The notes beneath the pieces were generated by a model. It did not search any database. It was not told the DNA's origin and worked only from the letters and a program-made list of their open reading frames with translations. This document shows positions 1 through 64,000 of a stretch of DNA of 64,000 bases, in pieces. Each line of letters opens with the position of its first letter. The first letter of the stretch is position 1. The DNA is from Stigmatella ashevillena (lineage in GTDB: Bacteria > Myxococcota > Myxococcia > Myxococcales > Myxococcaceae), in NCBI RefSeq assembly GCF_028368975.1, contig NZ_JAQNDM010000002.1:2986007-3050006 (forward strand). Direction: 5' to 3'. The translations under genes were made by a program, and so were the position numbers.

Positions 1-1
1 C

Positions 2-658
2 GGAGAGCACCCGCTGAGCCTGAGCCTGGATGCGCAGACCGAGTGGCGCATCTACCAAGGCGTGCATGAGCAGACCGGCCTGTTCCTCGCCTCCCAGCTG
101 GCGACTCCCGGAGGACTCTGCATCGACATGGGCGCCCACATTGGCCTGTACTCGGTGCTGCTGGCCTCGCTCGTAGGGCCGCAGGGCCGTGTCATCTCCT
201 TCGAACCTTCCCCCTCCGTCCGCGAGCGGCTTCTGGCCAACACCCAAGCCCTGCCTCAGGTGACGGTGCTTCCCTGGAGCGAAGTCCGCCGCCTGGATGA
301 GCTGCCCGAGGTACAGGCGCCCCGCCCCATCGATCTGCTCCACATCGATGGCGCAGGATGGGAGCCCAAGGTGTTCGACGGCGCCCCAGCGCTGCTTCGC
401 GCTCACCGCTTCCAGGCGCTGCTCCTCGAGGTGGGCCCTGGCTTCGTCCAGCCGGGCCTCCTGGCGCCGCTCTTCCCCTTGAAACAGTACGCCCTCTTCA
501 AGGTGCTCGCGCTGCCGTCACGCACCTCCTCTTTGCGGCTTCGGCCCGCCCTGGTTCCCGTGAACCTTCAGCAGCCGGACAACGCGCGGTTCCACCTGCT
601 GGCGATCCGCCGGGAACGCATTGGACGCGTGGTGGACCTCATGGCCCGCGGAGAGTGA
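2..658 (+). CDS. FkbM-family SAM-dependent methyltransferase, 5'-truncated by window edge
   Basis: The reading frame is open to the left edge, so the true start lies outside the window; a GTG at 62 is only an internal candidate. The SAM-binding motif I reads IDMGAHIGLYS and is followed by an acidic strand end (SFEPSP). A later IDLLHIDGAGWEPKVFDGA segment is the typical FkbM-family region after the SAM fold. The family O-methylates sugars or small secondary metabolites; the substrate cannot be told from sequence. It ends 19 bp before the stop of a convergent gene. Family assignment is good, but the function is generic. Confidence 0.8.
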   Translation, partial: GEHPLSLSLDAQTEWRIYQGVHEQTGLFLASQLATPGGLCIDMGAHIGLYSVLLASLVGPQGRVISFEPSPSVRERLLANTQALPQVTVLPWSEVRRLDELPEVQAPRPIDLLHIDGAGWEPKVFDGAPALLRAHRFQALLLEVGPGFVQPGLLAPLFPLKQYALFKVLALPSRTSSLRLRPALVPVNLQQPDNARFHLLAIRRERIGRVVDLMARGE

Positions 659-676
659 AGAACGCGCTGGAGCCGC

Positions 677-1549
677 TCAGGCCGGGGCCAGGGCCCCCAG
701 GAGGTGGACGGTGCCCTCGTCCGAGGCGACGCGAAAGGCCACCTCCCCCTCCTGCCGTGCCGTCTGGAACCGCACCTGGGAGTCCAGAAAGAGCGGGCGC
801 CGGAACTCGCACGTGAGCGTGAGGGAGGGCACCTCGCCTGCCTCTCCCATCTCCGCGAGGCACCGGCTCAGCGTCCACATGCCATGGGCAATGGCCCGGG
901 AGAACCCAAAGGGCCGCGCGGAGAGTGTCGTGAGGTGAATGGGGTTGTAATCCCCCGAAGCCTGGGCGTAGCGCCGCCCCATGTCGGCGGGGACCGTCCA
1001 GCGCGCGGGCCGGCTGTCACGAAACCGCCCATCCTCCTCGGGAGCGGTCCGCGCCTTGCGAGAGGCCTCCCCTGCCCCAGGCAGCCGGCGCAGCATGGTG
1101 GTGACGGCCTCCCAGACCCGCCCACCTTCGGATTCCACACGGGTACACAAGTCGAGTTCGCGGCCGAGGCGCGCTTCGCGCTGTCCCTCCAAGACGCAGG
1201 AGATGGCGAGCGGCGCATCTTCAGGCAACCGGCGGAACTGCCGGATGACGTTGCGGACATGAATCAGCCCCAGCAGCCGGTAAGGGAACTCAGGGCGGTT
1301 GAGCAATGCCATGTGCAGGGGCATGGCCAGCACCTGCGGAAAAGGGGCCGGCAAGAAACCGTCGGCCTCGAAGCCGCACACGGCGCGGTACCGCGAGAGC
1401 CGCGAAGGCTCGGCCACGACGTGCCGCACGCTCAGCTCCAGGCGAGGCACCTCGGCGACCCGCCCGGGCTTGCGCGTCACGGCGGCGCGCACCAACTGAA
1501 GTCCGAGCGACGGCAACGCAGGGAGTTCGAGAGAAAGCGGGGAGGACAT
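677..1549 (-). CDS. MaoC-like (R)-specific enoyl-CoA hydratase / double hot-dog protein
   Basis: A 290-residue protein, translated from an ATG at 1549 with AAGGA about 7 nt upstream; the frame stays open further upstream, but that part looks non-coding. The C-terminal half carries the hydratase-2 signature (YAQASGDYNPIH, then a GF..AIAHGMW segment), where the Asp and His are the expected catalytic pair of MaoC hydratases acting on (R)-3-hydroxyacyl-CoA. The N-terminal half looks like a second, degenerate hot-dog domain, as in double-hot-dog hydratases. It may act in fatty-acid or polyketide-type metabolism. It stands alone, convergent with the preceding methyltransferase. Confidence 0.8.
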   Translation of the reverse strand: MSSPLSLELPALPSLGLQLVRAAVTRKPGRVAEVPRLELSVRHVVAEPSRLSRYRAVCGFEADGFLPAPFPQVLAMPLHMALLNRPEFPYRLLGLIHVRNVIRQFRRLPEDAPLAISCVLEGQREARLGRELDLCTRVESEGGRVWEAVTTMLRRLPGAGEASRKARTAPEEDGRFRDSRPARWTVPADMGRRYAQASGDYNPIHLTTLSARPFGFSRAIAHGMWTLSRCLAEMGEAGEVPSLTLTCEFRRPLFLDSQVRFQTARQEGEVAFRVASDEGTVHLLGALAPA

Positions 1550-1628
1550 GCTCCTGTCCTTATCAATGATGAAGGCCTCCGTCCTGGAGCAAGGCGCCAG
1601 ACTCCCTGTCAGTTGAACGGTGAGCCCG

Positions 1629-2294
1629 TCACGAACCTGGGGGCCCCGGAATGACGGCGGTGGTGTAAAGCGAGTGCAAGTGCCAACCGAGCGTTTCGTA
1701 GAGCGCGCGGCCGTCCGTCGTGGCCACCAACACGCCTCTCCGTCCGCCTTTCTCCCTGGCGGCGGCCTCCAGCGCCAGGAGCAGGGCGCGCGCCAAACCA
1801 CGGCGGCGATGGTCCGGTTCCGTGGAGATCCGGTCATAGATGGCACAGTCACCCACGCAGGCCACCCGGCCGATCGCCGCCTCCCGCCCATCGGCGGCGA
1901 TAATCCGGGCGACGACGACCGACCTGCCGCCGGTCAGTTCGAGCGCATAGCCTGACGGCAGACGGCCACTCCCCGCCATCGGCCCATCGCACCGCATCAT
2001 GAAGCCAGGAGGGCGCAACACCCACCCTGGCGGCAGCCCGGGCATCACCCGCTCAGGCGCCTCGCAGACCTTCAGGAAGCACCAGGGCTCCACGATGCTC
2101 GCCGCTCGCTGCGCCACCTCACTGGACCCGCGCGCATACACATAACGCAGCCGCTGGTCAGGCCAGCCGACATCCACCCGCAGCGCCTCGCCGTCGCGGA
2201 CCGGCGGCGCCGTTCCTCGCGTGAGGGTCCATCCGTGCACCCAGGTCTCGACGAGCGCGGGATCGGCCCGCAGGGCCGCTTCAGCGGCTGTCAT
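1629..2294 (-). CDS. GNAT-family N-acetyltransferase
   Basis: About 221 residues from the ATG at 2294; an alternative in-frame start lies 39 nt upstream. The C-terminal third has the GNAT acetyl-CoA loop ([12 protein letters not shown]) preceded by a beta-strand ([13 protein letters not shown]) and followed by the ALYETLGW motif typical of the family. The N-terminal 110 residues resemble no domain I recognise and may set substrate choice. It lies on the same strand as the MaoC gene, 80 bp upstream of it, and could be co-transcribed. The substrate is unknown. Confidence 0.75.
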
Positions 2295-2461
2295 GGACAG
2301 GGCCGCGGAATCTCCGCCGCGCCCACCGCACACGCCCGCCCCCCGCGCCGCCGGCTACCCTGTCCCACCAGGCTTTTCATCATCCGAGACACCCTCTTCT
2401 TGCCCAAGCCGCTTCAGAATCCTTCTCTCTTATTGGACCCAAAGGAAAGGCTCCCGCCACC

Positions 2462-3118
2462 GTGTTGTTCTTCGATTTGGAAGCCTACGTGCCCCCCCAC
2501 GACCGTTCGACGGGCTGGAGTTCCCTCGTGGTCAACCCCGTCAAGCCAGACCACGTCCTGCTGGGAGGTTGCTTCTTCAGCAAGCGCTTTGAGGCGCCCA
2601 TTCCAGAAGACCCGGCCATCGATGGGCTCTGGCTCTGGAACTTCGAATCCGAGGCCGCGCTCCTTCTCGCCATCAAGGCGCGCTTCGAGAAAGAGTGGCA
2701 CCTGCAACGCCAAGAGGCAGTCCGGATCCTCGGAAAGCCCGCGCAGGACTTGGTTGTCTGTGGCGCGGGCATCGCCAAATTCGACATTCCCGCCCTCTTC
2801 TGCCGCTCCCACGTCAACGGCATCTGCGACCCGGCCGAATTGTTCGAACTCTATTTCAAAGCACGTCCCATCGAGCTGTCCAATGTGGCCAGCTTCCTCT
2901 TCCGCTCCGAACGCATTCTCTATCCCAAGACCACGAAGGAGATGGCGGGACGGTTGGGATTGAGCGAGAAGAAAGGCTCTAGCAAGAGCGTCTGGGAGTG
3001 CTACGAAACCCGAGATTACGCAACCATCGAGCAGCGCACGCGCGCGGAGCTCTTGACCGTGCTCCACATCTACAAACGTTTGCAGGACCGGATTCATCAG
3101 TCTCATCCAACGAACTAG
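2462..3118 (+). CDS. Stand-alone PolB-type 3'-5' exonuclease-like protein (RNase H fold, DEDD superfamily)
   Basis: A 218-residue protein starting with GTG. The first residues read LFFDLE, a DxE Exo I motif placed exactly where DEDD exonucleases have it. A second motif, GIAKFDIPALF, near residue 102 matches Exo II. The C-terminal TRAELLTVLHIYKRL segment lies where Exo III (YxxxD) should be, but the invariant Asp appears replaced by Glu and the Tyr is not in place. No polymerase domain follows. It could be a nuclease of the predicted PolB-like exonuclease group or an inactive derivative. Base composition is slightly less GC-rich than its neighbours. Function is inferred from motifs only. Confidence 0.6.
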   Translation: MLFFDLEAYVPPHDRSTGWSSLVVNPVKPDHVLLGGCFFSKRFEAPIPEDPAIDGLWLWNFESEAALLLAIKARFEKEWHLQRQEAVRILGKPAQDLVVCGAGIAKFDIPALFCRSHVNGICDPAELFELYFKARPIELSNVASFLFRSERILYPKTTKEMAGRLGLSEKKGSSKSVWECYETRDYATIEQRTRAELLTVLHIYKRLQDRIHQSHPTN

Positions 3119-3138
3119 CGGCGTGTTAATGTCACGTC

Positions 3139-3948
3139 ATGAAGACACTCGTGAACCGCACTGCTGTCGTGACAGGCGCGGCCAGCGGCATCGGCAAGGC
3201 GCTGGCCCATCATCTCGCAGGAGAGGGCTGCCATCTGGCGCTCGTGGACATTGATGGCGATGGGCTGGCGCGCGTGCGCTCCGAGCTTGCCAGCACGGGG
3301 CGCACGGTCTCCACGCACATGGCCAATGTCGCGGATCGTACCCGGATGTTTGCGTTGCCCGAGGAGGTGCTGGCCGCCCATCGGCAGGTGCATGTGCTCA
3401 TCAACAACGCGGGCGTGTCGGTGGCGGGCCGGTTCGAGGACGTGAGCCTCGAAGACATGGATTGGATCTTCGGCGTGAACTTCTGGGGAATGGTTCATGG
3501 ATGCAAGGCATTCCTTCCCCACCTGCGGCGCGAGTCCGAGGCGCACATCGTCACCCTGTGCAGCTCCTTCGGGCTCTTGGGCTTTGCCGGAAAGACAGGC
3601 TACAGCGCCACCAAGTTCGCGGTGCGCGGCTTCAGTGAGGCATTGCGCGCCGAGCTGCTCGGCAGCCCCATTGGCCTCACCACCGTGTACCCGGGGCCGG
3701 TGGACACCAACATCGTGCGCACAGGGCGCGCGGTGCACGCGGCGCAGCGCGAGGCCGAGGCGCGCTTCGTCGCGGGCCGCTCCATTCCTGCCGAGCAGGT
3801 CGCGCGCCGCATCGTCCGCGGCATCCGGCGCAACAGCGCCCGGGTCCTGGTGGGACTCGACTATCACCTCATCGACTGGATGACCCGGCTGTCGCCCGAT
3901 CTGGCGCAGGAGCTGACCGCGAGGCAATCCCAGCGCATGCCCTTCTGA
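3139..3948 (+). CDS. Short-chain dehydrogenase/reductase (SDR)
   Basis: A 269-residue classical SDR. It shows the Rossmann glycine motif TGAASGIG at residues 12-19, an acidic strand end (VDID), the NNAG motif near residue 92, and the catalytic set Ser142, Tyr155 and Lys159 (YSATK). The C-terminal extension is rich in Arg, as in SDRs annotated as family oxidoreductases of unknown substrate. The ATG start fits the beginning of the Rossmann fold. It lies 20 bp after the exonuclease-like gene on the same strand. Substrate and direction of reaction are not visible. Confidence 0.85.
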   Translation: MKTLVNRTAVVTGAASGIGKALAHHLAGEGCHLALVDIDGDGLARVRSELASTGRTVSTHMANVADRTRMFALPEEVLAAHRQVHVLINNAGVSVAGRFEDVSLEDMDWIFGVNFWGMVHGCKAFLPHLRRESEAHIVTLCSSFGLLGFAGKTGYSATKFAVRGFSEALRAELLGSPIGLTTVYPGPVDTNIVRTGRAVHAAQREAEARFVAGRSIPAEQVARRIVRGIRRNSARVLVGLDYHLIDWMTRLSPDLAQELTARQSQRMPF

Positions 3949-3971
3949 AGAATGGGTGTAGAACTCCCGTC

Positions 3972-4613
3972 ATGAGCACACCGGGCGTCCCCCCCCCCAC
4001 GACTCCCCCCTACCTGCTGAGAACGCCGCGACTCATCCTGCGGTGCCTGGCACCCGACGATGCGGTGCGCAGGAAAGAGGCGGTGGACTCCAGCGGGGTT
4101 CATCTGGAGAACTTCTTCTCCCATGCCTCCGGGTGGCCGATTCCCCTGAGCACCCATGCGGCGATCGTCCGCAAGCAGCGGGGCCAGTTCGATCTGGATC
4201 AAGATCGCGGCTACGGCGTCTTCGAGCCAGAGACGGGCCGGATGCTGGGGGAGACAGGCCTTCTCAAACGCGCCGGCCTCGAGGCCCTCGAGCTGTTCTA
4301 CTGGCTCCGCCATGACGCGCTGGGTCAAGGCATCGCCACGGAGATGGCCTCGGCGATGGTCAAGACCGCCTTCGAGTTCGACCAGGTGAAGCGCATGGAC
4401 GTGATGTGCGACCCCGAGAACGAGCGAAGCGCCGCCATGGCACGAAGGCTGGGGTTCACCTTCGAAGGGCGGCTGCGCGACCGGAGGCTCGCGCCCCACC
4501 ACGAGCGGAAAGACCTGCTGTGTTTCACCCTGCTGGCTTCCGAGTACCCCCACACGTCCGCCCGCCAGCTCTCCCTCCAGTACTTCGATTTTCTCGGGCA
4601 CCCCCTCCCCTGA
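3972..4613 (+). CDS. GNAT N-acetyltransferase, RimJ/RimL type
   Basis: A 213-residue protein with the RimJ/RimL opening (LLRTPRLILRCLAPDDA) and the acetyl-CoA loop near residues 117-123 (LGQGIATEMA), then the ENERSAAMARRLGF motif that defines this branch of acetyltransferases. Family members acetylate protein N-termini, aminoglycosides or small amines. A proline-rich stretch of about eight residues precedes the domain. The gene is 23 bp downstream of the SDR and may be co-transcribed, though no functional link is evident. Confidence 0.8.
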   Translation: MSTPGVPPPTTPPYLLRTPRLILRCLAPDDAVRRKEAVDSSGVHLENFFSHASGWPIPLSTHAAIVRKQRGQFDLDQDRGYGVFEPETGRMLGETGLLKRAGLEALELFYWLRHDALGQGIATEMASAMVKTAFEFDQVKRMDVMCDPENERSAAMARRLGFTFEGRLRDRRLAPHHERKDLLCFTLLASEYPHTSARQLSLQYFDFLGHPLP

Positions 4614-4771
4614 GCCAGCGGTGTGGCAATTCGCCCGGGCCCGCGTGGCGTTCTGCCACGGTCTTGCCCCAGCCGGACCGGTCTCTCCGAGGCGGCACCC
4701 GAAGAGGCATGTGCCTTGCTCCGGGCACCCAGGACGCAGGGGACAGAGCCCCGGCGGAGACCTGGTGGGAG

Positions 4772-5956
4772 ATGCAACGGCTGGAAGTTCTCGACGGACT
4801 GCGGGGCTACTTCCTCGTCTTCATGGTGCTGAACCACCTGACCTTCGCGGGCGGCTATCTGCTCGTGAAGCTCAACCATGGCGAACTGGGCTACGTCCAG
4901 GATGCTCCCGGGTTCGTCTTCCTGTCCGGCCTGCTCCTGGGGCAGGTCTACGGCGCGCGCATGCAGAAGCACGGCTACCGGGCGGGGGCCTCCAAGATCT
5001 ACCACCGCGCCTTCGAGCTCTACCGGTACACCGCCGGCTGCCTCCTGGCCATCATCGCCCTGGGCTTTCTGCTGACCGAGTCCTCCGTCTACTGGGAGCC
5101 CTGGCTCTGGCGGCTGGCCCAGAACGACTGGGGCTTCGCGCTGGCCGCGGCGGCGCTGCTCTACCAGCCGACGTACATGGACATCCTGCCCCAGTACATC
5201 GTCTACCTCGCGCTGTCGCCTCGGCTCGTGTGGCTGTGCGTCACCGGCCGGTGGAGGAAGGTGGCGATCGGCTCACTGCTGCTCTGGCTTGGCGTGCAGT
5301 TTGGCGTCCACCTGCCGCTCGCCAGCGCCATCGACGCCGTGATGGGCGCCCTGCACACAGGACTCGTCTTGCGCGCGCACTTCAACGTGCTCGCCTGGCA
5401 AATTGTCTTCATGGGAGGCCTGGTCCTGGGATGTCTGACGTCGATCGGCCAGTTGGACTGGCGGCGTGTCTTTGATCCCGCGCGGCGGGGGCTCGTCGAA
5501 GCGGCGCTCTGCATCGTCGTCTTCTTCATGATCTGGCGTCTGGGAATGACCTGGGAACTCTTCCCCGAGGCCATGCAGGCGCGCCTGCGGACCTTGGAGG
5601 TCCGGGCGGAGTTCAGCATGATGTTCCTGCTGAACTTCGCGGCCCTGTCCTATCTGGTGGGCTGGCTCATCATCGGAGGGGTGCGCTCGGATTCCGCCTG
5701 GGCCCGCCGAGCGGGAGAGGGGCTGCGCGCCCTCTTCACCCTGCCCTTCCTCCGGCTCCTCGGCCGTCACTCGCTCCAGGTCTACGTCTGGCACGTGCTC
5801 GTCATCTACCTGCTGAAGGCGGTGGACTACCACCATGGGCCCTTCAACGAGCTGACGAAGACTGCCATTGCCGCGTCGGCCGTTGCGTCCCTCGCCCTTC
5901 CTGCCCTGCTCAAGGAACACCGGACCGCCGCGGCGGCCGTCACCGCGGAGCCCTAA
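4772..5956 (+). CDS. OpgC-like polytopic membrane acyltransferase
   Basis: About 394 residues from the ATG at 4772, where a GGGAG stretch sits just upstream and the conserved N-terminus MQRLEVLDGLRGYF begins; the same frame extends further 5' but overlaps the preceding gene with non-protein-like sequence. LDGLRG, followed by GFVFLSGLLLG, is the signature of OpgC/acyltransferase-3 proteins, which add acyl groups such as succinyl to periplasmic glucans or other envelope glycans. About ten hydrophobic helices can be counted. The late HSLQVYVWHVLVIYL segment is also typical of OpgC. No glucan synthase (OpgG/H) lies next to it, so its acceptor is unknown. Confidence 0.75.
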   Translation: MQRLEVLDGLRGYFLVFMVLNHLTFAGGYLLVKLNHGELGYVQDAPGFVFLSGLLLGQVYGARMQKHGYRAGASKIYHRAFELYRYTAGCLLAIIALGFLLTESSVYWEPWLWRLAQNDWGFALAAAALLYQPTYMDILPQYIVYLALSPRLVWLCVTGRWRKVAIGSLLLWLGVQFGVHLPLASAIDAVMGALHTGLVLRAHFNVLAWQIVFMGGLVLGCLTSIGQLDWRRVFDPARRGLVEAALCIVVFFMIWRLGMTWELFPEAMQARLRTLEVRAEFSMMFLLNFAALSYLVGWLIIGGVRSDSAWARRAGEGLRALFTLPFLRLLGRHSLQVYVWHVLVIYLLKAVDYHHGPFNELTKTAIAASAVASLALPALLKEHRTAAAAVTAEP

Positions 5957-6022
5957 CCCTTGGTTCGAGGTCAGGGTCTCGCCGCGCGCCTGAGGAGCAC
6001 AGACGCGTGGCTCGGACTCCTC

Positions 6023-6988
6023 TCAGAACGGGCGAGCACCGTTGATGATCGCATCGCACTGCCTGCCGCAGACCGTTTCAGGCGCCAGCGGATCACCGCC
6101 CGAGCCCTGCGTGGCCACCACCGCGCCCACCGCCGCCGCCGTCACCACGGCTCCCACGCCGGCCCAGACGTACCAGCGCTTGAACCACGGGCGGGAGGCG
6201 CTCGCCTCCGCCTCTTGCGGCAGGGGGGCGAGGGGCGAGGGGTTGGAGGTGACAGCGGGCTCGGGAGGCATGAGGTTCGTCTCCTTGGGGGTATCCGCGC
6301 GGGCCACCGGCGCGATCGACGCGCCGGGCAGGGGCCGCAGGTAGGCGGTCACCGTGTAGTCCTTGCCCGCCCGCACGGTGATGCGCTGCTTGTCCGGCTC
6401 GAAGCCCTCGCGGCTGACCACAATCTCGTGGGAACCCGGCTTGAGCACGATGCCCGTGAGCGGCACCGCCCCCTTCGGCTGGCCGTCGATGGCCACCTGG
6501 GCAGAGGCCACATCCGAGCTCACCGCCACCACTCCCGCCACGGCATTCAGCGAGACGGCCACCTCGGCCGTCTTCCCCGGCGCGACCGTGATGCGGCGGA
6601 TGAAATCGGCATACCCGGGCCTGCGGACCGCGACGGTGTGCTCTCCCGGCGTCACCTCCAGCGCGTCCAGGGGAAGCACGCCCACCTCCGTGCTGTCCAG
6701 GAAGAGGCGCGCGCCCTTGACGCCGCCCCCCAGCTTCACGAGCAGCCCGGTCTTCTGGGCCACCATGGGGACGGCCAGATCGTCCTCGGCCTCTGCGGCG
6801 GGCTTGGGCGGCGGCTTCTTCGCCGGGGGCGTCTTCTTGGCGCGCCGCTTGGCGGGCTTCGGCTTGGGCTTGGACAAGGACTCGACCGGCTCCAACTCCA
6901 AGGGCACGAAGAGATCATCCTGGGCAAAGGCCCCAGGCGCCAACAAGGCAGCCACGACAGCGAGGACGGCGAAGCGGCGAAGGGACAT
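6023..6988 (-). CDS. PEGA-domain exported/membrane protein
   Basis: About 321 residues. The ATG at 6988 gives a clean signal peptide (MSLRRFAVLAV...AFAQDD). A Lys/Pro/Ala-rich stretch follows at about residues 40-65. Two PEGA repeats come next, recognisable by PGEHTVAVRRPGY and PGSHEIVVSREGF near residues 125 and 195. A hydrophobic helix (WYVWAGVGAVVTAAAVGAVV) then precedes a short tail with two cysteines. PEGA proteins in myxobacteria are surface or periplasmic and usually of unknown function. No clear ribosome-binding site precedes the ATG, so the start is uncertain. It is divergent from the next lipoprotein. Confidence 0.75.
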   Translation of the reverse strand: MSLRRFAVLAVVAALLAPGAFAQDDLFVPLELEPVESLSKPKPKPAKRRAKKTPPAKKPPPKPAAEAEDDLAVPMVAQKTGLLVKLGGGVKGARLFLDSTEVGVLPLDALEVTPGEHTVAVRRPGYADFIRRITVAPGKTAEVAVSLNAVAGVVAVSSDVASAQVAIDGQPKGAVPLTGIVLKPGSHEIVVSREGFEPDKQRITVRAGKDYTVTAYLRPLPGASIAPVARADTPKETNLMPPEPAVTSNPSPLAPLPQEAEASASRPWFKRWYVWAGVGAVVTAAAVGAVVATQGSGGDPLAPETVCGRQCDAIINGARPF

Positions 6989-7071
6989 GAGGAGCAGAAG
7001 GTTAGAGAGTCGTAATTGGAGGGTCAAACACCGTACCGCCCCGCCCTGGCGTGGTGAAAGATGCGCCCCCC

Positions 7072-7629
7072 ATGTCTCGATCCGTCGCCTCGGCCCTGGT
7101 TCTCGGAGCCCTTGCCATCTCCGGCCTTGCCGCCTGTCCCTCCCACCCTCCTGCGCCCGGGGTTCGCACCGAGCCTCCCGTGCGCATTCCCCCTGGCTGC
7201 GGCCAGGATCTGTCGGGCGAGTACCGCCACACGGAAAACCCCGCCTTCCACTATCTGTCCCGGGATGACGGGCGCACCCTGTCGCTGACCCTGCTGCGGA
7301 CCCGGGCGGATGGCGGCGTGGAACAGGCCCCGGACCCGGGAGCCATCTCCCTGATGTTGACCCGGACACCGGACGGCTTCCTGGGGGTGACGCATGCCAC
7401 GGGCTTCAATGTCTCCGGCAGCCCCTGCCCGGTGACCTTCCCCACGGAGATCACCGCTTGTGGCGGGGACAGCCTCACGCTGCGCACCGTGGCGAGCACC
7501 GCGATCGACGAGGCCTGCCAGCCCCCCACGAGCGGCCCCGTGCCCCAGCGCGTAGAGCACGTGCTGCGCCGGGACAGCCCCCTCAGCCCGGGCGCACCCG
7601 ATGCGGGCACATCCGACGCGGGGACTTGA
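7072..7629 (+). CDS. Lipoprotein of unknown function
   Basis: About 185 residues from the ATG at 7072 (an in-frame start seven codons earlier is possible). The signal peptide ends in a lipobox LAAC, predicting diacylglyceryl modification and outer-membrane attachment. The body contains four further cysteines, probably in disulfides, and the protein ends in an Asp-Ala-Gly repeat (DAGTSDAGT), a tail common in myxobacterial lipoproteins. I recognise no enzymatic domain. It converges with the glycosyltransferase gene, only 8 bp away. Confidence 0.7.
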   Translation: MSRSVASALVLGALAISGLAACPSHPPAPGVRTEPPVRIPPGCGQDLSGEYRHTENPAFHYLSRDDGRTLSLTLLRTRADGGVEQAPDPGAISLMLTRTPDGFLGVTHATGFNVSGSPCPVTFPTEITACGGDSLTLRTVASTAIDEACQPPTSGPVPQRVEHVLRRDSPLSPGAPDAGTSDAGT

Positions 7630-7637
7630 GCAGACGC

Positions 7638-9152
7638 TCAGGCCACCCGGCGGGCCTGCTCCTCGGGTGACTTGAGCGTCGCGGACGCCTCGGCGGGCTT
7701 CAACCGGCCGCGCAGCAGGCTGGAGAGCCCCACGTACAGGAAGCCGGCCTGGAAGAGGATGATGAAGGGCACCGAGGTGTAGATGCGCGCGTCGATGGCG
7801 AACCAGAGCGCGCCGGTGAAGTACGCCGCGAAGAGCAGCTCGATGAAGGGCATCAACGTCTTGGTGCCCAAGTAGCTCTTCTGCACGCGCTTGAGGCTCT
7901 TGCCCTCGGAGCCCGTCTTGGGCGTCCGCGCGAAGCCCGACTGCTGGTTGAGCAGCGCCTCCAGCACCGCCTTGGCGTTGTTGATGGCCAGGCCGATGCC
8001 CAGGCTCATCAGGAACGGCAGGTACTTCAGCCGGGCCCAGCCGCTCACGCCCTGCTCGCGCTGGGTGGCCACGTAGAAGACGCACACGCTGGCGGTGGCG
8101 GTGACGAAGAAGGGCAGGTCCAGGAACAGCGTCCCGTAGAGCCCATGGTGGAAGCGCACCACCATGGACATCGGCATCAGCACCGACAGGAGCACCATCA
8201 ACAGGTAGGCCATGTTGTTGGTGAGGTGGAAGAAGGCCTCGCGCTTCACCACGAACGGCAGGTCGCTCTTGAGGATGGTGGGCAGCAGCTTCCGGGCCGT
8301 CTGGATGGAGCCCTTGGCCCAGCGGTGCTGCTGGCTCTTGAAGGCGTTCATGTCCACCGGCACTTCCGCCGGGGAGATGACCTCCGGCAGGAAGATGAAC
8401 TGCCAGCCCTTGAGCTGGGCGCGGTAGCTCAGGTCCAGATCCTCGGTGAGCGTGTCGTGCTGCCAGCCGCCCGCGTCCTCGATGGTGGCCCGGCGCCAGA
8501 TGCCCGCCGTGCCGTTGAAGTTGAAGAAGCACCCGGAGCGATTGCGCGCCGTGTGCTCAATGATGAAGTGCCCGTCCAGGAAGATGCTCTGGGCCTGCGT
8601 CAGGATGGAGAACTCGCGGTTGAGGTGGCCCCAGCGCACCTGCACCATCCCCACCTTCGCGTCCGAGAAGAACGACACCGTGCGCTGCAAGAAGTCGGGG
8701 CTTGGCACGAAGTCCGCGTCGAACACCGCCACGAACTCACCCGAGGCCACCTTCAGCCCATGCTCCAGCGCGCCCGCCTTGAAGCCCTGCCGGTTCTCCC
8801 GGTGGATGTAGACGATGTTGAGGCCCTTGTTCCGGTGGCGCTCCACGCACGCACGGGCAATGCCGCACGTCTCATCCGTGGAGTCGTCCAGCACCTGGAT
8901 CTCCAGCAGCTCCCGTGGGTAGTCGATGCGGCACACCGAATCCACCAGCCGCTCCACCACATACATCTCGTTGAAGATGGGCAGCTGGATGGTGACGCGG
9001 GGCAAAGCGGGCAGCACACCCTTGGGCGTGGGCAGCTTGAACTTGTGGCGGTAGTACAGGTACGCCATCCGGTACCGGTGTGAGCCATAAACGGCCAGCA
9101 CACACAGGACGGTGAAGTACACGCCCAGGAAGATGATCTCGACGGTGGTCAT
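7638..9152 (-). CDS. Processive family-2 glycosyltransferase, cellulose/mannan-synthase-like
   Basis: A 504-residue inner-membrane enzyme. One N-terminal membrane helix (residues 4-24) precedes a GT-A domain with all expected motifs: DDSTDE with Asp89/Asp90, DAD at 145-147, TED at 236-238 and QQHRW at 274-278. This is the D,D,D,QxxRW signature of processive beta-glycan synthases. Three or four C-terminal membrane helices would form the export channel. No PilZ domain and no bcsB/bcsZ-like partner are present, so the product (cellulose-, mannan- or other glycan-like) cannot be named. It stands alone, with an AT-rich inverted repeat upstream. Confidence 0.85.
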   Translation of the reverse strand: MTTVEIIFLGVYFTVLCVLAVYGSHRYRMAYLYYRHKFKLPTPKGVLPALPRVTIQLPIFNEMYVVERLVDSVCRIDYPRELLEIQVLDDSTDETCGIARACVERHRNKGLNIVYIHRENRQGFKAGALEHGLKVASGEFVAVFDADFVPSPDFLQRTVSFFSDAKVGMVQVRWGHLNREFSILTQAQSIFLDGHFIIEHTARNRSGCFFNFNGTAGIWRRATIEDAGGWQHDTLTEDLDLSYRAQLKGWQFIFLPEVISPAEVPVDMNAFKSQQHRWAKGSIQTARKLLPTILKSDLPFVVKREAFFHLTNNMAYLLMVLLSVLMPMSMVVRFHHGLYGTLFLDLPFFVTATASVCVFYVATQREQGVSGWARLKYLPFLMSLGIGLAINNAKAVLEALLNQQSGFARTPKTGSEGKSLKRVQKSYLGTKTLMPFIELLFAAYFTGALWFAIDARIYTSVPFIILFQAGFLYVGLSSLLRGRLKPAEASATLKSPEEQARRVA

Positions 9153-9275
9153 CGGTGACGCTCAACCCCTACCGCGAGTTCCGCCTCGCGGTCCTTCCCT
9201 GCGCGGCCGAGAAACTGCGACTCACGCTGACCGCCGCTACCGGATCCGCTGAGCCCCCGCCACGTATGTGCCCGG

Positions 9276-9289
9276 AAATACTGGTATTT
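9276..9289. repeat. AT-rich inverted repeat upstream of the glycosyltransferase gene
   Basis: AAATAC and GTATTT form perfect 6-nt arms around a 2-nt centre. The site is about 125 bp upstream of the glycosyltransferase start, in an otherwise GC-rich 211-bp gap (9153-9363). The right arm is also part of an overlapping CTGGT/ACCAG inverted repeat ending at 9298. It may be an operator for the glycosyltransferase gene or part of its promoter (a TAAAAT hexamer reads on the minus strand here). The role is inference only. Confidence 0.3.
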
Positions 9290-9363
9290 TACAACCAGGT
9301 CACAGGAGTGGCGCCGGACAATAGGGAGGTGTCAAGGGCCTGTCAAACAAAACCCCGTCCATT

Positions 9364-10344
9364 TCAGCCCGCGACCGCGCGGCGCGTCACGGGCTGCACG
9401 GAAGAGGCCATCCCCGGAATTCCCGCCACCCCGGCCTCATCCCGGGTGGCCAGACCGAGGATGCGCTCGACGAGCTGGGCAAAGCCGATGCCCCGCTGCG
9501 CGGCGATCTTCGGCAACAGGCTGGTGGGCGTCAGTCCTGGCAGCGTGTTCACCTCCAGGACGAAGTCGTTCTGCTCCTCGGAGCAGATGAGGTCCACCCG
9601 GCCGTAGCCACGGCAGTCCAGGGCGCGCCACGCCGCGAGCGCCAGCGACTCCACGTTGGCCAGGCGCGTGGCCGACAGCCGGGGGGGCAGGAAATAGCTC
9701 GTGCCGCCCTTGTACTTGGCCTCGTAGTCGAAGCCCTCGCGGGGCGCGGCGATTTCGCAGCTGCCGAGCACCTCGCCACCGAGGATCCCCACCGTCACCT
9801 CGCGGCCGGGCACGAAGCGCTCCACCAGCGCCTCTCCGCCGTAGCGGCAGGCCTCGGCCACCGCGGGGGCCAGGGCCTCGGGCTCGCGCACCAGGGCCAG
9901 TCCCAGCGAAGAGCCGCCACAGGCGGGCTTCACCACGCACGGAAAGCCCAGGTCGCCCTGGCGCTCCGGGAGCAGCGCGAGCTCGTCCCGGCCAATCCGG
10001 TACCCCTGGGGCGTGGGCAGGTTGTGCAGCCGGAAGAGCTTCTTGGCGAAGGGCTTGTTCATCGCCAGCGCCGAGGCCATTACCCCAGAGCCCGTGTACG
10101 GCAGCTCCAGCAGCTCCAGCAACCCCTGCACCTTGCCATCCTCGCCCATCCGCCCGTGCAGCGCGAGGAACGCCACGTCCAGCTCCGCCGTCCTCAGGAC
10201 CCGATCCAGGCCCGGTCCGGCGAAGACCCGCGTCACGGTGTGACCCTCGGCCTCCAGCGCGGCCACCGCGGCCTCACCGGTCTTCAACGACACTTCCCGC
10301 TCCTCGCCCCACCCGCCCATCAGCACTCCGACGCGCTTGCCCAT
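9364..10344 (-). CDS. ddl: D-alanine--D-alanine ligase
   Basis: A 326-residue ATP-grasp ligase that makes the D-Ala-D-Ala dipeptide for peptidoglycan. The start at 10344 is chosen because AGGAGG lies about 10 nt upstream and the Ddl N-terminus (KRVGVLMGGWGEEREVSL) begins there. ALHGRMGEDGKVQGLLE, the YTGSGVMASALAMNK segment, the PACGGSSLG ATP loop and the EVNTLPGLTPTSL metal/substrate region are all as in Ddl. Length fits the family. It is not in a mur/fts cluster here; murI is about 10 kb away on the same strand. Confidence 0.93.
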   Translation of the reverse strand: MGKRVGVLMGGWGEEREVSLKTGEAAVAALEAEGHTVTRVFAGPGLDRVLRTAELDVAFLALHGRMGEDGKVQGLLELLELPYTGSGVMASALAMNKPFAKKLFRLHNLPTPQGYRIGRDELALLPERQGDLGFPCVVKPACGGSSLGLALVREPEALAPAVAEACRYGGEALVERFVPGREVTVGILGGEVLGSCEIAAPREGFDYEAKYKGGTSYFLPPRLSATRLANVESLALAAWRALDCRGYGRVDLICSEEQNDFVLEVNTLPGLTPTSLLPKIAAQRGIGFAQLVERILGLATRDEAGVAGIPGMASSVQPVTRRAVAG

Positions 10345-10474
10345 GTTGATCGACTCCTCCTGGGTCAGTCCCTCAGCACGCCGGATGCCAACACCACTTG
10401 TGCTACAGGTCACGAAAACTGCCGCAAGGAGTGGCCGTAACCCTGTCATTTCACGGGGCTGCGCGCTCCCCCCT

Positions 10475-10496
10475 GCCGTGGCCCGGAAGCCACGGC
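10475..10496. terminator. Strong hairpin without T-run; possible terminator after the small lipoprotein gene
   Basis: Eight-base perfect arms (GCCGTGGC/GCCACGGC) around a 6-nt loop lie in the 213-bp gap between the ddl start and the end of the lipoprotein gene. No U-tract follows on either strand, so this is at best a weak or factor-assisted terminator. The rest of the gap (10345-10557) holds the ddl ribosome-binding site and nothing else I can name. Confidence 0.25.
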
Positions 10497-10557
10497 GCGG
10501 GTGGAGGGCCACGTCCCGCGGGGCAGACAGGCAGACGCGCGCCCCCCAGGCGAGGGC

Positions 10558-10821
10558 CTACCCGCCATCGGTTCCCGCGTCGGAGCCAGCATCCTCTTCA
10601 CCCGCGTCTGGACCGGCATCCGCGCCCGCCCCCGCGTCCGAGCCTCCGTCCCCGCCCGGCGGCGCCTCTCCCGAGACGCAGGACCCGTTCTCGCAGACGT
10701 AGCCCTTCAGGCACTGGTTCTGCGCGTCACAGGGCTGCCCCTCGGCGTCGAAATCAACGAGCAGGCTGCACGCGGTCAGGGCCAGGGCCGCGAGCACCCA
10801 GAAAGAGCGAAGGAAGCGCAT
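10558..10821 (-). CDS. Small lipoprotein with Asp-Ala-Gly tail
   Basis: An 87-residue lipoprotein. The signal peptide MRFLRSFWVLAALALTAC ends in lipobox LTAC (Cys18). Four further cysteines cluster between about residues 31 and 48 (GQPCD, NQCLKGYVCENGSCVSG), a small disulfide-knot pattern frequent in myxobacterial lipoproteins. The rest is a low-complexity Gly/Ala/Asp tail (DAGAGADAGPDAG). It starts 2 bp after the stop of the PEGA/coiled-coil gene, so the two are probably co-transcribed. Function unknown. Confidence 0.75.
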   Translation of the reverse strand: MRFLRSFWVLAALALTACSLLVDFDAEGQPCDAQNQCLKGYVCENGSCVSGEAPPGGDGGSDAGAGADAGPDAGEEDAGSDAGTDGG

Positions 10822-10823
10822 GG

Positions 10824-12713
10824 TCAGTAGTTCCGGAGATCGTCTTCGTCGAGTGCAGGCCGTTTTTTCCGTTCTTCTTCACGCTTGCGCCGGTCCTCTT
10901 CCTCGCGTTTGCGGCGCTCTTCCTCGCGCTTGCGCTGCTCCTCCTCCTGGCGCTTGCGCTGCTCCTCTTCCTGGCGCTTGCGCTGCTCGGCCTCATCGCG
11001 CTCGCGCTTCGCCGCCTCATCACGCCCGAGCTGCTCTTGTTTGGCCGCGTCTTCGCGGGTCCGCCGCTCCTGCTTCGCCGCTTCCTCGCGGGTCCGCCGC
11101 TCCTGCTTCGCCGCCTCCTCGCGGGCTCGCCGCTCCTCCTCGGCCCGTTTCTTCGAGGACTGCTTGTCCTGGGCAGGCTCCACCGGCTTCGCCTGCGGCG
11201 CCACCGCGGGCTCCGGAGGAGGCGGCGGCGGTTCCGTGGGAGCCGCCTCGGGAGGACGCGCTGGAGCGGGGCTCGCGGGGGCGGTCTTCTTCCCACGGCC
11301 CCCTTCCGAGAAGGCCAACCAGGCCCCTGCGCCCGCGGAGCCCAGCCCGGCCAGGATGCCGAGATCCGCGATGAGCGCGAACGTCTTGCCATCGGACCGG
11401 ATCGACTCGCCGCGCGCGGAGGTCTGAGGGGTCCCCTTGAACTGGTCCGACTTCGACGAGGCCTCCAGGCCGAAATAGATTCCTCCCGCCAGCAGCGCGG
11501 CCCCCGTGGCCATCAGCACGTACCCGGCGGTCCGGCGGTGGGGGTTGGGTGCTCCGGCGCTGAAGTGGCGCACCGGCTTGCCCCCGTTGCGCGGCGCATC
11601 CGCGGTCAGCACGCTGGCCAGCAGCCCTTGGATCCCCGCCTCCATCGCCTCGCCGGAGGCCGTCACCGGCCCCGCCGCGTAGCCCAGGTTGTGCCCATCG
11701 AGCACCTCCATCCGCAGCGCGATGGCATCTTGGGCGCCCGCCCCCGGTGTTCCCCGGACGAGCAGCGCCAACACCTGCTGCGTGCCCGCCAGGGTGCCCA
11801 GCGCCTGGAGCGCCTCGTCCCGGCCCTTGGCTTCGGGCGCGTCCTCGATGCGCTCCACCCACTCCCGCAGCCGCTTGGCGGTGGGGGTGGGCTGCAGGGT
11901 GAAGCTCACCTCGGAGCCACTCACCCGCTGCTGGTCCAGCGCATACCCCGGGGCGATGACGGTGACGAAGTGGTCCGCGCGCGACAGGCCCGAGAGCCGC
12001 AAGGGCGTGCTGCCCTGGAACTGCCCATCCAGGAACACCTGCGCGGACACCGGCTGGGTCTTGATGTCCAAGGTCTTGTCGGCCTCCGCGAGGACCACCT
12101 TGCGCGTCTTCTCAGCCAGCGCGCGCTCATCCGCGGGAAAGTAGTTGGAGGAGAACTCGGCCCGAGGGTTCCGGGACAGGACATCCGCCATCTCCCGCGC
12201 CGCGGCCTTGTTGTCGCCGTTGGCCACATGCGAGGCGACCTTCATCACCCGCGCCCGGCTCATGTCCGTGAAGTACTGGGACAGATCGCTCGCCTCGTAG
12301 GCCTGCACGGCCGCATCGAACTGTTCAAGTGCCTTCTGGGTGTCCAGCTCGTCATAGGCCTTCTGGCCCTCGGCGAACGCGGCGGCGGCCTGGGCCGCCT
12401 TCTCCTGCCGGCTCCGGAAAGCCCCTGCCTCCAGCGCGTCGGCCAGACGTACCCACTCGAAGCGGCCCGCTCCCACCACGGCCTGCTCGGCCAGATAGGC
12501 CAGCCGAGGCCCCTGGGCCCGGGCCGCCGCATCCAGCGGCACCACCACCACGGTGAGCGTGGGCGCGGCCGCGGCGGGCAGCGCGCGCGGCAGCAGGCGC
12601 AGGGGGGGCTGCTGTGCGAAAGCCGGACCGGCGGCGAGCAAGCCCACCAGCAGGCCGCTCAGCGCCGCGTCCAGGACGCGGATCCAGGGTCGTCGCATCA
12701 CTCTTCCCGCCAT
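10824..12713 (-). CDS. PEGA-domain protein with a long charged coiled-coil C-terminus
   Basis: A 629-residue predicted envelope protein. A signal peptide covers about residues 1-34. A TPR-like helical segment follows near residues 105-180 (EKAAQAAAAFAEGQKAYDELD). A PEGA repeat lies near 215-275 (PVSAQVFLDGQFQGSTPLRLSGL). Two hydrophobic segments occur near 400 (VLMATGAALLAGGIYFGL) and 440. A Pro-rich stretch (470-500) leads into about 110 residues of almost only Arg, Lys, Glu and Gln, which should form a single long alpha-helix or coiled coil, ending in LDEDDLRNY. The gene follows ctpA by 50 bp on the same strand. Function unknown. Confidence 0.75.
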   Translation of the reverse strand: MAGRVMRRPWIRVLDAALSGLLVGLLAAGPAFAQQPPLRLLPRALPAAAAPTLTVVVVPLDAAARAQGPRLAYLAEQAVVGAGRFEWVRLADALEAGAFRSRQEKAAQAAAAFAEGQKAYDELDTQKALEQFDAAVQAYEASDLSQYFTDMSRARVMKVASHVANGDNKAAAREMADVLSRNPRAEFSSNYFPADERALAEKTRKVVLAEADKTLDIKTQPVSAQVFLDGQFQGSTPLRLSGLSRADHFVTVIAPGYALDQQRVSGSEVSFTLQPTPTAKRLREWVERIEDAPEAKGRDEALQALGTLAGTQQVLALLVRGTPGAGAQDAIALRMEVLDGHNLGYAAGPVTASGEAMEAGIQGLLASVLTADAPRNGGKPVRHFSAGAPNPHRRTAGYVLMATGAALLAGGIYFGLEASSKSDQFKGTPQTSARGESIRSDGKTFALIADLGILAGLGSAGAGAWLAFSEGGRGKKTAPASPAPARPPEAAPTEPPPPPPEPAVAPQAKPVEPAQDKQSSKKRAEEERRAREEAAKQERRTREEAAKQERRTREDAAKQEQLGRDEAAKRERDEAEQRKRQEEEQRKRQEEEQRKREEERRKREEEDRRKREEERKKRPALDEDDLRNY

Positions 12714-12763
12714 TCACCGAGAATTACCCGGACTGCCCGGCCAAAAGCCAGTTGGGAAAGCAA

Positions 12764-14089
12764 CTACTGCTGTCCGGCCCCCGCCGAGGGCGGGCTCGGG
12801 GCGCCCACCACCGAGTGGAGGTAGTCCAGGGCGACCTTGAGCGGAAAGTCCTTGAGCTTCGCGGTGACCTCCCAGGGCGCGAGATTTGCTGGCAGTGTGC
12901 GCGCCCCTTCCCCCGAGTGGGGGGCCGCCACCCCGGGCTCCGCCTTGAAGTGCCGCTTCAGGTCCTTCTCGCGCGGTGCCTCCTGGCCGGGCTTGGTCCC
13001 CGGCTCGTCCGGAATCAAGAAGTCCGGGGTGATGCCCCGCTCCTGGATGCTGCGCCCCAAGGGGGTGTAGTACCGGGCAATCGTCAGCTTCAGCCCCGAG
13101 CCATCCTCCAATTCGATGACGGTCTGCACGCTGCCCTTGCCGAAGGTCTGCGAGCCCATGATGACCGCGCGCCCGTGGTCCTGGAGCGCCCCGGCGACGA
13201 TCTCCGAGGCCGACGCGCTGCCCGCGTTCACCAGCACCACCATCGGGTAGTTGGGCTCCGTGTCGCGGTCCTTGCTGCGCTCCTCGGTGGCGCTGCGCCC
13301 ATTGCGCCCCCGCGTGCTGACAATGGGGAGGTTGCCCGGCAGGAACCGGTCGCTCATCGCCACGGACTGATCCAGCAGTCCCCCCGGGTTGTTGCGCAGA
13401 TCCAACACCAACCCGCTCAGTTCCTTGCCCCCATTGAGGGCGCGCAGCCGGTCCAGCTCCTTGCGAAGGTACAAGTCCGTGCGGTCCTGGAAGTTCTTCA
13501 CCTTCACGTGCGCGAGGCCCCCATAGAGGGCCCCTTCCACGGACACGATGCGGATGTGGTCCCGGATGATGGCGATGTCCCGGGGGGCGCTGAAGCCCTC
13601 GCGCATGAGGGTGAGCAGGACCCGCTTGCCCGCGGGCCCTCGCATCTTCTGGAGCACCGTGGCCAGGTCCAGCCCCTGGATGCTCTGCTCGTCGATGCGG
13701 AGAATCTCATCGCCCGCGCGCAGGCCGGCCCGCGCGGCCGGCGTGTCGTCGATGGGCGCGACGATGATGATGCGCTCGCCCTTGCGGGTGATTTCGATGC
13801 CCAGGTTCCCGAACTCCCCCGAGGTCTCGATCTTCATCTCCTTGAAGACCTCGGGCGGCATGTAGAGGGTGTGGGGATCCAACGTCTCGAGCATGCCCTT
13901 GATGGCGCCTTGCATGAGCCGGGCGTTGTCCACCGGCTCCACGTAGTTGTTCTCCACGTAGGAGAGCACGCGCGCGAACACCTCCAGGTTCTTGTAGGTG
14001 TCATCCTCACGGTCCGCGAGCGCGGCGGGGGCGGCGAGCAGCAGGGCCACCGCGAGCGCCGCGCGCCACGAGGGGAGCTGGCGGTTCAC
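12764..14089 (-). CDS. ctpA: Carboxy-terminal processing protease, S41 family
   Basis: A 441-residue periplasmic protease with signal peptide (residues 1-25). The PDZ domain lies at about 95-175 (GLRAGDEILRIDEQSIQGLD). The S41 core follows: LVLDLRNNPGGLLDQSV, the nucleophile motif GSASASE at 290-296 (Ser293 expected) and the general-base lysine in GSQTFGKGS (Lys318). CtpA/Prc proteases trim or degrade periplasmic proteins, often regulators of cell-wall hydrolases. Its place just downstream of ftsE-ftsX-envC and a hydrolase on the same strand fits a cell-wall remodelling role, which is inference. Length is normal. Confidence 0.9.
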   Translation of the reverse strand: MNRQLPSWRAALAVALLLAAPAALADREDDTYKNLEVFARVLSYVENNYVEPVDNARLMQGAIKGMLETLDPHTLYMPPEVFKEMKIETSGEFGNLGIEITRKGERIIIVAPIDDTPAARAGLRAGDEILRIDEQSIQGLDLATVLQKMRGPAGKRVLLTLMREGFSAPRDIAIIRDHIRIVSVEGALYGGLAHVKVKNFQDRTDLYLRKELDRLRALNGGKELSGLVLDLRNNPGGLLDQSVAMSDRFLPGNLPIVSTRGRNGRSATEERSKDRDTEPNYPMVVLVNAGSASASEIVAGALQDHGRAVIMGSQTFGKGSVQTVIELEDGSGLKLTIARYYTPLGRSIQERGITPDFLIPDEPGTKPGQEAPREKDLKRHFKAEPGVAAPHSGEGARTLPANLAPWEVTAKLKDFPLKVALDYLHSVVGAPSPPSAGAGQQ

Positions 14090-14134
14090 GTCAAGCGTCC
14101 TTTCCCGAGTTACCCGGACACTCTACACCCGCGC

Positions 14135-14995
14135 CTACAACCCTGCCTTGTCGGCGAAGGCCACCAGGCGAGCGACCAGCTCGTCCGGCCGTTCCATCTG
14201 GGGCACATGGCCGAAGCCCTTCACCACCTGGACCTGGGCATGGGGGGGCAGGTGCGCCCGGAAGTAATCGAGCGTCTCGGAGGGAAGCAACCGCTCGCTC
14301 CCTCCCCAGAGCAGCAACACCGGCATGGACAGGCTTTGGAGCGCCTCGGGCGTCAGGCTGGCGCGCGTGGTCCGGGCATCCTCGGTCAGGGCCTGCACGG
14401 CAGGGGTGGCATAGAACTTCCGCATCTCGCTGGAGAGCAGCAGCAGGGGCAGAGGGGCCTTGTGGAAGAGGCGCCGGGTGAGGGAGCGCGCCTCCTCGGC
14501 GGTCTCGACGGCGAAGGAGGACAACAGCGCGTCAAAGGTTTCCTGAGACAGGGCGGCGCCCGCGGGGGCCACCAATCCCAAGGCCCGGACGAGCCCGGAC
14601 GCCTCCGCGGCCAGGTTGACCACCATGGCGCCCCCCAGGGAGTTGCCCACCACGAAGGCGGGCTCCCCCACGGTCTGCTCGACCCAGGCCCGCAGCGTGT
14701 CGAACTGACCGCGCACACACCCGGGCCCCGCGCAGAACTCCGTGGAAAAGCCATGCCCGGGCAAATCCAGCGCCAGCACCCGGGAGAAGCGCCGCCCCAG
14801 CGGGAACATCACCCGGGAGAAGCCATTGGCCGAGCCGCCCAGCCCATGCACGAGCACCACCGGGGGCCCCTTGCCCTGTCCCTTCAGCTCATAGGAGTGC
14901 ACGGACTGGCCCCCCACGGTCCTCACCGTCGACCGCACCCCCCGCGCCACCAGCATCTGGCGCGTCATCTTTTGCACTCCACCCATCAAGTCCAC
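14135..14995 (-). CDS. Alpha/beta-fold hydrolase
   Basis: A 286-residue hydrolase. The oxyanion motif HGLGG is at residues 50-54, the nucleophile elbow GNSLGG has Ser119, and a late GFGHVPQ supplies the His. The acid position after strand 6 reads GGSERLLP, so Glu appears to replace the usual Asp. The substrate class (ester, amide, lipid) is not visible. The gene lies 60 bp after envC and 45 bp before ctpA on the same strand, so it may belong to that transcription unit. Confidence 0.8.
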   Translation of the reverse strand: MDLMGGVQKMTRQMLVARGVRSTVRTVGGQSVHSYELKGQGKGPPVVLVHGLGGSANGFSRVMFPLGRRFSRVLALDLPGHGFSTEFCAGPGCVRGQFDTLRAWVEQTVGEPAFVVGNSLGGAMVVNLAAEASGLVRALGLVAPAGAALSQETFDALLSSFAVETAEEARSLTRRLFHKAPLPLLLLSSEMRKFYATPAVQALTEDARTTRASLTPEALQSLSMPVLLLWGGSERLLPSETLDYFRAHLPPHAQVQVVKGFGHVPQMERPDELVARLVAFADKAGL

Positions 14996-15055
14996 GGCGG
15001 CTCCTTGGAAGGCTGTGCCCTCAGGATAATGGCGTCCTGCGATTTGCGCAGCGCG

Positions 15056-16171
15056 TCAGGAGGCGGGAAGCAACCAAGGCTTCGGGTCCACGGCCCGCCC
15101 GTCCTGCCGAATCTCGAAATAAAGGTAGGCCCCCTTCAAGGAGCCGGTGTCGCCCACGGTACCGACTTCGTCCCCGGCCTGAAGCTCCAAGCCTACCTCG
15201 GAAGACACCTGTTCCAGGTGGGCCATGAGCGAGTGGTAGCCGCCCCCATGGTCGAGAATGAGCAGGTTGCCGTAGCCGCGCAGCCACCCCGCATAGACGA
15301 CCTTGCCAGGAGCCACGGCGCGAACGGGAGCGCCCGCGGTGGCCCGGATGTCCAGCCCCTTCTGCACCGTGACGGTGTTGAAGCGGGGGTTGACCACCCG
15401 GCCAAACCCCACTTCCACGATGCCGGGGGTGGGAAAAGGCAGCTTGCCGCGGAGCGAGCGGAAGCCGGTGGCCGGAATCCCCGCCTCCATGTCGTCGATG
15501 ATGCGCGTCAGCTCCGCGTCCGCCTGCTCCAGCTCACGCACCACCCGACGGGCCAGCTCGGCTTCGCCCGCGAGGTTGGCCACCACATCCCGCATCGCCT
15601 CCTGCTGCCGCTCGGCCAGCACGGACTGCTCCTTGATGAAGGCCACGCGCGTGGAGAGCGACGCCTGGAGCCGCTTGAGCTCCCGCAGGGCCCGGCCCTG
15701 AAGCCGTGCCACGTGCTGCACGGCGCGCAGCAGCTCCAGGTCGCTCTTCATCGTCGCTTCCAGCGTCCGCGCACGCCAGACGAGCGAGGAGAAGTCCTGG
15801 GAGGACAGCAGCACCTCCAGGGGCTCGCGGCGCGTGAGCCGGTACATGGCGCGCAAGCGGGGGGACAGCCGGTGAATCTGCTGACGGAGCACCTCCCGCG
15901 CCACCGCCTCCTCGCGCTCGGCCACGGCCACCCGCTTGCGGAAGACCGCCAGGTCCTTCTCCAGCACCTGCATGCGCCTGCGCGACAGGCTCACCATCTG
16001 CTCCAGCATCTCCACCCCTTCCAGGACGGAGACCCGCTTCGACTCGATGAGGGCCACGGTGGCCCGCTGCGCGGCGAGCTGCTCGCGCACGGCGGCCCGC
16101 TCCGCCGTCTCGTCCTGAGCGAGCACGGGGGCGGCGGCGACCAGAAGCAGGAGAAGAAGAACCCGGCTCAT
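15056..16171 (-). CDS. envC: EnvC-like murein hydrolase activator (coiled coil plus degenerate LytM domain)
   Basis: A 371-residue periplasmic protein with signal peptide (MSRVLLLLLLVAAAPVLAQ). Residues about 20-240 are long coiled coils, as in EnvC. The C-terminal 110 residues are an M23/LytM fold, but two zinc ligands are lost: the first His of HxxxD is Gln270 (VQKGLDI, Asp274 kept), and HLHFE reads YLYFE at 349-353. This is the pattern of EnvC proteins, which activate amidases rather than cut peptidoglycan. The ATG at 16171 overlaps the ftsX stop (ATGA), giving translational coupling; FtsX is the known EnvC recruiter in E. coli. The partner amidase is not in this window. Confidence 0.88.
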   Translation of the reverse strand: MSRVLLLLLLVAAAPVLAQDETAERAAVREQLAAQRATVALIESKRVSVLEGVEMLEQMVSLSRRRMQVLEKDLAVFRKRVAVAEREEAVAREVLRQQIHRLSPRLRAMYRLTRREPLEVLLSSQDFSSLVWRARTLEATMKSDLELLRAVQHVARLQGRALRELKRLQASLSTRVAFIKEQSVLAERQQEAMRDVVANLAGEAELARRVVRELEQADAELTRIIDDMEAGIPATGFRSLRGKLPFPTPGIVEVGFGRVVNPRFNTVTVQKGLDIRATAGAPVRAVAPGKVVYAGWLRGYGNLLILDHGGGYHSLMAHLEQVSSEVGLELQAGDEVGTVGDTGSLKGAYLYFEIRQDGRAVDPKPWLLPAS

Positions 16172-17070
16172 ACCCGTAGGAAGCGCCCCACCGCGATGAA
16201 GCTGCCCACCAGTCCGAGCCCTCCGCCCGCCGCCACCAGCTCCAGCGCCAGCCCCGGACGCACCAGGGGCTCTCCCGAGGAGGGGCCCAGCAGGAAGGAA
16301 AACAGGGAGGCCAGCGAGGGGCCCACCAGCTGGCCAAACAACCACAACCCCGCGAGCGCCACCCCTGCGCCCAGCAGCCCTTGGAGGAGCCCTTCGATGA
16401 GGAAGGGCGCCTTGACGAAGCGGTCCGTGGCGCCCACGAGCTTCTGGATTTCAATCTCCTCGCGCCGCGCGTAGATGGCGAGTTGGAGCGTGGCGGACAC
16501 GATGATGATGGTGGCGAAGAGCACCACCGCGAAGGCCACCACCCCGCCATACCGCAGCGCGCGGGCGATGGCCGTCAGCCGCTCCACCGCCTCCTGGCCA
16601 TAGTCCACGCCCGTGACGCCCGGCAGCGTGCGCACCTGCTGGGCCAGCGCCTCCAACCCCTCGGGGGTCCGCCGCTCGGGGGCCACCGCCAGCTCCAGGG
16701 AGGGAGGCAGCGGGTTCTCGGGCAACTGCGCGAGCGCCTCTCCCAGGTCTCCCAGCTCTCGCGCCAAGCGTCCCAGGGCCTCGTCCGGATTCACCAGCAC
16801 GGCCCGGCCGCCACTGGCGGTCTCCAGTTGCCCGCGCATGGCCTCCACCTGCTCCGGGGACAGCTCTGGCGCCAGGTACACCGTCACCTCGACTTCCCCC
16901 CCCAGCGAGGCGAGCAACCCATCCAGGGCGTGCCCCGCGGTGCGGGTGAGCCCCGCGGCGAACAGCGCGATGGCGATGGTGGTGATGGCGATGAAGTGAA
17001 CGAAGGGGGAGTGCTTCAGGCCTCCGGCGGCCGAGCGCCAGAAATAGGAGACCTTGGACAGCGCCGTCAT
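16168..17070 (-). CDS. ftsX: Cell division protein FtsX
   Basis: A 300-residue polytopic protein with four membrane helices (roughly residues 24-44, 172-195, 222-245 and 272-295) and a periplasmic loop of about 120 residues after helix 1, the known EnvC/hydrolase-binding loop. The conserved cytoplasmic motif REEIEIQKLVGAT before helix 3 is diagnostic. FtsX forms a non-transporting ABC complex with FtsE that turns ATP hydrolysis into activation of periplasmic wall hydrolases at the septum. Its start overlaps the ftsE stop and its stop overlaps the envC start, both as ATGA. Confidence 0.93.
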   Translation of the reverse strand: MTALSKVSYFWRSAAGGLKHSPFVHFIAITTIAIALFAAGLTRTAGHALDGLLASLGGEVEVTVYLAPELSPEQVEAMRGQLETASGGRAVLVNPDEALGRLARELGDLGEALAQLPENPLPPSLELAVAPERRTPEGLEALAQQVRTLPGVTGVDYGQEAVERLTAIARALRYGGVVAFAVVLFATIIIVSATLQLAIYARREEIEIQKLVGATDRFVKAPFLIEGLLQGLLGAGVALAGLWLFGQLVGPSLASLFSFLLGPSSGEPLVRPGLALELVAAGGGLGLVGSFIAVGRFLRV

Positions 17071-17762
17071 ACCGCCGCCATCCGCCGGGCCGCTTTGACG
17101 CCGTCCTCGTCCGACACGATGAACCCACGCTCCAGCCGCACCGTGCGCTTCTGGTAGCGCGCCAAGAGCGTGCTGTCGTGCGTGGCCACCATGACGGTGG
17201 TGCCGCGAATGTTCACCTGGTTGAGCAGGTCCATGATCTCCACGGTGAGCGCGGGATCCAGGTTGCCGGTGGGCTCGTCGGCCAGGAGGATGGTGGGATC
17301 ATTGACCAGCGCGCGCGCGATGACCACGCGTTGCTGCTCTCCACCGGACAGGCGCAGCGGGTATGAGCGGGCCTTGTGCTCGAGCCCCACCAGCTTGAGC
17401 ATGCGGTGGACCTTGTCGCGCGCCTCGTCCCGGGGCACGCCCAGCACGTCCAAGGTGAAGGCGACGTTGTCCTCCACCGTGCGGTGGGGCAACAGCTTGA
17501 AGTCCTGGAACACCACGCCGATGTTGCGCCGCAGGTAGGGCACGGCCGACTCGCGGATGCGCGCGATGTTCCGTCCCCCCACCAGAATCTGCCCCTTCGT
17601 TGCCTTCTCCGCGCAGAACAGCAGCTTCAGCAACGTGGTCTTCCCCGCGCCCGAGGGGCCCGTCAGGAAGATGAACTCCCCTTTCTCGACGTGCAGGTTG
17701 ACGTCCGAGAGCACGGGGGGATCCCCCGGGTAGGCTTTGTACACATGGAAAATCTGGATCAT
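17067..17762 (-). CDS. ftsE: Cell division ATP-binding protein FtsE
   Basis: A 231-residue ABC ATPase. The ATG at 17762 opens the conserved MIQIFHVYKAYPG N-terminus; an in-frame start 15 codons earlier adds non-conserved sequence. Walker A is TGPSGAGKTTLL, the signature is LSGGEQQRV, and Walker B is ILLADEPTGNLD. The RRNIGVVFQDFKLLP segment is typical of FtsE. It is cytoplasmic and pairs with FtsX. Overlap with ftsX is ATGA. The gene 105 bp upstream on the same strand encodes a photoactive-yellow-protein homologue. Confidence 0.94.
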   Translation of the reverse strand: MIQIFHVYKAYPGDPPVLSDVNLHVEKGEFIFLTGPSGAGKTTLLKLLFCAEKATKGQILVGGRNIARIRESAVPYLRRNIGVVFQDFKLLPHRTVEDNVAFTLDVLGVPRDEARDKVHRMLKLVGLEHKARSYPLRLSGGEQQRVVIARALVNDPTILLADEPTGNLDPALTVEIMDLLNQVNIRGTTVMVATHDSTLLARYQKRTVRLERGFIVSDEDGVKAARRMAAV

Positions 17763-17867
17763 CGGCCAGCGGATTGTGGACCCAACCGGCCCTTGGCTCC
17801 ACTCCATGGCGCTCCCCTGCCTGCCCCCAGGGCGCGGGGCCCGGAGGAAGGGGGCGCTCAGGCCCGC

Positions 17868-18275
17868 TCAGTGCTCCTGGAGGGGGATCAACGCCGTCAG
17901 CAGGGCTGTCACGAAGACCCAGCGCGAACCGTCCCGCAGCGCCATCAGCCGGATGCGCACGTGGCGTGTTCCCCACCGGAAGCGGAACTGGAAGTCAAAG
18001 CTCTCCGTCCCATGCCCCTGCTCGACCAGCGCGTCGAAGCGCCCCCGGAAGTGGGCCACATTGGCGCAGGGGGCGATTTCCTCGAAGAAGCGGCGGCCGA
18101 GCACGGACTGGGGCTTGCGCCGGGCGAACGCGGACTCCGCCGCGTTGTAGACCAGCACCCGTCCTTCCGCGTCCAGCTTGATGGCGCCGAACGGCAACGC
18201 ATCGAACTCTTCGGGCGACAACTGGCCCAGCCGATCTTCCGTCAGCGACTCCGCTTCCAGAATCCCATGCTGCAT
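17868..18275 (-). CDS. pyp: Photoactive yellow protein (PYP) homologue, single PAS domain
   Basis: A 135-residue protein that aligns end to end with photoactive yellow protein, offset by one residue. The match includes FGAIKLD, the YNAAE loop, FFEEIAPC and the closing WVFV strand. The chromophore-site residues of Halorhodospira PYP are present: Tyr43 (Tyr42), Glu47 (Glu46), Arg53 (Arg52) and the p-coumarate-binding Cys70 (Cys69). Thr50 is Ala51, and Met100 corresponds to Trp101, which could change the photocycle speed. The protein carries no output domain and has about 10 extra C-terminal residues. PYP is a blue-light sensor that needs p-coumaroyl-CoA; no chromophore genes are in this window. 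It lies 105 bp upstream of ftsE, same strand. Confidence 0.85.
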   Translation of the reverse strand: MQHGILEAESLTEDRLGQLSPEEFDALPFGAIKLDAEGRVLVYNAAESAFARRKPQSVLGRRFFEEIAPCANVAHFRGRFDALVEQGHGTESFDFQFRFRWGTRHVRIRLMALRDGSRWVFVTALLTALIPLQEH

Positions 18276-18399
18276 GTGACGAGCCCCCCCCCGCGGCAGC
18301 CCTCCCGTCCTGGGTGGACTGCCTGCCCGAAAGTGTACAGGGGTTGCTCTGGCCTTGTCACAATCCCCGCCCCGAGGGGTCAGGGAACGAACCGACGGA

Positions 18400-18957
<558 letters not shown>

Positions 18958-19185
18958 GCCGAAGGCGCCGGAAGCTAGCAGCGCCCCCGGGGGGAGACAA
19001 GTTAGCGTCACACGGTTCCTGCGCATTGCACCCCGGCCGGACGGATTTCCCATCCCTTGGGACGATGGGATTCGCGGTTGCCCAGCGGGCGTTCAAGCCC
19101 AGCGCTCATTCTTGAAAAGCCAAGCGCGCCTAGGCTACGTACGTCATGCCGTGAACATCCGTCCTCCCCTGCAGCCAGGTGTCCG

Positions 19186-20010
19186 ATGAAGAACAACCCC
19201 ACGAACCCGCTGCGTCAGCAGGACGCCCAGGTCCTGGCCCAGGGCTACTCCCGGGCCATCCGCCTGATGGACATCGCCAGCATCGTCATCTTCGTGTCCC
19301 TGGAGCTGGCGCTGGCGTACATGCTGTGGGGCAACCCCCATGTAGGTCCATGGTTGCTGCTGACCGCGATCATCCTGGGATACCTGGCGGCGGACTTCGT
19401 CTCGGGCTTCGTGCACTGGATGGCGGACACCTGGGGCTCCAGCACCATGCCCGTGCTGGGCAAGGCCTTTGTCCGGCCCTTCCGCGAGCACCACGTGGAC
19501 CAGAAGGCCATCACCCGTCACGACTTCATCGAGACGAACGGCAACAACTGCGCCATCTCCATCCCCGTGGGCATCGCCACGCTGGTGATGCCGCACAGCA
19601 GTTCCACCTGGGTGTTCCTCGCGTCGTTTCTGGGGTCGATGATCTTCTGGGTGATGGCGACCAACCAGTTCCACAAGTGGTCGCACCTGGATGCGCCGGG
19701 CGGGTGGGTAGGCTTCCTGCAGCGCGTGCACCTCATTCTCCCGCCCGACCACCACCGCATCCACCACACGGCGCCCTTCAACAAGTACTACTGCATCACC
19801 GTCGGCTGGCTGAACAGGCCGCTGGCGATGATTGCCTTCTTCCCCACGCTGGAGCGGATCGTCACCTGGGCCACCGGCATGCTGCCTCGCCAGGACGACA
19901 TCGGCACGGAAGCGGCGAAGGCCTTGCTGGAATCCTCGGAGGAGAATGCCCTCATGGTCCATGCCGCCAAGGCCCTGCTGGAAGGCACCGAAGAGCCGAA
20001 GTCGATCTGA
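19186..20010 (+). CDS. carF: CarF-type plasmanylethanolamine desaturase (TMEM189/Kua family)
   Basis: A 274-residue membrane desaturase. The histidine-rich metal ligands of the family are all present: FVHWMADTWG (His77, Asp81), REHHVDQ (His102, His103), TRHDFIETNGNN (His112), QFHKWSH (His163, His167) and DHHRIHH (His189-His194). Three hydrophobic spans surround them. In Myxococcus xanthus CarF makes the vinyl-ether bond of plasmalogens and is needed for the light-induced carotenoid response. The ATG at 19186 starts the conserved N-terminus. The C-terminus contains a short repeat (AAKALLE twice). A 228-bp divergent gap separates it from the unknown gene upstream. Confidence 0.88.
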   Translation: MKNNPTNPLRQQDAQVLAQGYSRAIRLMDIASIVIFVSLELALAYMLWGNPHVGPWLLLTAIILGYLAADFVSGFVHWMADTWGSSTMPVLGKAFVRPFREHHVDQKAITRHDFIETNGNNCAISIPVGIATLVMPHSSSTWVFLASFLGSMIFWVMATNQFHKWSHLDAPGGWVGFLQRVHLILPPDHHRIHHTAPFNKYYCITVGWLNRPLAMIAFFPTLERIVTWATGMLPRQDDIGTEAAKALLESSEENALMVHAAKALLEGTEEPKSI

Positions 20011-20037
20011 AAGCCGCTCTGCCTGAAAGCCGCTCTG
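20007..20037. repeat. 16-bp-period tandem duplication spanning the carF stop codon
   Basis: CTGAAAGCCGCTCTG occurs at 20007-20021 and again at 20023-20037, separated by one base. The first copy contains the carF TGA stop, and the second repeats the TGA 16 nt later in another frame. It looks like a simple slippage duplication in the 3' untranslated region. Confidence 0.6.
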
Positions 20038-20071
20038 AACGGCGGGGCGGGGCGCCAGGCCTCGCCGGTCC

Positions 20072-20884
20072 TCAGAAGCTCAAGTCCACCTGCTCGGCCG
20101 AGGCAATGGGGCGCCCCAGGAAGCGGGCGCCCACTTCCGTGAAGCGCTCGGGCACGTCCGTCACGAAGTAACCGTGGACGGGCACCCTGCTCGGAGGCGC
20201 CAGCGCCTCGGTCTGTGCCAGGAGCGAGGCGACCGCGTCCGCCGTGGCCTCCGCCGAGTCCACCAGGGCCACCCGAGGGCCTACCACCTGGGCGATGATG
20301 TCCTTGAGCAGGGGGTAGTGGGTGCATCCCAGGACCAGGGTGTCCACGCCCTCCCGGGCAAAGTCCGCCAGATATTCGCGCGCCACCAGCGCCGGGACTT
20401 CGCCCTGGGTCCACCCTTCTTCCGCCAGAGGAACGAAGAGGGGGCAGGCGCGCGCTTTGACCTGGACGTGCGGGTCGGCCGCCTGCAATTCACGCTGGTA
20501 GGCCCCGGAACGGATGGTTCCCGGTGTGCCGATGACGCCCACGCCACCGCCCCTCGTCCTGCGCAGGGCCGCCTGCGCCCCAGGCGCAATCACCCCCAGC
20601 ACCGGCACGGACAACGCCGCCGACAGGGCGGGCAACGCCACCGCCGAGGCCGTGTTGCACGCCACCACCAGCAGCTTGATGCCCTTCTCCAGGAGAAACT
20701 GCGCATTCTTGAGCGAGTAGCGGGTCACCACCTCGCCGGATTTGGTGCCGTAGGGCACCCGCGCCGTATCCCCCAGGTAGAGGGTGCTCTCGTGGGGGAG
20801 GCGTTCCATCAACGCCTTGAGAACGGTGAGTCCTCCGACACCTGAGTCGAACACCCCGATGGGACTGTGGCTGCCTTGCCGCAT
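20072..20884 (-). CDS. murI: Glutamate racemase
   Basis: A 270-residue cytoplasmic enzyme that makes D-glutamate for peptidoglycan. Motifs are complete: IGVFDSGVGGLTV (Asp13), GDTARVPYG, the first catalytic cysteine in VACNTAS (Cys76) and the second in LGCTHYP. The ATG at 20884 is preceded by AGGGAA; a TTG ten codons earlier is possible. It converges with carF, about 60 bp away. Confidence 0.94.
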   Translation of the reverse strand: MRQGSHSPIGVFDSGVGGLTVLKALMERLPHESTLYLGDTARVPYGTKSGEVVTRYSLKNAQFLLEKGIKLLVVACNTASAVALPALSAALSVPVLGVIAPGAQAALRRTRGGGVGVIGTPGTIRSGAYQRELQAADPHVQVKARACPLFVPLAEEGWTQGEVPALVAREYLADFAREGVDTLVLGCTHYPLLKDIIAQVVGPRVALVDSAEATADAVASLLAQTEALAPPSRVPVHGYFVTDVPERFTEVGARFLGRPIASAEQVDLSF

Positions 20885-20938
20885 GCCGGGGTTCCCTATC
20901 ACGTTTGATGCCAACGCCCACCTCCCCGCAAAAGCGAA

Positions 20939-20967
20939 GAGGGCCGGAGCAAGAAGCCCCAGCCCTC
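20939..20967 (-). terminator. Rho-independent terminator after the lipoprotein gene
   Basis: On the minus strand a GAGGGC/GCCCTC stem continues through wobble pairs into GGGGC/GCTCC, about 12 bp in all with a 5-nt loop, followed by TTCGCTTTT. It begins about 25 nt after the stop of the minus-strand lipoprotein gene (20993) and lies before murI, separating the two units. Confidence 0.65.
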
Positions 20968-20992
20968 CTCCCGCCTTCTCGCCTGCCCTGCG

Positions 20993-21979
20993 TTACTGGC
21001 GGAACATCGTCACTTCCAGCGCGTCGTTCGGGCCTGGGAACTGGTGGGCGCGGACCAGGATGGGCGCCATGTTGCTGTTGGAGCGGTACTCCGTGTTGCC
21101 GTTCTTCGCGTACAGAGAGACCTTGTAGGTGCCCGGCCGCAGGAAGCTGTAGGTGATGGGCTTGTCCTGGCACAGCTGCCAATCCCCGAGCGCCCCGTAG
21201 ACCCACTCGCCCGTCGCCGTGTCCTGGAAGTTGACGCCCACCTCCAGGGTGCTCGACGGGCAGTCCCTCGTCACCGAGCCATCCGAGAACCGCCAGGAGA
21301 TGGCCGCCCCGCCCACGGCGTACAGGTTGTAGGAGGCGGAGACGGGGTTGTAGGCCTGCGTCACCAGCCCACCGTTGTAGTAGTAGAGCGGGTTGCCACT
21401 CGCGTCCCGGGCAATGAACTCGATGAAGTGCTCGCCCGGCGCCAGGTCCGGCGTCTGCAGGCCCGGCGACCGCTGGCCCTCGAAGCAGGGGAAGTTCGCC
21501 GGCGCCTGGTCATCCAGGGTGATGTCCACCGAGGCCACCCCCGCCTGACCGCAGCTCGCGTTGCCCGGGAACGTCCAGTTCAAGAGCGCATACGAGGCCG
21601 GGTCGCCCTCGCCCATCAGGTCGGCGCGCACCGTCACGTTGCCGTCGATCCGGAAGGTCCCGCGGGCCTCGTAGACCACCCGGTTCTGAACATCCACGGC
21701 CGTGAGGATGTAGGTGTACGAGCCGGCGCGGAAGTCGTGCAGGGTGATGCCGTCCACGCCGCCGGTGTTGCAGGCATAGCGCCCACCGTTGTGCAGGCTC
21801 TCGCCGGGAATCTCGACGTTGACGCCGAACACCTCGCGCGACTGATCGCAGCGCAGCCCCTCGAAGGTCCACAGGAACGAGACATCGCCGGGGTACGCGC
21901 GATCATCCTCATCGACGACGATACAGCCGGTGGAGAAGGAGGCGAGGCAGAGGAATGCCAGCAGCAGTCGGGAGTTCAT
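20993..21979 (-). CDS. Lipoprotein with repeated beta-sandwich-like domains
   Basis: A 328-residue lipoprotein whose signal peptide ends in lipobox STGC (Cys19). The mature part holds three similar segments, each with a pair of cysteines and Tyr/Asp-rich beta-type sequence (residues about 30-120, 125-220 and 225-325); features such as GSYTYILTAVD, GEHFIEFIARD and GTYKVSLYAKN recur, suggesting Ig/carboxypeptidase-regulatory-like modules. No enzyme motif is visible. It is divergent from tolQ and has its own terminator, so it is probably a single-gene unit. Function unknown, outer-membrane location likely. Confidence 0.7.
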   Translation of the reverse strand: MNSRLLLAFLCLASFSTGCIVVDEDDRAYPGDVSFLWTFEGLRCDQSREVFGVNVEIPGESLHNGGRYACNTGGVDGITLHDFRAGSYTYILTAVDVQNRVVYEARGTFRIDGNVTVRADLMGEGDPASYALLNWTFPGNASCGQAGVASVDITLDDQAPANFPCFEGQRSPGLQTPDLAPGEHFIEFIARDASGNPLYYYNGGLVTQAYNPVSASYNLYAVGGAAISWRFSDGSVTRDCPSSTLEVGVNFQDTATGEWVYGALGDWQLCQDKPITYSFLRPGTYKVSLYAKNGNTEYRSNSNMAPILVRAHQFPGPNDALEVTMFRQ

Positions 21980-22109
21980 AGTGCGTCCAAGCTTTTCGGT
22001 AGAGGCGGACGGGCGTTCAACCCGTTGTGCTTTCTTCGGACGCCGCCCCCTGAGCTTTATTCAGGCAACCGGACGAGCCTCCAGCTTTGTTTGACCACCC
22101 CGGATCGGA

Positions 22110-22835
22110 GTGTTACGGCCTGCCCCCATGATGTTCCGCTTGCCCCTGGCGCTCGGCGCCATGAACTACCTGGAGATCATCCGCGGCGCGTCCTTCATCG
22201 AGCTGGCCGTGCTGACATTGCTGATGGGCGTGTCCGTGGCCTCCTGGGGCCTCATCGTCATGAAGGCCACCCAGCTCTCCCGGGCACGCTCACAATCTCT
22301 CACCTTTCTCGACACGTTCTGGAAAGCCACCCGGCTGGAGGGCATCTACCAGACGGCCCAGGGGCTGGAGGGCTCGCCCCTGTCGAAGGTGTTCTGCGCG
22401 GGTTACGAGGAGCTGTCCAAGCTGGCGCAGGCCAAGGAAGGCTCGGACGGCGCCATGAGCGACCGGTTGGGTGGAATCGAGAATGTGGAGCGGGCCCTGC
22501 ACCGGGCGGCCACGACGCAAATCACCGAGTTGGAGGCACGCGTTTCCTTCCTGGGCACCGTCGGCGCGGCGGCCCCCTTCGTGGGGCTGTTCGGCACGGT
22601 CATCGGCATCCTCAATGCCTTCAACGAGATCGCCGACAAGGGCAACGCCACGCTGTCCACGGTGGCCGCACCGGTGGGCAATGCGCTGTTCGCCACGGCC
22701 GCGGGGCTGTTCGCCGCCATCCCGGCAGTGGTCGCCTACAACTCGTTTGTCAGCCGCATCAAGATCTTCGACACGGAGATGTCCAACTTCTCCGCCGACT
22801 TCCTGAACATCATCAAGCGGCACTTCTTCAAGTAG
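22110..22835 (+). CDS. tolQ: TolQ/ExbB-family proton-channel protein
   Basis: Up to 241 residues. Possible starts are GTG 22110, ATG 22128 and ATG 22161; the last begins the family-like MNYLEIIRGAS N-terminus, so the start is unsettled. Three membrane helices are present, with the ExbB signature in helix 2-3 (FLGTVGAAAPFVGLFGTVIGILNAF and ATAAGLFAAIPAVVAYN). With TolR it uses proton flow to energise the Tol-Pal system, which keeps the outer membrane attached during division. tolR follows after 14 bp, then tolA/tonB and tolB, which supports Tol rather than ExbBD identity. Confidence 0.9.
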   Translation: MLRPAPMMFRLPLALGAMNYLEIIRGASFIELAVLTLLMGVSVASWGLIVMKATQLSRARSQSLTFLDTFWKATRLEGIYQTAQGLEGSPLSKVFCAGYEELSKLAQAKEGSDGAMSDRLGGIENVERALHRAATTQITELEARVSFLGTVGAAAPFVGLFGTVIGILNAFNEIADKGNATLSTVAAPVGNALFATAAGLFAAIPAVVAYNSFVSRIKIFDTEMSNFSADFLNIIKRHFFK

Positions 22836-22849
22836 GAGCGGGACGCGCC

Positions 22850-23335
22850 ATGGGCATGGGTGGAGGCAACAAGGGCCAGGGCCGCGTCACCATGAGCGAG
22901 ATCAACGTCACGCCCATGGTGGACGTGATGCTGGTGCTCCTCATCATCTTCATGGTGACCGCGCCCCTCATCCAGCAGGGCGTCAAGGTCAACCTGCCCG
23001 AGGCGAAGGCCGCCCCGGTGGAGGCCGCCGAGAAGAAGCTCGTGCTCTCCATCGACGCCGGGAACCGGGTCTTCATCGGGGACGCGGAAGTGCTCCTCGA
23101 TGAGTTGGAGAAGAAGCTGGCCGCCAATGCCAAGGCGCAGTCCGAGAAGGAAATCTACCTGCACGCGGACCGCGACGTTCCCTATGGGGTCGTGGTGGAA
23201 GTCATGGCGGCCGCCCAGCGCGCGGGCATCACCAATGTGGGGATGATCACCGACCCGGCCTCCAAGGGCACCCGGACGGACCCGGCGCCCGGGTCCACGG
23301 GGTCCAAAGGGGGAAAGAAGGAAGCGAAGCGCTAG
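22850..23335 (+). CDS. tolR: TolR/ExbD-family protein
   Basis: A 161-residue protein from the ATG at 22850 with AGGAG 12 nt upstream. The single N-terminal helix contains the critical membrane Asp in TPMVDVMLVLLIIFMV, the residue that takes up protons. The periplasmic domain ends near residue 140 (AGITNVGMITDPA). A basic, low-complexity tail (GSKGGKKEAKR) is extra compared with E. coli TolR. It partners TolQ, and the gene ends 3 bp before the next. Confidence 0.9.
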   Translation: MGMGGGNKGQGRVTMSEINVTPMVDVMLVLLIIFMVTAPLIQQGVKVNLPEAKAAPVEAAEKKLVLSIDAGNRVFIGDAEVLLDELEKKLAANAKAQSEKEIYLHADRDVPYGVVVEVMAAAQRAGITNVGMITDPASKGTRTDPAPGSTGSKGGKKEAKR

Positions 23336-23338
23336 CCC

Positions 23339-24115
23339 ATGACCCTGCACCCAGCCGTCTCCCAGAGCATGCTCGCGGCCCGCCCCTCGCGGGTGGGACT
23401 GTTCATCGGGCTCTCCGTGGCGGGGCATGTCCTGCTGCTGGCCATCGCGATGGTCTACACGCAGCTGACCTCCCGGCCGAAGGTGGATCCCAACCCGCCC
23501 GTCATCCGCGCCACGCTGGTGCGCCAGGGCAAGCCGCGAGACCCCAAGCTGCTGCCCCGCAAGGAGCAGCTCCCGCCGCCGCCCAAGGAAGTCAAAGCGC
23601 CCCCGGCTCCGCCTCCTCAGACGCCTCCCCCCGTGGAGAAAGTGTCGGTGCCCGTGCCGGGTCTGCAACCCGCCCCTCCTCCCGCGCCCCAGAAGGGAGA
23701 AGCGTCGAGCGAGGATCGGCGCAAGCGGCTCTTCGGCGCCTTCGACAAGACGTCGCAGAAGCCCACCGAACCCGAGGAGCTTGAGGGCGCTGAGGATGGG
23801 GATCCGGACGGCGACTCCGCCATCGCCGAGGGCGAACGCTACTACGCGCTCCTCTCCACCCAGGTGCGCCGCAACTACAACGTCGCGGACACCATCCCCG
23901 AGACCGAGCGCCTCCACCTCAAGGCGCAGGTGCAGATGCGCTTGGGCCGCACGGGCGAAGTGCTGGAGACGCGCCTGGTGGCCACCAGCGGCAACGATCT
24001 CTTCGACTCCTCCGTGCTGGCCGCGGTGAAGAAGGCTTCCCCCTTCTCCCCTCCCCCTGATCATCTTCGTGACGCGCTCCAGAAACAGGGCGTCGTCCTG
24101 GAGTTCCGTCCATGA
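23339..24115 (+). CDS. TolA/TonB-like energy-transducing protein
   Basis: A 258-residue protein. One membrane anchor lies at about residues 20-42. A Pro/Lys-rich periplasmic spacer (about 60-125, with PPPPKEVKAPPAPPPQTPPP) and an acidic part follow, and then a C-terminal TonB/TolA-type domain (residues 160-258; YYALLSTQVRRNYNVADTIP, then VRLGRTGEV-like strand and SGNDLFDSSVLAAVKKASPF). By position between tolR and tolB it should act as TolA, although the C-terminal fold reads as TonB family. Its last bases overlap tolB by 4 nt (ATGA). Confidence 0.85.
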   Translation: MTLHPAVSQSMLAARPSRVGLFIGLSVAGHVLLLAIAMVYTQLTSRPKVDPNPPVIRATLVRQGKPRDPKLLPRKEQLPPPPKEVKAPPAPPPQTPPPVEKVSVPVPGLQPAPPPAPQKGEASSEDRRKRLFGAFDKTSQKPTEPEELEGAEDGDPDGDSAIAEGERYYALLSTQVRRNYNVADTIPETERLHLKAQVQMRLGRTGEVLETRLVATSGNDLFDSSVLAAVKKASPFSPPPDHLRDALQKQGVVLEFRP

Positions 24116-25386
24116 AAGCCCTGCTGCTCTCGCTGCTGCTCCTGCCCTTCGCGGCATTCGCTCAAGCCCCGGTGATTCAAATCTCCGGCGCCAACTTCCG
24201 CCCCCTGCCGCTGGCCTATCCCGCCCCTCTGACCGTGGACGATGGTGGAAAGAAGGCCACCGCGGATTTCGACGATCCCTTCCTGTTCGACCTGCGGGCC
24301 TCGGGCCTCTTCCAGGTGCTGGACCGCGCCAGCTTCACGGCGGACGCCAAGGAGGGCATCACCGCGGGCAGCATCAACTTCGCGCGCTGGTCCGACGTGG
24401 GGGCCGAGTCGCTCGTGAAGGTGCAGCTGGGCGCCGAGGGAGGCACCCTCCGGGGCGAGCTTCGCCTGTTCAACGTGGGCTCTGGCCGGGAGGACTTCAA
24501 GGCCAGTCATGCCGTGCCCACCTCGGAGCCCCGCCAGCTCGCGCACTTCCTCGCGGATGCCCTCTACCGCCACCTCACCCGCGAGCCGAGCCCCTTCCTG
24601 TCTCACATCGTCTTCGTGCGAAAGGCGCGCGACAACCGGGACGTGTGGACGGCCGACTGGGACGGAAACAACGCGCGCGCCCTCACCAGCGGCGGCATTA
24701 ACCTGTTGCCAGCCCTGGGGCCTGACGGCGCCGTGGCCTACACCTCCTATCGCAAGGGCCAGCCCGACCTCTACCTCCAGAAGCCCGGCAGCGAGGCCCA
24801 GCCCATTGTCCAGAACGGCCAGATGGCCACCGGCGTGGCCTTCTCCCCGGATGGCAAGCGCATCGCCTATGCGCAGGCCCAGGGAGAGAGCACCCAGATC
24901 TACGTGGCCAACACGGACGGCAGCGACCCCAAGCGCATCACCGATACCCCCTACGGCATCAACTCCAGCCCTTCCTGGTCTCCAGATGGCAAGCGCCTCG
25001 CCTTCGTGTCCAATCGAGGAGGTTCCCCGCAAATCTATGTGATGAACGTGGACGGGACGAACGCCCGGCGGTTGACCTTCCAGGGCAACTACAACCAGAC
25101 CCCTGACTGGTCGCCGCGCGGGGACCTCATCGCCTTCACCGCACGCGACGAGCGCAACGCCTTCGATCTCTTCTCGGTCAACGTGGACACGGGGAAGATC
25201 ACCCGTCTGACGCAGGACCAAAGCAACAACGAGGAGCCGGTCTTCTCTCCCAACGGCCGCCTCATCCTCTTCAGCTCCACGCGCACGGGCACCGCCCAGC
25301 TCTTCGTGATGACGGCGGAGGGCAACAACCCGCTCCCGCTCCCCATGGGCAAGGGAGGCGGACTCACCCCCGACTGGGCCCCATGA
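24112..25386 (+). CDS. tolB: Tol-Pal system protein TolB
   Basis: A 424-residue periplasmic protein with signal peptide (MKALLLSLLLLPFAAFAQ). An N-terminal alpha/beta domain (residues 20-155) precedes a beta-propeller with PD40-type blades (FSPDGKRIAYAQ, WSPDGKRLAFVS, WSPRGDLIAFTA, FSPNGRLILFSS). TolB binds Pal and couples it to TolA. The start overlaps the tolA/tonB stop by 4 nt and the stop overlaps the aminotransferase start by 4 nt. Pal itself is not adjacent. Confidence 0.93.
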   Translation: MKALLLSLLLLPFAAFAQAPVIQISGANFRPLPLAYPAPLTVDDGGKKATADFDDPFLFDLRASGLFQVLDRASFTADAKEGITAGSINFARWSDVGAESLVKVQLGAEGGTLRGELRLFNVGSGREDFKASHAVPTSEPRQLAHFLADALYRHLTREPSPFLSHIVFVRKARDNRDVWTADWDGNNARALTSGGINLLPALGPDGAVAYTSYRKGQPDLYLQKPGSEAQPIVQNGQMATGVAFSPDGKRIAYAQAQGESTQIYVANTDGSDPKRITDTPYGINSSPSWSPDGKRLAFVSNRGGSPQIYVMNVDGTNARRLTFQGNYNQTPDWSPRGDLIAFTARDERNAFDLFSVNVDTGKITRLTQDQSNNEEPVFSPNGRLILFSSTRTGTAQLFVMTAEGNNPLPLPMGKGGGLTPDWAP

Positions 25387-26570
25387 GCGCCTCGGCCTTC
25401 CGCGCGCACTGGTCCCTCGACCCGGACGTCCACTACCTCAACCACGGCGCGTATGGCGCCTGTCCCACCGCCGTGCTCCAGGTCCAGTCGGAGCTGCGCG
25501 CGCGCCTGGAAGCCGAGCCCGTGCGCTTCTTCGTCCGCGAGTACGAGCGGTTGCTCGACGAGGCCCGCGCCACCCTGGCGGCCTTTCTGGAAGCCGACGC
25601 GGAGGACCTCGCCTTCGTGAGCAATGCCACCTCGGGGGTGAACGCGGTGCTGCGCTCGCTGCGCTTCTCCCCGGGTGACGAGTTGCTCACCACCGACCAC
25701 GAGTACAACGCCTCCCGCAACGCGCTGGACTGGGTCTCCCACCGCTCGGGCGCCCAGGTGGTGACCGCGAAGCTGCCCTGGCCCTCGCCCACGCCTGCCG
25801 CCGTGGTGGACGCGGTGCTCTCTCACGTCACCCCTCGCACCCGGCTGTTCCTGGTCGACCACATCACCAGCCAGACGGCGCTCGTCCTGCCCCTCCGGGA
25901 ACTCGTCCACGCCCTGCGCGAGCGCGGGGTGGAGACGCTGGTGGACGGCGCACACGGCCCCGGGCAAGTGCCCCTGTCGCTGAAAGCCCTGGGCGCTGGG
26001 TACTACACGGGCAACTGCCACAAATGGCTGTGTGCCCCCAAGGGCGCTGCCTTCCTGCACGTGCGCAAGGATCTTCAGGCGGACCTCAAGCCCCTCTCGG
26101 TGAGCCATGGGCACAACTCACCGCGCCGGGACCGCTCCCGCTACCGGCTGGACTTCGACTGGACCGGAACGGATGACCCGACCCCGCTGCTCTGCGTGCC
26201 TCACGCCCTGCGCTTCATGGGGAGCCTGCTGCCCGGCGGCTGGCCCGCGGTGATGGCGGACAATCGGGCCAAGGTCCTGGCCGCCCGCCGCCTGCTGTGT
26301 GAGCGCCTGGGAGCACAGCCCCTCTGTCCAGAGGAGATGGTGGGCTCCCTGGCCGCCGTGGCCCTCCCGGACGGATTTCCCTCCGCGCCCCCCTCTCCCT
26401 TATATCTGGATCCGCTCCAGGACCGGCTCCTCTTCGAGCACCACATCGAAGTGCCCATCATCCCCTGGCCCCGGGCGCCCCAGCGCCACCTCCGGTTATC
26501 CGCTCAGCTCTACAACACCCACACGGAGTACCAACTCCTCGCGGAGGCTTTGGAAGCGCTCTTGCGTTGA
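25383..26570 (+). CDS. Class-V aminotransferase, isopenicillin-N-epimerase-like
   Basis: A 395-residue PLP enzyme of the cysteine desulfurase/CefD fold. The opening LNHGAYGACPTAVL and the region FVSNATSGVNAVLRSL (PLP phosphate binding) are typical. DHITSQTALVLP and VDGAHGPGQVPL contain the PLP-pyridine Asp, and the Schiff-base lysine is in GNCHKWLCAPKG. It probably acts on an amino acid as epimerase, desulfurase or lyase; the sequence cannot decide. Translation is coupled to tolB by ATGA, but nothing links it to Tol function. Confidence 0.85.
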   Translation: MSASAFRAHWSLDPDVHYLNHGAYGACPTAVLQVQSELRARLEAEPVRFFVREYERLLDEARATLAAFLEADAEDLAFVSNATSGVNAVLRSLRFSPGDELLTTDHEYNASRNALDWVSHRSGAQVVTAKLPWPSPTPAAVVDAVLSHVTPRTRLFLVDHITSQTALVLPLRELVHALRERGVETLVDGAHGPGQVPLSLKALGAGYYTGNCHKWLCAPKGAAFLHVRKDLQADLKPLSVSHGHNSPRRDRSRYRLDFDWTGTDDPTPLLCVPHALRFMGSLLPGGWPAVMADNRAKVLAARRLLCERLGAQPLCPEEMVGSLAAVALPDGFPSAPPSPLYLDPLQDRLLFEHHIEVPIIPWPRAPQRHLRLSAQLYNTHTEYQLLAEALEALLR

Positions 26571-26584
26571 GTAGTGTGGCGGCA

Positions 26585-27508
26585 ATGCCTCGCTTTGCCA
26601 CCATCGATGTGGGCACCAACTCCGTTCTTCTCCTCGTGGCGGAACGCACCTCGAAAGGCCGCTTCGAGCCCGTGCTCGAGCGCGCCGAAATCACCCGGCT
26701 GGGCCGCGGGGTGGACCAGAGCCGCCGCCTGTCCCCCGAAGGCATGGAGGCCACGCTCGAGGTCCTGACGGCCTTCGCCCAGGAGGCGCGCGCCTTGGGC
26801 GCCGAGGGCATCGCCGTCTCCGCCACCAGCGCCGCACGCGACGCCCAGAACGGCAAGGAGTTCCTGGACGCCGCGCAGCACCGCGCGGGCGTATCCGTGG
26901 AGATCATCTCCGGTGAGATGGAGGCTCAGCTCTCGTTCGCCTCGGTCCACATGGACTTCGCCCAGGAGACGTCGGGCCCCCTGCTCGTCATCGACATCGG
27001 CGGTGGCTCCACCGAATTCATCTACGGCAACAAGGCCGGCCAGGTGGAGTTCCGCCACAGCTACGACGTGGGCTCGGTCCGCCTCACCGAGCGCTTCATT
27101 CACACGGATCCCCTCTCCGCCGAAGAGCGTGAGCGCATCGCCTCCTTCCTGCGGAGCACCTTCTCCACCCTGCCGCCCCCGCCCCCGGCCTCGGCGCTGG
27201 TGGGGGTGGCAGGCACGGTGACGACGCTCTTCACGGTGCAGAACCGCATCGAGCCGTATGACGCCCTTCGCGTCCAGGGCGGCACCCTGCTGCGCTCCGA
27301 GGTGGAGGGGCTCGCGGACCAACTCTGTGGCCTGCCGCTGGAGCAGCGCCGCGCCCTTCCCGGACTGCAACCCAAGCGCGCCGACGTCATCCCCGCGGGC
27401 GCGCTCATCCTCCTGGAGGCCCTGAAGGCCCTGAAGGTCGATCGCTGCCGCGTGAGCGACCGCGGCTTGCGCTGGGGGCTGCTGGCCCACCGCTTCGGAG
27501 CCGTCTGA
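26585..27508 (+). CDS. ppx: Exopolyphosphatase / guanosine-pentaphosphatase (Ppx/GppA family)
   Basis: About 307 residues from ATG 26585; an in-frame TTG 18 nt earlier overlaps the aminotransferase gene. The actin-like ATPase-fold motifs are present: FATIDVGTNSVLLLV at the N-terminus, the SATSAARDAQNG loop, IDIGGGSTEFIYG near residue 140, and GVAGTVTTLF. Members cleave inorganic polyphosphate or pppGpp and so affect the stringent response. It is the short, two-domain form lacking the C-terminal HD domain of E. coli Ppx. Confidence 0.88.
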   Translation: MPRFATIDVGTNSVLLLVAERTSKGRFEPVLERAEITRLGRGVDQSRRLSPEGMEATLEVLTAFAQEARALGAEGIAVSATSAARDAQNGKEFLDAAQHRAGVSVEIISGEMEAQLSFASVHMDFAQETSGPLLVIDIGGGSTEFIYGNKAGQVEFRHSYDVGSVRLTERFIHTDPLSAEERERIASFLRSTFSTLPPPPPASALVGVAGTVTTLFTVQNRIEPYDALRVQGGTLLRSEVEGLADQLCGLPLEQRRALPGLQPKRADVIPAGALILLEALKALKVDRCRVSDRGLRWGLLAHRFGAV

Positions 27509-27510
27509 CC

Positions 27511-28773
27511 ATGAGCCTCACCCCCGCGGTGGCTTCCCCCTCTGCGCCGGAGACGTCCGTCCGCGCAGGCTACGCCCTGTTCGTCCTCACCCTCATCAAC
27601 CTGGTCAACTACCTCGACCGGTACATCGTCTCCAGCGCGCTGCCCGCCATCCAGACCGAGTTTGGCATCAACAACACGCAGTCGGGCCTGCTCGGCACCG
27701 TCTTCATCGTGGTGTTCATGCTGGCCTCGCCCCTGGGCGGCTATCTGGGAGACAGGATCCCCCGCAAGCTGCTGGTGGCCGTGGGCGTCCTGCTGTGGAG
27801 CCTCGCCACGGGCGCCTCGGGGTTGGCCACATCCTTCATTGCCCTGCTCGTGGCGCGCGCCTTCATCGGCATTGGAGAGGCGGGCTATGGGGCGGTCGCC
27901 CCCTCCATCATCTCGGACCTCTACCCCCGGGAGCAGCGCACCCGGATGCTCTCGTTCTTTTACATCGCCATCCCCGTGGGCGCGGCGATGGGCTACGGGC
28001 TGGGGGGGTGGCTCACCGCGAGCTACTCCTGGCACGTGGCCTTCTACGCGGGCGGCGTGCCGGGGCTCCTGCTGGGCGTCCTGGCCTTCTTCATGCCCGA
28101 GCCGCGGCGAGGGGCCATGGACGAGCCGGGGGCGCAGACCAAGATGCCCTTCCGGGAGGGCCTGGCAGGACTGGCCAGCAACAAGGCCTTCTGGGCCACC
28201 ACCCTGGGCTACACGTTGATGACGTTCTCGATTGGCGGCCTGGGCTTCTGGATGCCCACCTACATGGAAAAGGCCCGGGGGATGCCAGGAGACAGGGCCA
28301 GCTTCCTCTTTGGCGCCATCACGGCCACCGCGGGCCTTCTGGGCACCTTGGCCGGTGGGTGGCTGGGAGACCGTCTGGACCGCAAGCGCGAGGGAGGGGG
28401 CCTGGGGATGTCCGGCGTGGGGCTGTTGCTCGCGGCGCCGTGCATGTTCGTGGCGGTCAACCTGGAATCCGAGCCGGCGATGTTCGCCACCATCGCCCTG
28501 GCGCAGTTCTTCATCTTCCTCAACAGCGGCCCCATCAACGCGGCCATCGTCAACTGCGTGCCGCCCGCGTTTCGCGCCTTCGCCATGGGGCTCAACGTGC
28601 TCTGCATCCACATGCTGGGCGACGCCATCTCTCCGACGCTCATCGGGAAGATCGCCGACATGTCCAGCCTCACCACCGCCATCGAGTGGAACGCACTGCC
28701 GGTGTTGTTCGGTGGCTTCGCACTGCTCGTCGGCGCCAAGCTGTTTCGCGTGGCAGCCCCCGTCCCGCGCTGA
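27511..28773 (+). CDS. Major facilitator superfamily transporter, Spinster-like
   Basis: A 420-residue transporter with twelve predicted helices. LVNYLDRYIVSSALPAIQTEFG at the first helix and GYLGDRIPRK in loop 2-3 are typical of the Spinster branch; FIGIGEAGYGAVAPSIISDLYP is motif-B-like; and AGGWLGDRLDRK repeats the loop motif in the second half. Spinster homologues move sphingolipids, lysolipids or sugar-like molecules; the cargo here is unknown. It starts 2 bp after ppx and ends the tol-ppx transcription run. Confidence 0.85.
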   Translation: MSLTPAVASPSAPETSVRAGYALFVLTLINLVNYLDRYIVSSALPAIQTEFGINNTQSGLLGTVFIVVFMLASPLGGYLGDRIPRKLLVAVGVLLWSLATGASGLATSFIALLVARAFIGIGEAGYGAVAPSIISDLYPREQRTRMLSFFYIAIPVGAAMGYGLGGWLTASYSWHVAFYAGGVPGLLLGVLAFFMPEPRRGAMDEPGAQTKMPFREGLAGLASNKAFWATTLGYTLMTFSIGGLGFWMPTYMEKARGMPGDRASFLFGAITATAGLLGTLAGGWLGDRLDRKREGGGLGMSGVGLLLAAPCMFVAVNLESEPAMFATIALAQFFIFLNSGPINAAIVNCVPPAFRAFAMGLNVLCIHMLGDAISPTLIGKIADMSSLTTAIEWNALPVLFGGFALLVGAKLFRVAAPVPR

Positions 28774-28800
28774 GCCGCCCACCGCCTCCAGGGGCAAGGG

Positions 28801-29175
28801 CTACCGGGCGCGGCAAACGCCTTCCACCCACTGGGGGCGCGGCCGCCGCGTCAGGCCACAGTTGGACATGATACCCGCCGCCTCCTGCCAGGCTTTCTCG
28901 GCCTTCATCAAGGCATCGAGCTTGGCCTGAAGGGCTTTCGTGTCCGTCGTCCGCGAGCAGTAGGCGATGAACTCACGCGGCCCTCCGCAGGCCTTCTGGC
29001 CGAACCCGGCGACCTCACACTCCTCGGCTTTCGAGCAGCCGTTCGGATTCACCAGCGCGTGCGCCTCCTGGGCGAGCCGCTCCGCGTTCTGCTTCAGGGT
29101 CTTGGCGTGCTCCGTCTCCGCCGGGCTTGCCACCAACACGAGTGCCACCCACGCACGGCCTGCCAGAACCATCAT
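28801..29175 (-). CDS. Small exported cysteine-containing protein
   Basis: About 124 residues from the ATG at 29175, with GGAGG 6 nt upstream. The N-terminus (MMVLAGRAWVALVLVASPAETEH) is a short signal peptide. The mature part has an amphipathic helix and six cysteines (NGCSKAEEC, KACGG, YCSRTT, SNCGL, GVCRAR), probably forming three disulfides. I recognise no family. It lies between the convergent MFS gene and the subtilase terminator. Confidence 0.55.
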   Translation of the reverse strand: MMVLAGRAWVALVLVASPAETEHAKTLKQNAERLAQEAHALVNPNGCSKAEECEVAGFGQKACGGPREFIAYCSRTTDTKALQAKLDALMKAEKAWQEAAGIMSNCGLTRRPRPQWVEGVCRAR

Positions 29176-29195
29176 GACGTTCCTCCCGAACAAGA

Positions 29196-29232
29196 AAACG
29201 CGCCGGCGGGAGACATCCCCACCAGCGCGTTT
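29196..29232 (-). terminator. Rho-independent terminator after the subtilase gene
   Basis: AAACGCGC and GCGCGTTT form perfect arms, extended by a GGTGGG/CCCGCC near-match. Read on the minus strand, the hairpin ends with GCGCGTTTTCTTG. It lies about 100 nt after the stop of the minus-strand subtilase gene (29331) and immediately before the ribosome-binding site of the next minus-strand gene, so it insulates the two. Confidence 0.65.
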
Positions 29233-29330
29233 CGATGACCTGCCTACTCCTGAAAGGCCGAGCGGAAGGCGCTTCTCCGCCCGGCATTCCCCAGGTCACC
29301 CGCTTCGGGTGCCTGGGGCGGCGTCAGACC

Positions 29331-32300
29331 TCAGGCCGCGAGCTGACCGCGGCGCTTGCGCCCGAGCGCGTACTTCGCCAGGACCAACAGGCCCAGGTAG
29401 ATGCTGGCGTCAGTGCCGGAGGTGGCGCTGCAGCCAGAATCGTCGTCATCGTCGTCGCCATCGCCACCACCATCACCGCCGCCGGTGGACGTCGTCGTGG
29501 TGTTGGTCTGAACCGACGCGGACAGCGTGTCGGTGGTCGCGTCCGTCACGGTGATGGTGTTCAACCCACCCGTGGCGAACTTCACCGTGAGGCTGGCCTT
29601 GCCTTCGGCGAACTGCACGGTGGCGGGGAACGTCGCCGCCGCATCCGTGCTGGTCACCTTGGCAGCGCCCGCGTACAGAGCGGCCACGTTGCGGTAAGCG
29701 TCGTAGGCCGTGGCCGTGAGCGTCACGTCCGTACCCGCCGGGACGCTCGCGGGGAGCGCCAGCTTGTAGGAGGCCGGCGCGCCACCCAGCACCTTGAACG
29801 ACGGGCTCGTCGTGCTCAGGAACGTCGGAGCGCTCGCCCGCAGCGTGTAGCCGGTGCCGGCCTTCCGCAGCGAGAGGTCGTCGAACTTCGCCACACCGTT
29901 GACCGTGGAGGCCGTGGTGGCGCCCAGCAGCAGCGCCCCCGTCGGGTTGGTGCCCAGGTACAGCGTCACGGTGTGCGTGCCACTGGTGATGATCTGGCCG
30001 TTCGCATCCTGCAGCTCCACCTCGACCGGAGACAGCGTCTCACCGGCCACGATGATGCTGGCCGGGCTCGGCGCGGAGCGGAAGACCAACTGGGTCAGCG
30101 TGCTGCCGGAGCCCGGCGCCACGTTGAAGCCCTTGCTCGTGTCCGGGTAGAGGCCGCTGGCGCCCGCCACCAGGGTGAAGTTGAAGCCCGAGCGATCCAC
30201 CTCGAGGTCGTTGAAGACCGCCACGCCGTTCACCGGGATGACCGTCGTGACGCCGTTCAGCAGCGCGCCACTCGGGTTGCTGGCCAGGGCGATGGACACG
30301 GGGGTCGTGGCCCCCGTCGAGAGGTTACCGAACTCGTCGTACAGGGTGACCTGCACGGCCGGGCTGATCGGCGTTCCCGCGGTGGTGTCGCTCGGCTGCA
30401 CGCTGAAGAGCGCACGGTACGGAGGCGCCGCGCCCAGATTGAACGGGTTGCTGACCGCCTTGGTGAGCGAGCCCGAGGTTGCCGCCAGCGTGTAGCCAGC
30501 GCCAATCTTGGTGATCTTCAGGGTGCTGAAGGTGGCCACACCCGCGACCGCCGCCACCGTGGTGGTGCCGGACAGCGTCCCGCCGGCCGGATTGGCATCC
30601 AGCGCGATGGTGACGTTGGCCGTGGAGGTGGTGGTGTTGCCGTACTTGTCCTGCACGGCCACCTGCACCGGGGCCAGGATGCCCACGGGGCTGTTGGAAG
30701 GCTGCGTGATGAAGGCCAGCTTGGCCGCAGGGCCCGGACCGACGGAGAACGCCGAGCTGGTGGCGGTCGCCCCCTCGATGCCCGCGGCGGTGGCGGTCAG
30801 CGTGTAGCCGGCCCCCACCTTGTCAAGCGACAGGTTGCTGAAGGTGGCCACACCCGCGGCCGCCGCCACCGTGGTGGTGCCGGACAGGGTGGCACCCGTC
30901 GGGTTGTTGCCCAGCGCCACGGTGATGCTGGTCGTCCCAGTCGTCACCGCGTTGCCGAACGCGTCCACCAGTCCGACCTTGACGGCCGGCGTGATGGACA
31001 CACCCGCGCCCGCGTTGACGGGCTGCACGGTGAAGACGATGCCCGCGGGGGCACCCGGGGTGACCGTGGTGCTGCCGCTGCCGGTGATGGACGCGCTCGT
31101 CGTGTCCGTCGCGGTCACGGTCTGCTTGCCCAGGGTCTTGAACGTGATGCCCACGCCGCTCGCAACGCCCGCGGTGAAGGCCGTGGCGGCAGGCAGAACC
31201 GCCTGCGCATCCGAGCTCTGGAAGGACGCGCTGCCCGTGTAGCCGGTCGCCGTCTGGCCCACGGCATCCAGCGCCGTGACCGTGAAGGTGACAGGCGAAC
31301 CCGCCTGAGCGGTGGCCGGGAGGTCCGTCACCTTGTAGGTCACGGCCGGGCCCGGAGGAGGCGTGCTGGTGGTGCAGCTGGCGATGTTGTCCGCGTTGAG
31401 GCGAACGTCATCCACGTAGACACCCTCGTAGTTGTAGAGGTTGTCCGCGTAGAAGCGGAACGCGAACCACACCTTCTTGCCCGCCAGCGCCTTCAGGTTG
31501 ACGGTGACCGCCTTGAGCGAGCCGTTGGCGCCCGTGTTCTGGGTCGTCCAGATGCGGGTGGTCGCGCTGCTCCTGAGCGCGCCGTCATAGCCGCCCGCCG
31601 AGACGTACGGCTGGGTGGTGGACACCGCATCGGAGATAGCCGTCCAGGGCCCGTTCGCCGCCGTGACGCTGTAGGCCAGGTAGGCACCGTCGTAGTCCTT
31701 CTCGAAGGCGTACCAGAGGTTGAAGGTCAGCTTCGGATCGGTCGCCGTGGTGTCGATGTTGAAACCGTTGATGGCGGGGTCCACCGAGCCGTTGCCGCCC
31801 AGCGACAGGGTGGCGTCCGTGCTGATGGGGTAGGTGCCACCGCACGTGGTGGTCGCCGCGCCGAAGCGGTAGGCGCTGGTGGCCGACTGGTAGTGGCAGC
31901 CCGACACGAGGTTGATCGTGTTCGCGTTGCCCAGGGTCGCCGAGGCGATCCAGTACGCGGCCGCGTTCGCCGGACGGCTGCTGTCCAGGTCGTCGAAGAA
32001 GCGGGCACCCGGGGTGATGACACCCGTGGGGGCGGCGGACTTCTCAACGGTGTTCGTCTCCTCGACCGGGCTCGCGGCCACGCCGGACTCCGCGGCGCGG
32101 ACCACGTAGTAGTAGGTGGTTCCCTGCGCCAGGTTCAGCGTATCCGCGAAGCTGGTGCCGGTGACGCCCTCGGCGATGCGGGTGGCACTGGACGGGGTGA
32201 AGCCCTGGGTGGTGCTGCGGTAGACGTTGTAGGTCAGGGTGCCGCCGCACGCCGCGCTGCCCGCAGCCCAGCTCACCGTGGTGCCGCAGGTGGCCGCCGC

Positions 32301-35096
32301 CGCGTTGGCCGCGGAGGACACGCCCGCGAACGTGGGAGGCAGCGTGCACACGCCCGTGGCGGTGACCGAGGACTCGTTGGAGTTGGCCGACTCCGCGCAC
32401 TCGACGCCGCGAACCACGTAGTAGTACGTGGTGCCGCCCGAGACGGTGGTGTCGGTGTAGGGAGACGCCGTCGCGCCGGAAAGACGGGTGTAGGGCCCGC
32501 CCGCCGTGGTGGCGCGGTAGATGGAGTAGCTGGCGGAGGAGTTGGTCGTCCAGCTCACGTCGATCTTGTTGTCGCCCGACACGGTGGCCGTCACGCCGGT
32601 GGGCACTTCGCCCGCGTCCGTGCAGCTGTTGTAGGCAACGAGCGCGAAGTCCTGGTCCAGCGCCGAGGCGTTGGCCGGCACGCCGTCCGAGTTGATGTTC
32701 GCCGCCGTCACCGTGATGGTGTACGTGCCCGACAGGCCCGCGGGCAGGAACACGCTCTCGACGTTGTTGCGCTCATCCACCGCGCCGCCCGCGATGGAGA
32801 CGCCCTTCTCGAAGACGTTTCCATTGTAGGTCTTGCCGCCCACGGTGACCGTGAGGTCCAGGTTGTTCTTCCAGGCGCTGCCGCTCGTGGGGCCCGGCGC
32901 GTCCGTCCACGCCAGCGTCACGCGGAAGGGCTTGGTCGCATCCGAGATCGTCCCCTCGAAGGTGCGGGTCTGGCCCGTCGCGGTGAAGAGGTTCTCCGCC
33001 GTCTGGTCACTCAGCAGACGCTGGGTGCCGTCAAAGGCGAAGCCCAGGTCCATCAAGCCCATGCCCTGGTTGTTGGAGAAGAGGTTGTCGTTGGCGCCCG
33101 TCCCCGTCATGTAGCTGGCGGAGTTCATCAGGTAGGCCTTCGTCATCGCCGCGCTGGGCGGCGTGATGGCCTTGTTGATGAAGTACTGGCGAACCAGCGC
33201 CGCGCCACCCGCCACCGCCGGGGTGGAGTGGCTGGTACCGGTCGAGGCCGAGTACCACTCCTGGCCGGCCGGGTGGAAGTCGCTGTTGTAGCCCGCGCAG
33301 ACGCCGGTGGCATCGAAGCAGGGGTTCGCGTCACCCAGCGGAGAGGCCGGGGGGTTGGCGCGCTGACCCTCGGTCTGGGCCACACCGCCCGAGACGTGGG
33401 TACCGGGCGCCACGATGTCCGGCTTCTTGCGGCCGTCCGAGGTGGGGCCGCGGCTGGAGAACGTCGCCATGTCGCGGGCGGAGTCCGCCTCGATGTCGCC
33501 CGTGTCACACGCGTCCGCGCCACCGAAGGGGTGGACGTTCTCGGAAGCGCCGACCGTGATGATGTTCTTCGCGGTACCCGGGGTGCCGACCGTGTTCGCG
33601 GACGAGCCGGAGTTGCCCGCGGCGAACAGGATGACCATCTCCTGGTTGCCAGGGGTGGCGTGCGCCGAGCCTTCCGGCTGGGCGTCACGCACCAGCGCGT
33701 CGTAGGCCTGCGCATCCGCGGTGTACAGGTTGGAGCTGGCGCCCCAGCTGTTGCTGCTGACGCGCATGCCGTCGTTGTAGGCGCGCGACTGGAGGTCCTC
33801 GTACACGGGCTCCGTGAAGCTGCCCGGGTCGAACACCACCGACGAGCCCACCTTCACGAAGGGCGCCACGCCCAGGCCGTAGGCAAAGCCCAGCGAGTCC
33901 GCGTGCGGCGCACCGCTCTGAGCGACGTAGCCCATGACGATGTGCGAGTTCAGGGTACCGTGGCCGTCACACCCCTGGATGGTGCTGCCGGAGTTCGGCG
34001 AGCCTTCCAGGCGGGCGTAGGCGACGCGGCTGGTGTTGCTGACATCGCCACCGGAGTACAGGCCGAAGTGGTTGGGCGTCAGCGTGCCGTTGTCGAGGCC
34101 GCTGTCGCTCACGTCCACGCCGAAGTCGGCGATCTGGGTCGTGTTGAAACCCTTGGACTGGAGCCATGCCAGATAGCCCGGGCCCGTGGGGGCGTTACCG
34201 GTGAGCTGGCCGGCGACGATCATGTCCTGCCGCTCGTCAACCTTCTTCGGCGTGAAGTACGGTTGAATGGAGACGACATCCGGCCGCTCGGCAATGGCGA
34301 AGAGATCCTGCCGGGTCAGGTACGCCATCACGTTGACGTAGCCCTGGCTCTCGCGGATCTTCCCGCCGCGCGACTGCAGCTGGCGGATGAGCCCCAGCGT
34401 CGCCTCGTTCGCCTCGGCATCCTTGACGAGCTGGACCTGGAAGGTCGGCGTCTCGGACTTGTAGACGGACGGGTCCAGCTTGAAGTCGTTCAGGTAGTCG
34501 CTGTTCCACTGGATGACGCGCGCGGTGCGAACGTGCGAATCCAGCTTGCTCAGCGCCGCCGCGTCCCCGTAGACGATGTACGCGTTGTTGGGGATGTAGG
34601 TGACGACCCGGACGCCCGTCTGCTCCAGCTCCTTGTACCACTCGGGCTTCACGGGACCGGCGAACTGCACGATGTGCAGGCCCTTGCCGGAGGCCAGCGG
34701 CCGCATCCCACGCAGGGACTGGCCATGCGCCGAGGCGGTGTTGATGACACCCGCGTTCAGCAGGATGTCGTTGTAGTTGTCGCGAAGCTGCACGCCCGCC
34801 GTGTTGGGCAGCGCTGCCAGGGTCTGCTCATCGGCCTGCACGAGCTTGAAGGAGCCGTAGTCGCCAATGACCTGGAACTTGGCGCCGCTCTTCTCCAGCT
34901 GCGTGGCCTGCGCCGCGCTGATCTGCACCTTGTGCGCAGACGCGTCCGCCCGGTACCCCTCGGCCTGCTGGTGTGTGGAGGTGGTGTTGCCGGGCCCTTC
35001 GCAGGCCAGTGCCGCCATGATCCATACCGCTCCGAGCGTCTTCGCGCTGCGCGCACGAACGCCCGTTCCGAGCGGACGGGTTACAGATTTCGTCAT
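29331..35096 (-). CDS. Giant secreted subtilisin-like protease (S8) with Ig-like repeats and MYXO-CTERM-like tail
   Basis: A 1921-residue protein. A signal peptide (about residues 1-32) leads to a prodomain of about 250 residues. The S8 catalytic triad is complete: Asp near 329 (DVSDSGLDNG), His near 379 (GCDGHGTLNSH), Ser near 624 (GTSHSTPAVAGG), with an oxyanion Asn in AAGNSGSSANT. Two fibronectin-III-like modules (about 830-1015), a jelly-roll adhesion-like module (about 1035-1240) and six Ig/invasin-like repeats of about 100 residues follow. The C-terminus has an Asp/Gly run, then Cys, a hydrophobic helix and an Arg/Lys cluster (GRKRRG), resembling MYXO-CTERM sorting tails that anchor proteins at the cell surface. 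It is probably a surface-bound or released predatory or matrix protease. Confidence 0.88.
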   Translation of the reverse strand: MTKSVTRPLGTGVRARSAKTLGAVWIMAALACEGPGNTTSTHQQAEGYRADASAHKVQISAAQATQLEKSGAKFQVIGDYGSFKLVQADEQTLAALPNTAGVQLRDNYNDILLNAGVINTASAHGQSLRGMRPLASGKGLHIVQFAGPVKPEWYKELEQTGVRVVTYIPNNAYIVYGDAAALSKLDSHVRTARVIQWNSDYLNDFKLDPSVYKSETPTFQVQLVKDAEANEATLGLIRQLQSRGGKIRESQGYVNVMAYLTRQDLFAIAERPDVVSIQPYFTPKKVDERQDMIVAGQLTGNAPTGPGYLAWLQSKGFNTTQIADFGVDVSDSGLDNGTLTPNHFGLYSGGDVSNTSRVAYARLEGSPNSGSTIQGCDGHGTLNSHIVMGYVAQSGAPHADSLGFAYGLGVAPFVKVGSSVVFDPGSFTEPVYEDLQSRAYNDGMRVSSNSWGASSNLYTADAQAYDALVRDAQPEGSAHATPGNQEMVILFAAGNSGSSANTVGTPGTAKNIITVGASENVHPFGGADACDTGDIEADSARDMATFSSRGPTSDGRKKPDIVAPGTHVSGGVAQTEGQRANPPASPLGDANPCFDATGVCAGYNSDFHPAGQEWYSASTGTSHSTPAVAGGAALVRQYFINKAITPPSAAMTKAYLMNSASYMTGTGANDNLFSNNQGMGLMDLGFAFDGTQRLLSDQTAENLFTATGQTRTFEGTISDATKPFRVTLAWTDAPGPTSGSAWKNNLDLTVTVGGKTYNGNVFEKGVSIAGGAVDERNNVESVFLPAGLSGTYTITVTAANINSDGVPANASALDQDFALVAYNSCTDAGEVPTGVTATVSGDNKIDVSWTTNSSASYSIYRATTAGGPYTRLSGATASPYTDTTVSGGTTYYYVVRGVECAESANSNESSVTATGVCTLPPTFAGVSSAANAAAATCGTTVSWAAGSAACGGTLTYNVYRSTTQGFTPSSATRIAEGVTGTSFADTLNLAQGTTYYYVVRAAESGVAASPVEETNTVEKSAAPTGVITPGARFFDDLDSSRPANAAAYWIASATLGNANTINLVSGCHYQSATSAYRFGAATTTCGGTYPISTDATLSLGGNGSVDPAINGFNIDTTATDPKLTFNLWYAFEKDYDGAYLAYSVTAANGPWTAISDAVSTTQPYVSAGGYDGALRSSATTRIWTTQNTGANGSLKAVTVNLKALAGKKVWFAFRFYADNLYNYEGVYVDDVRLNADNIASCTTSTPPPGPAVTYKVTDLPATAQAGSPVTFTVTALDAVGQTATGYTGSASFQSSDAQAVLPAATAFTAGVASGVGITFKTLGKQTVTATDTTSASITGSGSTTVTPGAPAGIVFTVQPVNAGAGVSITPAVKVGLVDAFGNAVTTGTTSITVALGNNPTGATLSGTTTVAAAAGVATFSNLSLDKVGAGYTLTATAAGIEGATATSSAFSVGPGPAAKLAFITQPSNSPVGILAPVQVAVQDKYGNTTTSTANVTIALDANPAGGTLSGTTTVAAVAGVATFSTLKITKIGAGYTLAATSGSLTKAVSNPFNLGAAPPYRALFSVQPSDTTAGTPISPAVQVTLYDEFGNLSTGATTPVSIALASNPSGALLNGVTTVIPVNGVAVFNDLEVDRSGFNFTLVAGASGLYPDTSKGFNVAPGSGSTLTQLVFRSAPSPASIIVAGETLSPVEVELQDANGQIITSGTHTVTLYLGTNPTGALLLGATTASTVNGVAKFDDLSLRKAGTGYTLRASAPTFLSTTSPSFKVLGGAPASYKLALPASVPAGTDVTLTATAYDAYRNVAALYAGAAKVTSTDAAATFPATVQFAEGKASLTVKFATGGLNTITVTDATTDTLSASVQTNTTTTSTGGGDGGGDGDDDDDDSGCSATSGTDASIYLGLLVLAKYALGRKRRGQLAA
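30525..30887. repeat. Direct repeats within the subtilase gene (312-bp period)
   Basis: Bases 30525-30575 recur at 30837-30887 with a single visible mismatch. The 312-bp spacing equals one 104-residue Ig-like module, so this marks a recent module duplication or gene conversion inside the subtilase gene. Confidence 0.7.
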
Positions 35097-35409
35097 CGTT
35101 TAGCCCCGAGAGACGAGCGCGGATCCAGGCAGAGCCCAGAAAAACGCTCGATGTAGAACCGGCAACGTGGCCCCTCTCATCATGGACAAGTTGTCACGAT
35201 CGCCGGTTCACTAGGGGTAGCACGACCCGCCAGCTGTTTTCAAATCATCACCAAATAATCCATGGCCATTGAACTGGGAATAACAGGTCTTGGCCGCCAA
35301 ACCAGACTCGTCTGAGCACCCATGAACGGTGGGTAGACAGCATCCAAGCAGGCATTCCTTGCAAGACAGGCGTCGACGCGGGCCGCCCGAAACGCCTATG
35401 GAGGAAGGG
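35097..35409. other. Divergent intergenic region, subtilase / octaheme cytochrome
   Basis: This 313-bp gap separates the divergent subtilase (minus) and cytochrome (plus) genes and must contain both promoters. It is noticeably AT-richer than the flanking genes around 35232-35290 (several A/T-rich tracts). I could not identify a convincing -35/-10 pair or sigma-54 site. A GGAGGAAGG ribosome-binding site for the cytochrome closes the region. Confidence 0.5.
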
Positions 35410-37266
35410 ATGACGCCCGCAGGCCCCCCCCTCCGCAGCCCCTATCTCGCGTGGGGCGTGGGTGTGCTGGTGCTCGCCGCCGCCGTGGGCCTTGCGCTCC
35501 GGGCCACCGCCGCCGAAGTGGCGATTCCCGTGCCGCTGGCCCCCGTCGGCTACGTGGGTTCCTCGTCCTGCCAGGCCTGCCATCCCGAGCACTCCGCGAG
35601 TTGGCGGCGCACCTTTCACCGGACGATGACCCAAGAAGCCACGGCCACCTCGGTGCTCGGAGATTTCGAGGCAGCGAGCTTCACCTACGCGGGCATCACC
35701 TCCCGCTTCCTGCGCGAGGGGGAGCACTTCGTCATCGAGACGCTGGATGGCCAGGGCCGCCTGCGCCGGCAGACGGTGGCGCGCACCGTGGGCTCGCGGC
35801 GCGTGCAGCAGTACCTGGTCCGGGAGGGGGACCGTTACATCCGCCTGCCGCTCGCCTGGAACATCGAGGATCGGCGCTGGTTCCACCTCACCGGCGGGTT
35901 CCTGGATCCCGATGGGACGGACTTCAACACCCATCGGGCCCTCTGGGATGCCAACTGCATCTTCTGCCACAATGTCAAAGCCCGGCCCGGTTACGACTGG
36001 AACCGCGCCCGGTTCGACAGCCAGGTGGCGGAGCTGGGAATCGCCTGCGAGGCCTGCCATGGCCCGGGCACCGAGCACGCCGCCCGCAATACCCAGCCGC
36101 TGCGGCGCTACTTTCTGCACTACTCGGACAAGGCAGACCCCTCCATCGTCAATCCCTCTCGGCTGAGCGCCCTTCAGCAGGTGCAGATCTGTGGCCACTG
36201 CCACGGCCAGCGCCTCCCGGAGCCGATGGCGCGCATCCGCCAATTCCTCTCCGAGGGAGACCCCTACACAGCGGGCGAGAACCTCTCGTTGTATACTCAG
36301 CCACTCCAGCGAGACAGCCACCTGGCGGGCGTGGATGTGACCCTGCGCTTCTGGAGGGATGGGACGCCCCGCCTCAGCGCCTACGAATACCAGGGGCTGC
36401 TGATGTCCAAAGACTTCCAGCGCGGCGGGCTGACCTGCCAGCACTGCCACTCCATGCATGGGGGAGACCCCAAGGGGATGATCACCCAAGCCATGCGGGG
36501 GCCCGCGGCCTGCCAGGGCTGCCACCCCGACATCGTCTCCCGAGCGGCCGAGCACAGCCGGCACCCGCAGGGCTCCTCGGGAACCGACTGCTACGCCTGT
36601 CACATGCCCAAAATCACCTACGGCATTGGGACGGTGCACCCCACACACCACATCCAGACGCCGGACCCTTCACGCGCCTGGCGCCACGAGATGCCCGAGG
36701 CTTGCACGCTCTGCCACACCGACCGGAGCGCGCGCTGGGCCGCGCAGACCTTGCGCCAACAGCAGGGCTTGCCTGCCTCCGAAGAGCTGCCAGCGGATCC
36801 GGACTTCGAGCTCGCCGAGAGCGTGCGGACACTGCTCTCGGGCGATGTGGTGCAACGTGCCGTGGCGGCGGCGGCGCTGGGAGACGAGCGCAGCGCCCTG
36901 GTGCAGCCCCTGGCACGGCTGTGGGCCGTTCCCTTCCTTCTGAAGGCGCTCGAAGACACCTATCCCTCCATCCGCCGCCTCTCCTGGCGCTCGCTCGAGT
37001 CGCTCGTGGCCCGGGCCGGCCCGGTGAGCCCCTCGCTCGCGGCATCCGCCGAGCGCCTTCCCCGCTTCGACTTCCAGGCCCCCGCGGAAGAGCGCAACCG
37101 CGTGGTGCAGCGCTGGAAGCAATGGTGGGCGGCCACGGCCCCGGGTGATATTCCCCGGCCCGGCCCAGCGGTTCCCCTGGATGCCGCGATGGAGCCGGTC
37201 GAATCGGCCGTCGAGCAACTCCTGCGGCGGCGCGCCATCCAGCCGCCCATCCAGATCGGCGAGTGA
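35410..37266 (+). CDS. Octaheme c-type cytochrome with HEAT-like C-terminal region
   Basis: About 618 residues from the ATG at 35410, chosen because GGAGGAAGG lies directly upstream; an ATG four codons earlier is possible. An N-terminal membrane anchor or signal (residues 12-35) precedes eight CxxCH heme sites, near residues 54, 183, 213, 260, 343, 368, 395 and 434 (CQACH, CIFCH, CEACH, CGHCH, CQHCH, CQGCH, CYACH, CTLCH). After the last heme, residues about 470-560 look like HEAT helices. Such proteins act in periplasmic electron transfer or nitrite/sulfite-type chemistry, but no catalytic Lys-heme motif is seen. It precedes a small membrane protein by 1 bp. Confidence 0.85.
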   Translation: MTPAGPPLRSPYLAWGVGVLVLAAAVGLALRATAAEVAIPVPLAPVGYVGSSSCQACHPEHSASWRRTFHRTMTQEATATSVLGDFEAASFTYAGITSRFLREGEHFVIETLDGQGRLRRQTVARTVGSRRVQQYLVREGDRYIRLPLAWNIEDRRWFHLTGGFLDPDGTDFNTHRALWDANCIFCHNVKARPGYDWNRARFDSQVAELGIACEACHGPGTEHAARNTQPLRRYFLHYSDKADPSIVNPSRLSALQQVQICGHCHGQRLPEPMARIRQFLSEGDPYTAGENLSLYTQPLQRDSHLAGVDVTLRFWRDGTPRLSAYEYQGLLMSKDFQRGGLTCQHCHSMHGGDPKGMITQAMRGPAACQGCHPDIVSRAAEHSRHPQGSSGTDCYACHMPKITYGIGTVHPTHHIQTPDPSRAWRHEMPEACTLCHTDRSARWAAQTLRQQQGLPASEELPADPDFELAESVRTLLSGDVVQRAVAAAALGDERSALVQPLARLWAVPFLLKALEDTYPSIRRLSWRSLESLVARAGPVSPSLAASAERLPRFDFQAPAEERNRVVQRWKQWWAATAPGDIPRPGPAVPLDAAMEPVESAVEQLLRRRAIQPPIQIGE

Positions 37267-37267
37267 C

Positions 37268-37717
37268 GTGACTTCCCCCCAGAAGACGCCGGAACTTCCG
37301 GAAGCAGGCCACGCCCAGGCTCACAACCGCTTCGGCTGGACCCTGTTGCTCGTCTCCATGACGTTCGGAACCACCTTGGAGGCGCTGGAGGCTTTTCGCT
37401 GGGTCCCGCTGATGTCGGATGACTTGAAACACCGGCTGTGGGCGCTCGCCCACTTCCATGGGGCCGCGCTGGGGCTGCTCAACCTCGTCTATGTCCGTTG
37501 GGAGAACACGCCCACCCTCGGCGAGGCGGCACGAAAGCGCGCATCCCTGACCCTGTTGCTGGGCAGCGCCGCCATCCCGCTGGGATTCCTGCTCGGCGGC
37601 ATCGCACACCCCGAAGGAGATCCCTCCCTCGGAGTTTTCCTGGCCCCCATCGGCGCCCTGCTCGTGCTCCATACAGCCGCCGCGCAGACCTTCGCGGCCT
37701 GGCGTCGCCCGTCCTAG
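37268..37717 (+). CDS. Small polytopic membrane protein linked to the octaheme cytochrome
   Basis: About 149 residues from a GTG at 37268, one base after the cytochrome stop, so translation is probably coupled. Four hydrophobic helices can be drawn (about residues 23-40, 58-76, 90-110 and 118-138), with His in helix 2 (LAHFHGAALGLLNLVYVRW) and near the end (VLHTAAAQTF). It might be a quinol-side partner or membrane anchor for the cytochrome, which is inference. I recognise no family. Its stop shares a CTAG with the convergent acyltransferase gene. Confidence 0.65.
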   Translation: MTSPQKTPELPEAGHAQAHNRFGWTLLLVSMTFGTTLEALEAFRWVPLMSDDLKHRLWALAHFHGAALGLLNLVYVRWENTPTLGEAARKRASLTLLLGSAAIPLGFLLGGIAHPEGDPSLGVFLAPIGALLVLHTAAAQTFAAWRRPS

Positions 37718-39054
37718 ACACCCGAGGCCGAGGCCGAAGGAGACTCCAGGCGAGCCCGGTACTCGTTGGCCAACCGCTCGAGCTCCAGGGCCAGCTGTTC
37801 TCCATCCGCATGGAGCAGGGCCTTCAGCCGCGACCGGTTCCCGAGCGAGAAGAACACGGTGATGTCATGCCACAAGACGCTCCACCGCTCGGAGAAGTAG
37901 AGGGTGAAGAGCGCCAGCGGCGGCACCCCCAACAGCGCGCCCACCCCCCAGCCCCACCCTCCCACCCCCCAGAACACCGCGACCAGACCCGGCCACCACA
38001 CGAGGGCCAGGACGAGCGCCATCAGGAACTTCACCGTGCCCTGAACATCCAGCTCGCTCCGGCGGGCCGCCAGACGAGGGATCAGGTACGGCACGCCGAA
38101 GAGGACAAGTCCGAGCAGGAACAACGGCAGCCCCAGGCACACCACGGCGAGGTTCTTCACGACGAAGGCGAGCACCCCTCGCGGCTGGTACGTGAGCGCC
38201 ACGTCTTCTGGGGACGCTTGAACCAGCGCGAGCCGGCGGTGAAACGACAGCAGGGCGGAGCGCAGCTGCTCGATGCGCTCGGGCTGCTCGGTCTGGAACA
38301 GATGCAGCCCTCGCGCCCAGTGTTTCAAGCGCTCGGAGCCCACCTTCTCGCCGTGGCGGAATGCGTAGAGCCGTTCCGCCATTTGGATGATGGGCAGATC
38401 CTCCCATCGCTCCAGGTTGACGGTGATGGCCTTGAGTTCTCCCGAGATGCGCTCGGTCAGCAGGCGCACCGTCTCCTTCTCCTGCGCCTCTCCTTCTGCC
38501 CCTGTGCCTTGAAGGAAGGACCGCACGTCGATGGCCGTCCCCACCTCCACGAAGGCCTCGCTGCGAAAGACGTCCTTCTCCTCATAGGTGAAGCCCACCG
38601 GGATGATGCGCACCGGGGCCCCTTGGCGCGCCGCTCCCAGGGCAATCCGCGCCGCCCCGGTCTTCAGCTCCGCCAGGGAGGGCTCCGAGTGGCTCCTTCC
38701 CTCGGGAAAGAGGGTGATGGCCCGCCCTTGGAGGAGGGCCTCCCGCGCCGCGTCCAGCGTCCCCTCATTCTTCGTCATCAACGAGGGATGGTCCTGCTTG
38801 CGGTAGACGGGCAGTGCGTTCAGCCCCTTGAGAATCCACCCGATGACGGGAATCCGGAAGAGCGGCTCCTTGGCCAGAAAGGTGACGGGGCGGCGGGTGA
38901 GGATGAAGACGAGCGCCGGATCAATGAGGCTGTTGGGGTGGTTTCCCACGAAGATGAGCGGGCCCTCGAACTCGGTGGCCGGCGCCTGCACCTTCACCCG
39001 GTAGAACAGCCGCAGCGCCAGGGACACCAGACCACGGATGAACGCGTAGAACAC
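37714..39054 (-). CDS. PlsC-type 1-acylglycerol-3-phosphate acyltransferase family protein
   Basis: A 446-residue membrane-associated acyltransferase. The catalytic motif is NHPNSLID (His39, Asp45), the HX5D variant used by one branch of the family, followed by the substrate motif FPEGRSHSEPSL near residues 114-125 and a IIPVGF block. The C-terminal half adds about 200 residues with four hydrophobic helices, longer than E. coli PlsC (about 245 residues). It probably acylates lysophosphatidate or a related lipid. It converges with the cytochrome unit and is followed downstream by no obvious operon partner. Confidence 0.82.
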   Translation of the reverse strand: MFYAFIRGLVSLALRLFYRVKVQAPATEFEGPLIFVGNHPNSLIDPALVFILTRRPVTFLAKEPLFRIPVIGWILKGLNALPVYRKQDHPSLMTKNEGTLDAAREALLQGRAITLFPEGRSHSEPSLAELKTGAARIALGAARQGAPVRIIPVGFTYEEKDVFRSEAFVEVGTAIDVRSFLQGTGAEGEAQEKETVRLLTERISGELKAITVNLERWEDLPIIQMAERLYAFRHGEKVGSERLKHWARGLHLFQTEQPERIEQLRSALLSFHRRLALVQASPEDVALTYQPRGVLAFVVKNLAVVCLGLPLFLLGLVLFGVPYLIPRLAARRSELDVQGTVKFLMALVLALVWWPGLVAVFWGVGGWGWGVGALLGVPPLALFTLYFSERWSVLWHDITVFFSLGNRSRLKALLHADGEQLALELERLANEYRARLESPSASASGV

Positions 39055-39108
39055 GGGCGGGACTGTACACCGTCCCCTCTCCTGGAATGAGCCTCCCAGG
39101 AGCCCTCT

Positions 39109-39663
39109 TCAGGGAAAGCGATCCACCACCAGGATGACGCCCCGGGCATCCTGGACCACGGCCGTCCCCCGCTCCGGTCCGGGGTAGGAGAGAATCCCCT
39201 CGCCGTCCTTGTCCCAGCGAGGATCCAGCAGCACCCCGCAGAAGGGGACCTCGTAGAAGTCCCGGACCTTGCCGTCCTCGTAATACCGGACGTAGGCGCG
39301 GTCATACCGTCCGAAGACGCGGTGGTTGGCCACGTACAGGTAGCCCGCGATGCTGACGTCCTTCAGCTCGCCCTCCTCCACCTTGGGGACCGACATCACG
39401 AACCGGCTCTTGTAGCGGGCCGAGCCGGGCCGGTTCTGCGTCTCGTCCACGACGACGGGAATGCGGTCTCCCAGCAGCAACCCCATCTTCTTCATCTGCT
39501 CGGCGGCATCCTGCGGACACTTCATCGCCGGAGGCATCCAGGACGGACGCTGGGACACCGCCACGAAGGCAGGCTGGCTGGGACACCCTGTGCCCAACCC
39601 GAGCCCCCAGGCGGCGACGAGAATCGCGGCGAGAACTATCGGGATGCGACGGCCCCCAGGCAT
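39109..39663 (-). CDS. Lipoprotein downstream of the Omp85 gene
   Basis: A 184-residue lipoprotein from the ATG at 39663, with GAGGAGG 8 nt upstream and 13 bp after the Omp85 stop, so it should be co-transcribed with tamB and the Omp85 gene. The signal peptide ends in lipobox GTGC (Cys27). The mature part is rich in Tyr and Asp with a beta-strand-like pattern (ANHRVFGRYDRAYVRYYEDGK) and ends in LVVDRFP. It has no known domain. As the third gene of the unit it is a candidate accessory factor for outer-membrane assembly. Confidence 0.7.
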   Translation of the reverse strand: MPGGRRIPIVLAAILVAAWGLGLGTGCPSQPAFVAVSQRPSWMPPAMKCPQDAAEQMKKMGLLLGDRIPVVVDETQNRPGSARYKSRFVMSVPKVEEGELKDVSIAGYLYVANHRVFGRYDRAYVRYYEDGKVRDFYEVPFCGVLLDPRWDKDGEGILSYPGPERGTAVVQDARGVILVVDRFP

Positions 39664-39676
39664 GCGTGCGGCCTCC

Positions 39677-42600
39677 TCAGAAGACACCAATGCTGAAGTG
39701 GAACTGCGTGGTGGGTTCGTTGAAGTCCTCGTCCCGGTCCAGGTTGTAGCCCACATCGAAGGCCAGAGGCCCCACCGGCGTGACGTACCGCAGCCCCACC
39801 CCCGAGGTGTACCGCAAGGCCCCCAGCTCGAAGTTCGCCCGATCTCCCCAGAGGTTGCCCGCCTCGAAGAAGACGCCCAGATCGAGCGAGCTGAAGACCG
39901 GCAAGCGCAGCTCGGCCTTGCCCAGCGTGAACAGCTCGCCGCCTGGGCTGATGGGCGCCTGCCCATCGATGAGCGCCCTCAGCTCGGGAGGACAGGCTGC
40001 GGGGTTGATGAGGGACCGGCAGGACTGGAGCTGCGGCCGGATGGCCGTGCGCTGGTCCTGGGGCAACACCCCATCCTCCCGGAAGCCGCGCAGGCTCGAG
40101 GAGCCTCCCAGATAGAAGAGCTTAGAGCCAATCGACTGCGCGCCCTCCGACAGGGGCACGATGGTGCCCGCCCGCGCCGACAGGGCCACGCTGGCCCGGC
40201 GTCCCAGGGGCGCATACACCGTCACGTTGGCGGCCAGCTTCATCCCATCGATGGGAAAGTCCGGGGCTGGATCTCCCCGCGCGTCGGTGGGGGCGACGCT
40301 CAAGTCCTTGGTGAACTCCGTGCTCGCGGAGATCAGCAGGCCCCTGCGGGGATTCGTGGGATCGTCCCGGAAGTCCAAGGTGGCGGAGGGACGCAGCGAA
40401 TGCAGCGAGAACACGCCGTACGGGAAGCGCAGCCGCTCCTGATCTGCCCGGTTCAGCTCACTCAACACGCCGCCACGCGAACGAAGCCGGTTGTGCTCCA
40501 CCTCGTACTGGAGGGACACGCTCAACCACCGCGCCGCCGCCCAGTCGAGCCCCGCCGCGGCGGCGAAACGCGTGGAGAGATAGGAGGGCCGGTGCACGCG
40601 CTCTCCAATGAAATCCAGCCGCGCGCCCACTTCGCGTGAGAGCCAGGTGTTGAGGCGAGGATAGGACAAGGACACGCTGCCCCGGCCGCCCAACCCCTCC
40701 CAGCCCCGGAGTGCGCTGTCTTCCTCGGCATCATCCGGGTACCGCCCGGAGATCGCATCCGCGCTCAAGCCCACGTAGTTGATCTTCCCGCGTGCCAGCA
40801 CGTTGAGCCCGCGCCCGTTCACGTTCGGAAAGGCCGTATCCAAGGTGAGCCGAGGCCCATCCACCAGGAAGTACCCACCGGACACCTCACCGTCCAGGCG
40901 GGGCCGCTCCTGGATCGTCACCAGCACGTCCTTGATTTCCTCCCGGCGGCCCGGCTCGCGAAGCTGTACCTCCACCTGCCGGAAGATGTTGAGGCGCGCC
41001 AGCCGCCGACGCCCCTCCGCCAGCTTCTCCAGGTCCATCACCTGCCCCACCTCCACATCGAGGTGTGCCCGGACCGTGCGCTCATCCGTCCGGGATTGGC
41101 CCTGGAGGATGATGCGGCCCACGCGAACCCGGGGCCCAGGCTCCACGCGCAAGCGCACGAACATGTCCCTCGGGTCGTCCTCGGTGGGGCGGGCCTCCAT
41201 CTCGACCCGCGCGAACAGGTACCCCGCCCTCGCCAGCGTCAGCTCCAGTCCCCTCCGGGCCCGCTCGACGGCCTCCTCGCTTAGGGAGTCTCCCGGTTGC
41301 AGCGCCAGGTCATCGGCTTTGACCTCCGGGGGCATCCCCTCGAGCACCAACTCTCCGACCCGCCGCTCCTGCCCTTCCACCACCTCGAACTCGGCCACCG
41401 CCGTGTGCCCGGCCTCATCCAGCTCCAGGCGGAGAAAGCGCACCCGCGCATCCGGAAAGCCGCGCTCGCGATAGGCCTCCGTCAGCACCTCCGCGGCGTC
41501 CAGGTACGCCTCTTCCACGAAGACGGTGTGTGGATCCGGCATCGGGGCAATGGTTCCCCGGCCCTCCTCTTGCCGTCCGTCGAGCCGCAGAGGGTCATCC
41601 TGCAGGGGCAGCTCCAGATCGGGGACCGGCTCGTTGGCGCGGACCCGCTCGGCGAGCACCTCGCGCAACACCCCGCTCGGCAGGGCCCGGTTGCCCTGGA
41701 AGCGGACCTCCCGCACGGTCAGCAGCAGCCCCTCTTCGATGTCGAAGGCCAACACCGCCTCTTCTTGATCGGGCCTTCGCACCTCGCGGGGCGTGACGCG
41801 CACGTCGTGATAGCCCCGGTACCGGTAGAAGTTCGCCACCCTGCGCGCGAGCTGCTCCGTCATCCCCAGGTCCAGCGGCTCCGAGCCGTCATATGCCAGG
41901 ACCCGCGTCAGCAACCGGGCGGGAAAGTGGTGGTTGCCATGGAAGTGGAAGCTGTAACGAGGGCCCGCGGAGACGGGCACGGCCACCGTGGCCCGGCCTT
42001 CCTCCAGGGAGACGATGGGGGCGCCCACGCGCGCCCGGTAGTGGCGGCGCTCCCGCAGCAGCTTGCGCAGCCGCTCCAGGCTGGTGTCCAGCCGCGCCTG
42101 GTCAAAGATCATGCCCAGCTCCACGCCCAGGGTCTCCAGCAGCTTGGGCAGCGCCAAACCAGGGCTTCCCGTGAAGGTCACCCGTCCCACCCGCAAGGGC
42201 TCGCCCTCCTCAAGCGTGAACACCAGCACGACGCCCTCTGGCGCGGGCTCCTCGATGTCCTCCACCCGAGCTTGGATGTAGCCCTTGCGGCGGTAGGCCT
42301 CGACAATGGCCTCCTTCGCCGCGTCCAGCGCGTCCGGATCCAACGGAGTGCCTTCCTGAAGGCCACTGGCTTCCCGGATCTCCTCGTCACTTAGGACGAC
42401 GTTTCCCTCGATGACCAGCCGCGCGAGCTGCTGGACGGGCGTGAGGTGAAACACCAACCGGACGCCGCCGGGCACGTCCACTGTCCGGGCCACCACATCG
42501 GTGAAGCGGCCGGTGTTCCACAGCCCCTCCACGCTCTGGCGCACGGCCCGGGGTGAGAGCACCTGGCCTCGCCGGACTTCCACCAGACCGGCCAGCCCCT

Positions 42601-42799
42601 GCGTGTCCGAGCCCTTGGGCAGCACCAGCTCCACCGCGACCACATTGGGGGCCGCAGGGAACTCTTCGGGGAGCGCAGGGGCCGCCAGCACCACCTGGGC
42701 GGCGAGCAGGCACACCGCGAGCGCTACTCGACCTCCCAGCTCAATTTGAGCTCGAGGCCAAGGTTGCCCAGCGCCGCTTCGTTGTTCTCGTTGTCCCAC
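39677..42799 (-). CDS. Omp85-family outer-membrane assembly protein with a long POTRA region (TamA/BamA-like)
   Basis: Up to 1040 residues. The GTG at 42799 gives a proper signal peptide but overlaps the tamB 3' end by 76 bp; a GTG at 42715 would leave a charge-less signal, so the start is uncertain. About 590 residues of POTRA repeats follow, enough for about seven (for example RLVIEGNVVLSDEEI, VREVRFQGNRALPSG, VGRIILQGQSRTDE). The 16-strand barrel starts near residue 630 (LDGEVSGGYF); the FYLGGSSSLRGF loop is the conserved barrel-interior motif, and the chain ends in the terminal Phe (FHFSIGVF). It inserts proteins in the outer membrane, in partnership with the upstream tamB. Confidence 0.87.
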   Translation of the reverse strand: MGQREQRSGAGQPWPRAQIELGGRVALAVCLLAAQVVLAAPALPEEFPAAPNVVAVELVLPKGSDTQGLAGLVEVRRGQVLSPRAVRQSVEGLWNTGRFTDVVARTVDVPGGVRLVFHLTPVQQLARLVIEGNVVLSDEEIREASGLQEGTPLDPDALDAAKEAIVEAYRRKGYIQARVEDIEEPAPEGVVLVFTLEEGEPLRVGRVTFTGSPGLALPKLLETLGVELGMIFDQARLDTSLERLRKLLRERRHYRARVGAPIVSLEEGRATVAVPVSAGPRYSFHFHGNHHFPARLLTRVLAYDGSEPLDLGMTEQLARRVANFYRYRGYHDVRVTPREVRRPDQEEAVLAFDIEEGLLLTVREVRFQGNRALPSGVLREVLAERVRANEPVPDLELPLQDDPLRLDGRQEEGRGTIAPMPDPHTVFVEEAYLDAAEVLTEAYRERGFPDARVRFLRLELDEAGHTAVAEFEVVEGQERRVGELVLEGMPPEVKADDLALQPGDSLSEEAVERARRGLELTLARAGYLFARVEMEARPTEDDPRDMFVRLRVEPGPRVRVGRIILQGQSRTDERTVRAHLDVEVGQVMDLEKLAEGRRRLARLNIFRQVEVQLREPGRREEIKDVLVTIQERPRLDGEVSGGYFLVDGPRLTLDTAFPNVNGRGLNVLARGKINYVGLSADAISGRYPDDAEEDSALRGWEGLGGRGSVSLSYPRLNTWLSREVGARLDFIGERVHRPSYLSTRFAAAAGLDWAAARWLSVSLQYEVEHNRLRSRGGVLSELNRADQERLRFPYGVFSLHSLRPSATLDFRDDPTNPRRGLLISASTEFTKDLSVAPTDARGDPAPDFPIDGMKLAANVTVYAPLGRRASVALSARAGTIVPLSEGAQSIGSKLFYLGGSSSLRGFREDGVLPQDQRTAIRPQLQSCRSLINPAACPPELRALIDGQAPISPGGELFTLGKAELRLPVFSSLDLGVFFEAGNLWGDRANFELGALRYTSGVGLRYVTPVGPLAFDVGYNLDRDEDFNEPTTQFHFSIGVF

Positions 42800-45700
42800 T
42801 GAGCCTGCGCGGAGAGGCGGTTGTCGAAGCGATACTCGGCACGGGCACGCGTCCCGCGCCCGCTGACAGGTTGTGTCATACCGATCTTAAGCTGGTCACT
42901 GAGGATCTTCGACTCCAGTTGTGCGGTCGGCTCCGCCTGCCGGGTCGCGTCGTTGTAGGTGGTGGAGATCTGGAAGGACAAATCCTTCAAAATGGAGTTG
43001 CTTGGCAGGAATCGCTTCATCTGCCGATCCAGCCCCGAGGCATTGAAGAGGGCCTCCGCGGCAAGCCCCGCGCTGGCCGAGGCCGCGGTCTCCTTGTCCG
43101 TGCTGGTCACGCCCAGGGTGAGGAGCGAGAGGACATCCCCTTCGGCCAAGGAGGGCTCGGAGGAGAAGAGCACCTGGGGGTCCGCGGGCCGACCGAAGGC
43201 GTGCACCTTGACGGTGTACTCGCGCACCAGCGTCTGGGCACGGACGTCGAAGACCATGTCGATGCCATAGCGCTCCCGAAACTCGACCTGGCCCTCGCTG
43301 ATGGAGAACTGGTTGTTGCGGAAGAACATCTGGCTGCCTTCCGCGGCCTCCACCCGGCCCAGCAGCCCCGGCCGCACGTTGGTGCCCGTCAACCGCAAAT
43401 CCCCCATCAGCCGGGCACGCGCCAGGTTGTTGTCCACCCGCACATCCTTGAGGTGCGTGCGCACATCGAAGGAGAGGAACTCCCGGGGCTTCTCCGCCGA
43501 AGTGGGCAGCACGCTGCGCCGGCCCAGGTTCTTGAGGACGCTGTCCAGGTCCAGCCCCTTCTGGTAGCGCAGCCGGAGGACATCGACGTCTCCGGCGAGC
43601 AGCAACGCGTCCGGCGTGCCGGTCAGCTGGAGCGCGCCCGAGGTCACCACCGGCAAATCGTCCAGGACACGGTAAGTCACGTTCTCCAGCTCGGCCACCA
43701 GCGACACCTTGTCGAGCTGGAGCTGCTTGAGCACGAGCTCTCCGCTGGCGGTGACGGCCCCTTCGTTGAGCAGGCCCCGGAAGCCCTTCAACAGCACCCA
43801 CTGGTCCGTGAAGGTGGCCCGGCCCGACACGCTGCGGAGCGTGACCGGGCGTCCCCGCAGGGAGAGCCGCGCATCGGTGACCTCCGCGTCGCCCGCCAGG
43901 GAGGGCTTCTCCAGAGGGCCTGTGGCCTGAACCTGAAAGGCCATCTTGCCTGCGGTGCGCTCCAGTTCGGGGCTCAACGCCTCGAGCAGCCGCAAATCCA
44001 GCGCGCCCCTCATGTTGAGGTCCAGGGTGCGAGGGCCCACCCACCCCGTGGCGGACAGCTCCGTCTCCGGCCCCCGGAAGGCAAAGGACTGCACCTCCAG
44101 CCTCCCACCCGCGTAGCTCAACACGATGGGCCCTTCATTCTGTCCGCTGAGAGGACCCTGCGAGAGGGTGAGCTTGTCCACCGTGCCGCTCACCTGCATG
44201 GCCTCCAGGTTGCGCATGTTGCCCTGCGCGCTGAGGTACGCCGAGAGCGCGCCAGACACCCCTTGGGTCATCACCCCCTTCGGCAGCAGCGGACGGATCT
44301 CCGGCAGCACCAACGTCACGGAGGCTTCGAAGGGGAATGGCTCCTTGACCTTCATCAACAGCGAGCCACTCGCGTCCTGGAAGGGCTTGCCGGAGATCTC
44401 CAGGTCCCGGCCCTCCAGCTTGCTCTCCAGGAACAGCTCACCGAGATCCCGGTCCGCGAACGTCACACGAGGACTGCGCAGGGACGCCACGGTCACCGGC
44501 ACCTCGGACGTGCCCTCCACACGGCCTTCGAGCGTGAGCTGTCCCTGCATGCCCATCTGCTCCGCCAGCTCCGGCCCCACCATCTCCGCCAACGAGAGGT
44601 TCTCGCCCCCGAAGCGGTAGTCCAATCCTCCCGCGAAGGTGAAGGTGCCCTCTGCCCAGCTCCGCCCGAGCGGACCCTCCAGCACGGTGCGCTCCAGCAC
44701 CATCGCCTTGCCGTCCACGAAGCGCAGCCGGGTGGAGCCATTTCCCACGCGGCGCCCGTAGTACGTGGTGTCCTTGAAATCGAGTGCCACCAGCCCCTCG
44801 AAGCGATCCACGGGACTGTCGAACTCGACCCGTCCCGACACCGCGCCCGCGAGCGTCCCCTGCAAGAGGGCCATGTTCGGGTGCAGGCCCGCGATGATGT
44901 CCATCAGGTCCTCGGTCCGCCCCTGAGGCACGTTCACCTCGGCCCGGGCATGCAGCGAGGAACCAAAGGTCAGCGCCGCCTTGCCGAAATACGGGGTCCG
45001 TCCTTTCTGCCCCGACAGCGCCGGGAAGCTCAGGACCCCGTCCTCGTACGCCACCTTTCCCTGCAGGACGCCCAGCCCGAACCCCCAGAAGGTGAAGTCT
45101 CGCAGGGAGACGTTCGCATCCAACCGCACATCGTTGTACGGCCCCACCACCGAGAAGCCCGCGGTGCCTCTCCCAGCCCACGCCAGCTCGGCGATGGCAC
45201 CGTAGTCCGACAGCTCCAGGTCCCCCTGGCCGCGCACCTCCAGGCCCCGGGCGGTGTCGTAGAAGAGCGTGACGTCCGCGCTCATCTTGGAACGGCCTGA
45301 CTCCAACCGGGCATCGGTGAAAGACACGCGATCCGGGAGGATCTTCACCTGGGTCTGCACACGTCCCTGCTCGAACGCCAACAGCGTGAGCCCCTTCTTC
45401 TCCGGAGCGTCGAAGGCGTGCGTGGCCATCACGAAGCGCCCCGTGCGCAAGTCCACGTCCCCGGCGAGCTGAAACCGCGGCAGCAGGGAGCCTGTCAGCC
45501 GTCCCGTCAGCGTCGCCGGGAAATCCACCCAGGAGCCCTTGAGCCCCGCTTGCGCCAGGATGCGACCCAGGGAAGCGTCGTATGTCGCCACGTCCAGTTG
45601 CACGGGGAACCCTGGGACGAGACGCGCCAGGCCCCGCACCTCGACCCGTCCGTTGCCCACGGGAACCGTCAGCTCCTCCACCCGGATCTGATCGCCCGAA

Positions 45701-46632
45701 TAGAGCAACCGGGCCGACAGAGAAGACGGTCCAAAGCGATCATAGGCGAGGTTGCTTCCGGAGAGCTCCATGCTCACGTGGGGGGCTGCCGGCGCCCCAG
45801 TCACAGTGAGCCGAGACCAGAGGTGTCCCGACGCGGGCCGTGGCAACACGCCTGTGCGCGACAGCGTGCTCAGCGGCAAGAACACCTGCGCGTCCAACGC
45901 GAGCTGGGGCTCGCAGAGCGACTCCACGCGTCCCGAGAAGCTCACGCTGACCTCATCCAGGGTCACCTCCGCGCGGTTGAACTCCACCAGTTCCGAGTCC
46001 ACATCCAGGCTGCCCGAGAGCACCAGCCGCCGGAGCGGAACCTCGCCCCCCTCTGGGCCCAGCACCACCTTGCCGCGCTGGGCCTCCACATCGAACTCGG
46101 CGACGCCCCAGCGGTCCTTCCACTCCACGTCCAGGTCCGTCACCTCCACCCGCCGTCCTCCGGGCAACGCCAACCGGACCTGCGCCCCGGTGAGCGCCAA
46201 CCGGGAAATGCGCAGCCGCTCCAGGGGGGCCAGGACGCACGAGTCGGACGCTTCCCGGGGAGTGGAGGACGGGCGGGAGAGATCCAACACCACGCGCGGC
46301 CGCTGCACGCGGACCAGTTCCAGGGTCAGCTTGCCGGACAAGGGGCGGATGAAGCCCAGACGCACCTCGGCCATGTCCGCGGCGAACAGCGGCGTCTCGG
46401 TGCCGGGCGTGAACAGCGACAGGCCGCGCAAGATGACCCGCTGCCCCAGCGGATCCAGCTCACACTGGCCAATGCCCACATCCAACCCGAGCAGCTCGGG
46501 CAACTGCCGCCGCGCGAGCGTGCACGCCGCATCCCAGGCCATGGACGTGCGAAGCACCAGGATCGCCCCCAGCAGCAGAAGGAGGATCCCCAGCAGCGCC
46601 TTGCGCGCGCCCTGACGGCTCTGGGTCGCCAA
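42724..46632 (-). CDS. tamB: Translocation and assembly module subunit TamB
   Basis: A 1302-residue protein starting at TTG 46632. One N-terminal membrane helix (about residues 12-30) anchors it in the inner membrane. The rest is long, repetitive beta-type sequence of AsmA/TamB kind, a predicted hydrophobic groove spanning the periplasm, and the last 350 residues are the DUF490 domain (VRPGLLGRVEAAEGSQMFFRNNQFSISEGQVEF region, ending LSWEVE). TamB works with Omp85 proteins in outer-membrane protein assembly and phospholipid transport. The downstream Omp85 gene overlaps its end, and it starts 5 bp after the AAA-ATPase stop. Confidence 0.9.
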   Translation of the reverse strand: MATQSRQGARKALLGILLLLLGAILVLRTSMAWDAACTLARRQLPELLGLDVGIGQCELDPLGQRVILRGLSLFTPGTETPLFAADMAEVRLGFIRPLSGKLTLELVRVQRPRVVLDLSRPSSTPREASDSCVLAPLERLRISRLALTGAQVRLALPGGRRVEVTDLDVEWKDRWGVAEFDVEAQRGKVVLGPEGGEVPLRRLVLSGSLDVDSELVEFNRAEVTLDEVSVSFSGRVESLCEPQLALDAQVFLPLSTLSRTGVLPRPASGHLWSRLTVTGAPAAPHVSMELSGSNLAYDRFGPSSLSARLLYSGDQIRVEELTVPVGNGRVEVRGLARLVPGFPVQLDVATYDASLGRILAQAGLKGSWVDFPATLTGRLTGSLLPRFQLAGDVDLRTGRFVMATHAFDAPEKKGLTLLAFEQGRVQTQVKILPDRVSFTDARLESGRSKMSADVTLFYDTARGLEVRGQGDLELSDYGAIAELAWAGRGTAGFSVVGPYNDVRLDANVSLRDFTFWGFGLGVLQGKVAYEDGVLSFPALSGQKGRTPYFGKAALTFGSSLHARAEVNVPQGRTEDLMDIIAGLHPNMALLQGTLAGAVSGRVEFDSPVDRFEGLVALDFKDTTYYGRRVGNGSTRLRFVDGKAMVLERTVLEGPLGRSWAEGTFTFAGGLDYRFGGENLSLAEMVGPELAEQMGMQGQLTLEGRVEGTSEVPVTVASLRSPRVTFADRDLGELFLESKLEGRDLEISGKPFQDASGSLLMKVKEPFPFEASVTLVLPEIRPLLPKGVMTQGVSGALSAYLSAQGNMRNLEAMQVSGTVDKLTLSQGPLSGQNEGPIVLSYAGGRLEVQSFAFRGPETELSATGWVGPRTLDLNMRGALDLRLLEALSPELERTAGKMAFQVQATGPLEKPSLAGDAEVTDARLSLRGRPVTLRSVSGRATFTDQWVLLKGFRGLLNEGAVTASGELVLKQLQLDKVSLVAELENVTYRVLDDLPVVTSGALQLTGTPDALLLAGDVDVLRLRYQKGLDLDSVLKNLGRRSVLPTSAEKPREFLSFDVRTHLKDVRVDNNLARARLMGDLRLTGTNVRPGLLGRVEAAEGSQMFFRNNQFSISEGQVEFRERYGIDMVFDVRAQTLVREYTVKVHAFGRPADPQVLFSSEPSLAEGDVLSLLTLGVTSTDKETAASASAGLAAEALFNASGLDRQMKRFLPSNSILKDLSFQISTTYNDATRQAEPTAQLESKILSDQLKIGMTQPVSGRGTRARAEYRFDNRLSAQAQWDNENNEAALGNLGLELKLSWEVE

Positions 46633-46637
46633 AACCG

Positions 46638-47579
46638 CTACAGCTTACCGAGCCCCTCGAGGTAACGGTCGATCTCCGCGAGATCCACCTTGGAGCCGCT
46701 TGCCCGGCTGGTGGGCATCACCGCGGCAGCGGGCTTCGCGGCAGCCTCTCCCGGAATGACCGAGCCCTGGAGGCCCAGATTGTCCGCCACCTTGCGAATC
46801 AGATCCTCGGAGATGGACTCCTGGCGCGACAGGAACGCCTCGAAGAGGGCGTTGTCGCACAAGGTGTTGATGACACGGGGGGTTCCCCCCGAGGCCTGAT
46901 GGACCGCCAGCAGGCCCTCCGGTGTAAACGGCAACCGGGGGCAGCCCGCGAGCCGCAGGCGGTGCTTGATGTACGCCTCGGTGGACTCGGCGGTAAACGG
47001 CTCCAGCTTGTAACGGAACGCCACCCGCTGGGCGAGAGGCGGATCCAGCTTGAGGTTCTTTTCGATCTCCGGCAGCCCGAAGAAGACGAAGGAGATGAGC
47101 TTGCGCTCGGGAACTTCCAGGTTCAGCAGTCCCCGGAACTCCTCCATCAACTCCCGGGTCTCCAGCATCTGCGCCTCGTCGATGAGGACGACAGCCTTCT
47201 TGCCAGACTCGTAGATTTGAAGGAGCCGCTGGTAGAGCTGGGACAGGAGCGCCAGCTTCTCCTGGGCGGGATTCTCCACGCCAAGCTGGAGGGCAATGCG
47301 GCGCAACAGCCAGTTGGCGGTGATGCCCGAGTGGATGATGACGAGGAGCGCCGCCTCGTACTCGGCCTCCGGAAGCGAATCGAGCATCCTCCGGGCCAGC
47401 GTCGTCTTTCCCGCGCCGATGTCACCGACAAGGATGGACAGGCCCTTCATGTAGCTGACGGCGTGCATCAACCGGGTGAGGGCCTGCGAGTGCTGGACGG
47501 AGTTGTAATAGAACCGGCTCACCGGCGCGTTGGAGAACGGCTCCGTCGTGAGCTCAAAGAAGTCGAGGTAGGTCGTCAT
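46638..47579 (-). CDS. ExeA/GspA-type AAA ATPase
   Basis: A 313-residue ATPase. The N-terminus YLDFFELTTEPFSNAP and the following FYYNSVQHSQALTRLMHAV are the hallmarks of the ExeA/GspA family; Walker A is GDIGAGKTT, and Walker B is VVLIDEAQMLE. ExeA-like proteins use ATP to help build secretin complexes through the peptidoglycan, but this one lacks a C-terminal peptidoglycan-binding domain and ends in a short Ala/Pro tail. It lies between sgmX and tamB, not far from the pilQ secretin gene, so a role in envelope assembly is plausible but unproven. Confidence 0.82.
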   Translation of the reverse strand: MTTYLDFFELTTEPFSNAPVSRFYYNSVQHSQALTRLMHAVSYMKGLSILVGDIGAGKTTLARRMLDSLPEAEYEAALLVIIHSGITANWLLRRIALQLGVENPAQEKLALLSQLYQRLLQIYESGKKAVVLIDEAQMLETRELMEEFRGLLNLEVPERKLISFVFFGLPEIEKNLKLDPPLAQRVAFRYKLEPFTAESTEAYIKHRLRLAGCPRLPFTPEGLLAVHQASGGTPRVINTLCDNALFEAFLSRQESISEDLIRKVADNLGLQGSVIPGEAAAKPAAAVMPTSRASGSKVDLAEIDRYLEGLGKL

Positions 47580-47597
47580 AGGCTCCGCCGGACTGAA

Positions 47598-50500
47598 CTA
47601 AACGTAGCCTACTTTGCGCGCCTTGGGGGCGCCCACCCCGGAAGAGGCCGCTCGCGGGGGGACGGCGGGAGCCGGTGTCAGGGGATCCTCCTCGGGCTCG
47701 GCCAGCTCCGCCACACGCGCCGCCTGAGAGGAGACATCGCGGTACTTCGGATCGATCGCGGCCACGCGCTGGTAGTGGTAGAGCGCCTTGCCATTCTCGC
47801 CCATGGCCTCGTAGGCGGTGGCCAGCTCGAAGCCCAGCGCCTTGGCGGCCTCTCCGGTGGCGTGCGGATGGGCCAACCCCTCCCGGAAGACCTCCACCGC
47901 CTCGGAGTGTTCGCCCCGCATGCCATGGAGCATGCCGAGCATGGTGATGCAGTCCAGCTCGCGCTTCTTGCCCGCGCAGCCCTGACGCGCCACACGAAAC
48001 TCCCCGAGCGCGTCATCGGTGAGGCCCATTTCCTTGTAGGCGATGCCCAGATCGTAGTGGGTGTCCACGTCCTCGGGCTTCACCACCTTCTCCAGCCCCT
48101 TCTTGAACTCGGCGAACACCTCCTCGACCGAGTACTGGAAGTCATCTTCCGCCGCCGGCGCGGGCGCACCGCCCAGGTTGTCGATCTCCCCGGCCAGCTC
48201 CGCCGCCAGATCGAACGCGTCGCGTCCCTCGGACTCCTCGCCCAGGGGCTGCACGGAAGGCACCACCGCCGACTCGTCCGTCTCGGTTTCCTGGGTCGTC
48301 GAGGCCTCTCCACCCGCCTCGAGCGCCTCCAGCCTCACCATCAACTCGCTGGCCCGTGCGTGACCCGGGAAGGCGATCATCACCGTCTCGAGGATTTCCC
48401 GCGCCTCCTCGGTCAACCCCTGATCGAGGAAGAAGCTTGCCTCGTCGCACTCCTCGGACGCCGGCTCTTCCTCATCGGCCGGAGCTTCCGCCACAGGCTC
48501 GGCGGCCGGCTCCTCGTACTCGGGCGAGAAGGGCTCGTCCGCAGGCGGCTCCATGGCCAGGACGGCGCCCACCACGGTCGTGGCCTCTTCGGGCTCCTCC
48601 GGGTAGTCCATCCCGGCCGGAGCCTCCATCTCGGGCTCCTCGCCGAACGACTCGTCCTCCACTGGGAGCGCCGTGACGCGCGTGGGCACCGCCTCTTCGT
48701 CATCCCCCAGCATGGGCTCAGGCGAGGCATGCTGAAGCAGATGGGCCGAAGGGATGGCGGGACGGGTCGGGGGAGGCTCGTCCTCATCCCCGAGGGCCAT
48801 GCCCTCCAGACCCGTCTCGGAGACGATGGGCTCATCGTCCTCGGCGGGTTCTTCCACCAGGTACTCGGAGGACTCGGGCCTCACTTCGGCGAAGGACTCA
48901 TCGTCCTCGCTGCCCGCCATCAGCGGCTCATCGACGAAGGTCGAAGAAGGCTCGTCGCCCAGGACCAGCCCTTCGTCGGAGTCCCCGGTCTCCGGGGCCA
49001 GCATCTCGTCGTCGGAGCCATAGAAAGCGCTCTCACCCGTGACGACCGTCTCGCCGACCAGCGTCTCGTCGCTGATGACCGTCGCTTCATGGCCATCGTC
49101 GACGATCTCGTCGGAGTCCACCCCCGACAGAGTGGCCAGCGCCAGATCATCCCCCGGCGGCTGGGCGAGCGCGTCATCCGGCGGATCCGCAACGACGATC
49201 TCCTCGTCGTTGGACTCCACCAGGATGGCGTCCTCGCCCACGGACTCCACGGGAGCCACGTGATGCACTTCCTGTGGCTCCATCCGGAGGACCACGAGGA
49301 ACGCGGGCACCTCGGGGTGGGAGGGGTTCTGCTGAAGAATGGTCGCCAGGTACGGCTGGGCGCGCTGAACATCCGCGCGGCGCGTGCACAGGCGCAGCAC
49401 GTTGAGGAGCTGCTCGGAGGCCTGCGCCGTGTTCCCAGCGGCGACGTAGATGTTGTACGCCTTCTCGTGCGCGTCGAGGTTCTCGGGATCGACGGCGAAG
49501 ATCTTCCGCAGGTGCTCGAGCGCTTTGTCGTGGAGCCCGTACTTGACGTAGACGTCGGTCTCCGTGAGCAGCTTGGCGAGCTGATCCCGGGTGAGCCCTG
49601 GCGGCGCCGCAGGGGCCGCCGCCACGGGAGCGGGCGCAGGCGCTGAACGCGGCGCAGGAGCAGCGGGAGCGGGAATCGGCGCGGGGGTCGCGATGGTGGC
49701 CGCAGGAGCCGGGGCACGCGCGGGAGCCGAGGCCGGAACCGGCGCGGGAGTCGGTGCTGGCGCGGGCGCTCGCGCCGGGGCGCGCACGGGCGCCGGGGCA
49801 CGCGCGGGGGCCGCGGCCGGGGTGCTCCTCGCGAGCAGATCCGAGTCCTGCGGATCCAACTCGGCGATCTTGTCCCAGACGCCGTTGGCTTCCTGAGCGC
49901 TGCCGTTGTCCTGATGGACCTTGGCCAGCTCCTTGTAGACGGAGATCGTCTTGGCGGTCTGTCCCAGGCCCTGGAACGCCTGGGCCAGCATGCTCAGCGT
50001 CTCGACATCACGGCCATCCGCCTTGAAGGCCACCTGAAGCTTGGCCAGGGCGCGCTTCTGGTCCCCCTTGGCGAGGTACCCGGAGGCCAGCTCCTTGGCG
50101 AGGACGATGTTCTCGGGCTCAAGCGCGGACAAGCGCTCGGCCACGCGCTGGTAGTCATCCGCCCGGGCATTCTTCTTAAGATACTCGGCCGCGCGGTTGA
50201 ACTCCTGCACGGCCTCGGCCGTCATGTTCTCGCGCGCGTACAACTCGGCGAGCTTGATCTTCGACGCCACGTTCTCGGGGTCGAGATCCACCATCCGCTT
50301 GAGCGTGTCGAGCGAGGCCTTGGTGTCGCCCGCCTTGTCGTGGTGGTTGGCGACGATCTGGAAGTAGGCCATCGCCTCGGACATCAACCCGAGCTGCTGG
50401 TGGAGTTCCGCCAGCTTCAGGTTCACGTCCAGCAGGTTGGGGTTGAGCTTGAGGACCTGCTTGTAGAGGGCAACCGCCTTCAGGAAGAAGCCGTCCGAGG

Positions 50501-50702
50501 AGTAGCTCTCGGCGACCTTGGTGAAGAAATGAGCGGCCTGGATGTTGTCGTTCTTCTTCTGGTACAGCTCGCCCATCTTCTGGAGGACCCGCACATCCTT
50601 CGGGTCGGCCTCCAGGACCTTCTGATATTCCTTGATGGCCTTGTCATAGGCGCCCTTCGCGACGAGCTTCGCGGCGGCTTCGATGATCTTGTTCTTGTCC
50701 AT
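47598..50702 (-). CDS. sgmX: TPR protein SgmX, polar activator of type IV pili
   Basis: A 1034-residue cytoplasmic protein. TPR repeats fill residues about 1-290; an Ala/Pro low-complexity linker spans about 297-367; a second TPR pair lies near 370-480; a strongly acidic region follows at about 490-745; and C-terminal TPRs at about 745-1000 precede a tail ending KARKVGYV. Architecture and position (downstream of accC, accB, efp and the pil genes) match M. xanthus SgmX, which is brought to the leading pole by the GTPase MglA and stimulates pilus extension. The start has GGAAG about 10 nt upstream. The protein is slightly shorter than I remember for M. xanthus. No catalytic domain is present. 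Confidence 0.8.
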   Translation of the reverse strand: MDKNKIIEAAAKLVAKGAYDKAIKEYQKVLEADPKDVRVLQKMGELYQKKNDNIQAAHFFTKVAESYSSDGFFLKAVALYKQVLKLNPNLLDVNLKLAELHQQLGLMSEAMAYFQIVANHHDKAGDTKASLDTLKRMVDLDPENVASKIKLAELYARENMTAEAVQEFNRAAEYLKKNARADDYQRVAERLSALEPENIVLAKELASGYLAKGDQKRALAKLQVAFKADGRDVETLSMLAQAFQGLGQTAKTISVYKELAKVHQDNGSAQEANGVWDKIAELDPQDSDLLARSTPAAAPARAPAPVRAPARAPAPAPTPAPVPASAPARAPAPAATIATPAPIPAPAAPAPRSAPAPAPVAAAPAAPPGLTRDQLAKLLTETDVYVKYGLHDKALEHLRKIFAVDPENLDAHEKAYNIYVAAGNTAQASEQLLNVLRLCTRRADVQRAQPYLATILQQNPSHPEVPAFLVVLRMEPQEVHHVAPVESVGEDAILVESNDEEIVVADPPDDALAQPPGDDLALATLSGVDSDEIVDDGHEATVISDETLVGETVVTGESAFYGSDDEMLAPETGDSDEGLVLGDEPSSTFVDEPLMAGSEDDESFAEVRPESSEYLVEEPAEDDEPIVSETGLEGMALGDEDEPPPTRPAIPSAHLLQHASPEPMLGDDEEAVPTRVTALPVEDESFGEEPEMEAPAGMDYPEEPEEATTVVGAVLAMEPPADEPFSPEYEEPAAEPVAEAPADEEEPASEECDEASFFLDQGLTEEAREILETVMIAFPGHARASELMVRLEALEAGGEASTTQETETDESAVVPSVQPLGEESEGRDAFDLAAELAGEIDNLGGAPAPAAEDDFQYSVEEVFAEFKKGLEKVVKPEDVDTHYDLGIAYKEMGLTDDALGEFRVARQGCAGKKRELDCITMLGMLHGMRGEHSEAVEVFREGLAHPHATGEAAKALGFELATAYEAMGENGKALYHYQRVAAIDPKYRDVSSQAARVAELAEPEEDPLTPAPAVPPRAASSGVGAPKARKVGYV

Positions 50703-50824
50703 CGAGCAGGGCTTCCGACCAGGCTAACCCCCTGAAACTCCTTGGGGTTCCTGCACTCCAAGAGAATGAAAAGCGAGAGGAGAGGAGGCTATCGGAATCC
50801 TCCAACGCGGGTCAAGAAATCGAG

Positions 50825-50856
50825 CCTGCCTGCTCCAATAAGGATCAGCAGGCAGG
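50825..50856 (-). terminator. Hairpin between accC and sgmX
   Basis: Ten-base perfect arms CCTGCCTGCT/AGCAGGCAGG around a 12-nt loop lie 26 nt after the accC stop on the minus strand, followed by CTCGATTTCTTG, a weak U-tract. A third copy of GGCAGGCA lies at 50870-50878. This may partly terminate the efp-accBC unit before sgmX. The rest of the gap to sgmX also holds an AACCCC/GGGGTT inverted repeat at about 50724-50747. Confidence 0.5.
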
Positions 50857-50881
50857 ATGATGGGCTGACAGGCAGGCAAGC

Positions 50882-52267
<1,386 letters not shown>

Positions 52268-52318
52268 GCTCAGGACTCCTCGCGGCCACCAGGACCGGCC
52301 CAAGGCCGGCCCCGAGGG

Positions 52319-52909
52319 CTACGCTGGCTCAATGCGAAAGAGCGCTTGACCAAACTCGACCGGCTGCCCGTTCTCTACCAGGATCTCCGCGACGCGGCCT
52401 CCCACCTCGGACTCGATCTCGTTCATCAACTTCATGGCCTCGACGATGCAGAGCACCTGGCCCTTCTTCACCACCGTGCCCACTTCCGCGAAGGACGGCT
52501 GGTCCGGGGCAGGGGTCCGGTAGAACGTCCCCACGAACGGACTGGTGATGACCTGGCCGGGCTTCTGCACCGGCGCGGCCGCGGCGGCGGGTGCCGCTGA
52601 AGGCCCCACGCCATGCCCGCGCGCAGGCGCAGGCGCAGGCGCCGCGTACTCCACCGCGGGAACCGAGCTCACCGACGGGCTCACCGGCGCCGCATGCACA
52701 ATCGTGGGCGCGGGGCCGTGCCCCCGGCGGATGTACAGCCGCTCATCGCCGCGCTGCCATACCAGCCTCGTGACGTCCGAGGCCTCCAGCATCTCCACGA
52801 TCTGCCGGAGTGCTTCCACATCCAGGGACGTCACCGCCCCCGTTCCACTTTCCCCGCCGGCAGGCGCTGCTCCACCCTCTGCCCGGGATGCCTTGCGCTT
52901 CGTCGCCAT
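52319..52909 (-). CDS. accB: Acetyl-CoA carboxylase biotin carboxyl carrier protein
   Basis: A 196-residue carrier with the biotinylation motif EAMKLMNE (Lys160) in a C-terminal lipoyl-like domain preceded by the thumb motif SPFVGTFYR. An Ala/Pro-rich linker (about residues 67-118) precedes it, and the N-terminal domain ([21 protein letters not shown]) binds AccC. The first 27 residues are a basic, Gly/Ala-rich extension. It is placed between efp and accC in the conserved order efp-accB-accC. Confidence 0.95.
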
Positions 52910-52940
52910 GAATCCCCTCCGTCCGGATCAGTTCGCCGGC

Positions 52941-53519
52941 TCAGCCCGCCGTGGCCACGCGCGTGAGGTACTTCCCATCACGCGTATCGATTTTCAGCAC
53001 GTCGCCCTCGTTGATGAAGAGCGGAACGTTGACCGAGTAACCCGTCTCCAGCTTCGCGGGCTTCAACGCGCCCGACACTGTATCGCCGCGCACGCCCGGA
53101 TCGCACTGGGTGACCTTCAGATCCACCGAGTTGGGCAGCGTCACGCCGATGGCCTTGCCGTTGTAGAAGAGCACCGAGACGTTGATGTTCTCCTTCAGGA
53201 AGTTCTTGGCCTCGCCGAGCACCTTCTCGCTGAGGAAGGTCTGCTCGTAGTTGCGGGTGTCCATGAAGTAGAAGTCATCGCCCTGGACATAGAGGTACTG
53301 CATGTCCTTGTCCTCGATGTCGGGCTTGCCCACCTTCTCGCCGGACTTGAGGGTCGGCTGGAGCACCCGGTCCGTCAGAAGGCTGCGGATCGTCGTCCGC
53401 ACGAACGCGGAGCCCTTGCCGGGCTTGACGTGCTGGAACTCGACGATTTCGAACGGCTCGCCGTCGATCTCGATCTTGAGGCCCTTGCGGAACTCGGAGG
53501 TATCAATGACACCGGCCAT
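52941..53519 (-). CDS. efp: Translation elongation factor P
   Basis: A 192-residue factor that rescues ribosomes stalled at proline stretches. The N-terminal KOW-like domain loop VKPGKGSAFVRT places Lys35 at the tip, the position modified in lysine-type EF-P; a rhamnosylated arginine type is excluded. Two OB-like domains follow. AAGGAG lies 7 nt upstream of the ATG. Several neighbours have Pro-rich stretches (SgmX linker, PEGA proteins, TolA/TonB) and may need EF-P, which is inference. The start lies 54 bp from an inverted repeat at 53573-53590. Confidence 0.95.
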   Translation of the reverse strand: MAGVIDTSEFRKGLKIEIDGEPFEIVEFQHVKPGKGSAFVRTTIRSLLTDRVLQPTLKSGEKVGKPDIEDKDMQYLYVQGDDFYFMDTRNYEQTFLSEKVLGEAKNFLKENINVSVLFYNGKAIGVTLPNSVDLKVTQCDPGVRGDTVSGALKPAKLETGYSVNVPLFINEGDVLKIDTRDGKYLTRVATAG

Positions 53520-53572
53520 GGGACAGCTCCTTCGGACTACTGAAAAAGTCCGGGGTGTCTAGCCGATGGCAC

Positions 53573-53590
53573 TCCCCTTTGGAAAGGGGA
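53573..53590. repeat. Palindrome upstream of efp
   Basis: TCCCCTTT and AAAGGGGA form perfect 8-nt arms around GG. It lies between the stop of the Roadblock gene and the efp start, 54 bp upstream of the latter. No T-run follows on either strand. It could be an operator for efp-accBC or a weak terminator of the Roadblock gene. Confidence 0.35.
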
Positions 53591-53625
53591 AAGCAGTGGG
53601 GCAGCGCGTCGGATGCCCGGCCACC

Positions 53626-53988
53626 CTACAGTTCGGCGCGCACCTTCGGGGCCGTCACCCGGAGGACATAGCGGCCCTTGCCGTAGTTGCCCTCGGCGCG
53701 AAGTGCGAGGATGAGGAAATACTCCGGCGACACCATGCGGATGAGCGTCAGCACCTTGTCGCTGTTGACGCTCAGCTCCGTCACGACGCCCGTCTTGAGC
53801 ACCTCGGCGGCGTTCTTGAGCTGGGTGAGCAGGTTGGCGTACTCCACCCAGGCCCCTCCCAGCTCGAGCTCCGCCGCATCATCTTTTTGATAGGTCTCGA
53901 CCGAGATGCCGTCGAAGCCCATCACGCTGCAGGCGAGGGCTCCATCGACCTGATTGACCACCGACTCCAGGTGTGCACGGAAGGACAT
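53626..53988 (-). CDS. Roadblock/LC7-domain protein (MglB-like)
   Basis: A 120-residue single-domain protein. The fold pattern (N-terminal helix FRAHLESVVNQVDGAL, strand SVMGFDGISVETY, helix WVEYANLLTQLKNAAEVLKTG, strand pair TELSVNSDKVLTLIRMV and EYFLILALRAEG) is that of Roadblock/LC7 proteins such as MglB, the GTPase-activating partner of the polarity GTPase MglA. Its place between pilQ and efp-acc-sgmX, all pilus-related in Myxococcus, suggests it regulates polarity or pilus activation through an MglA-type GTPase. No GTPase gene is adjacent. Direct proof of GAP function is lacking. Confidence 0.75.
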   Translation of the reverse strand: MSFRAHLESVVNQVDGALACSVMGFDGISVETYQKDDAAELELGGAWVEYANLLTQLKNAAEVLKTGVVTELSVNSDKVLTLIRMVSPEYFLILALRAEGNYGKGRYVLRVTAPKVRAEL

Positions 53989-54044
53989 GTCAGCAGGCTC
54001 TCAGTGTGGGGGAACGGATAAGCCGTCCGGCAAGACAGCTCACG

Positions 54045-54698
54045 CTACAGACACTGGTCTACATTGGAGCATGTACCCGCCCCACCACTACCACACCCAT
54101 TGACGAGCAGAATGGGGTAGGTCGCCTTGTTCGATTCCACCGAACTTCCCGAAGAAGTCTTGCCCTTTAACTTCACTGAAACGAACAGCGTGACCTCCGG
54201 CGCCTTCTCAGGATCAGCGTCAGGATCAGCGTCAGGATCAGCGTCAGGATCAGCGTCAGGATCAGCGTCAGGCTCAAGGCTTGAGACAAATTTCGCGATC
54301 TCTATTTCCGCAGATCCATGGATCAGATCCAGGGTGAGATAGTTATCGGTCGAGCCCCCCTGAATGTAGAAGGAGATCGGAATCTTGACTTCGTCGAACT
54401 CTTTCGACGAGTCCTCGCTCTCCACCTTGTAGCTGAAGATGATCTCTTCGATGTAGATGCCGTCGAGCTCACCCGTAGTACCGCTTCGCTCGGCAAGGGT
54501 CGAGGCAATGGTGAAACTCGTATAGTAGCTTGAGGTATTAGCCGAATTCAGGGCCCCGCGGACGATGCTCGGTGCGTCTTCAACCCGGGCACAATCAGTC
54601 CCCAAAGGGGTCGTGCCCAGAATCATGATAGCCTCGTTCCCATTGACGCAGGCCGAGGCACCCATCGTGAGTGCCGCGATAAGCAACAAACGCTTCAT
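54045..54698 (-). CDS. Lipoprotein with Asp-Pro-Asp-Ala tandem repeat, next to pilQ
   Basis: About 217 residues from the ATG at 54698 (ATG 54713 gives five more). The signal peptide ends in lipobox SAC (Cys17), so it is probably an outer-membrane lipoprotein. Residues about 140-165 are a run of DPDADPDADPDAD encoded by 12-bp tandem repeats. The beta-rich body (YYTSFTIAST, IYIEEIIFSYKVES, KIPISFYIQGGS) recalls no family. The C-terminus has four cysteines (GCGSGGAGTCSNVDQC). The gene is clearly less GC-rich than pilQ and efp on either side. Its stop is 56 bp before the Roadblock start. Possibly a PilQ accessory, but unproven. Confidence 0.7.
   Translation of the reverse strand: MKRLLLIAALTMGASACVNGNEAIMILGTTPLGTDCARVEDAPSIVRGALNSANTSSYYTSFTIASTLAERSGTTGELDGIYIEEIIFSYKVESEDSSKEFDEVKIPISFYIQGGSTDNYLTLDLIHGSAEIEIAKFVSSLEPDADPDADPDADPDADPDADPEKAPEVTLFVSVKLKGKTSSGSSVESNKATYPILLVNGCGSGGAGTCSNVDQCL
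54213..54272. repeat. 12-bp tandem repeat (about 5 units) in the lipoprotein gene
   Basis: The unit GGATCAGCGTCA is repeated about five times in a row without visible variation, ending in a variant. It encodes Asp-Pro-Asp-Ala on the minus strand. A 12-bp unit preserves the frame whatever the copy number, so strains could differ in repeat length without losing the protein. Confidence 0.85.
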
Positions 54699-54728
54699 CG
54701 AAGTGGACTCCATAAAGACAGTTCCCGG

Positions 54729-57443
54729 TTACAGCGTCTGAGCAATGGTCTGCCGGTTGAGGATCCGGGGCGTGATGAAGATCAGCAGTTCCTGCCGGTC
54801 ATCGCGCTCCGTGGTCTGGCGGAAGAAGAAGCCCAGGACCGGGATCTTCGAGAAGAAGGGAATCGACGCGCTGGAAGTGCTTCCCCGGCGCACGTAGATG
54901 CCGCCGATGACCGTGGTGTCGCCGTCCTTGACGAGCACCTGCGTGTTCGCCTCCTTGCGCTGAATGGCAGGCTGGCCGTTGGCACCCGTGTTCGCCGCAT
55001 CCGGCTGGTTGTTCTGCGCGATGATGCTCATCAGGATGCTTCCATCCTGGGTGATGTGCGGGGTGACTTCCAGCGACAGGCGCGCTTCGATGAAGGTCGT
55101 GTTCGCACCGTTGGCGGACGTCTGGCTGAACGGGATGGACACACCCTGGCTGATGCGTGCCGTGTTGTTGTCGAGCGTCGTTACCTTGGGCGCGGAGATG
55201 GTCTTCACGTAACCATCGTTCTCCGCAGCGGACAGACGCAGGTTGAGTCCCAGCGCTCCACCCGCCGAGCCGAAGGTGAAGCCCAACGCACCACCTTGTC
55301 CCAGGGTCGTCGGCGCCGGCAGGTTGACGGCGAAGCCCGGGTCTCCGGAGAAGCCTGCCGGGGTACCACCACCGGCGGAGCCGAAGCCTCCGATCGAGTT
55401 GGGGAAGATGAGGCCCGTGGCGTTCCCCGTGGCCGCGTTCGCCTGGCCCCGGCCACCCCACTGCACACCGATGGAGCGGGAGAAGGCCGTCGTCGCTTCC
55501 ACGATGCGGCTCTCAATCAGCACCTGCGGAGTCTGCGTGTCCAGGTTGCGCACGAGCGCACGAGCCTTCTCGATGTTAGCGCGCACGTCCTTCACGATGA
55601 GCACGTTGGTGCGGGTATCCACCGTCACCGAGCCGCGATCAGACAGGATGTCCTTCACGCGCGCCTGCATCTCGTTGGCCACCGCGTAGTTCACCGGGAT
55701 GAGGTTGACGAGCAGATCCTCCTGCTGCTGCATCGACTTCTTGCGCTCCTGCGCCAGCCGCGCCTCCTCCTCCAGCGTCTTCAGGGGCGCGATGCGGACG
55801 ATGTTGCCGACCTCTTCCTTGCCCAGTCCCTTCGTGCGGAGGATGAGGTCCAGCGCCTGATCCCAGGGCACGTTGCGCAGGCGGATCGTCACCTTGCCGT
55901 TCACGTCGTCGGCAACAACGATGTTCTTCTTGGAGATCTCCGCGATGACGCGCAGCAGGTTCTGGATCTCGATGTCCTTGAACTCGAAGGAGACCCGCTT
56001 GCCACGGTAGCGGGCCTGCTGGGGCGCGCCCTCGGCGGCATAAGCAGGGGCCTCGGCGGAGAAGCCCGCGGTGCGCTGGGAAACGGCCACCTGCTCCGTC
56101 TTCACCCCCTGCACCGTCAGGTTCCAGCTCAACGTCCCCGAGCCCTGGGTCACCGACTCATCGATGGCTCCATCCGCGGCCACCACCACGCGCACGCGGT
56201 GTCCCTCGCCGGGAACCGAGAAGGCGCTGATCATCTTCACCGGCGTCTCCAGCGCACTGGTGTCCAGGCTGCGCTCCAGCCTGCGCGGAAGCCTCGCGTT
56301 CTCCAGCGTCAGCACCGCGCTGCGCGGATCCGGCCGGTCCACCTTCCACGTCACGGCGCTGGACAGCTTGAGCTGCACGCGGCCGCCACTGTCGCTCTCA
56401 TCAAAGGAGAGCTCCTTGACCTCGGCCACGACAGGCTGAGCCGCACTGGCCGCCACGGGCGCCGGACGCAGGGGCGCGCGCTCGGCCACCATCTCCTGAG
56501 GCTCCTCGACAGAAGCAGGGGCGGAGGGCGCCGGCTTGCGCGCCACCGCGGCGCCCAGCACCACTTCCAGGCCCCGCGGGGCCCTGTCCACACGGTAGGC
56601 AGGCATGCCCTTGCGCGCGTCCAGCACCAGGCGGACCTTCTCCGCGTGCGCAGCAACGCGAACACCCTTGAGCGCCCCACCCTTCACGCGCGGGGCATGG
56701 GCATCCAGACCGACCCCGTACACATCCACCGCCAGCCGCGGCGGATCCGCCAGCTCGAGCACCTCGTAGCGGGAGATCTCTCCGTCCGTGCGGACGGCCA
56801 GGATGTCCCGGGCGAAGGTAAGGCCCGTGATGGACCGCGCCGGCTGAGCGACTTCGCGCTCGTCCACCTCGGCGGCCACCACGTTCTCGGCGAGCGCCGG
56901 ACCTTTGACCACCGGCTCCTTCGCGGGAACGGCCTCGGCCTTCACAGGCACGGGCGCAGGGGCTTGCGCGACGGCCGGGGCCACTTCGGGGACGGGCGGT
57001 TGGGGGGCCACCTCCGCGGTGGCCTTGGGCTCCGAGGCCCCGTCCACCGAGATGACGATGCGGTTGCCGTCGGCTCGCACGTCATACTGAGACGCCTTGT
57101 CCAAGGCGACCAGGACGCGGCCCACGCTGGCGCGCTCGTCGGAGAATTGCGAGGCGACGATGCCTGTCACAGGCCCGGTGCCAGTGTGGTGGCCCTTGAT
57201 GCCCGTGGCGTCCGCTGACGAGAGGTCCACCACCAGGCGCTCCGGCCCACTGAGCCGGAAGACCGTGAAGGTAGGGGGACGTGTTCCCGCAACGACTACC
57301 TGAGCTCCGGAACCTGTCTGAACGACTTGCAGGTCCCGTAGCGTGTTGAGTTCGGCGCCTTCGGCGTTGGCACCCGCGATGGAGGCCAACAGCACGGCCG
57401 CTATCACCCACTTGCCCCTCGTCACATCGCTCTTTCCGAGCAT
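54729..57443 (-). CDS. pilQ: Type IV pilus secretin PilQ
   Basis: A 904-residue outer-membrane secretin with signal peptide (about residues 1-28). Three AMIN domains that bind peptidoglycan lie near 35-115, 205-290 and 345-425. The N0/STN domain is near 485-560 (FEFKDIEIQNLLRVIAEISKKNIVV segment), N1 near 575-655, and the secretin core from about 655 to the end (VLIESRIVEA, then the beta-barrel and the terminal segment FFSKIPVLGFFFR). It forms the gated pore through which the pilus passes. Length fits M. xanthus PilQ. It is the last gene of pilMNOPQ and starts 48 bp after pilP. Confidence 0.95.
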   Translation of the reverse strand: MLGKSDVTRGKWVIAAVLLASIAGANAEGAELNTLRDLQVVQTGSGAQVVVAGTRPPTFTVFRLSGPERLVVDLSSADATGIKGHHTGTGPVTGIVASQFSDERASVGRVLVALDKASQYDVRADGNRIVISVDGASEPKATAEVAPQPPVPEVAPAVAQAPAPVPVKAEAVPAKEPVVKGPALAENVVAAEVDEREVAQPARSITGLTFARDILAVRTDGEISRYEVLELADPPRLAVDVYGVGLDAHAPRVKGGALKGVRVAAHAEKVRLVLDARKGMPAYRVDRAPRGLEVVLGAAVARKPAPSAPASVEEPQEMVAERAPLRPAPVAASAAQPVVAEVKELSFDESDSGGRVQLKLSSAVTWKVDRPDPRSAVLTLENARLPRRLERSLDTSALETPVKMISAFSVPGEGHRVRVVVAADGAIDESVTQGSGTLSWNLTVQGVKTEQVAVSQRTAGFSAEAPAYAAEGAPQQARYRGKRVSFEFKDIEIQNLLRVIAEISKKNIVVADDVNGKVTIRLRNVPWDQALDLILRTKGLGKEEVGNIVRIAPLKTLEEEARLAQERKKSMQQQEDLLVNLIPVNYAVANEMQARVKDILSDRGSVTVDTRTNVLIVKDVRANIEKARALVRNLDTQTPQVLIESRIVEATTAFSRSIGVQWGGRGQANAATGNATGLIFPNSIGGFGSAGGGTPAGFSGDPGFAVNLPAPTTLGQGGALGFTFGSAGGALGLNLRLSAAENDGYVKTISAPKVTTLDNNTARISQGVSIPFSQTSANGANTTFIEARLSLEVTPHITQDGSILMSIIAQNNQPDAANTGANGQPAIQRKEANTQVLVKDGDTTVIGGIYVRRGSTSSASIPFFSKIPVLGFFFRQTTERDDRQELLIFITPRILNRQTIAQTL

Positions 57444-57491
57444 GCTACCCCTCTACAAGTTGTAATCAGGCCGCGCTGCTGGCCCGAAGTG

Positions 57492-58055
57492 CTACTCGCC
57501 CCAGTTTCTGCCCTGCATCAGGTCATACGCCGGGTCCCGCTTGCTGTCCTGCTTGAGCTGGAGGCTCACCGGATTGGGGATGACCTTCCCCTCCGTGGGG
57601 ATGTACTCGGTCACCGTCACCGAGTCCCGGAGGATCTGCGTGACCCTCCCACCCTGGCGTCCCATGCGCGCGTTGCGCCGGACAATGTGACCCCGCCCCG
57701 CGGGGTCCTCCACCATGGCGATCGGGTTGGCATCCCCGGTGACGACCGCCACCAGCTTCAACTGATCAAGATCCCACGCGCACAGAGGCTCGTTGCAGGC
57801 AGTGACCTGCACATTCTGCTGCGTCCGGTCCAGCTCCTCGAGGGGGCTGCGGAACGGGTCCCTCTTGCCGACGGGGTTGTACGTATAAGTGACGGAGGAC
57901 TCGATGACCGCCTCCTTGGGCGTCTCCGCCGCCGCGGCCGTTGCCGCCTTCTTCGCGGCGGGCGGCGAGGCCTTGGGCGATGCACTGCCTCCGCCACACG
58001 CAACCACCGTGAGCGCCAGCGCAGCCGTAGTCATCTTGAACTTGAGCGTCTTCAT
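57492..58055 (-). CDS. pilP: Type IV pilus lipoprotein PilP
   Basis: A 187-residue inner-membrane lipoprotein with signal peptide and lipobox VVAC (Cys20). An Ala/Pro/Lys linker (about residues 22-50) precedes a beta-domain (GKRDPFRSPLEELDR, LDQLKLVAVVTG), which in PilP docks to PilQ N0 and to PilN/PilO. The GRQGGRVTQILRDSVTV region is conserved. It is the gene before pilQ and 21 bp after pilO. Confidence 0.93.
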   Translation of the reverse strand: MKTLKFKMTTAALALTVVACGGGSASPKASPPAAKKAATAAAAETPKEAVIESSVTYTYNPVGKRDPFRSPLEELDRTQQNVQVTACNEPLCAWDLDQLKLVAVVTGDANPIAMVEDPAGRGHIVRRNARMGRQGGRVTQILRDSVTVTEYIPTEGKVIPNPVSLQLKQDSKRDPAYDLMQGRNWGE

Positions 58056-58076
58056 CCTCTGGATCCTCTTCTCACC

Positions 58077-58703
58077 CTACTTCTTGGGCGACGCAACTTT
58101 CTTGCCCGTTGGCTTGGAATCTGGCGCCTTCTGCTCCACGAACCTGAACGTGGTGGCCACGAAGGAACTCTCCAGGATGACCTTCTCGTTCTTGATGGTC
58201 GGCTTATCGAGCTTGATGCCGTTCACGTTGACGATGCGGCGCATGTTCGCGATCTCCTGCATGAACATGGCGATCTCGTGGTAGTTGCCACTCACCGTCA
58301 TCTTGAGCGGAATACGGGCGAAGAAATCGCCGCTTCCGACCGACTCCTTGCCGGGCTCCACGCGGGAGATCTCCAGGCCGGACTTCTTGCCGATGTCGTT
58401 GATCTGGGCGAGCAGCTCATCCAGGTCGCGCCGCTCCGGCAGCTCCGTGAGGGCCTCGGCGAGCTTCTGATCCAGCACGTCGAGTTCGCGTCGGCGCTCG
58501 TTGAGGTTCTGGGCGATCTCGCTCTTCTCGGCCAGATCCAGGTCGAGCTTGCGGCGCTGCTCCACCTGCTTCTTGATCTGGGCCTCGGTGGGCTGAACGA
58601 GCCCAAAGTAGTTGGCCACCGTGAGGAGCACCACCAAGCCCGCCAGGCCACCGTACTTCACGCCCGCGGGGGCCTTCGCAATCTTGTCCAGGTATTGTTC
58701 CAT
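58077..58703 (-). CDS. pilO: Type IV pilus alignment protein PilO
   Basis: A 208-residue inner-membrane protein: one N-terminal helix (about 17-36), a coiled coil (about 40-95, KKQVEQRRKLDLDLAEKSEI) and a periplasmic ferredoxin-like domain (residues 100-195, SGNYHEIAMFMQEIANMRRIVNV). It forms a heterodimer with PilN and links PilM to PilP/PilQ. The last 15 residues are basic. It starts 15 bp after the pilN stop. Confidence 0.93.
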   Translation of the reverse strand: MEQYLDKIAKAPAGVKYGGLAGLVVLLTVANYFGLVQPTEAQIKKQVEQRRKLDLDLAEKSEIAQNLNERRRELDVLDQKLAEALTELPERRDLDELLAQINDIGKKSGLEISRVEPGKESVGSGDFFARIPLKMTVSGNYHEIAMFMQEIANMRRIVNVNGIKLDKPTIKNEKVILESSFVATTFRFVEQKAPDSKPTGKKVASPKK

Positions 58704-58718
58704 GGCTCTCGGGTCTTC

Positions 58719-59411
58719 TCAGATGGCGTAGTTGGCCGTGAGGATGAGGTTGAACTTGACGGTGGTCAGCGGGTTCAGGTCGGCGCTGCCGCCAGCCTTG
58801 GAGGTTTGCTGAACCGCGTCCTTCAGGTCGATGTTCGAGAAGAAGGGCTTGATGGTGGCCACCGGGAACTCCTCGATGGAGGCATCCGGGGTGAGCAGTT
58901 CCACGCGGGACGTCTTCGCGTCCCGGCGCTGCTCCACCAGCCGGCCCATGCCCTTGGGCGTCCACACCATGCCGCCGAGGCTGCGCATGAACTCGGCCAC
59001 CTCGTCGTGGCTCACGGCGCTGCCGACGATCTTCACGCCACCCTTCTCTTCGGTGAAGTTCTCCAGCCAGAGCTTCTTGGGCATGGCCAGCGAGAGCGCG
59101 TCCAGCATCCGCACCGGGCCCGAACGGCCACGGCGCAGGTTGTCGAGGACGGCGAGCTTCTTCTCCACCTCGGCCTTGCGGTCGTTGATGGTGCTCACCT
59201 CGCCGATGACCTTCTCCAGTTCGGTGATCTTCGTCTTCACGGTGGCGATGCCCGCCGCGTTGGCCGAGACCTCGTCGGAGAGGCGCCCGTACCACATGTA
59301 GTTGCCCACGATCGCGGCCAGGAGCACCGCGGCGAAGAGGACCAGGATTTGCCGGCCCATCTCCCGCTTTTTCGCCACCCGGACGGGCAGCAGGTTGATG
59401 CGGATCATCAT
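58719..59411 (-). CDS. pilN: Type IV pilus assembly protein PilN
   Basis: A 230-residue membrane protein. The cytoplasmic N-terminus has the INLLPVR motif (residues about 4-11) that inserts into PilM. One membrane helix (about 22-40) precedes a coiled coil (about 45-80, TVKTKITELEKVIGEV) and a periplasmic domain ending in the strand KFNLILTANYAI. The start has two ATGs in tandem with AAGGAA about 10 nt upstream. Confidence 0.93.
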   Translation of the reverse strand: MMIRINLLPVRVAKKREMGRQILVLFAAVLLAAIVGNYMWYGRLSDEVSANAAGIATVKTKITELEKVIGEVSTINDRKAEVEKKLAVLDNLRRGRSGPVRMLDALSLAMPKKLWLENFTEEKGGVKIVGSAVSHDEVAEFMRSLGGMVWTPKGMGRLVEQRRDAKTSRVELLTPDASIEEFPVATIKPFFSNIDLKDAVQQTSKAGGSADLNPLTTVKFNLILTANYAI

Positions 59412-59448
59412 ATGCGTCGGTTCCTTCAGGAAAGCAGGGAGAGGGGTA

Positions 59449-60531
59449 TCAGCTCAGCTTGTCACCGGGCTTGCGCAGGGCCAACCCCACGGCCACGGCC
59501 GCCACGGGGGCCACGTCCATGATGAACGCGGGGTCGAACTTGCGGTTGTCCACGTCGATCTTCCGGAACGGATTGAGGATCTCCACCGGCACGCCCACGC
59601 GGGTCTCGATGGTCTTGAACAGCGCGGGAATCTTCGCCGTTCCTCCGGACAGAAAGACCTTGCTGAAATTGGCATCCGCGGCAGTGCCCGCGTAGAAGTC
59701 CAGCGAGCGCTGAATCTCTCCGGCGACCTGCTCGGCCACGCTGAGCAGCACGCGCTCCACGTCCTGGGGCACCACGGCATCCGCGTCCGAGCTGTTGCCG
59801 CCGATCTTCAGCGCCTCCGCCTCCTCGTAGGAGACGTTGAGCTGCTTCTGGATCTCCTCGGTGAACTGGTTGCCGCCGATCGTCACATCACGGGTGAAGA
59901 CGGTGATGCCGTTGGCGATGATGTTGATGTTCACCACCGAGGCGCCCGCGTTGATGAGCACCACGGTCTCCTTCTCCGGCACGTCGTAGTTCGTGGAGAA
60001 CATGTTCTGGACGGCGAAGGCGTCCACGTCCACCACCACCGGCTGAAGTCCCGCCTCGGAGACCACGGTGGTGTAGTCGTTGATCATGTCCTTCTTGGCC
60101 GCCACCAGCAGCACGTCCATCTGCCCGGTGGCGTCATTGGCCCCCGAGTCGAGGATCTGCGTGTCGATGTTCACGTCCTTCACGTCGAAGGGGATGTACT
60201 GCTCCGCCTCCCACTGGATGCTCTCCTCGAGCTCTTCCTGGCTCATGCGGGGCATCTGGATCTTCTTGATGATGACCGAGTGGCCGGAGACGCCGATGGC
60301 GACCTCCTTCGCCTTGATCTTCAGCTCGTTCATCAGTTCCTGCACGGCCTGGACGATGGCCGTCGAGTTCATGAGCGCGCCATCGACGATGGCCTCGGGA
60401 GGCAGCGGCTTCATGCCGAAGCTTTGCAGTGCGTAGCCGACTTCGCCGCGCTTGCGCTGCTCCTTGAGGAGGATCATCTTCACCGAGGTCGATCCGATGT
60501 CCAGACCGAGTGCCAGTTTGCCCTTCGCCAT
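59449..60531 (-). CDS. pilM: Type IV pilus assembly protein PilM
   Basis: A 360-residue cytoplasmic actin-fold protein. The opening LGLDIGSTSVKMILL and VLINAGASVVNINII are the two phosphate loops; GGNQFTEEIQKQLNVSYEEAE and FLSGGTAKIPALF are conserved PilM/FtsA-like blocks. It binds the PilN tail and positions the inner-membrane platform. The gene begins the pilMNOPQ run and follows a 207-bp gap after pilR2, where a promoter is expected. I saw no clear sigma-54 motif. Confidence 0.95.
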   Translation of the reverse strand: MAKGKLALGLDIGSTSVKMILLKEQRKRGEVGYALQSFGMKPLPPEAIVDGALMNSTAIVQAVQELMNELKIKAKEVAIGVSGHSVIIKKIQMPRMSQEELEESIQWEAEQYIPFDVKDVNIDTQILDSGANDATGQMDVLLVAAKKDMINDYTTVVSEAGLQPVVVDVDAFAVQNMFSTNYDVPEKETVVLINAGASVVNINIIANGITVFTRDVTIGGNQFTEEIQKQLNVSYEEAEALKIGGNSSDADAVVPQDVERVLLSVAEQVAGEIQRSLDFYAGTAADANFSKVFLSGGTAKIPALFKTIETRVGVPVEILNPFRKIDVDNRKFDPAFIMDVAPVAAVAVGLALRKPGDKLS

Positions 60532-60738
60532 TCAGTGCTCCCGTGCAGAGGCGGCCAGCGTAGCACTGGCACGCAACCCCGCCTAAAAGTTGACCGGCGC
60601 CCGCCCGCTCCACGGCCTCTCAAGCGCGTGGTCCAGGCCCTTCGTCCGCTCCCCTCGATGCGAGACAGCGCTGCCGGGCCCGATTTTCCGGCCTCGGGCG
60701 CTTCCCGTCAAATCCCCCCCGTGTGCTCTGCCGCTTGC

Positions 60739-62142
60739 TCAGCCCTTTTCGGCCTCGGCATCCGGGTCGATTCCGTATTCCTTGATCTTGTACAGCAACG
60801 CCCGATGGCTGATGTCCAGCACCTCGGCGGCCCGGGTGCGGTTGCCCCGGGTGCGGCGAAGGGCCGCTCGGATGTAGGTCTCCTCCAGCTCCCGCATGGC
60901 GCGCTTGAGCGACAGGTCGTTGCCGGGCTGTTGCACGGGAAGCGAGGCGCCCTCGGGTGAGGCAACCGCCCACAAGCGCTCGGGGAGACTGGAGGGCAGC
61001 AGCAGGGGCCCATCCACCAGGAGCACCGCGCGCTCCATGGCGTTCTCCAGTTCGCGCACGTTGCCGGGCCAGGCATAGGCGCCCATCAACGCCTCGGCCT
61101 CGGGGGTGAATCCCTGGACGGGAGGCTCTCGGTTGAGCTCCCGGTTGAAGCGGCTGAGGAAGGCCCGCGCCAGCAGGAGAATGTCCTCGCGGCGCTCCCG
61201 CAGGGGCGGTACCCGCAGGTTCACGACGTTGAGGCGGTAATAAAGGTCCTCCCGGAACTCCCCCCGCTCCACCAGCTTGCCCAGGTCCCTCAAGGTCGCG
61301 GCGATGACCCGCACGTCCACGGTTTCCGAGCGGCTCTCCCCCACCGGACGGATCTCCCCCTCCTGGAGGACACGCAGCAACTTCACCTGGGCCGGCAGCG
61401 GCAGTTCGCCAATCTCGTCCAGGAACAGCGTGCCCCCATCCGCCTCGCTGAACAGCCCCCGCTTCGCGGTCCGCGCGTCGGTGAAAGCCCCCTTGGCGTG
61501 GCCGAACAGCTCGCTCTCGATGAGCCCTGCGGGGAAGGCGCCACAGTTGACGGCGACGAAGGGCAACGCCGCCCGGCGAGACCGCTCGTGCAGGGCCCGC
61601 GCGATGAGCTCCTTGCCGGTCCCGCTCTCGCCCGTGATGAGGACCGTGGTGTTCACCGGGGCGAGCCGGTCCACCTGGCGCAACACCGCGCGCAGCCCCT
61701 CGCTCTCGCCGAGGATCCCTCCCAGCGGCGCGGCGCCCGCGGTCCGCAGACGCCGGTTCTCGCGCAGCAGCCGCTCGCGCTCCTCCGCCTTGCGCAGGAC
61801 GAAGACGATCTCCTCGGGCTTGAAGGGCTTCTGGACGTAGTCGTAGGCCCCCGCCCCCACCGCCTCGAGCGCCTGTTCCTGGGAGCCGTAAGCGCTCATC
61901 ACCAGTGCGGTGAGGCCCGGATGCTCGGAGAGGGCCTGACGCAGCACCGACAGGCCGTCGCGCCGAGGCATCCGCACATCGCACAGGAGCACGTCATAGC
62001 TGCGAGCGCTCAGCTCTCGCAGGGCTTCCTCGCCATCCGCCACGGCACGCACCTCATAACCATGGTCGGTGAGCACCAGGGTGAGCACATGGCGGATGGA
62101 GGGCTCGTCGTCAGCAACGAGAATGGAGCGAAAGAGAGGCAT
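60739..62142 (-). CDS. pilR2: Sigma-54-dependent response regulator (NtrC type), PilR2-like
   Basis: About 467 residues from the ATG at 62142 (a GTG two codons earlier is possible). The receiver domain has the acidic pair Asp11/Asp12 and phosphoacceptor Asp55. The AAA+ domain has Walker A GESGTGKE (about 171-178) and Walker B GGTLFLDEIGE. The sigma-54 contact loop reads GAFTDA (218-223) instead of GAFTGA. A C-terminal Fis-type helix-turn-helix (TRAAEVLDISHRALLYKIKEYGI) binds DNA. Position next to pilS2 and pilM matches PilR2 of Myxococcus; the target promoters are unknown. Confidence 0.85.
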   Translation of the reverse strand: MPLFRSILVADDEPSIRHVLTLVLTDHGYEVRAVADGEEALRELSARSYDVLLCDVRMPRRDGLSVLRQALSEHPGLTALVMSAYGSQEQALEAVGAGAYDYVQKPFKPEEIVFVLRKAEERERLLRENRRLRTAGAAPLGGILGESEGLRAVLRQVDRLAPVNTTVLITGESGTGKELIARALHERSRRAALPFVAVNCGAFPAGLIESELFGHAKGAFTDARTAKRGLFSEADGGTLFLDEIGELPLPAQVKLLRVLQEGEIRPVGESRSETVDVRVIAATLRDLGKLVERGEFREDLYYRLNVVNLRVPPLRERREDILLLARAFLSRFNRELNREPPVQGFTPEAEALMGAYAWPGNVRELENAMERAVLLVDGPLLLPSSLPERLWAVASPEGASLPVQQPGNDLSLKRAMRELEETYIRAALRRTRGNRTRAAEVLDISHRALLYKIKEYGIDPDAEAEKG

Positions 62143-62191
62143 GGGCACCGGGAATCATCCCCCAGCGTCCTGACGCAAGGTAGTTCCCTGC

Positions 62192-63310
62192 TCAGGCGGC
62201 CGTCAGACAGAGGGTAAACCGGGCGCCTCCCTCCGGGCGGTTCTCCGCGACCAGCTTCCCCCCCATGCCCTGCGCCAGGTGGAGCGAGACGGCCAATCCC
62301 AGCCCCGTCCCCTTCCCGTCCTTCGTGGTGAAAAACGGCTCGAAAAGACGCGCCATCACGTCGGCCGAGAGGCCCGGGCCCCCATCCTCCACCCTCAACC
62401 ACACCTCGCCCCCCTCTCGGAGGGTGGACACCCGCACGGGTCCCTGCCCGCCCATGGCCTGCGCGGCGTTCAAGAGGAGGTTGATGACAATCTGGGAGAC
62501 CGGGCCCGGGTCGGCGCGTGCCAGCAGCCCGGGTTCCAGCGCGAAGCTCACCTCCACGCGCGACAGCTCCGGCCCCGCGCGCACCAGCCTCACGCAGGTC
62601 TCCGCCACCTGGCCCATGTCCACGGGCGCCAACGGTCCAGAGCGCGGACGCCCCAGATCCAGCAACCCTCGGACGATGCCGTCGATGCGGTGCACCTCAT
62701 GATCGATCCGGTCCAGGAAGTCCTTCAGCTCGGGGGTGGTCGCGCGCATCCGCGCCAACGAGAGGTAACCGAGAATCCCCGCCAGCGGGTTGCCCACCTC
62801 ATGCGCCACGCCCGCGGCCAGACGCCCCACGGTCGCCAGTCGCTCGGCGGACACCAGTTCCGTCTGGGCGCGCGACAACCGCACATTGGCCTGCTGGAGT
62901 GCCTCCAACTGCGAGCGGGTCAAGGCTTGCTCCCGGCGCAGGGCCTCCGCCATCCGGTTCAACGCGCTCTGGATGCGTGAGAGGAGGGGCCCTCCCTGAG
63001 AGATCGGCGTCAAGTCCAGCTCGAGCCGTTCCAACTGCCCCATGGCCCGTTCCGTGGCCCGCAGCGGACGCCCGACGGTGAGATCCAGCACGATGTACGC
63101 CAGGATCACCAACACCATCAGATCCAACCCGAGCGCGAAGGGGAGAAAGCCGCGCAAACGCGTCAGCACCGCTTCCTCGGTGCCTTGGGAAGGCACCCAC
63201 CGGCGCGCCACGTCCATCAGGTAGAGCAACGTGGGCAGCAGGGTGAGCCACGACAGGCCCGTGGCCAGTGAGCCCAGGAGAAACGCCACGCTGGCGATGC
63301 GCCACTTCAT
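62192..63310 (-). CDS. pilS2: Membrane sensor histidine kinase, PilS2-like
   Basis: A 372-residue kinase. Two membrane helices (about residues 8-32 and 56-76) enclose a short periplasmic loop; a linker follows, then the H-box GVAHEVGNPL with phospho-accepting His170. N-box is NLLLNAAQAM; G1 is VEDGGPGLSADV, F is RLFEPFFTTK, G2 is GTGLGLAVSLHLAQ. The missing PAS domain means sensing is through the membrane or linker. It lies 49 bp before pilR2, forming a two-component pair. Confidence 0.87.
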   Translation of the reverse strand: MKWRIASVAFLLGSLATGLSWLTLLPTLLYLMDVARRWVPSQGTEEAVLTRLRGFLPFALGLDLMVLVILAYIVLDLTVGRPLRATERAMGQLERLELDLTPISQGGPLLSRIQSALNRMAEALRREQALTRSQLEALQQANVRLSRAQTELVSAERLATVGRLAAGVAHEVGNPLAGILGYLSLARMRATTPELKDFLDRIDHEVHRIDGIVRGLLDLGRPRSGPLAPVDMGQVAETCVRLVRAGPELSRVEVSFALEPGLLARADPGPVSQIVINLLLNAAQAMGGQGPVRVSTLREGGEVWLRVEDGGPGLSADVMARLFEPFFTTKDGKGTGLGLAVSLHLAQGMGGKLVAENRPEGGARFTLCLTAA

Positions 63311-63326
63311 GGCACCTGGAGATGGC

Positions 63327-64000
63327 TCACGGCAGGCCCCCCACCAGCATCGCGAGATTGGGGGGCAAGACCTCGGTCAGCCAAGGGCCCAGCAACAGGA
63401 TCTCCAGGCCCGCCAGGGCCAACCACGGACCAAAGGGGATGTTCGTCTTGCCCGGGACCCAGTCGACCTCCTGCCCTGCCTCATCCTTCGGCTCGTCCGG
63501 GATGGGCTGGAACAACAAGCAGACGGGAACACCGATCAGGCGGCGCCACCAGGACAAGCCAGGCTTCAGAAACTCCCACGTCATCGTCAGCTCGGGCTCG
63601 GGCGCCTCCTGCTCCTCCTGCCGGGCAGTGCCCTGCCCCTCTGCCCGAGGGCCGGCCCGCCCGGTGAGGGCGATCAACAAGATGCCCACCACCGCGCCCT
63701 GGAACGACGAGAGAAAGAGGATCCCCAGCAACGAGCGCCACGTCAGGAAGCCCCCCAGCATCGCCACCAAGTACTTGTCACCGCCGCCCAACGCCTCCTT
63801 CCCCAACAACTTCCACCCCAGGTACTCCATCAACCGGAAGACCAGGAACCCTACCGCCGCCCCCACCGCCGCATCGCGCAGCGCCTCCGCCCCTTGCACT
63901 CCCGCCAGCCCCACCCCCAGGACAATTCCCGGCACCGTGAGCGAGAAGGGAAGGATCCAATGCTCCAGATCAATAAAGGTGAGCGGGATCAACAAGGTGA
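63327..64000 (-). CDS. pilD: Prepilin peptidase/N-methyltransferase PilD, C-terminal part (cut by window edge)
   Basis: The frame stays open to the right edge, so the N-terminal methylase-related part is missing. The peptidase aspartates are seen: FIDLEHWILP (first Asp) and GGGDKYLVAMLGGF (GxGD motif, second Asp). A charged stretch of about 65 residues (roughly GRAGPRAEGQG to QEVDWVPG) separates these from the conserved GKTNIPFGPWLALAG, unlike the compact loop of typical PilD proteins. PilD cleaves and methylates prepilins for the pilus and type II secretion systems. It precedes pilS2 by 16 bp. Confidence 0.9.
   Translation of the reverse strand, partial: TLLIPLTFIDLEHWILPFSLTVPGIVLGVGLAGVQGAEALRDAAVGAAVGFLVFRLMEYLGWKLLGKEALGGGDKYLVAMLGGFLTWRSLLGILFLSSFQGAVVGILLIALTGRAGPRAEGQGTARQEEQEAPEPELTMTWEFLKPGLSWWRRLIGVPVCLLFQPIPDEPKDEAGQEVDWVPGKTNIPFGPWLALAGLEILLLGPWLTEVLPPNLAMLVGGLP

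Follow-up and report, generated by a model that had tools for sequence, protein, structure and literature searches.

A photoactive yellow protein homologue in Stigmatella ashevillena and a predicted CarH/CarA-type operator upstream of its gene in part of the lineage

Although photoactive yellow protein (PYP) is a textbook example of a photoreceptor, little is known of its biological roles or of the partners through which it gives output. The family has been proposed to have arisen in Myxococcota (PMC9664959), a phylum that supplies 9.7% of the 984 PYPs compiled in PMC12826048; since the family may have its origin there, a PYP in a non-phototrophic myxobacterium is to be expected. Stigmatella aurantiaca has a PYP (PMC6126659, PMC11832031), spoken of as a single one in PMC11832031, and its fruiting is driven by blue light of 450 nm (PMC6126659). 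The second system that concerns us is the operator through which CarH and CarA act on the crt promoter in Cystobacterineae. CarH operators consist of tandem 11-bp repeats, nnnnTnnACAn, that lie over the -35 or -10 hexamer together with partial repeats (dr), and CarH is reported to bind even where just one or two of the repeats are full and their flanking repeats partial (PMC9304148).

We analysed a 64 kb stretch of the S. ashevillena genome (the window), in which an earlier note had proposed a PYP homologue with an intact chromophore site:

17868..18275, minus strand: PYP-family stand-alone PAS protein of 135 aa (open reading frame, phmmer, TIGR02373, residue map, model and Foldseek)

The reading frame starts with an ATG at 18275 and stops at 17868, and its GC content at the three codon positions (0.69/0.44/0.87) fits a coding frame. 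With the protein as query, phmmer against PDB sequences gave PYP as best match (4.9e-22), and each of the 33 matches listed was PYP, a Ppr domain of PYP type or an engineered PYP. The protein also matched NCBIfam TIGR02373 (photo_yellow, 2.3e-30), scoring 105.2 bits and hence below the curated cut-off of 143.05, which is a database threshold and no biological definition of PYP. Seven further PYP-like proteins scanned likewise scored under this cut-off, and of the PYP homologues that BLAST recovers, the model is reported to cover only 20% (PMC9664959). Local alignment to PYP of the 2PHY type (the Halorhodospira halophila reference being the G47S chain) scored 211, whereas 500 shuffled sequences scored 25 ± 4 and at most 54; the 110 aligned residues included 42 identities. 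The likeness to PYP is not due to chance. Judged from its sequence, 17868-18275 encodes a single-domain PYP homologue, as proposed. The alignment runs along nearly, though not quite, the whole length claimed for it: residues 13-122 are covered locally and 3-123 by phmmer, and the termini of the 135 residues fall outside. The protein contains no output domain, no neighbouring gene had an obvious signalling function, and a search of phage records for relatives returned none.

An AlphaFold model built from 20 sequences reached a pLDDT of 80.3. 2PHY, which the earlier note had named for a structural alignment, was the best PDB match of the model in Foldseek (3.1e-11, TM 0.76/0.82), and the best 40 matches were PYP, the Ppr PYP domain or FAST-type derivatives. 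The protein is thus modelled as a PAS fold that is nearest to PYP.

Alignment of the chromophore site placed Tyr43, Glu47, Arg53 and Cys70 at Tyr42, Glu46, Arg52 and Cys69 of PYP, exactly as the earlier note had it, with Ala51 at Thr50 and Trp101 at Met100. Compared with H. halophila PYP (2PHY), the protein shares the PAS fold, the equivalents of Tyr42, Glu46 and Cys69, the stand-alone arrangement and a like length; it differs in Ala for Thr50, Trp for Met100 and Arg for Gly51, in a C-terminal extension of about 10 residues, and in that no gene for p-coumarate ligase (pCL) or tyrosine ammonia lyase (TAL) adjoins. The two substitutions that had been named as differences from PYP are both present. 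Ala50 is the family consensus and hence nothing peculiar; Trp100 is limited to one orthologous group. The consensus of 984 PYPs has Ala50 and Leu52 (PMC12826048), so that Arg53 is no diagnostic residue either.

We searched 195 genomes of the phylum, of which 56 had a PYP match at E ≤ 1e-3. Close orthologues, here called window-type, were found in nine of the 195 (E ≤ 3.1e-39), the best match of the next genome reaching only 2.5e-25. Cys70, on whose conservation among close orthologues the earlier note had made its claim depend, was Cys in all nine, and Glu47, Pro69, Ala68 and Trp101 (the APC motif included) were equally invariant. We then compared residues across 62 PYP-like rows, which are genome matches with a retrieved locus and include four duplicates, each being one locus from two collections (L148, L149, L150 and L157 equal L006, L030, L007 and L037); the weak PAS matches L017, L018, L026, L028 and L029, which score under 110, were left out of the counts. 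Cys occupies position 69 in 61 of the 62 rows and is missing only from a short match, and the Glu46 equivalent is present in all 62, while position 42 is Tyr in 35 and Phe in 27. Twelve rows, every one of window type (nine distinct), have Trp at position 100; elsewhere this position is taken by His, Met, Phe, Val, Gln, Ser or Asp, with one gap. In this alignment, Trp at position 100 marks the window-type group (9/9) and nothing else. Within the group, position 42 is Tyr in seven members and Phe in the two of g17, one of which is Citreicoccus inhibens; at position 50, four members have Ala and five have Ser.

In a tree computed without the four duplicates (L148, L149, L150, L157) and the short match L024, the window-type proteins formed one branch (support 98/99), separate from the common Myxococcaceae type; L007 was long-branched. 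Among four orthologues of the same genus, dN/dS was 0.20-0.37 (six pairs), which indicates purifying selection; FtsE gave 0.04-0.08, meaning that pyp is constrained, though less than FtsE. A counterpart in G005 is 90% identical to the window protein.

The same genome carries another member of the family:

L099 7632-7961 (G000:C2:9688631-9688960): second PYP-like gene, 40% identity to the window protein

This second PYP belongs to the type that is widespread in Myxococcaceae, with Phe42 and His100, whereas window-type proteins have Trp100 and, in seven of nine, Tyr42. Its dN/dS was 0.07-0.17. G005 likewise carries both genes. Phytochrome PHY domains were found in 14 of the 17 genomes examined, including two in G005, a number that agrees with the two BphPs ascribed to S. 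aurantiaca in PMC11832031; they occur in six of the nine genomes with window-type pyp and in none of G018, G022 and G111. With other PYPs of Myxococcota (PMC9664959, PMC12826048; the S. aurantiaca PYP in PMC6126659) the window protein has phylum and family in common. Neither the family nor its presence in this phylum, in which PYP is common, is new.

A p-coumarate chromophore needs a source, and the earlier note had suggested a search of the genome for TAL and p-coumaroyl-CoA ligase. That search, with PF00221 and TIGR02372, yielded no recognisable TAL or PYP-type ligase in the window genome. Three PF00221 lyases are encoded there. Two of them exceed the hutH and PRK09367 cut-offs, their selectivity position being Ser-His. 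In the third, which begins with a signal-like N terminus, the Ala-Ser-Gly (MIO) tripeptide is missing. Across 26 genomes, none contained a PYP-type coumarate ligase scoring over the TIGR02372 cut-off. His-Leu at the selectivity position, which we take to be the TAL signature, was seen in lyases that overlap or adjoin an adenylating ligase in G022, G111, G018 and G014; G006 has it in a lyase that is more distant. All five genomes have PYP matches. The pairs in G022, G111, G018 and G014 are perhaps operons for p-coumaroyl supply. As a general route of chromophore supply, a TAL-ligase operon was considered and set aside as too weak to call. Lyase and ligase occur together in G014, G022, G111, G018, G012 and G026, the last two of which have no PYP match, so that four of six such genomes have PYP, and the pair is missing from 52 of the 56 genomes with a PYP match; G032 has the ligase without the lyase and G006 a 44% lyase without the ligase. 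In pyp operons at large, TAL is found in 5% and pCL in 32%, and uptake of p-coumarate is considered possible (PMC12826048); their absence therefore does not refute PYP function. Because neither gene is recognisable in the window genome, the earlier proposal of a working photoreceptor is kept conditional throughout.

Two observations on the lyases stand apart from this question. The homologue without the MIO tripeptide (L100 6452-8116, G000:C1:414568; also L129 in G005) adjoins outer-membrane and MFS-type genes by eye. A second gene of the histidine ammonia-lyase type (L101 7219-8754, G000:C2:4171269) lies amid very large PKS-/NRPS-like frames and is 90% identical in G013 (L085).

The surroundings of pyp in the window comprise three assigned genes:

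18400..19053, minus strand: romY homologue, a polarity regulator (NF053858, 134.7 bits, cut-off 50), directly upstream of pyp
17067..17807, minus strand: ftsE (TIGR02673, 301 bits, cut-off 264.85), the next gene downstream of pyp
19057..20010, plus strand: carF, plasmanylethanolamine desaturase (NF045946, 533 bits, cut-off 500; the family match begins at residue 44 of the frame), divergent from romY

The order romY-pyp on the same strand recurs in eight of the nine window-type loci; in G018 pyp lies elsewhere. Beyond romY, carF follows in seven of the eight, and the contig of G133 stops within romY. In the four genomes of the same genus that have window-type pyp, ftsE lies about 60 bp downstream of it, and the g17 and g23 loci have other genes in between. 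These differ by locus, namely SDR and LysR genes in g17 locus L092 (C. inhibens) and a permease gene in two g23 loci, all by eye; no output gene shared by L092 and the two g23 loci was found between pyp and ftsE, and a conserved output partner at this place was rejected. We then turned to 18 relatives without romY-linked pyp. All 18 have romY, 15 have carF beside it, and in ten ftsE follows directly; in five more a permease-type gene (by eye) comes first and ftsE lies 1.6-4.3 kb away, and in G002 and G006 it was not seen within the stretch retrieved near romY. As romY, usually accompanied by carF and often by ftsE, is kept in relatives that have no pyp at this place, we regard the neighbours of pyp as inherited background and no evidence of partnership. 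For the same reason carF, which also adjoins romY where pyp is absent, was not counted as the sign of a light cluster. The romY-ftsE junction as such (window 17807-18400; L087-L093, L167-L173) varies in Myxococcaceae, being empty or holding pyp, a permease, SDR and LysR, or combinations of these.

Between romY and pyp we found two overlapping elements:

18332..18361, minus strand: sigma-70-like promoter, -35 GTGACA (18361-18356), 18-nt spacer, -10 TACACT (18337-18332)
18329..18361, minus strand: proposed CarH/CarA-type operator, three 11-bp units over -35 and -10: dr (GTGACA), dr (AGAGCA), DR (TGTACA)

The promoter was the one such sequence found in 17600-19200, where shuffles gave a mean of 0.1. 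Its 30-bp element stands upstream of pyp in the four window-type genomes of the same genus and in Pyxidicoccus fallax (P. fallax). A search of 1,193,773 bases with up to six substitutions, the number needed by the window and G005 copies, gave no other occurrence. Ten shuffled versions of the element, searched alike, gave no match, and the pattern derived from the aligned copies hit one site in the window genome with two mismatches allowed. Between P. fallax and G004 the element is identical at 28 of 30 positions, compared with 18/33 and 31/54 in the flanks. That is, the promoter element is conserved.

Conservation of the element was noticed first, and the operator motif was recognised only afterwards. 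The element of G001, G004 and P. fallax reads GnnACA-n5-TnnACA-n5-TnnACA in 11-bp phase, corresponding to two full repeats and one GnnACA; in the window and G005 copies a single repeat is full and the other two are partial. The pyp element resembles the crt operator of PMC9304148 in its tandem 11-bp repeats of the nnnnTnnACAn type, full or partial, over the promoter hexamers. It differs in having three units rather than five, with the -35 in unit 1 and the -10 in unit 3, and in that it would control a photoreceptor gene instead of carotenoid genes. No report of CarH control of pyp was found in the open-access literature searched, and PMC9304148 does not mention PYP.

We next analysed how rare this arrangement is. 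On both strands of 1,196,801 bases, a three-unit array (ACA in all units, TnnACA in at least two) was confined to the pyp loci of G001, G004 and P. fallax (seven rows, three loci). Searched across 17 whole genomes, the pattern ACAn5TnnACAn5TnnACA gave 20 rows representing 17 distinct sites, and the pattern read backwards gave five. Eleven of the 17 sites lie upstream of a crtE-like gene and serve as positive control, three are at pyp (G001, G004 and G133, which is P. fallax), and three are others. The crtE-like genes were checked for the PF00348 polyprenyl synthetase domain in two cases and otherwise called from a like N terminus, and their sites show the DR/dr layout of PMC9304148. The exact pattern finds the crt control in only 11 of the 17 genomes and not in G003, G006, G028, G124, G143 and G155. 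Genomes G001, G004 and G133 have exactly two pattern sites each, one at the crt promoter and one at pyp. The three other sites are G022:C76:8307, G006:C8:57570 and G028:C1:3575192.

A position weight matrix (PWM) was built from the crt repeats. Four pyp promoters, those of G001, G004, P. fallax and G005, exceeded all 2,086,102 positions of a background that excludes loci retrieved by the operator pattern, and repeat phases of 10 and 12 scored badly. The window copy scored 13.6, second in its 64 kb. The site ahead of it, at 58712, starts immediately upstream of a gene in a pil-type operon (by eye), reaches into that gene and was taken as chance. Two background positions exceeded the window copy, both representing one G143 site in two overlapping loci, which scales to about 20 per genome. 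By its score the window's own copy is not significant, and its standing as a candidate operator comes from orthology. Compared with P. fallax, G001 and G004 it appears to have partly decayed from the full form. The pyp genes of G155, G022, G111 and G018, four of the nine window-type genes, have no operator upstream, and the 400 bp upstream of the second pyp, viewed in four genomes, contain no array of three ACA in 11-bp phase.

Genome G143 has no window-type pyp; the operator-like promoter (L170, minus strand, about 10372-10404) lies there where romY has its 3' end. Its flanks align with the pyp promoter of P. fallax, and there is no clear pyp remnant in the 320 bases examined. It is probably a fossil promoter whose pyp gene has been lost; the element could also serve something else. 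The window genome, for its part, has carA- and carH-type genes in tandem within the crt operon: a MerR protein with a B12-binding domain is encoded at L199 7701-8612, and a CarA-like frame adjoins it (by eye).

On balance we lean slightly towards a functional PYP whose synthesis is predicted to be induced by light through CarH/CarA in at least part of the lineage. The protein would then be a PAS-fold blue-light receptor with p-coumarate bound as a thioester to Cys70 and its phenolate held by Glu47 and Tyr43. Trp101 in place of Met100 would be expected to alter re-isomerisation and hence dark recovery in the photocycle, and any output would pass through a partner protein. The gene would be transcribed from its own promoter of the sigma-A type behind romY. 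In the dark, adenosylcobalamin-bound CarH, and CarA, would bind the three phased 11-bp repeats and repress pyp in part of the orthologous group, and in the light pyp would be expressed together with the carotenoids. With the incomplete operator of the window genome, control may be weaker. More tentatively, and at somewhat less than an even chance, we suggest a cascade of photoreceptors, in which pyp is under the direct control of CarH, itself a photoreceptor that uses cobalamin and is backed by CarA and the singlet-oxygen/CarF route. A reversible p-coumarate receptor would then be made only after a one-shot B12 receptor has seen light, and PYP would be part of a carotenoid and photoprotection regulon, tuning the behaviour or fruiting of lit cells.

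The most serious rival is an ordinary PYP photoreceptor behind a constitutive promoter, the 11-bp phasing being a chance by-product of the -35 and -10 boxes or the site of another MerR-type regulator. GTGACA and TACAAT/TACACT could be simply those two boxes, and the full array is missing in the window copy and at pyp of G155, G022, G111 and G018. However, the middle TGRACA keeps the 11-bp phase within the spacer in G001, G004 and P. fallax, and we know of no RNA polymerase contact that requires this sequence there. Given that the sole other match in those three genomes is the crt promoter, and that phases of 10 and 12 score so poorly, we consider a constitutive promoter less likely, though a serious possibility.

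Doubt may also be directed at the receptor itself. If no p-coumarate were made, the protein could be a PAS domain derived from PYP but no photoreceptor, its pocket, with Trp101 and Arg52-Arg53, binding another ligand or none. The window genome has neither a TAL signature nor a pCL over cut-off, as such a role would predict, but Cys, Glu and the APC motif are invariant under purifying selection, TAL and pCL are scarce in pyp operons anyway while p-coumarate might be taken up (PMC12826048), and blue light of 450 nm does drive fruiting in S. aurantiaca (PMC6126659). We regard loss of the photoreceptor function as improbable. Least probable of all, and hardly to be expected, is a function tied to the neighbours, by which pyp would let light act on cell polarity (RomY) or on division (FtsEX). 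The adjacency of romY and pyp in eight of nine loci and the 60-bp gap to the ftsE frame here would suit it; yet romY and ftsE, mostly with carF, stay together in relatives that have no pyp, the junction holds unrelated genes elsewhere, and pyp has a promoter-like element of its own. Coupling to ftsEX or romY was therefore rejected as the main reading.

PYPs in myxobacteria, S. aurantiaca included, have been published before, which bears out the earlier note's mention of a PYP from Stigmatella. What is new is a PYP lineage with Trp100 that has a CarH-type operator pattern on part of its promoters. S. aurantiaca may have two PYP genes, which would matter for any knock-out, a single one being spoken of in PMC11832031. 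For the fruiting of Stigmatella in blue light of 450 nm we know of no proven receptor in the literature consulted. If the proposed cascade is true, pyp would, to our knowledge, be the first gene outside carotenoid synthesis to come under CarH in Cystobacterineae. PYP would thereby gain a physiological setting, photoprotection after light, that is testable in tractable soil bacteria, and CarH would gain a target beyond the carotenoid genes.
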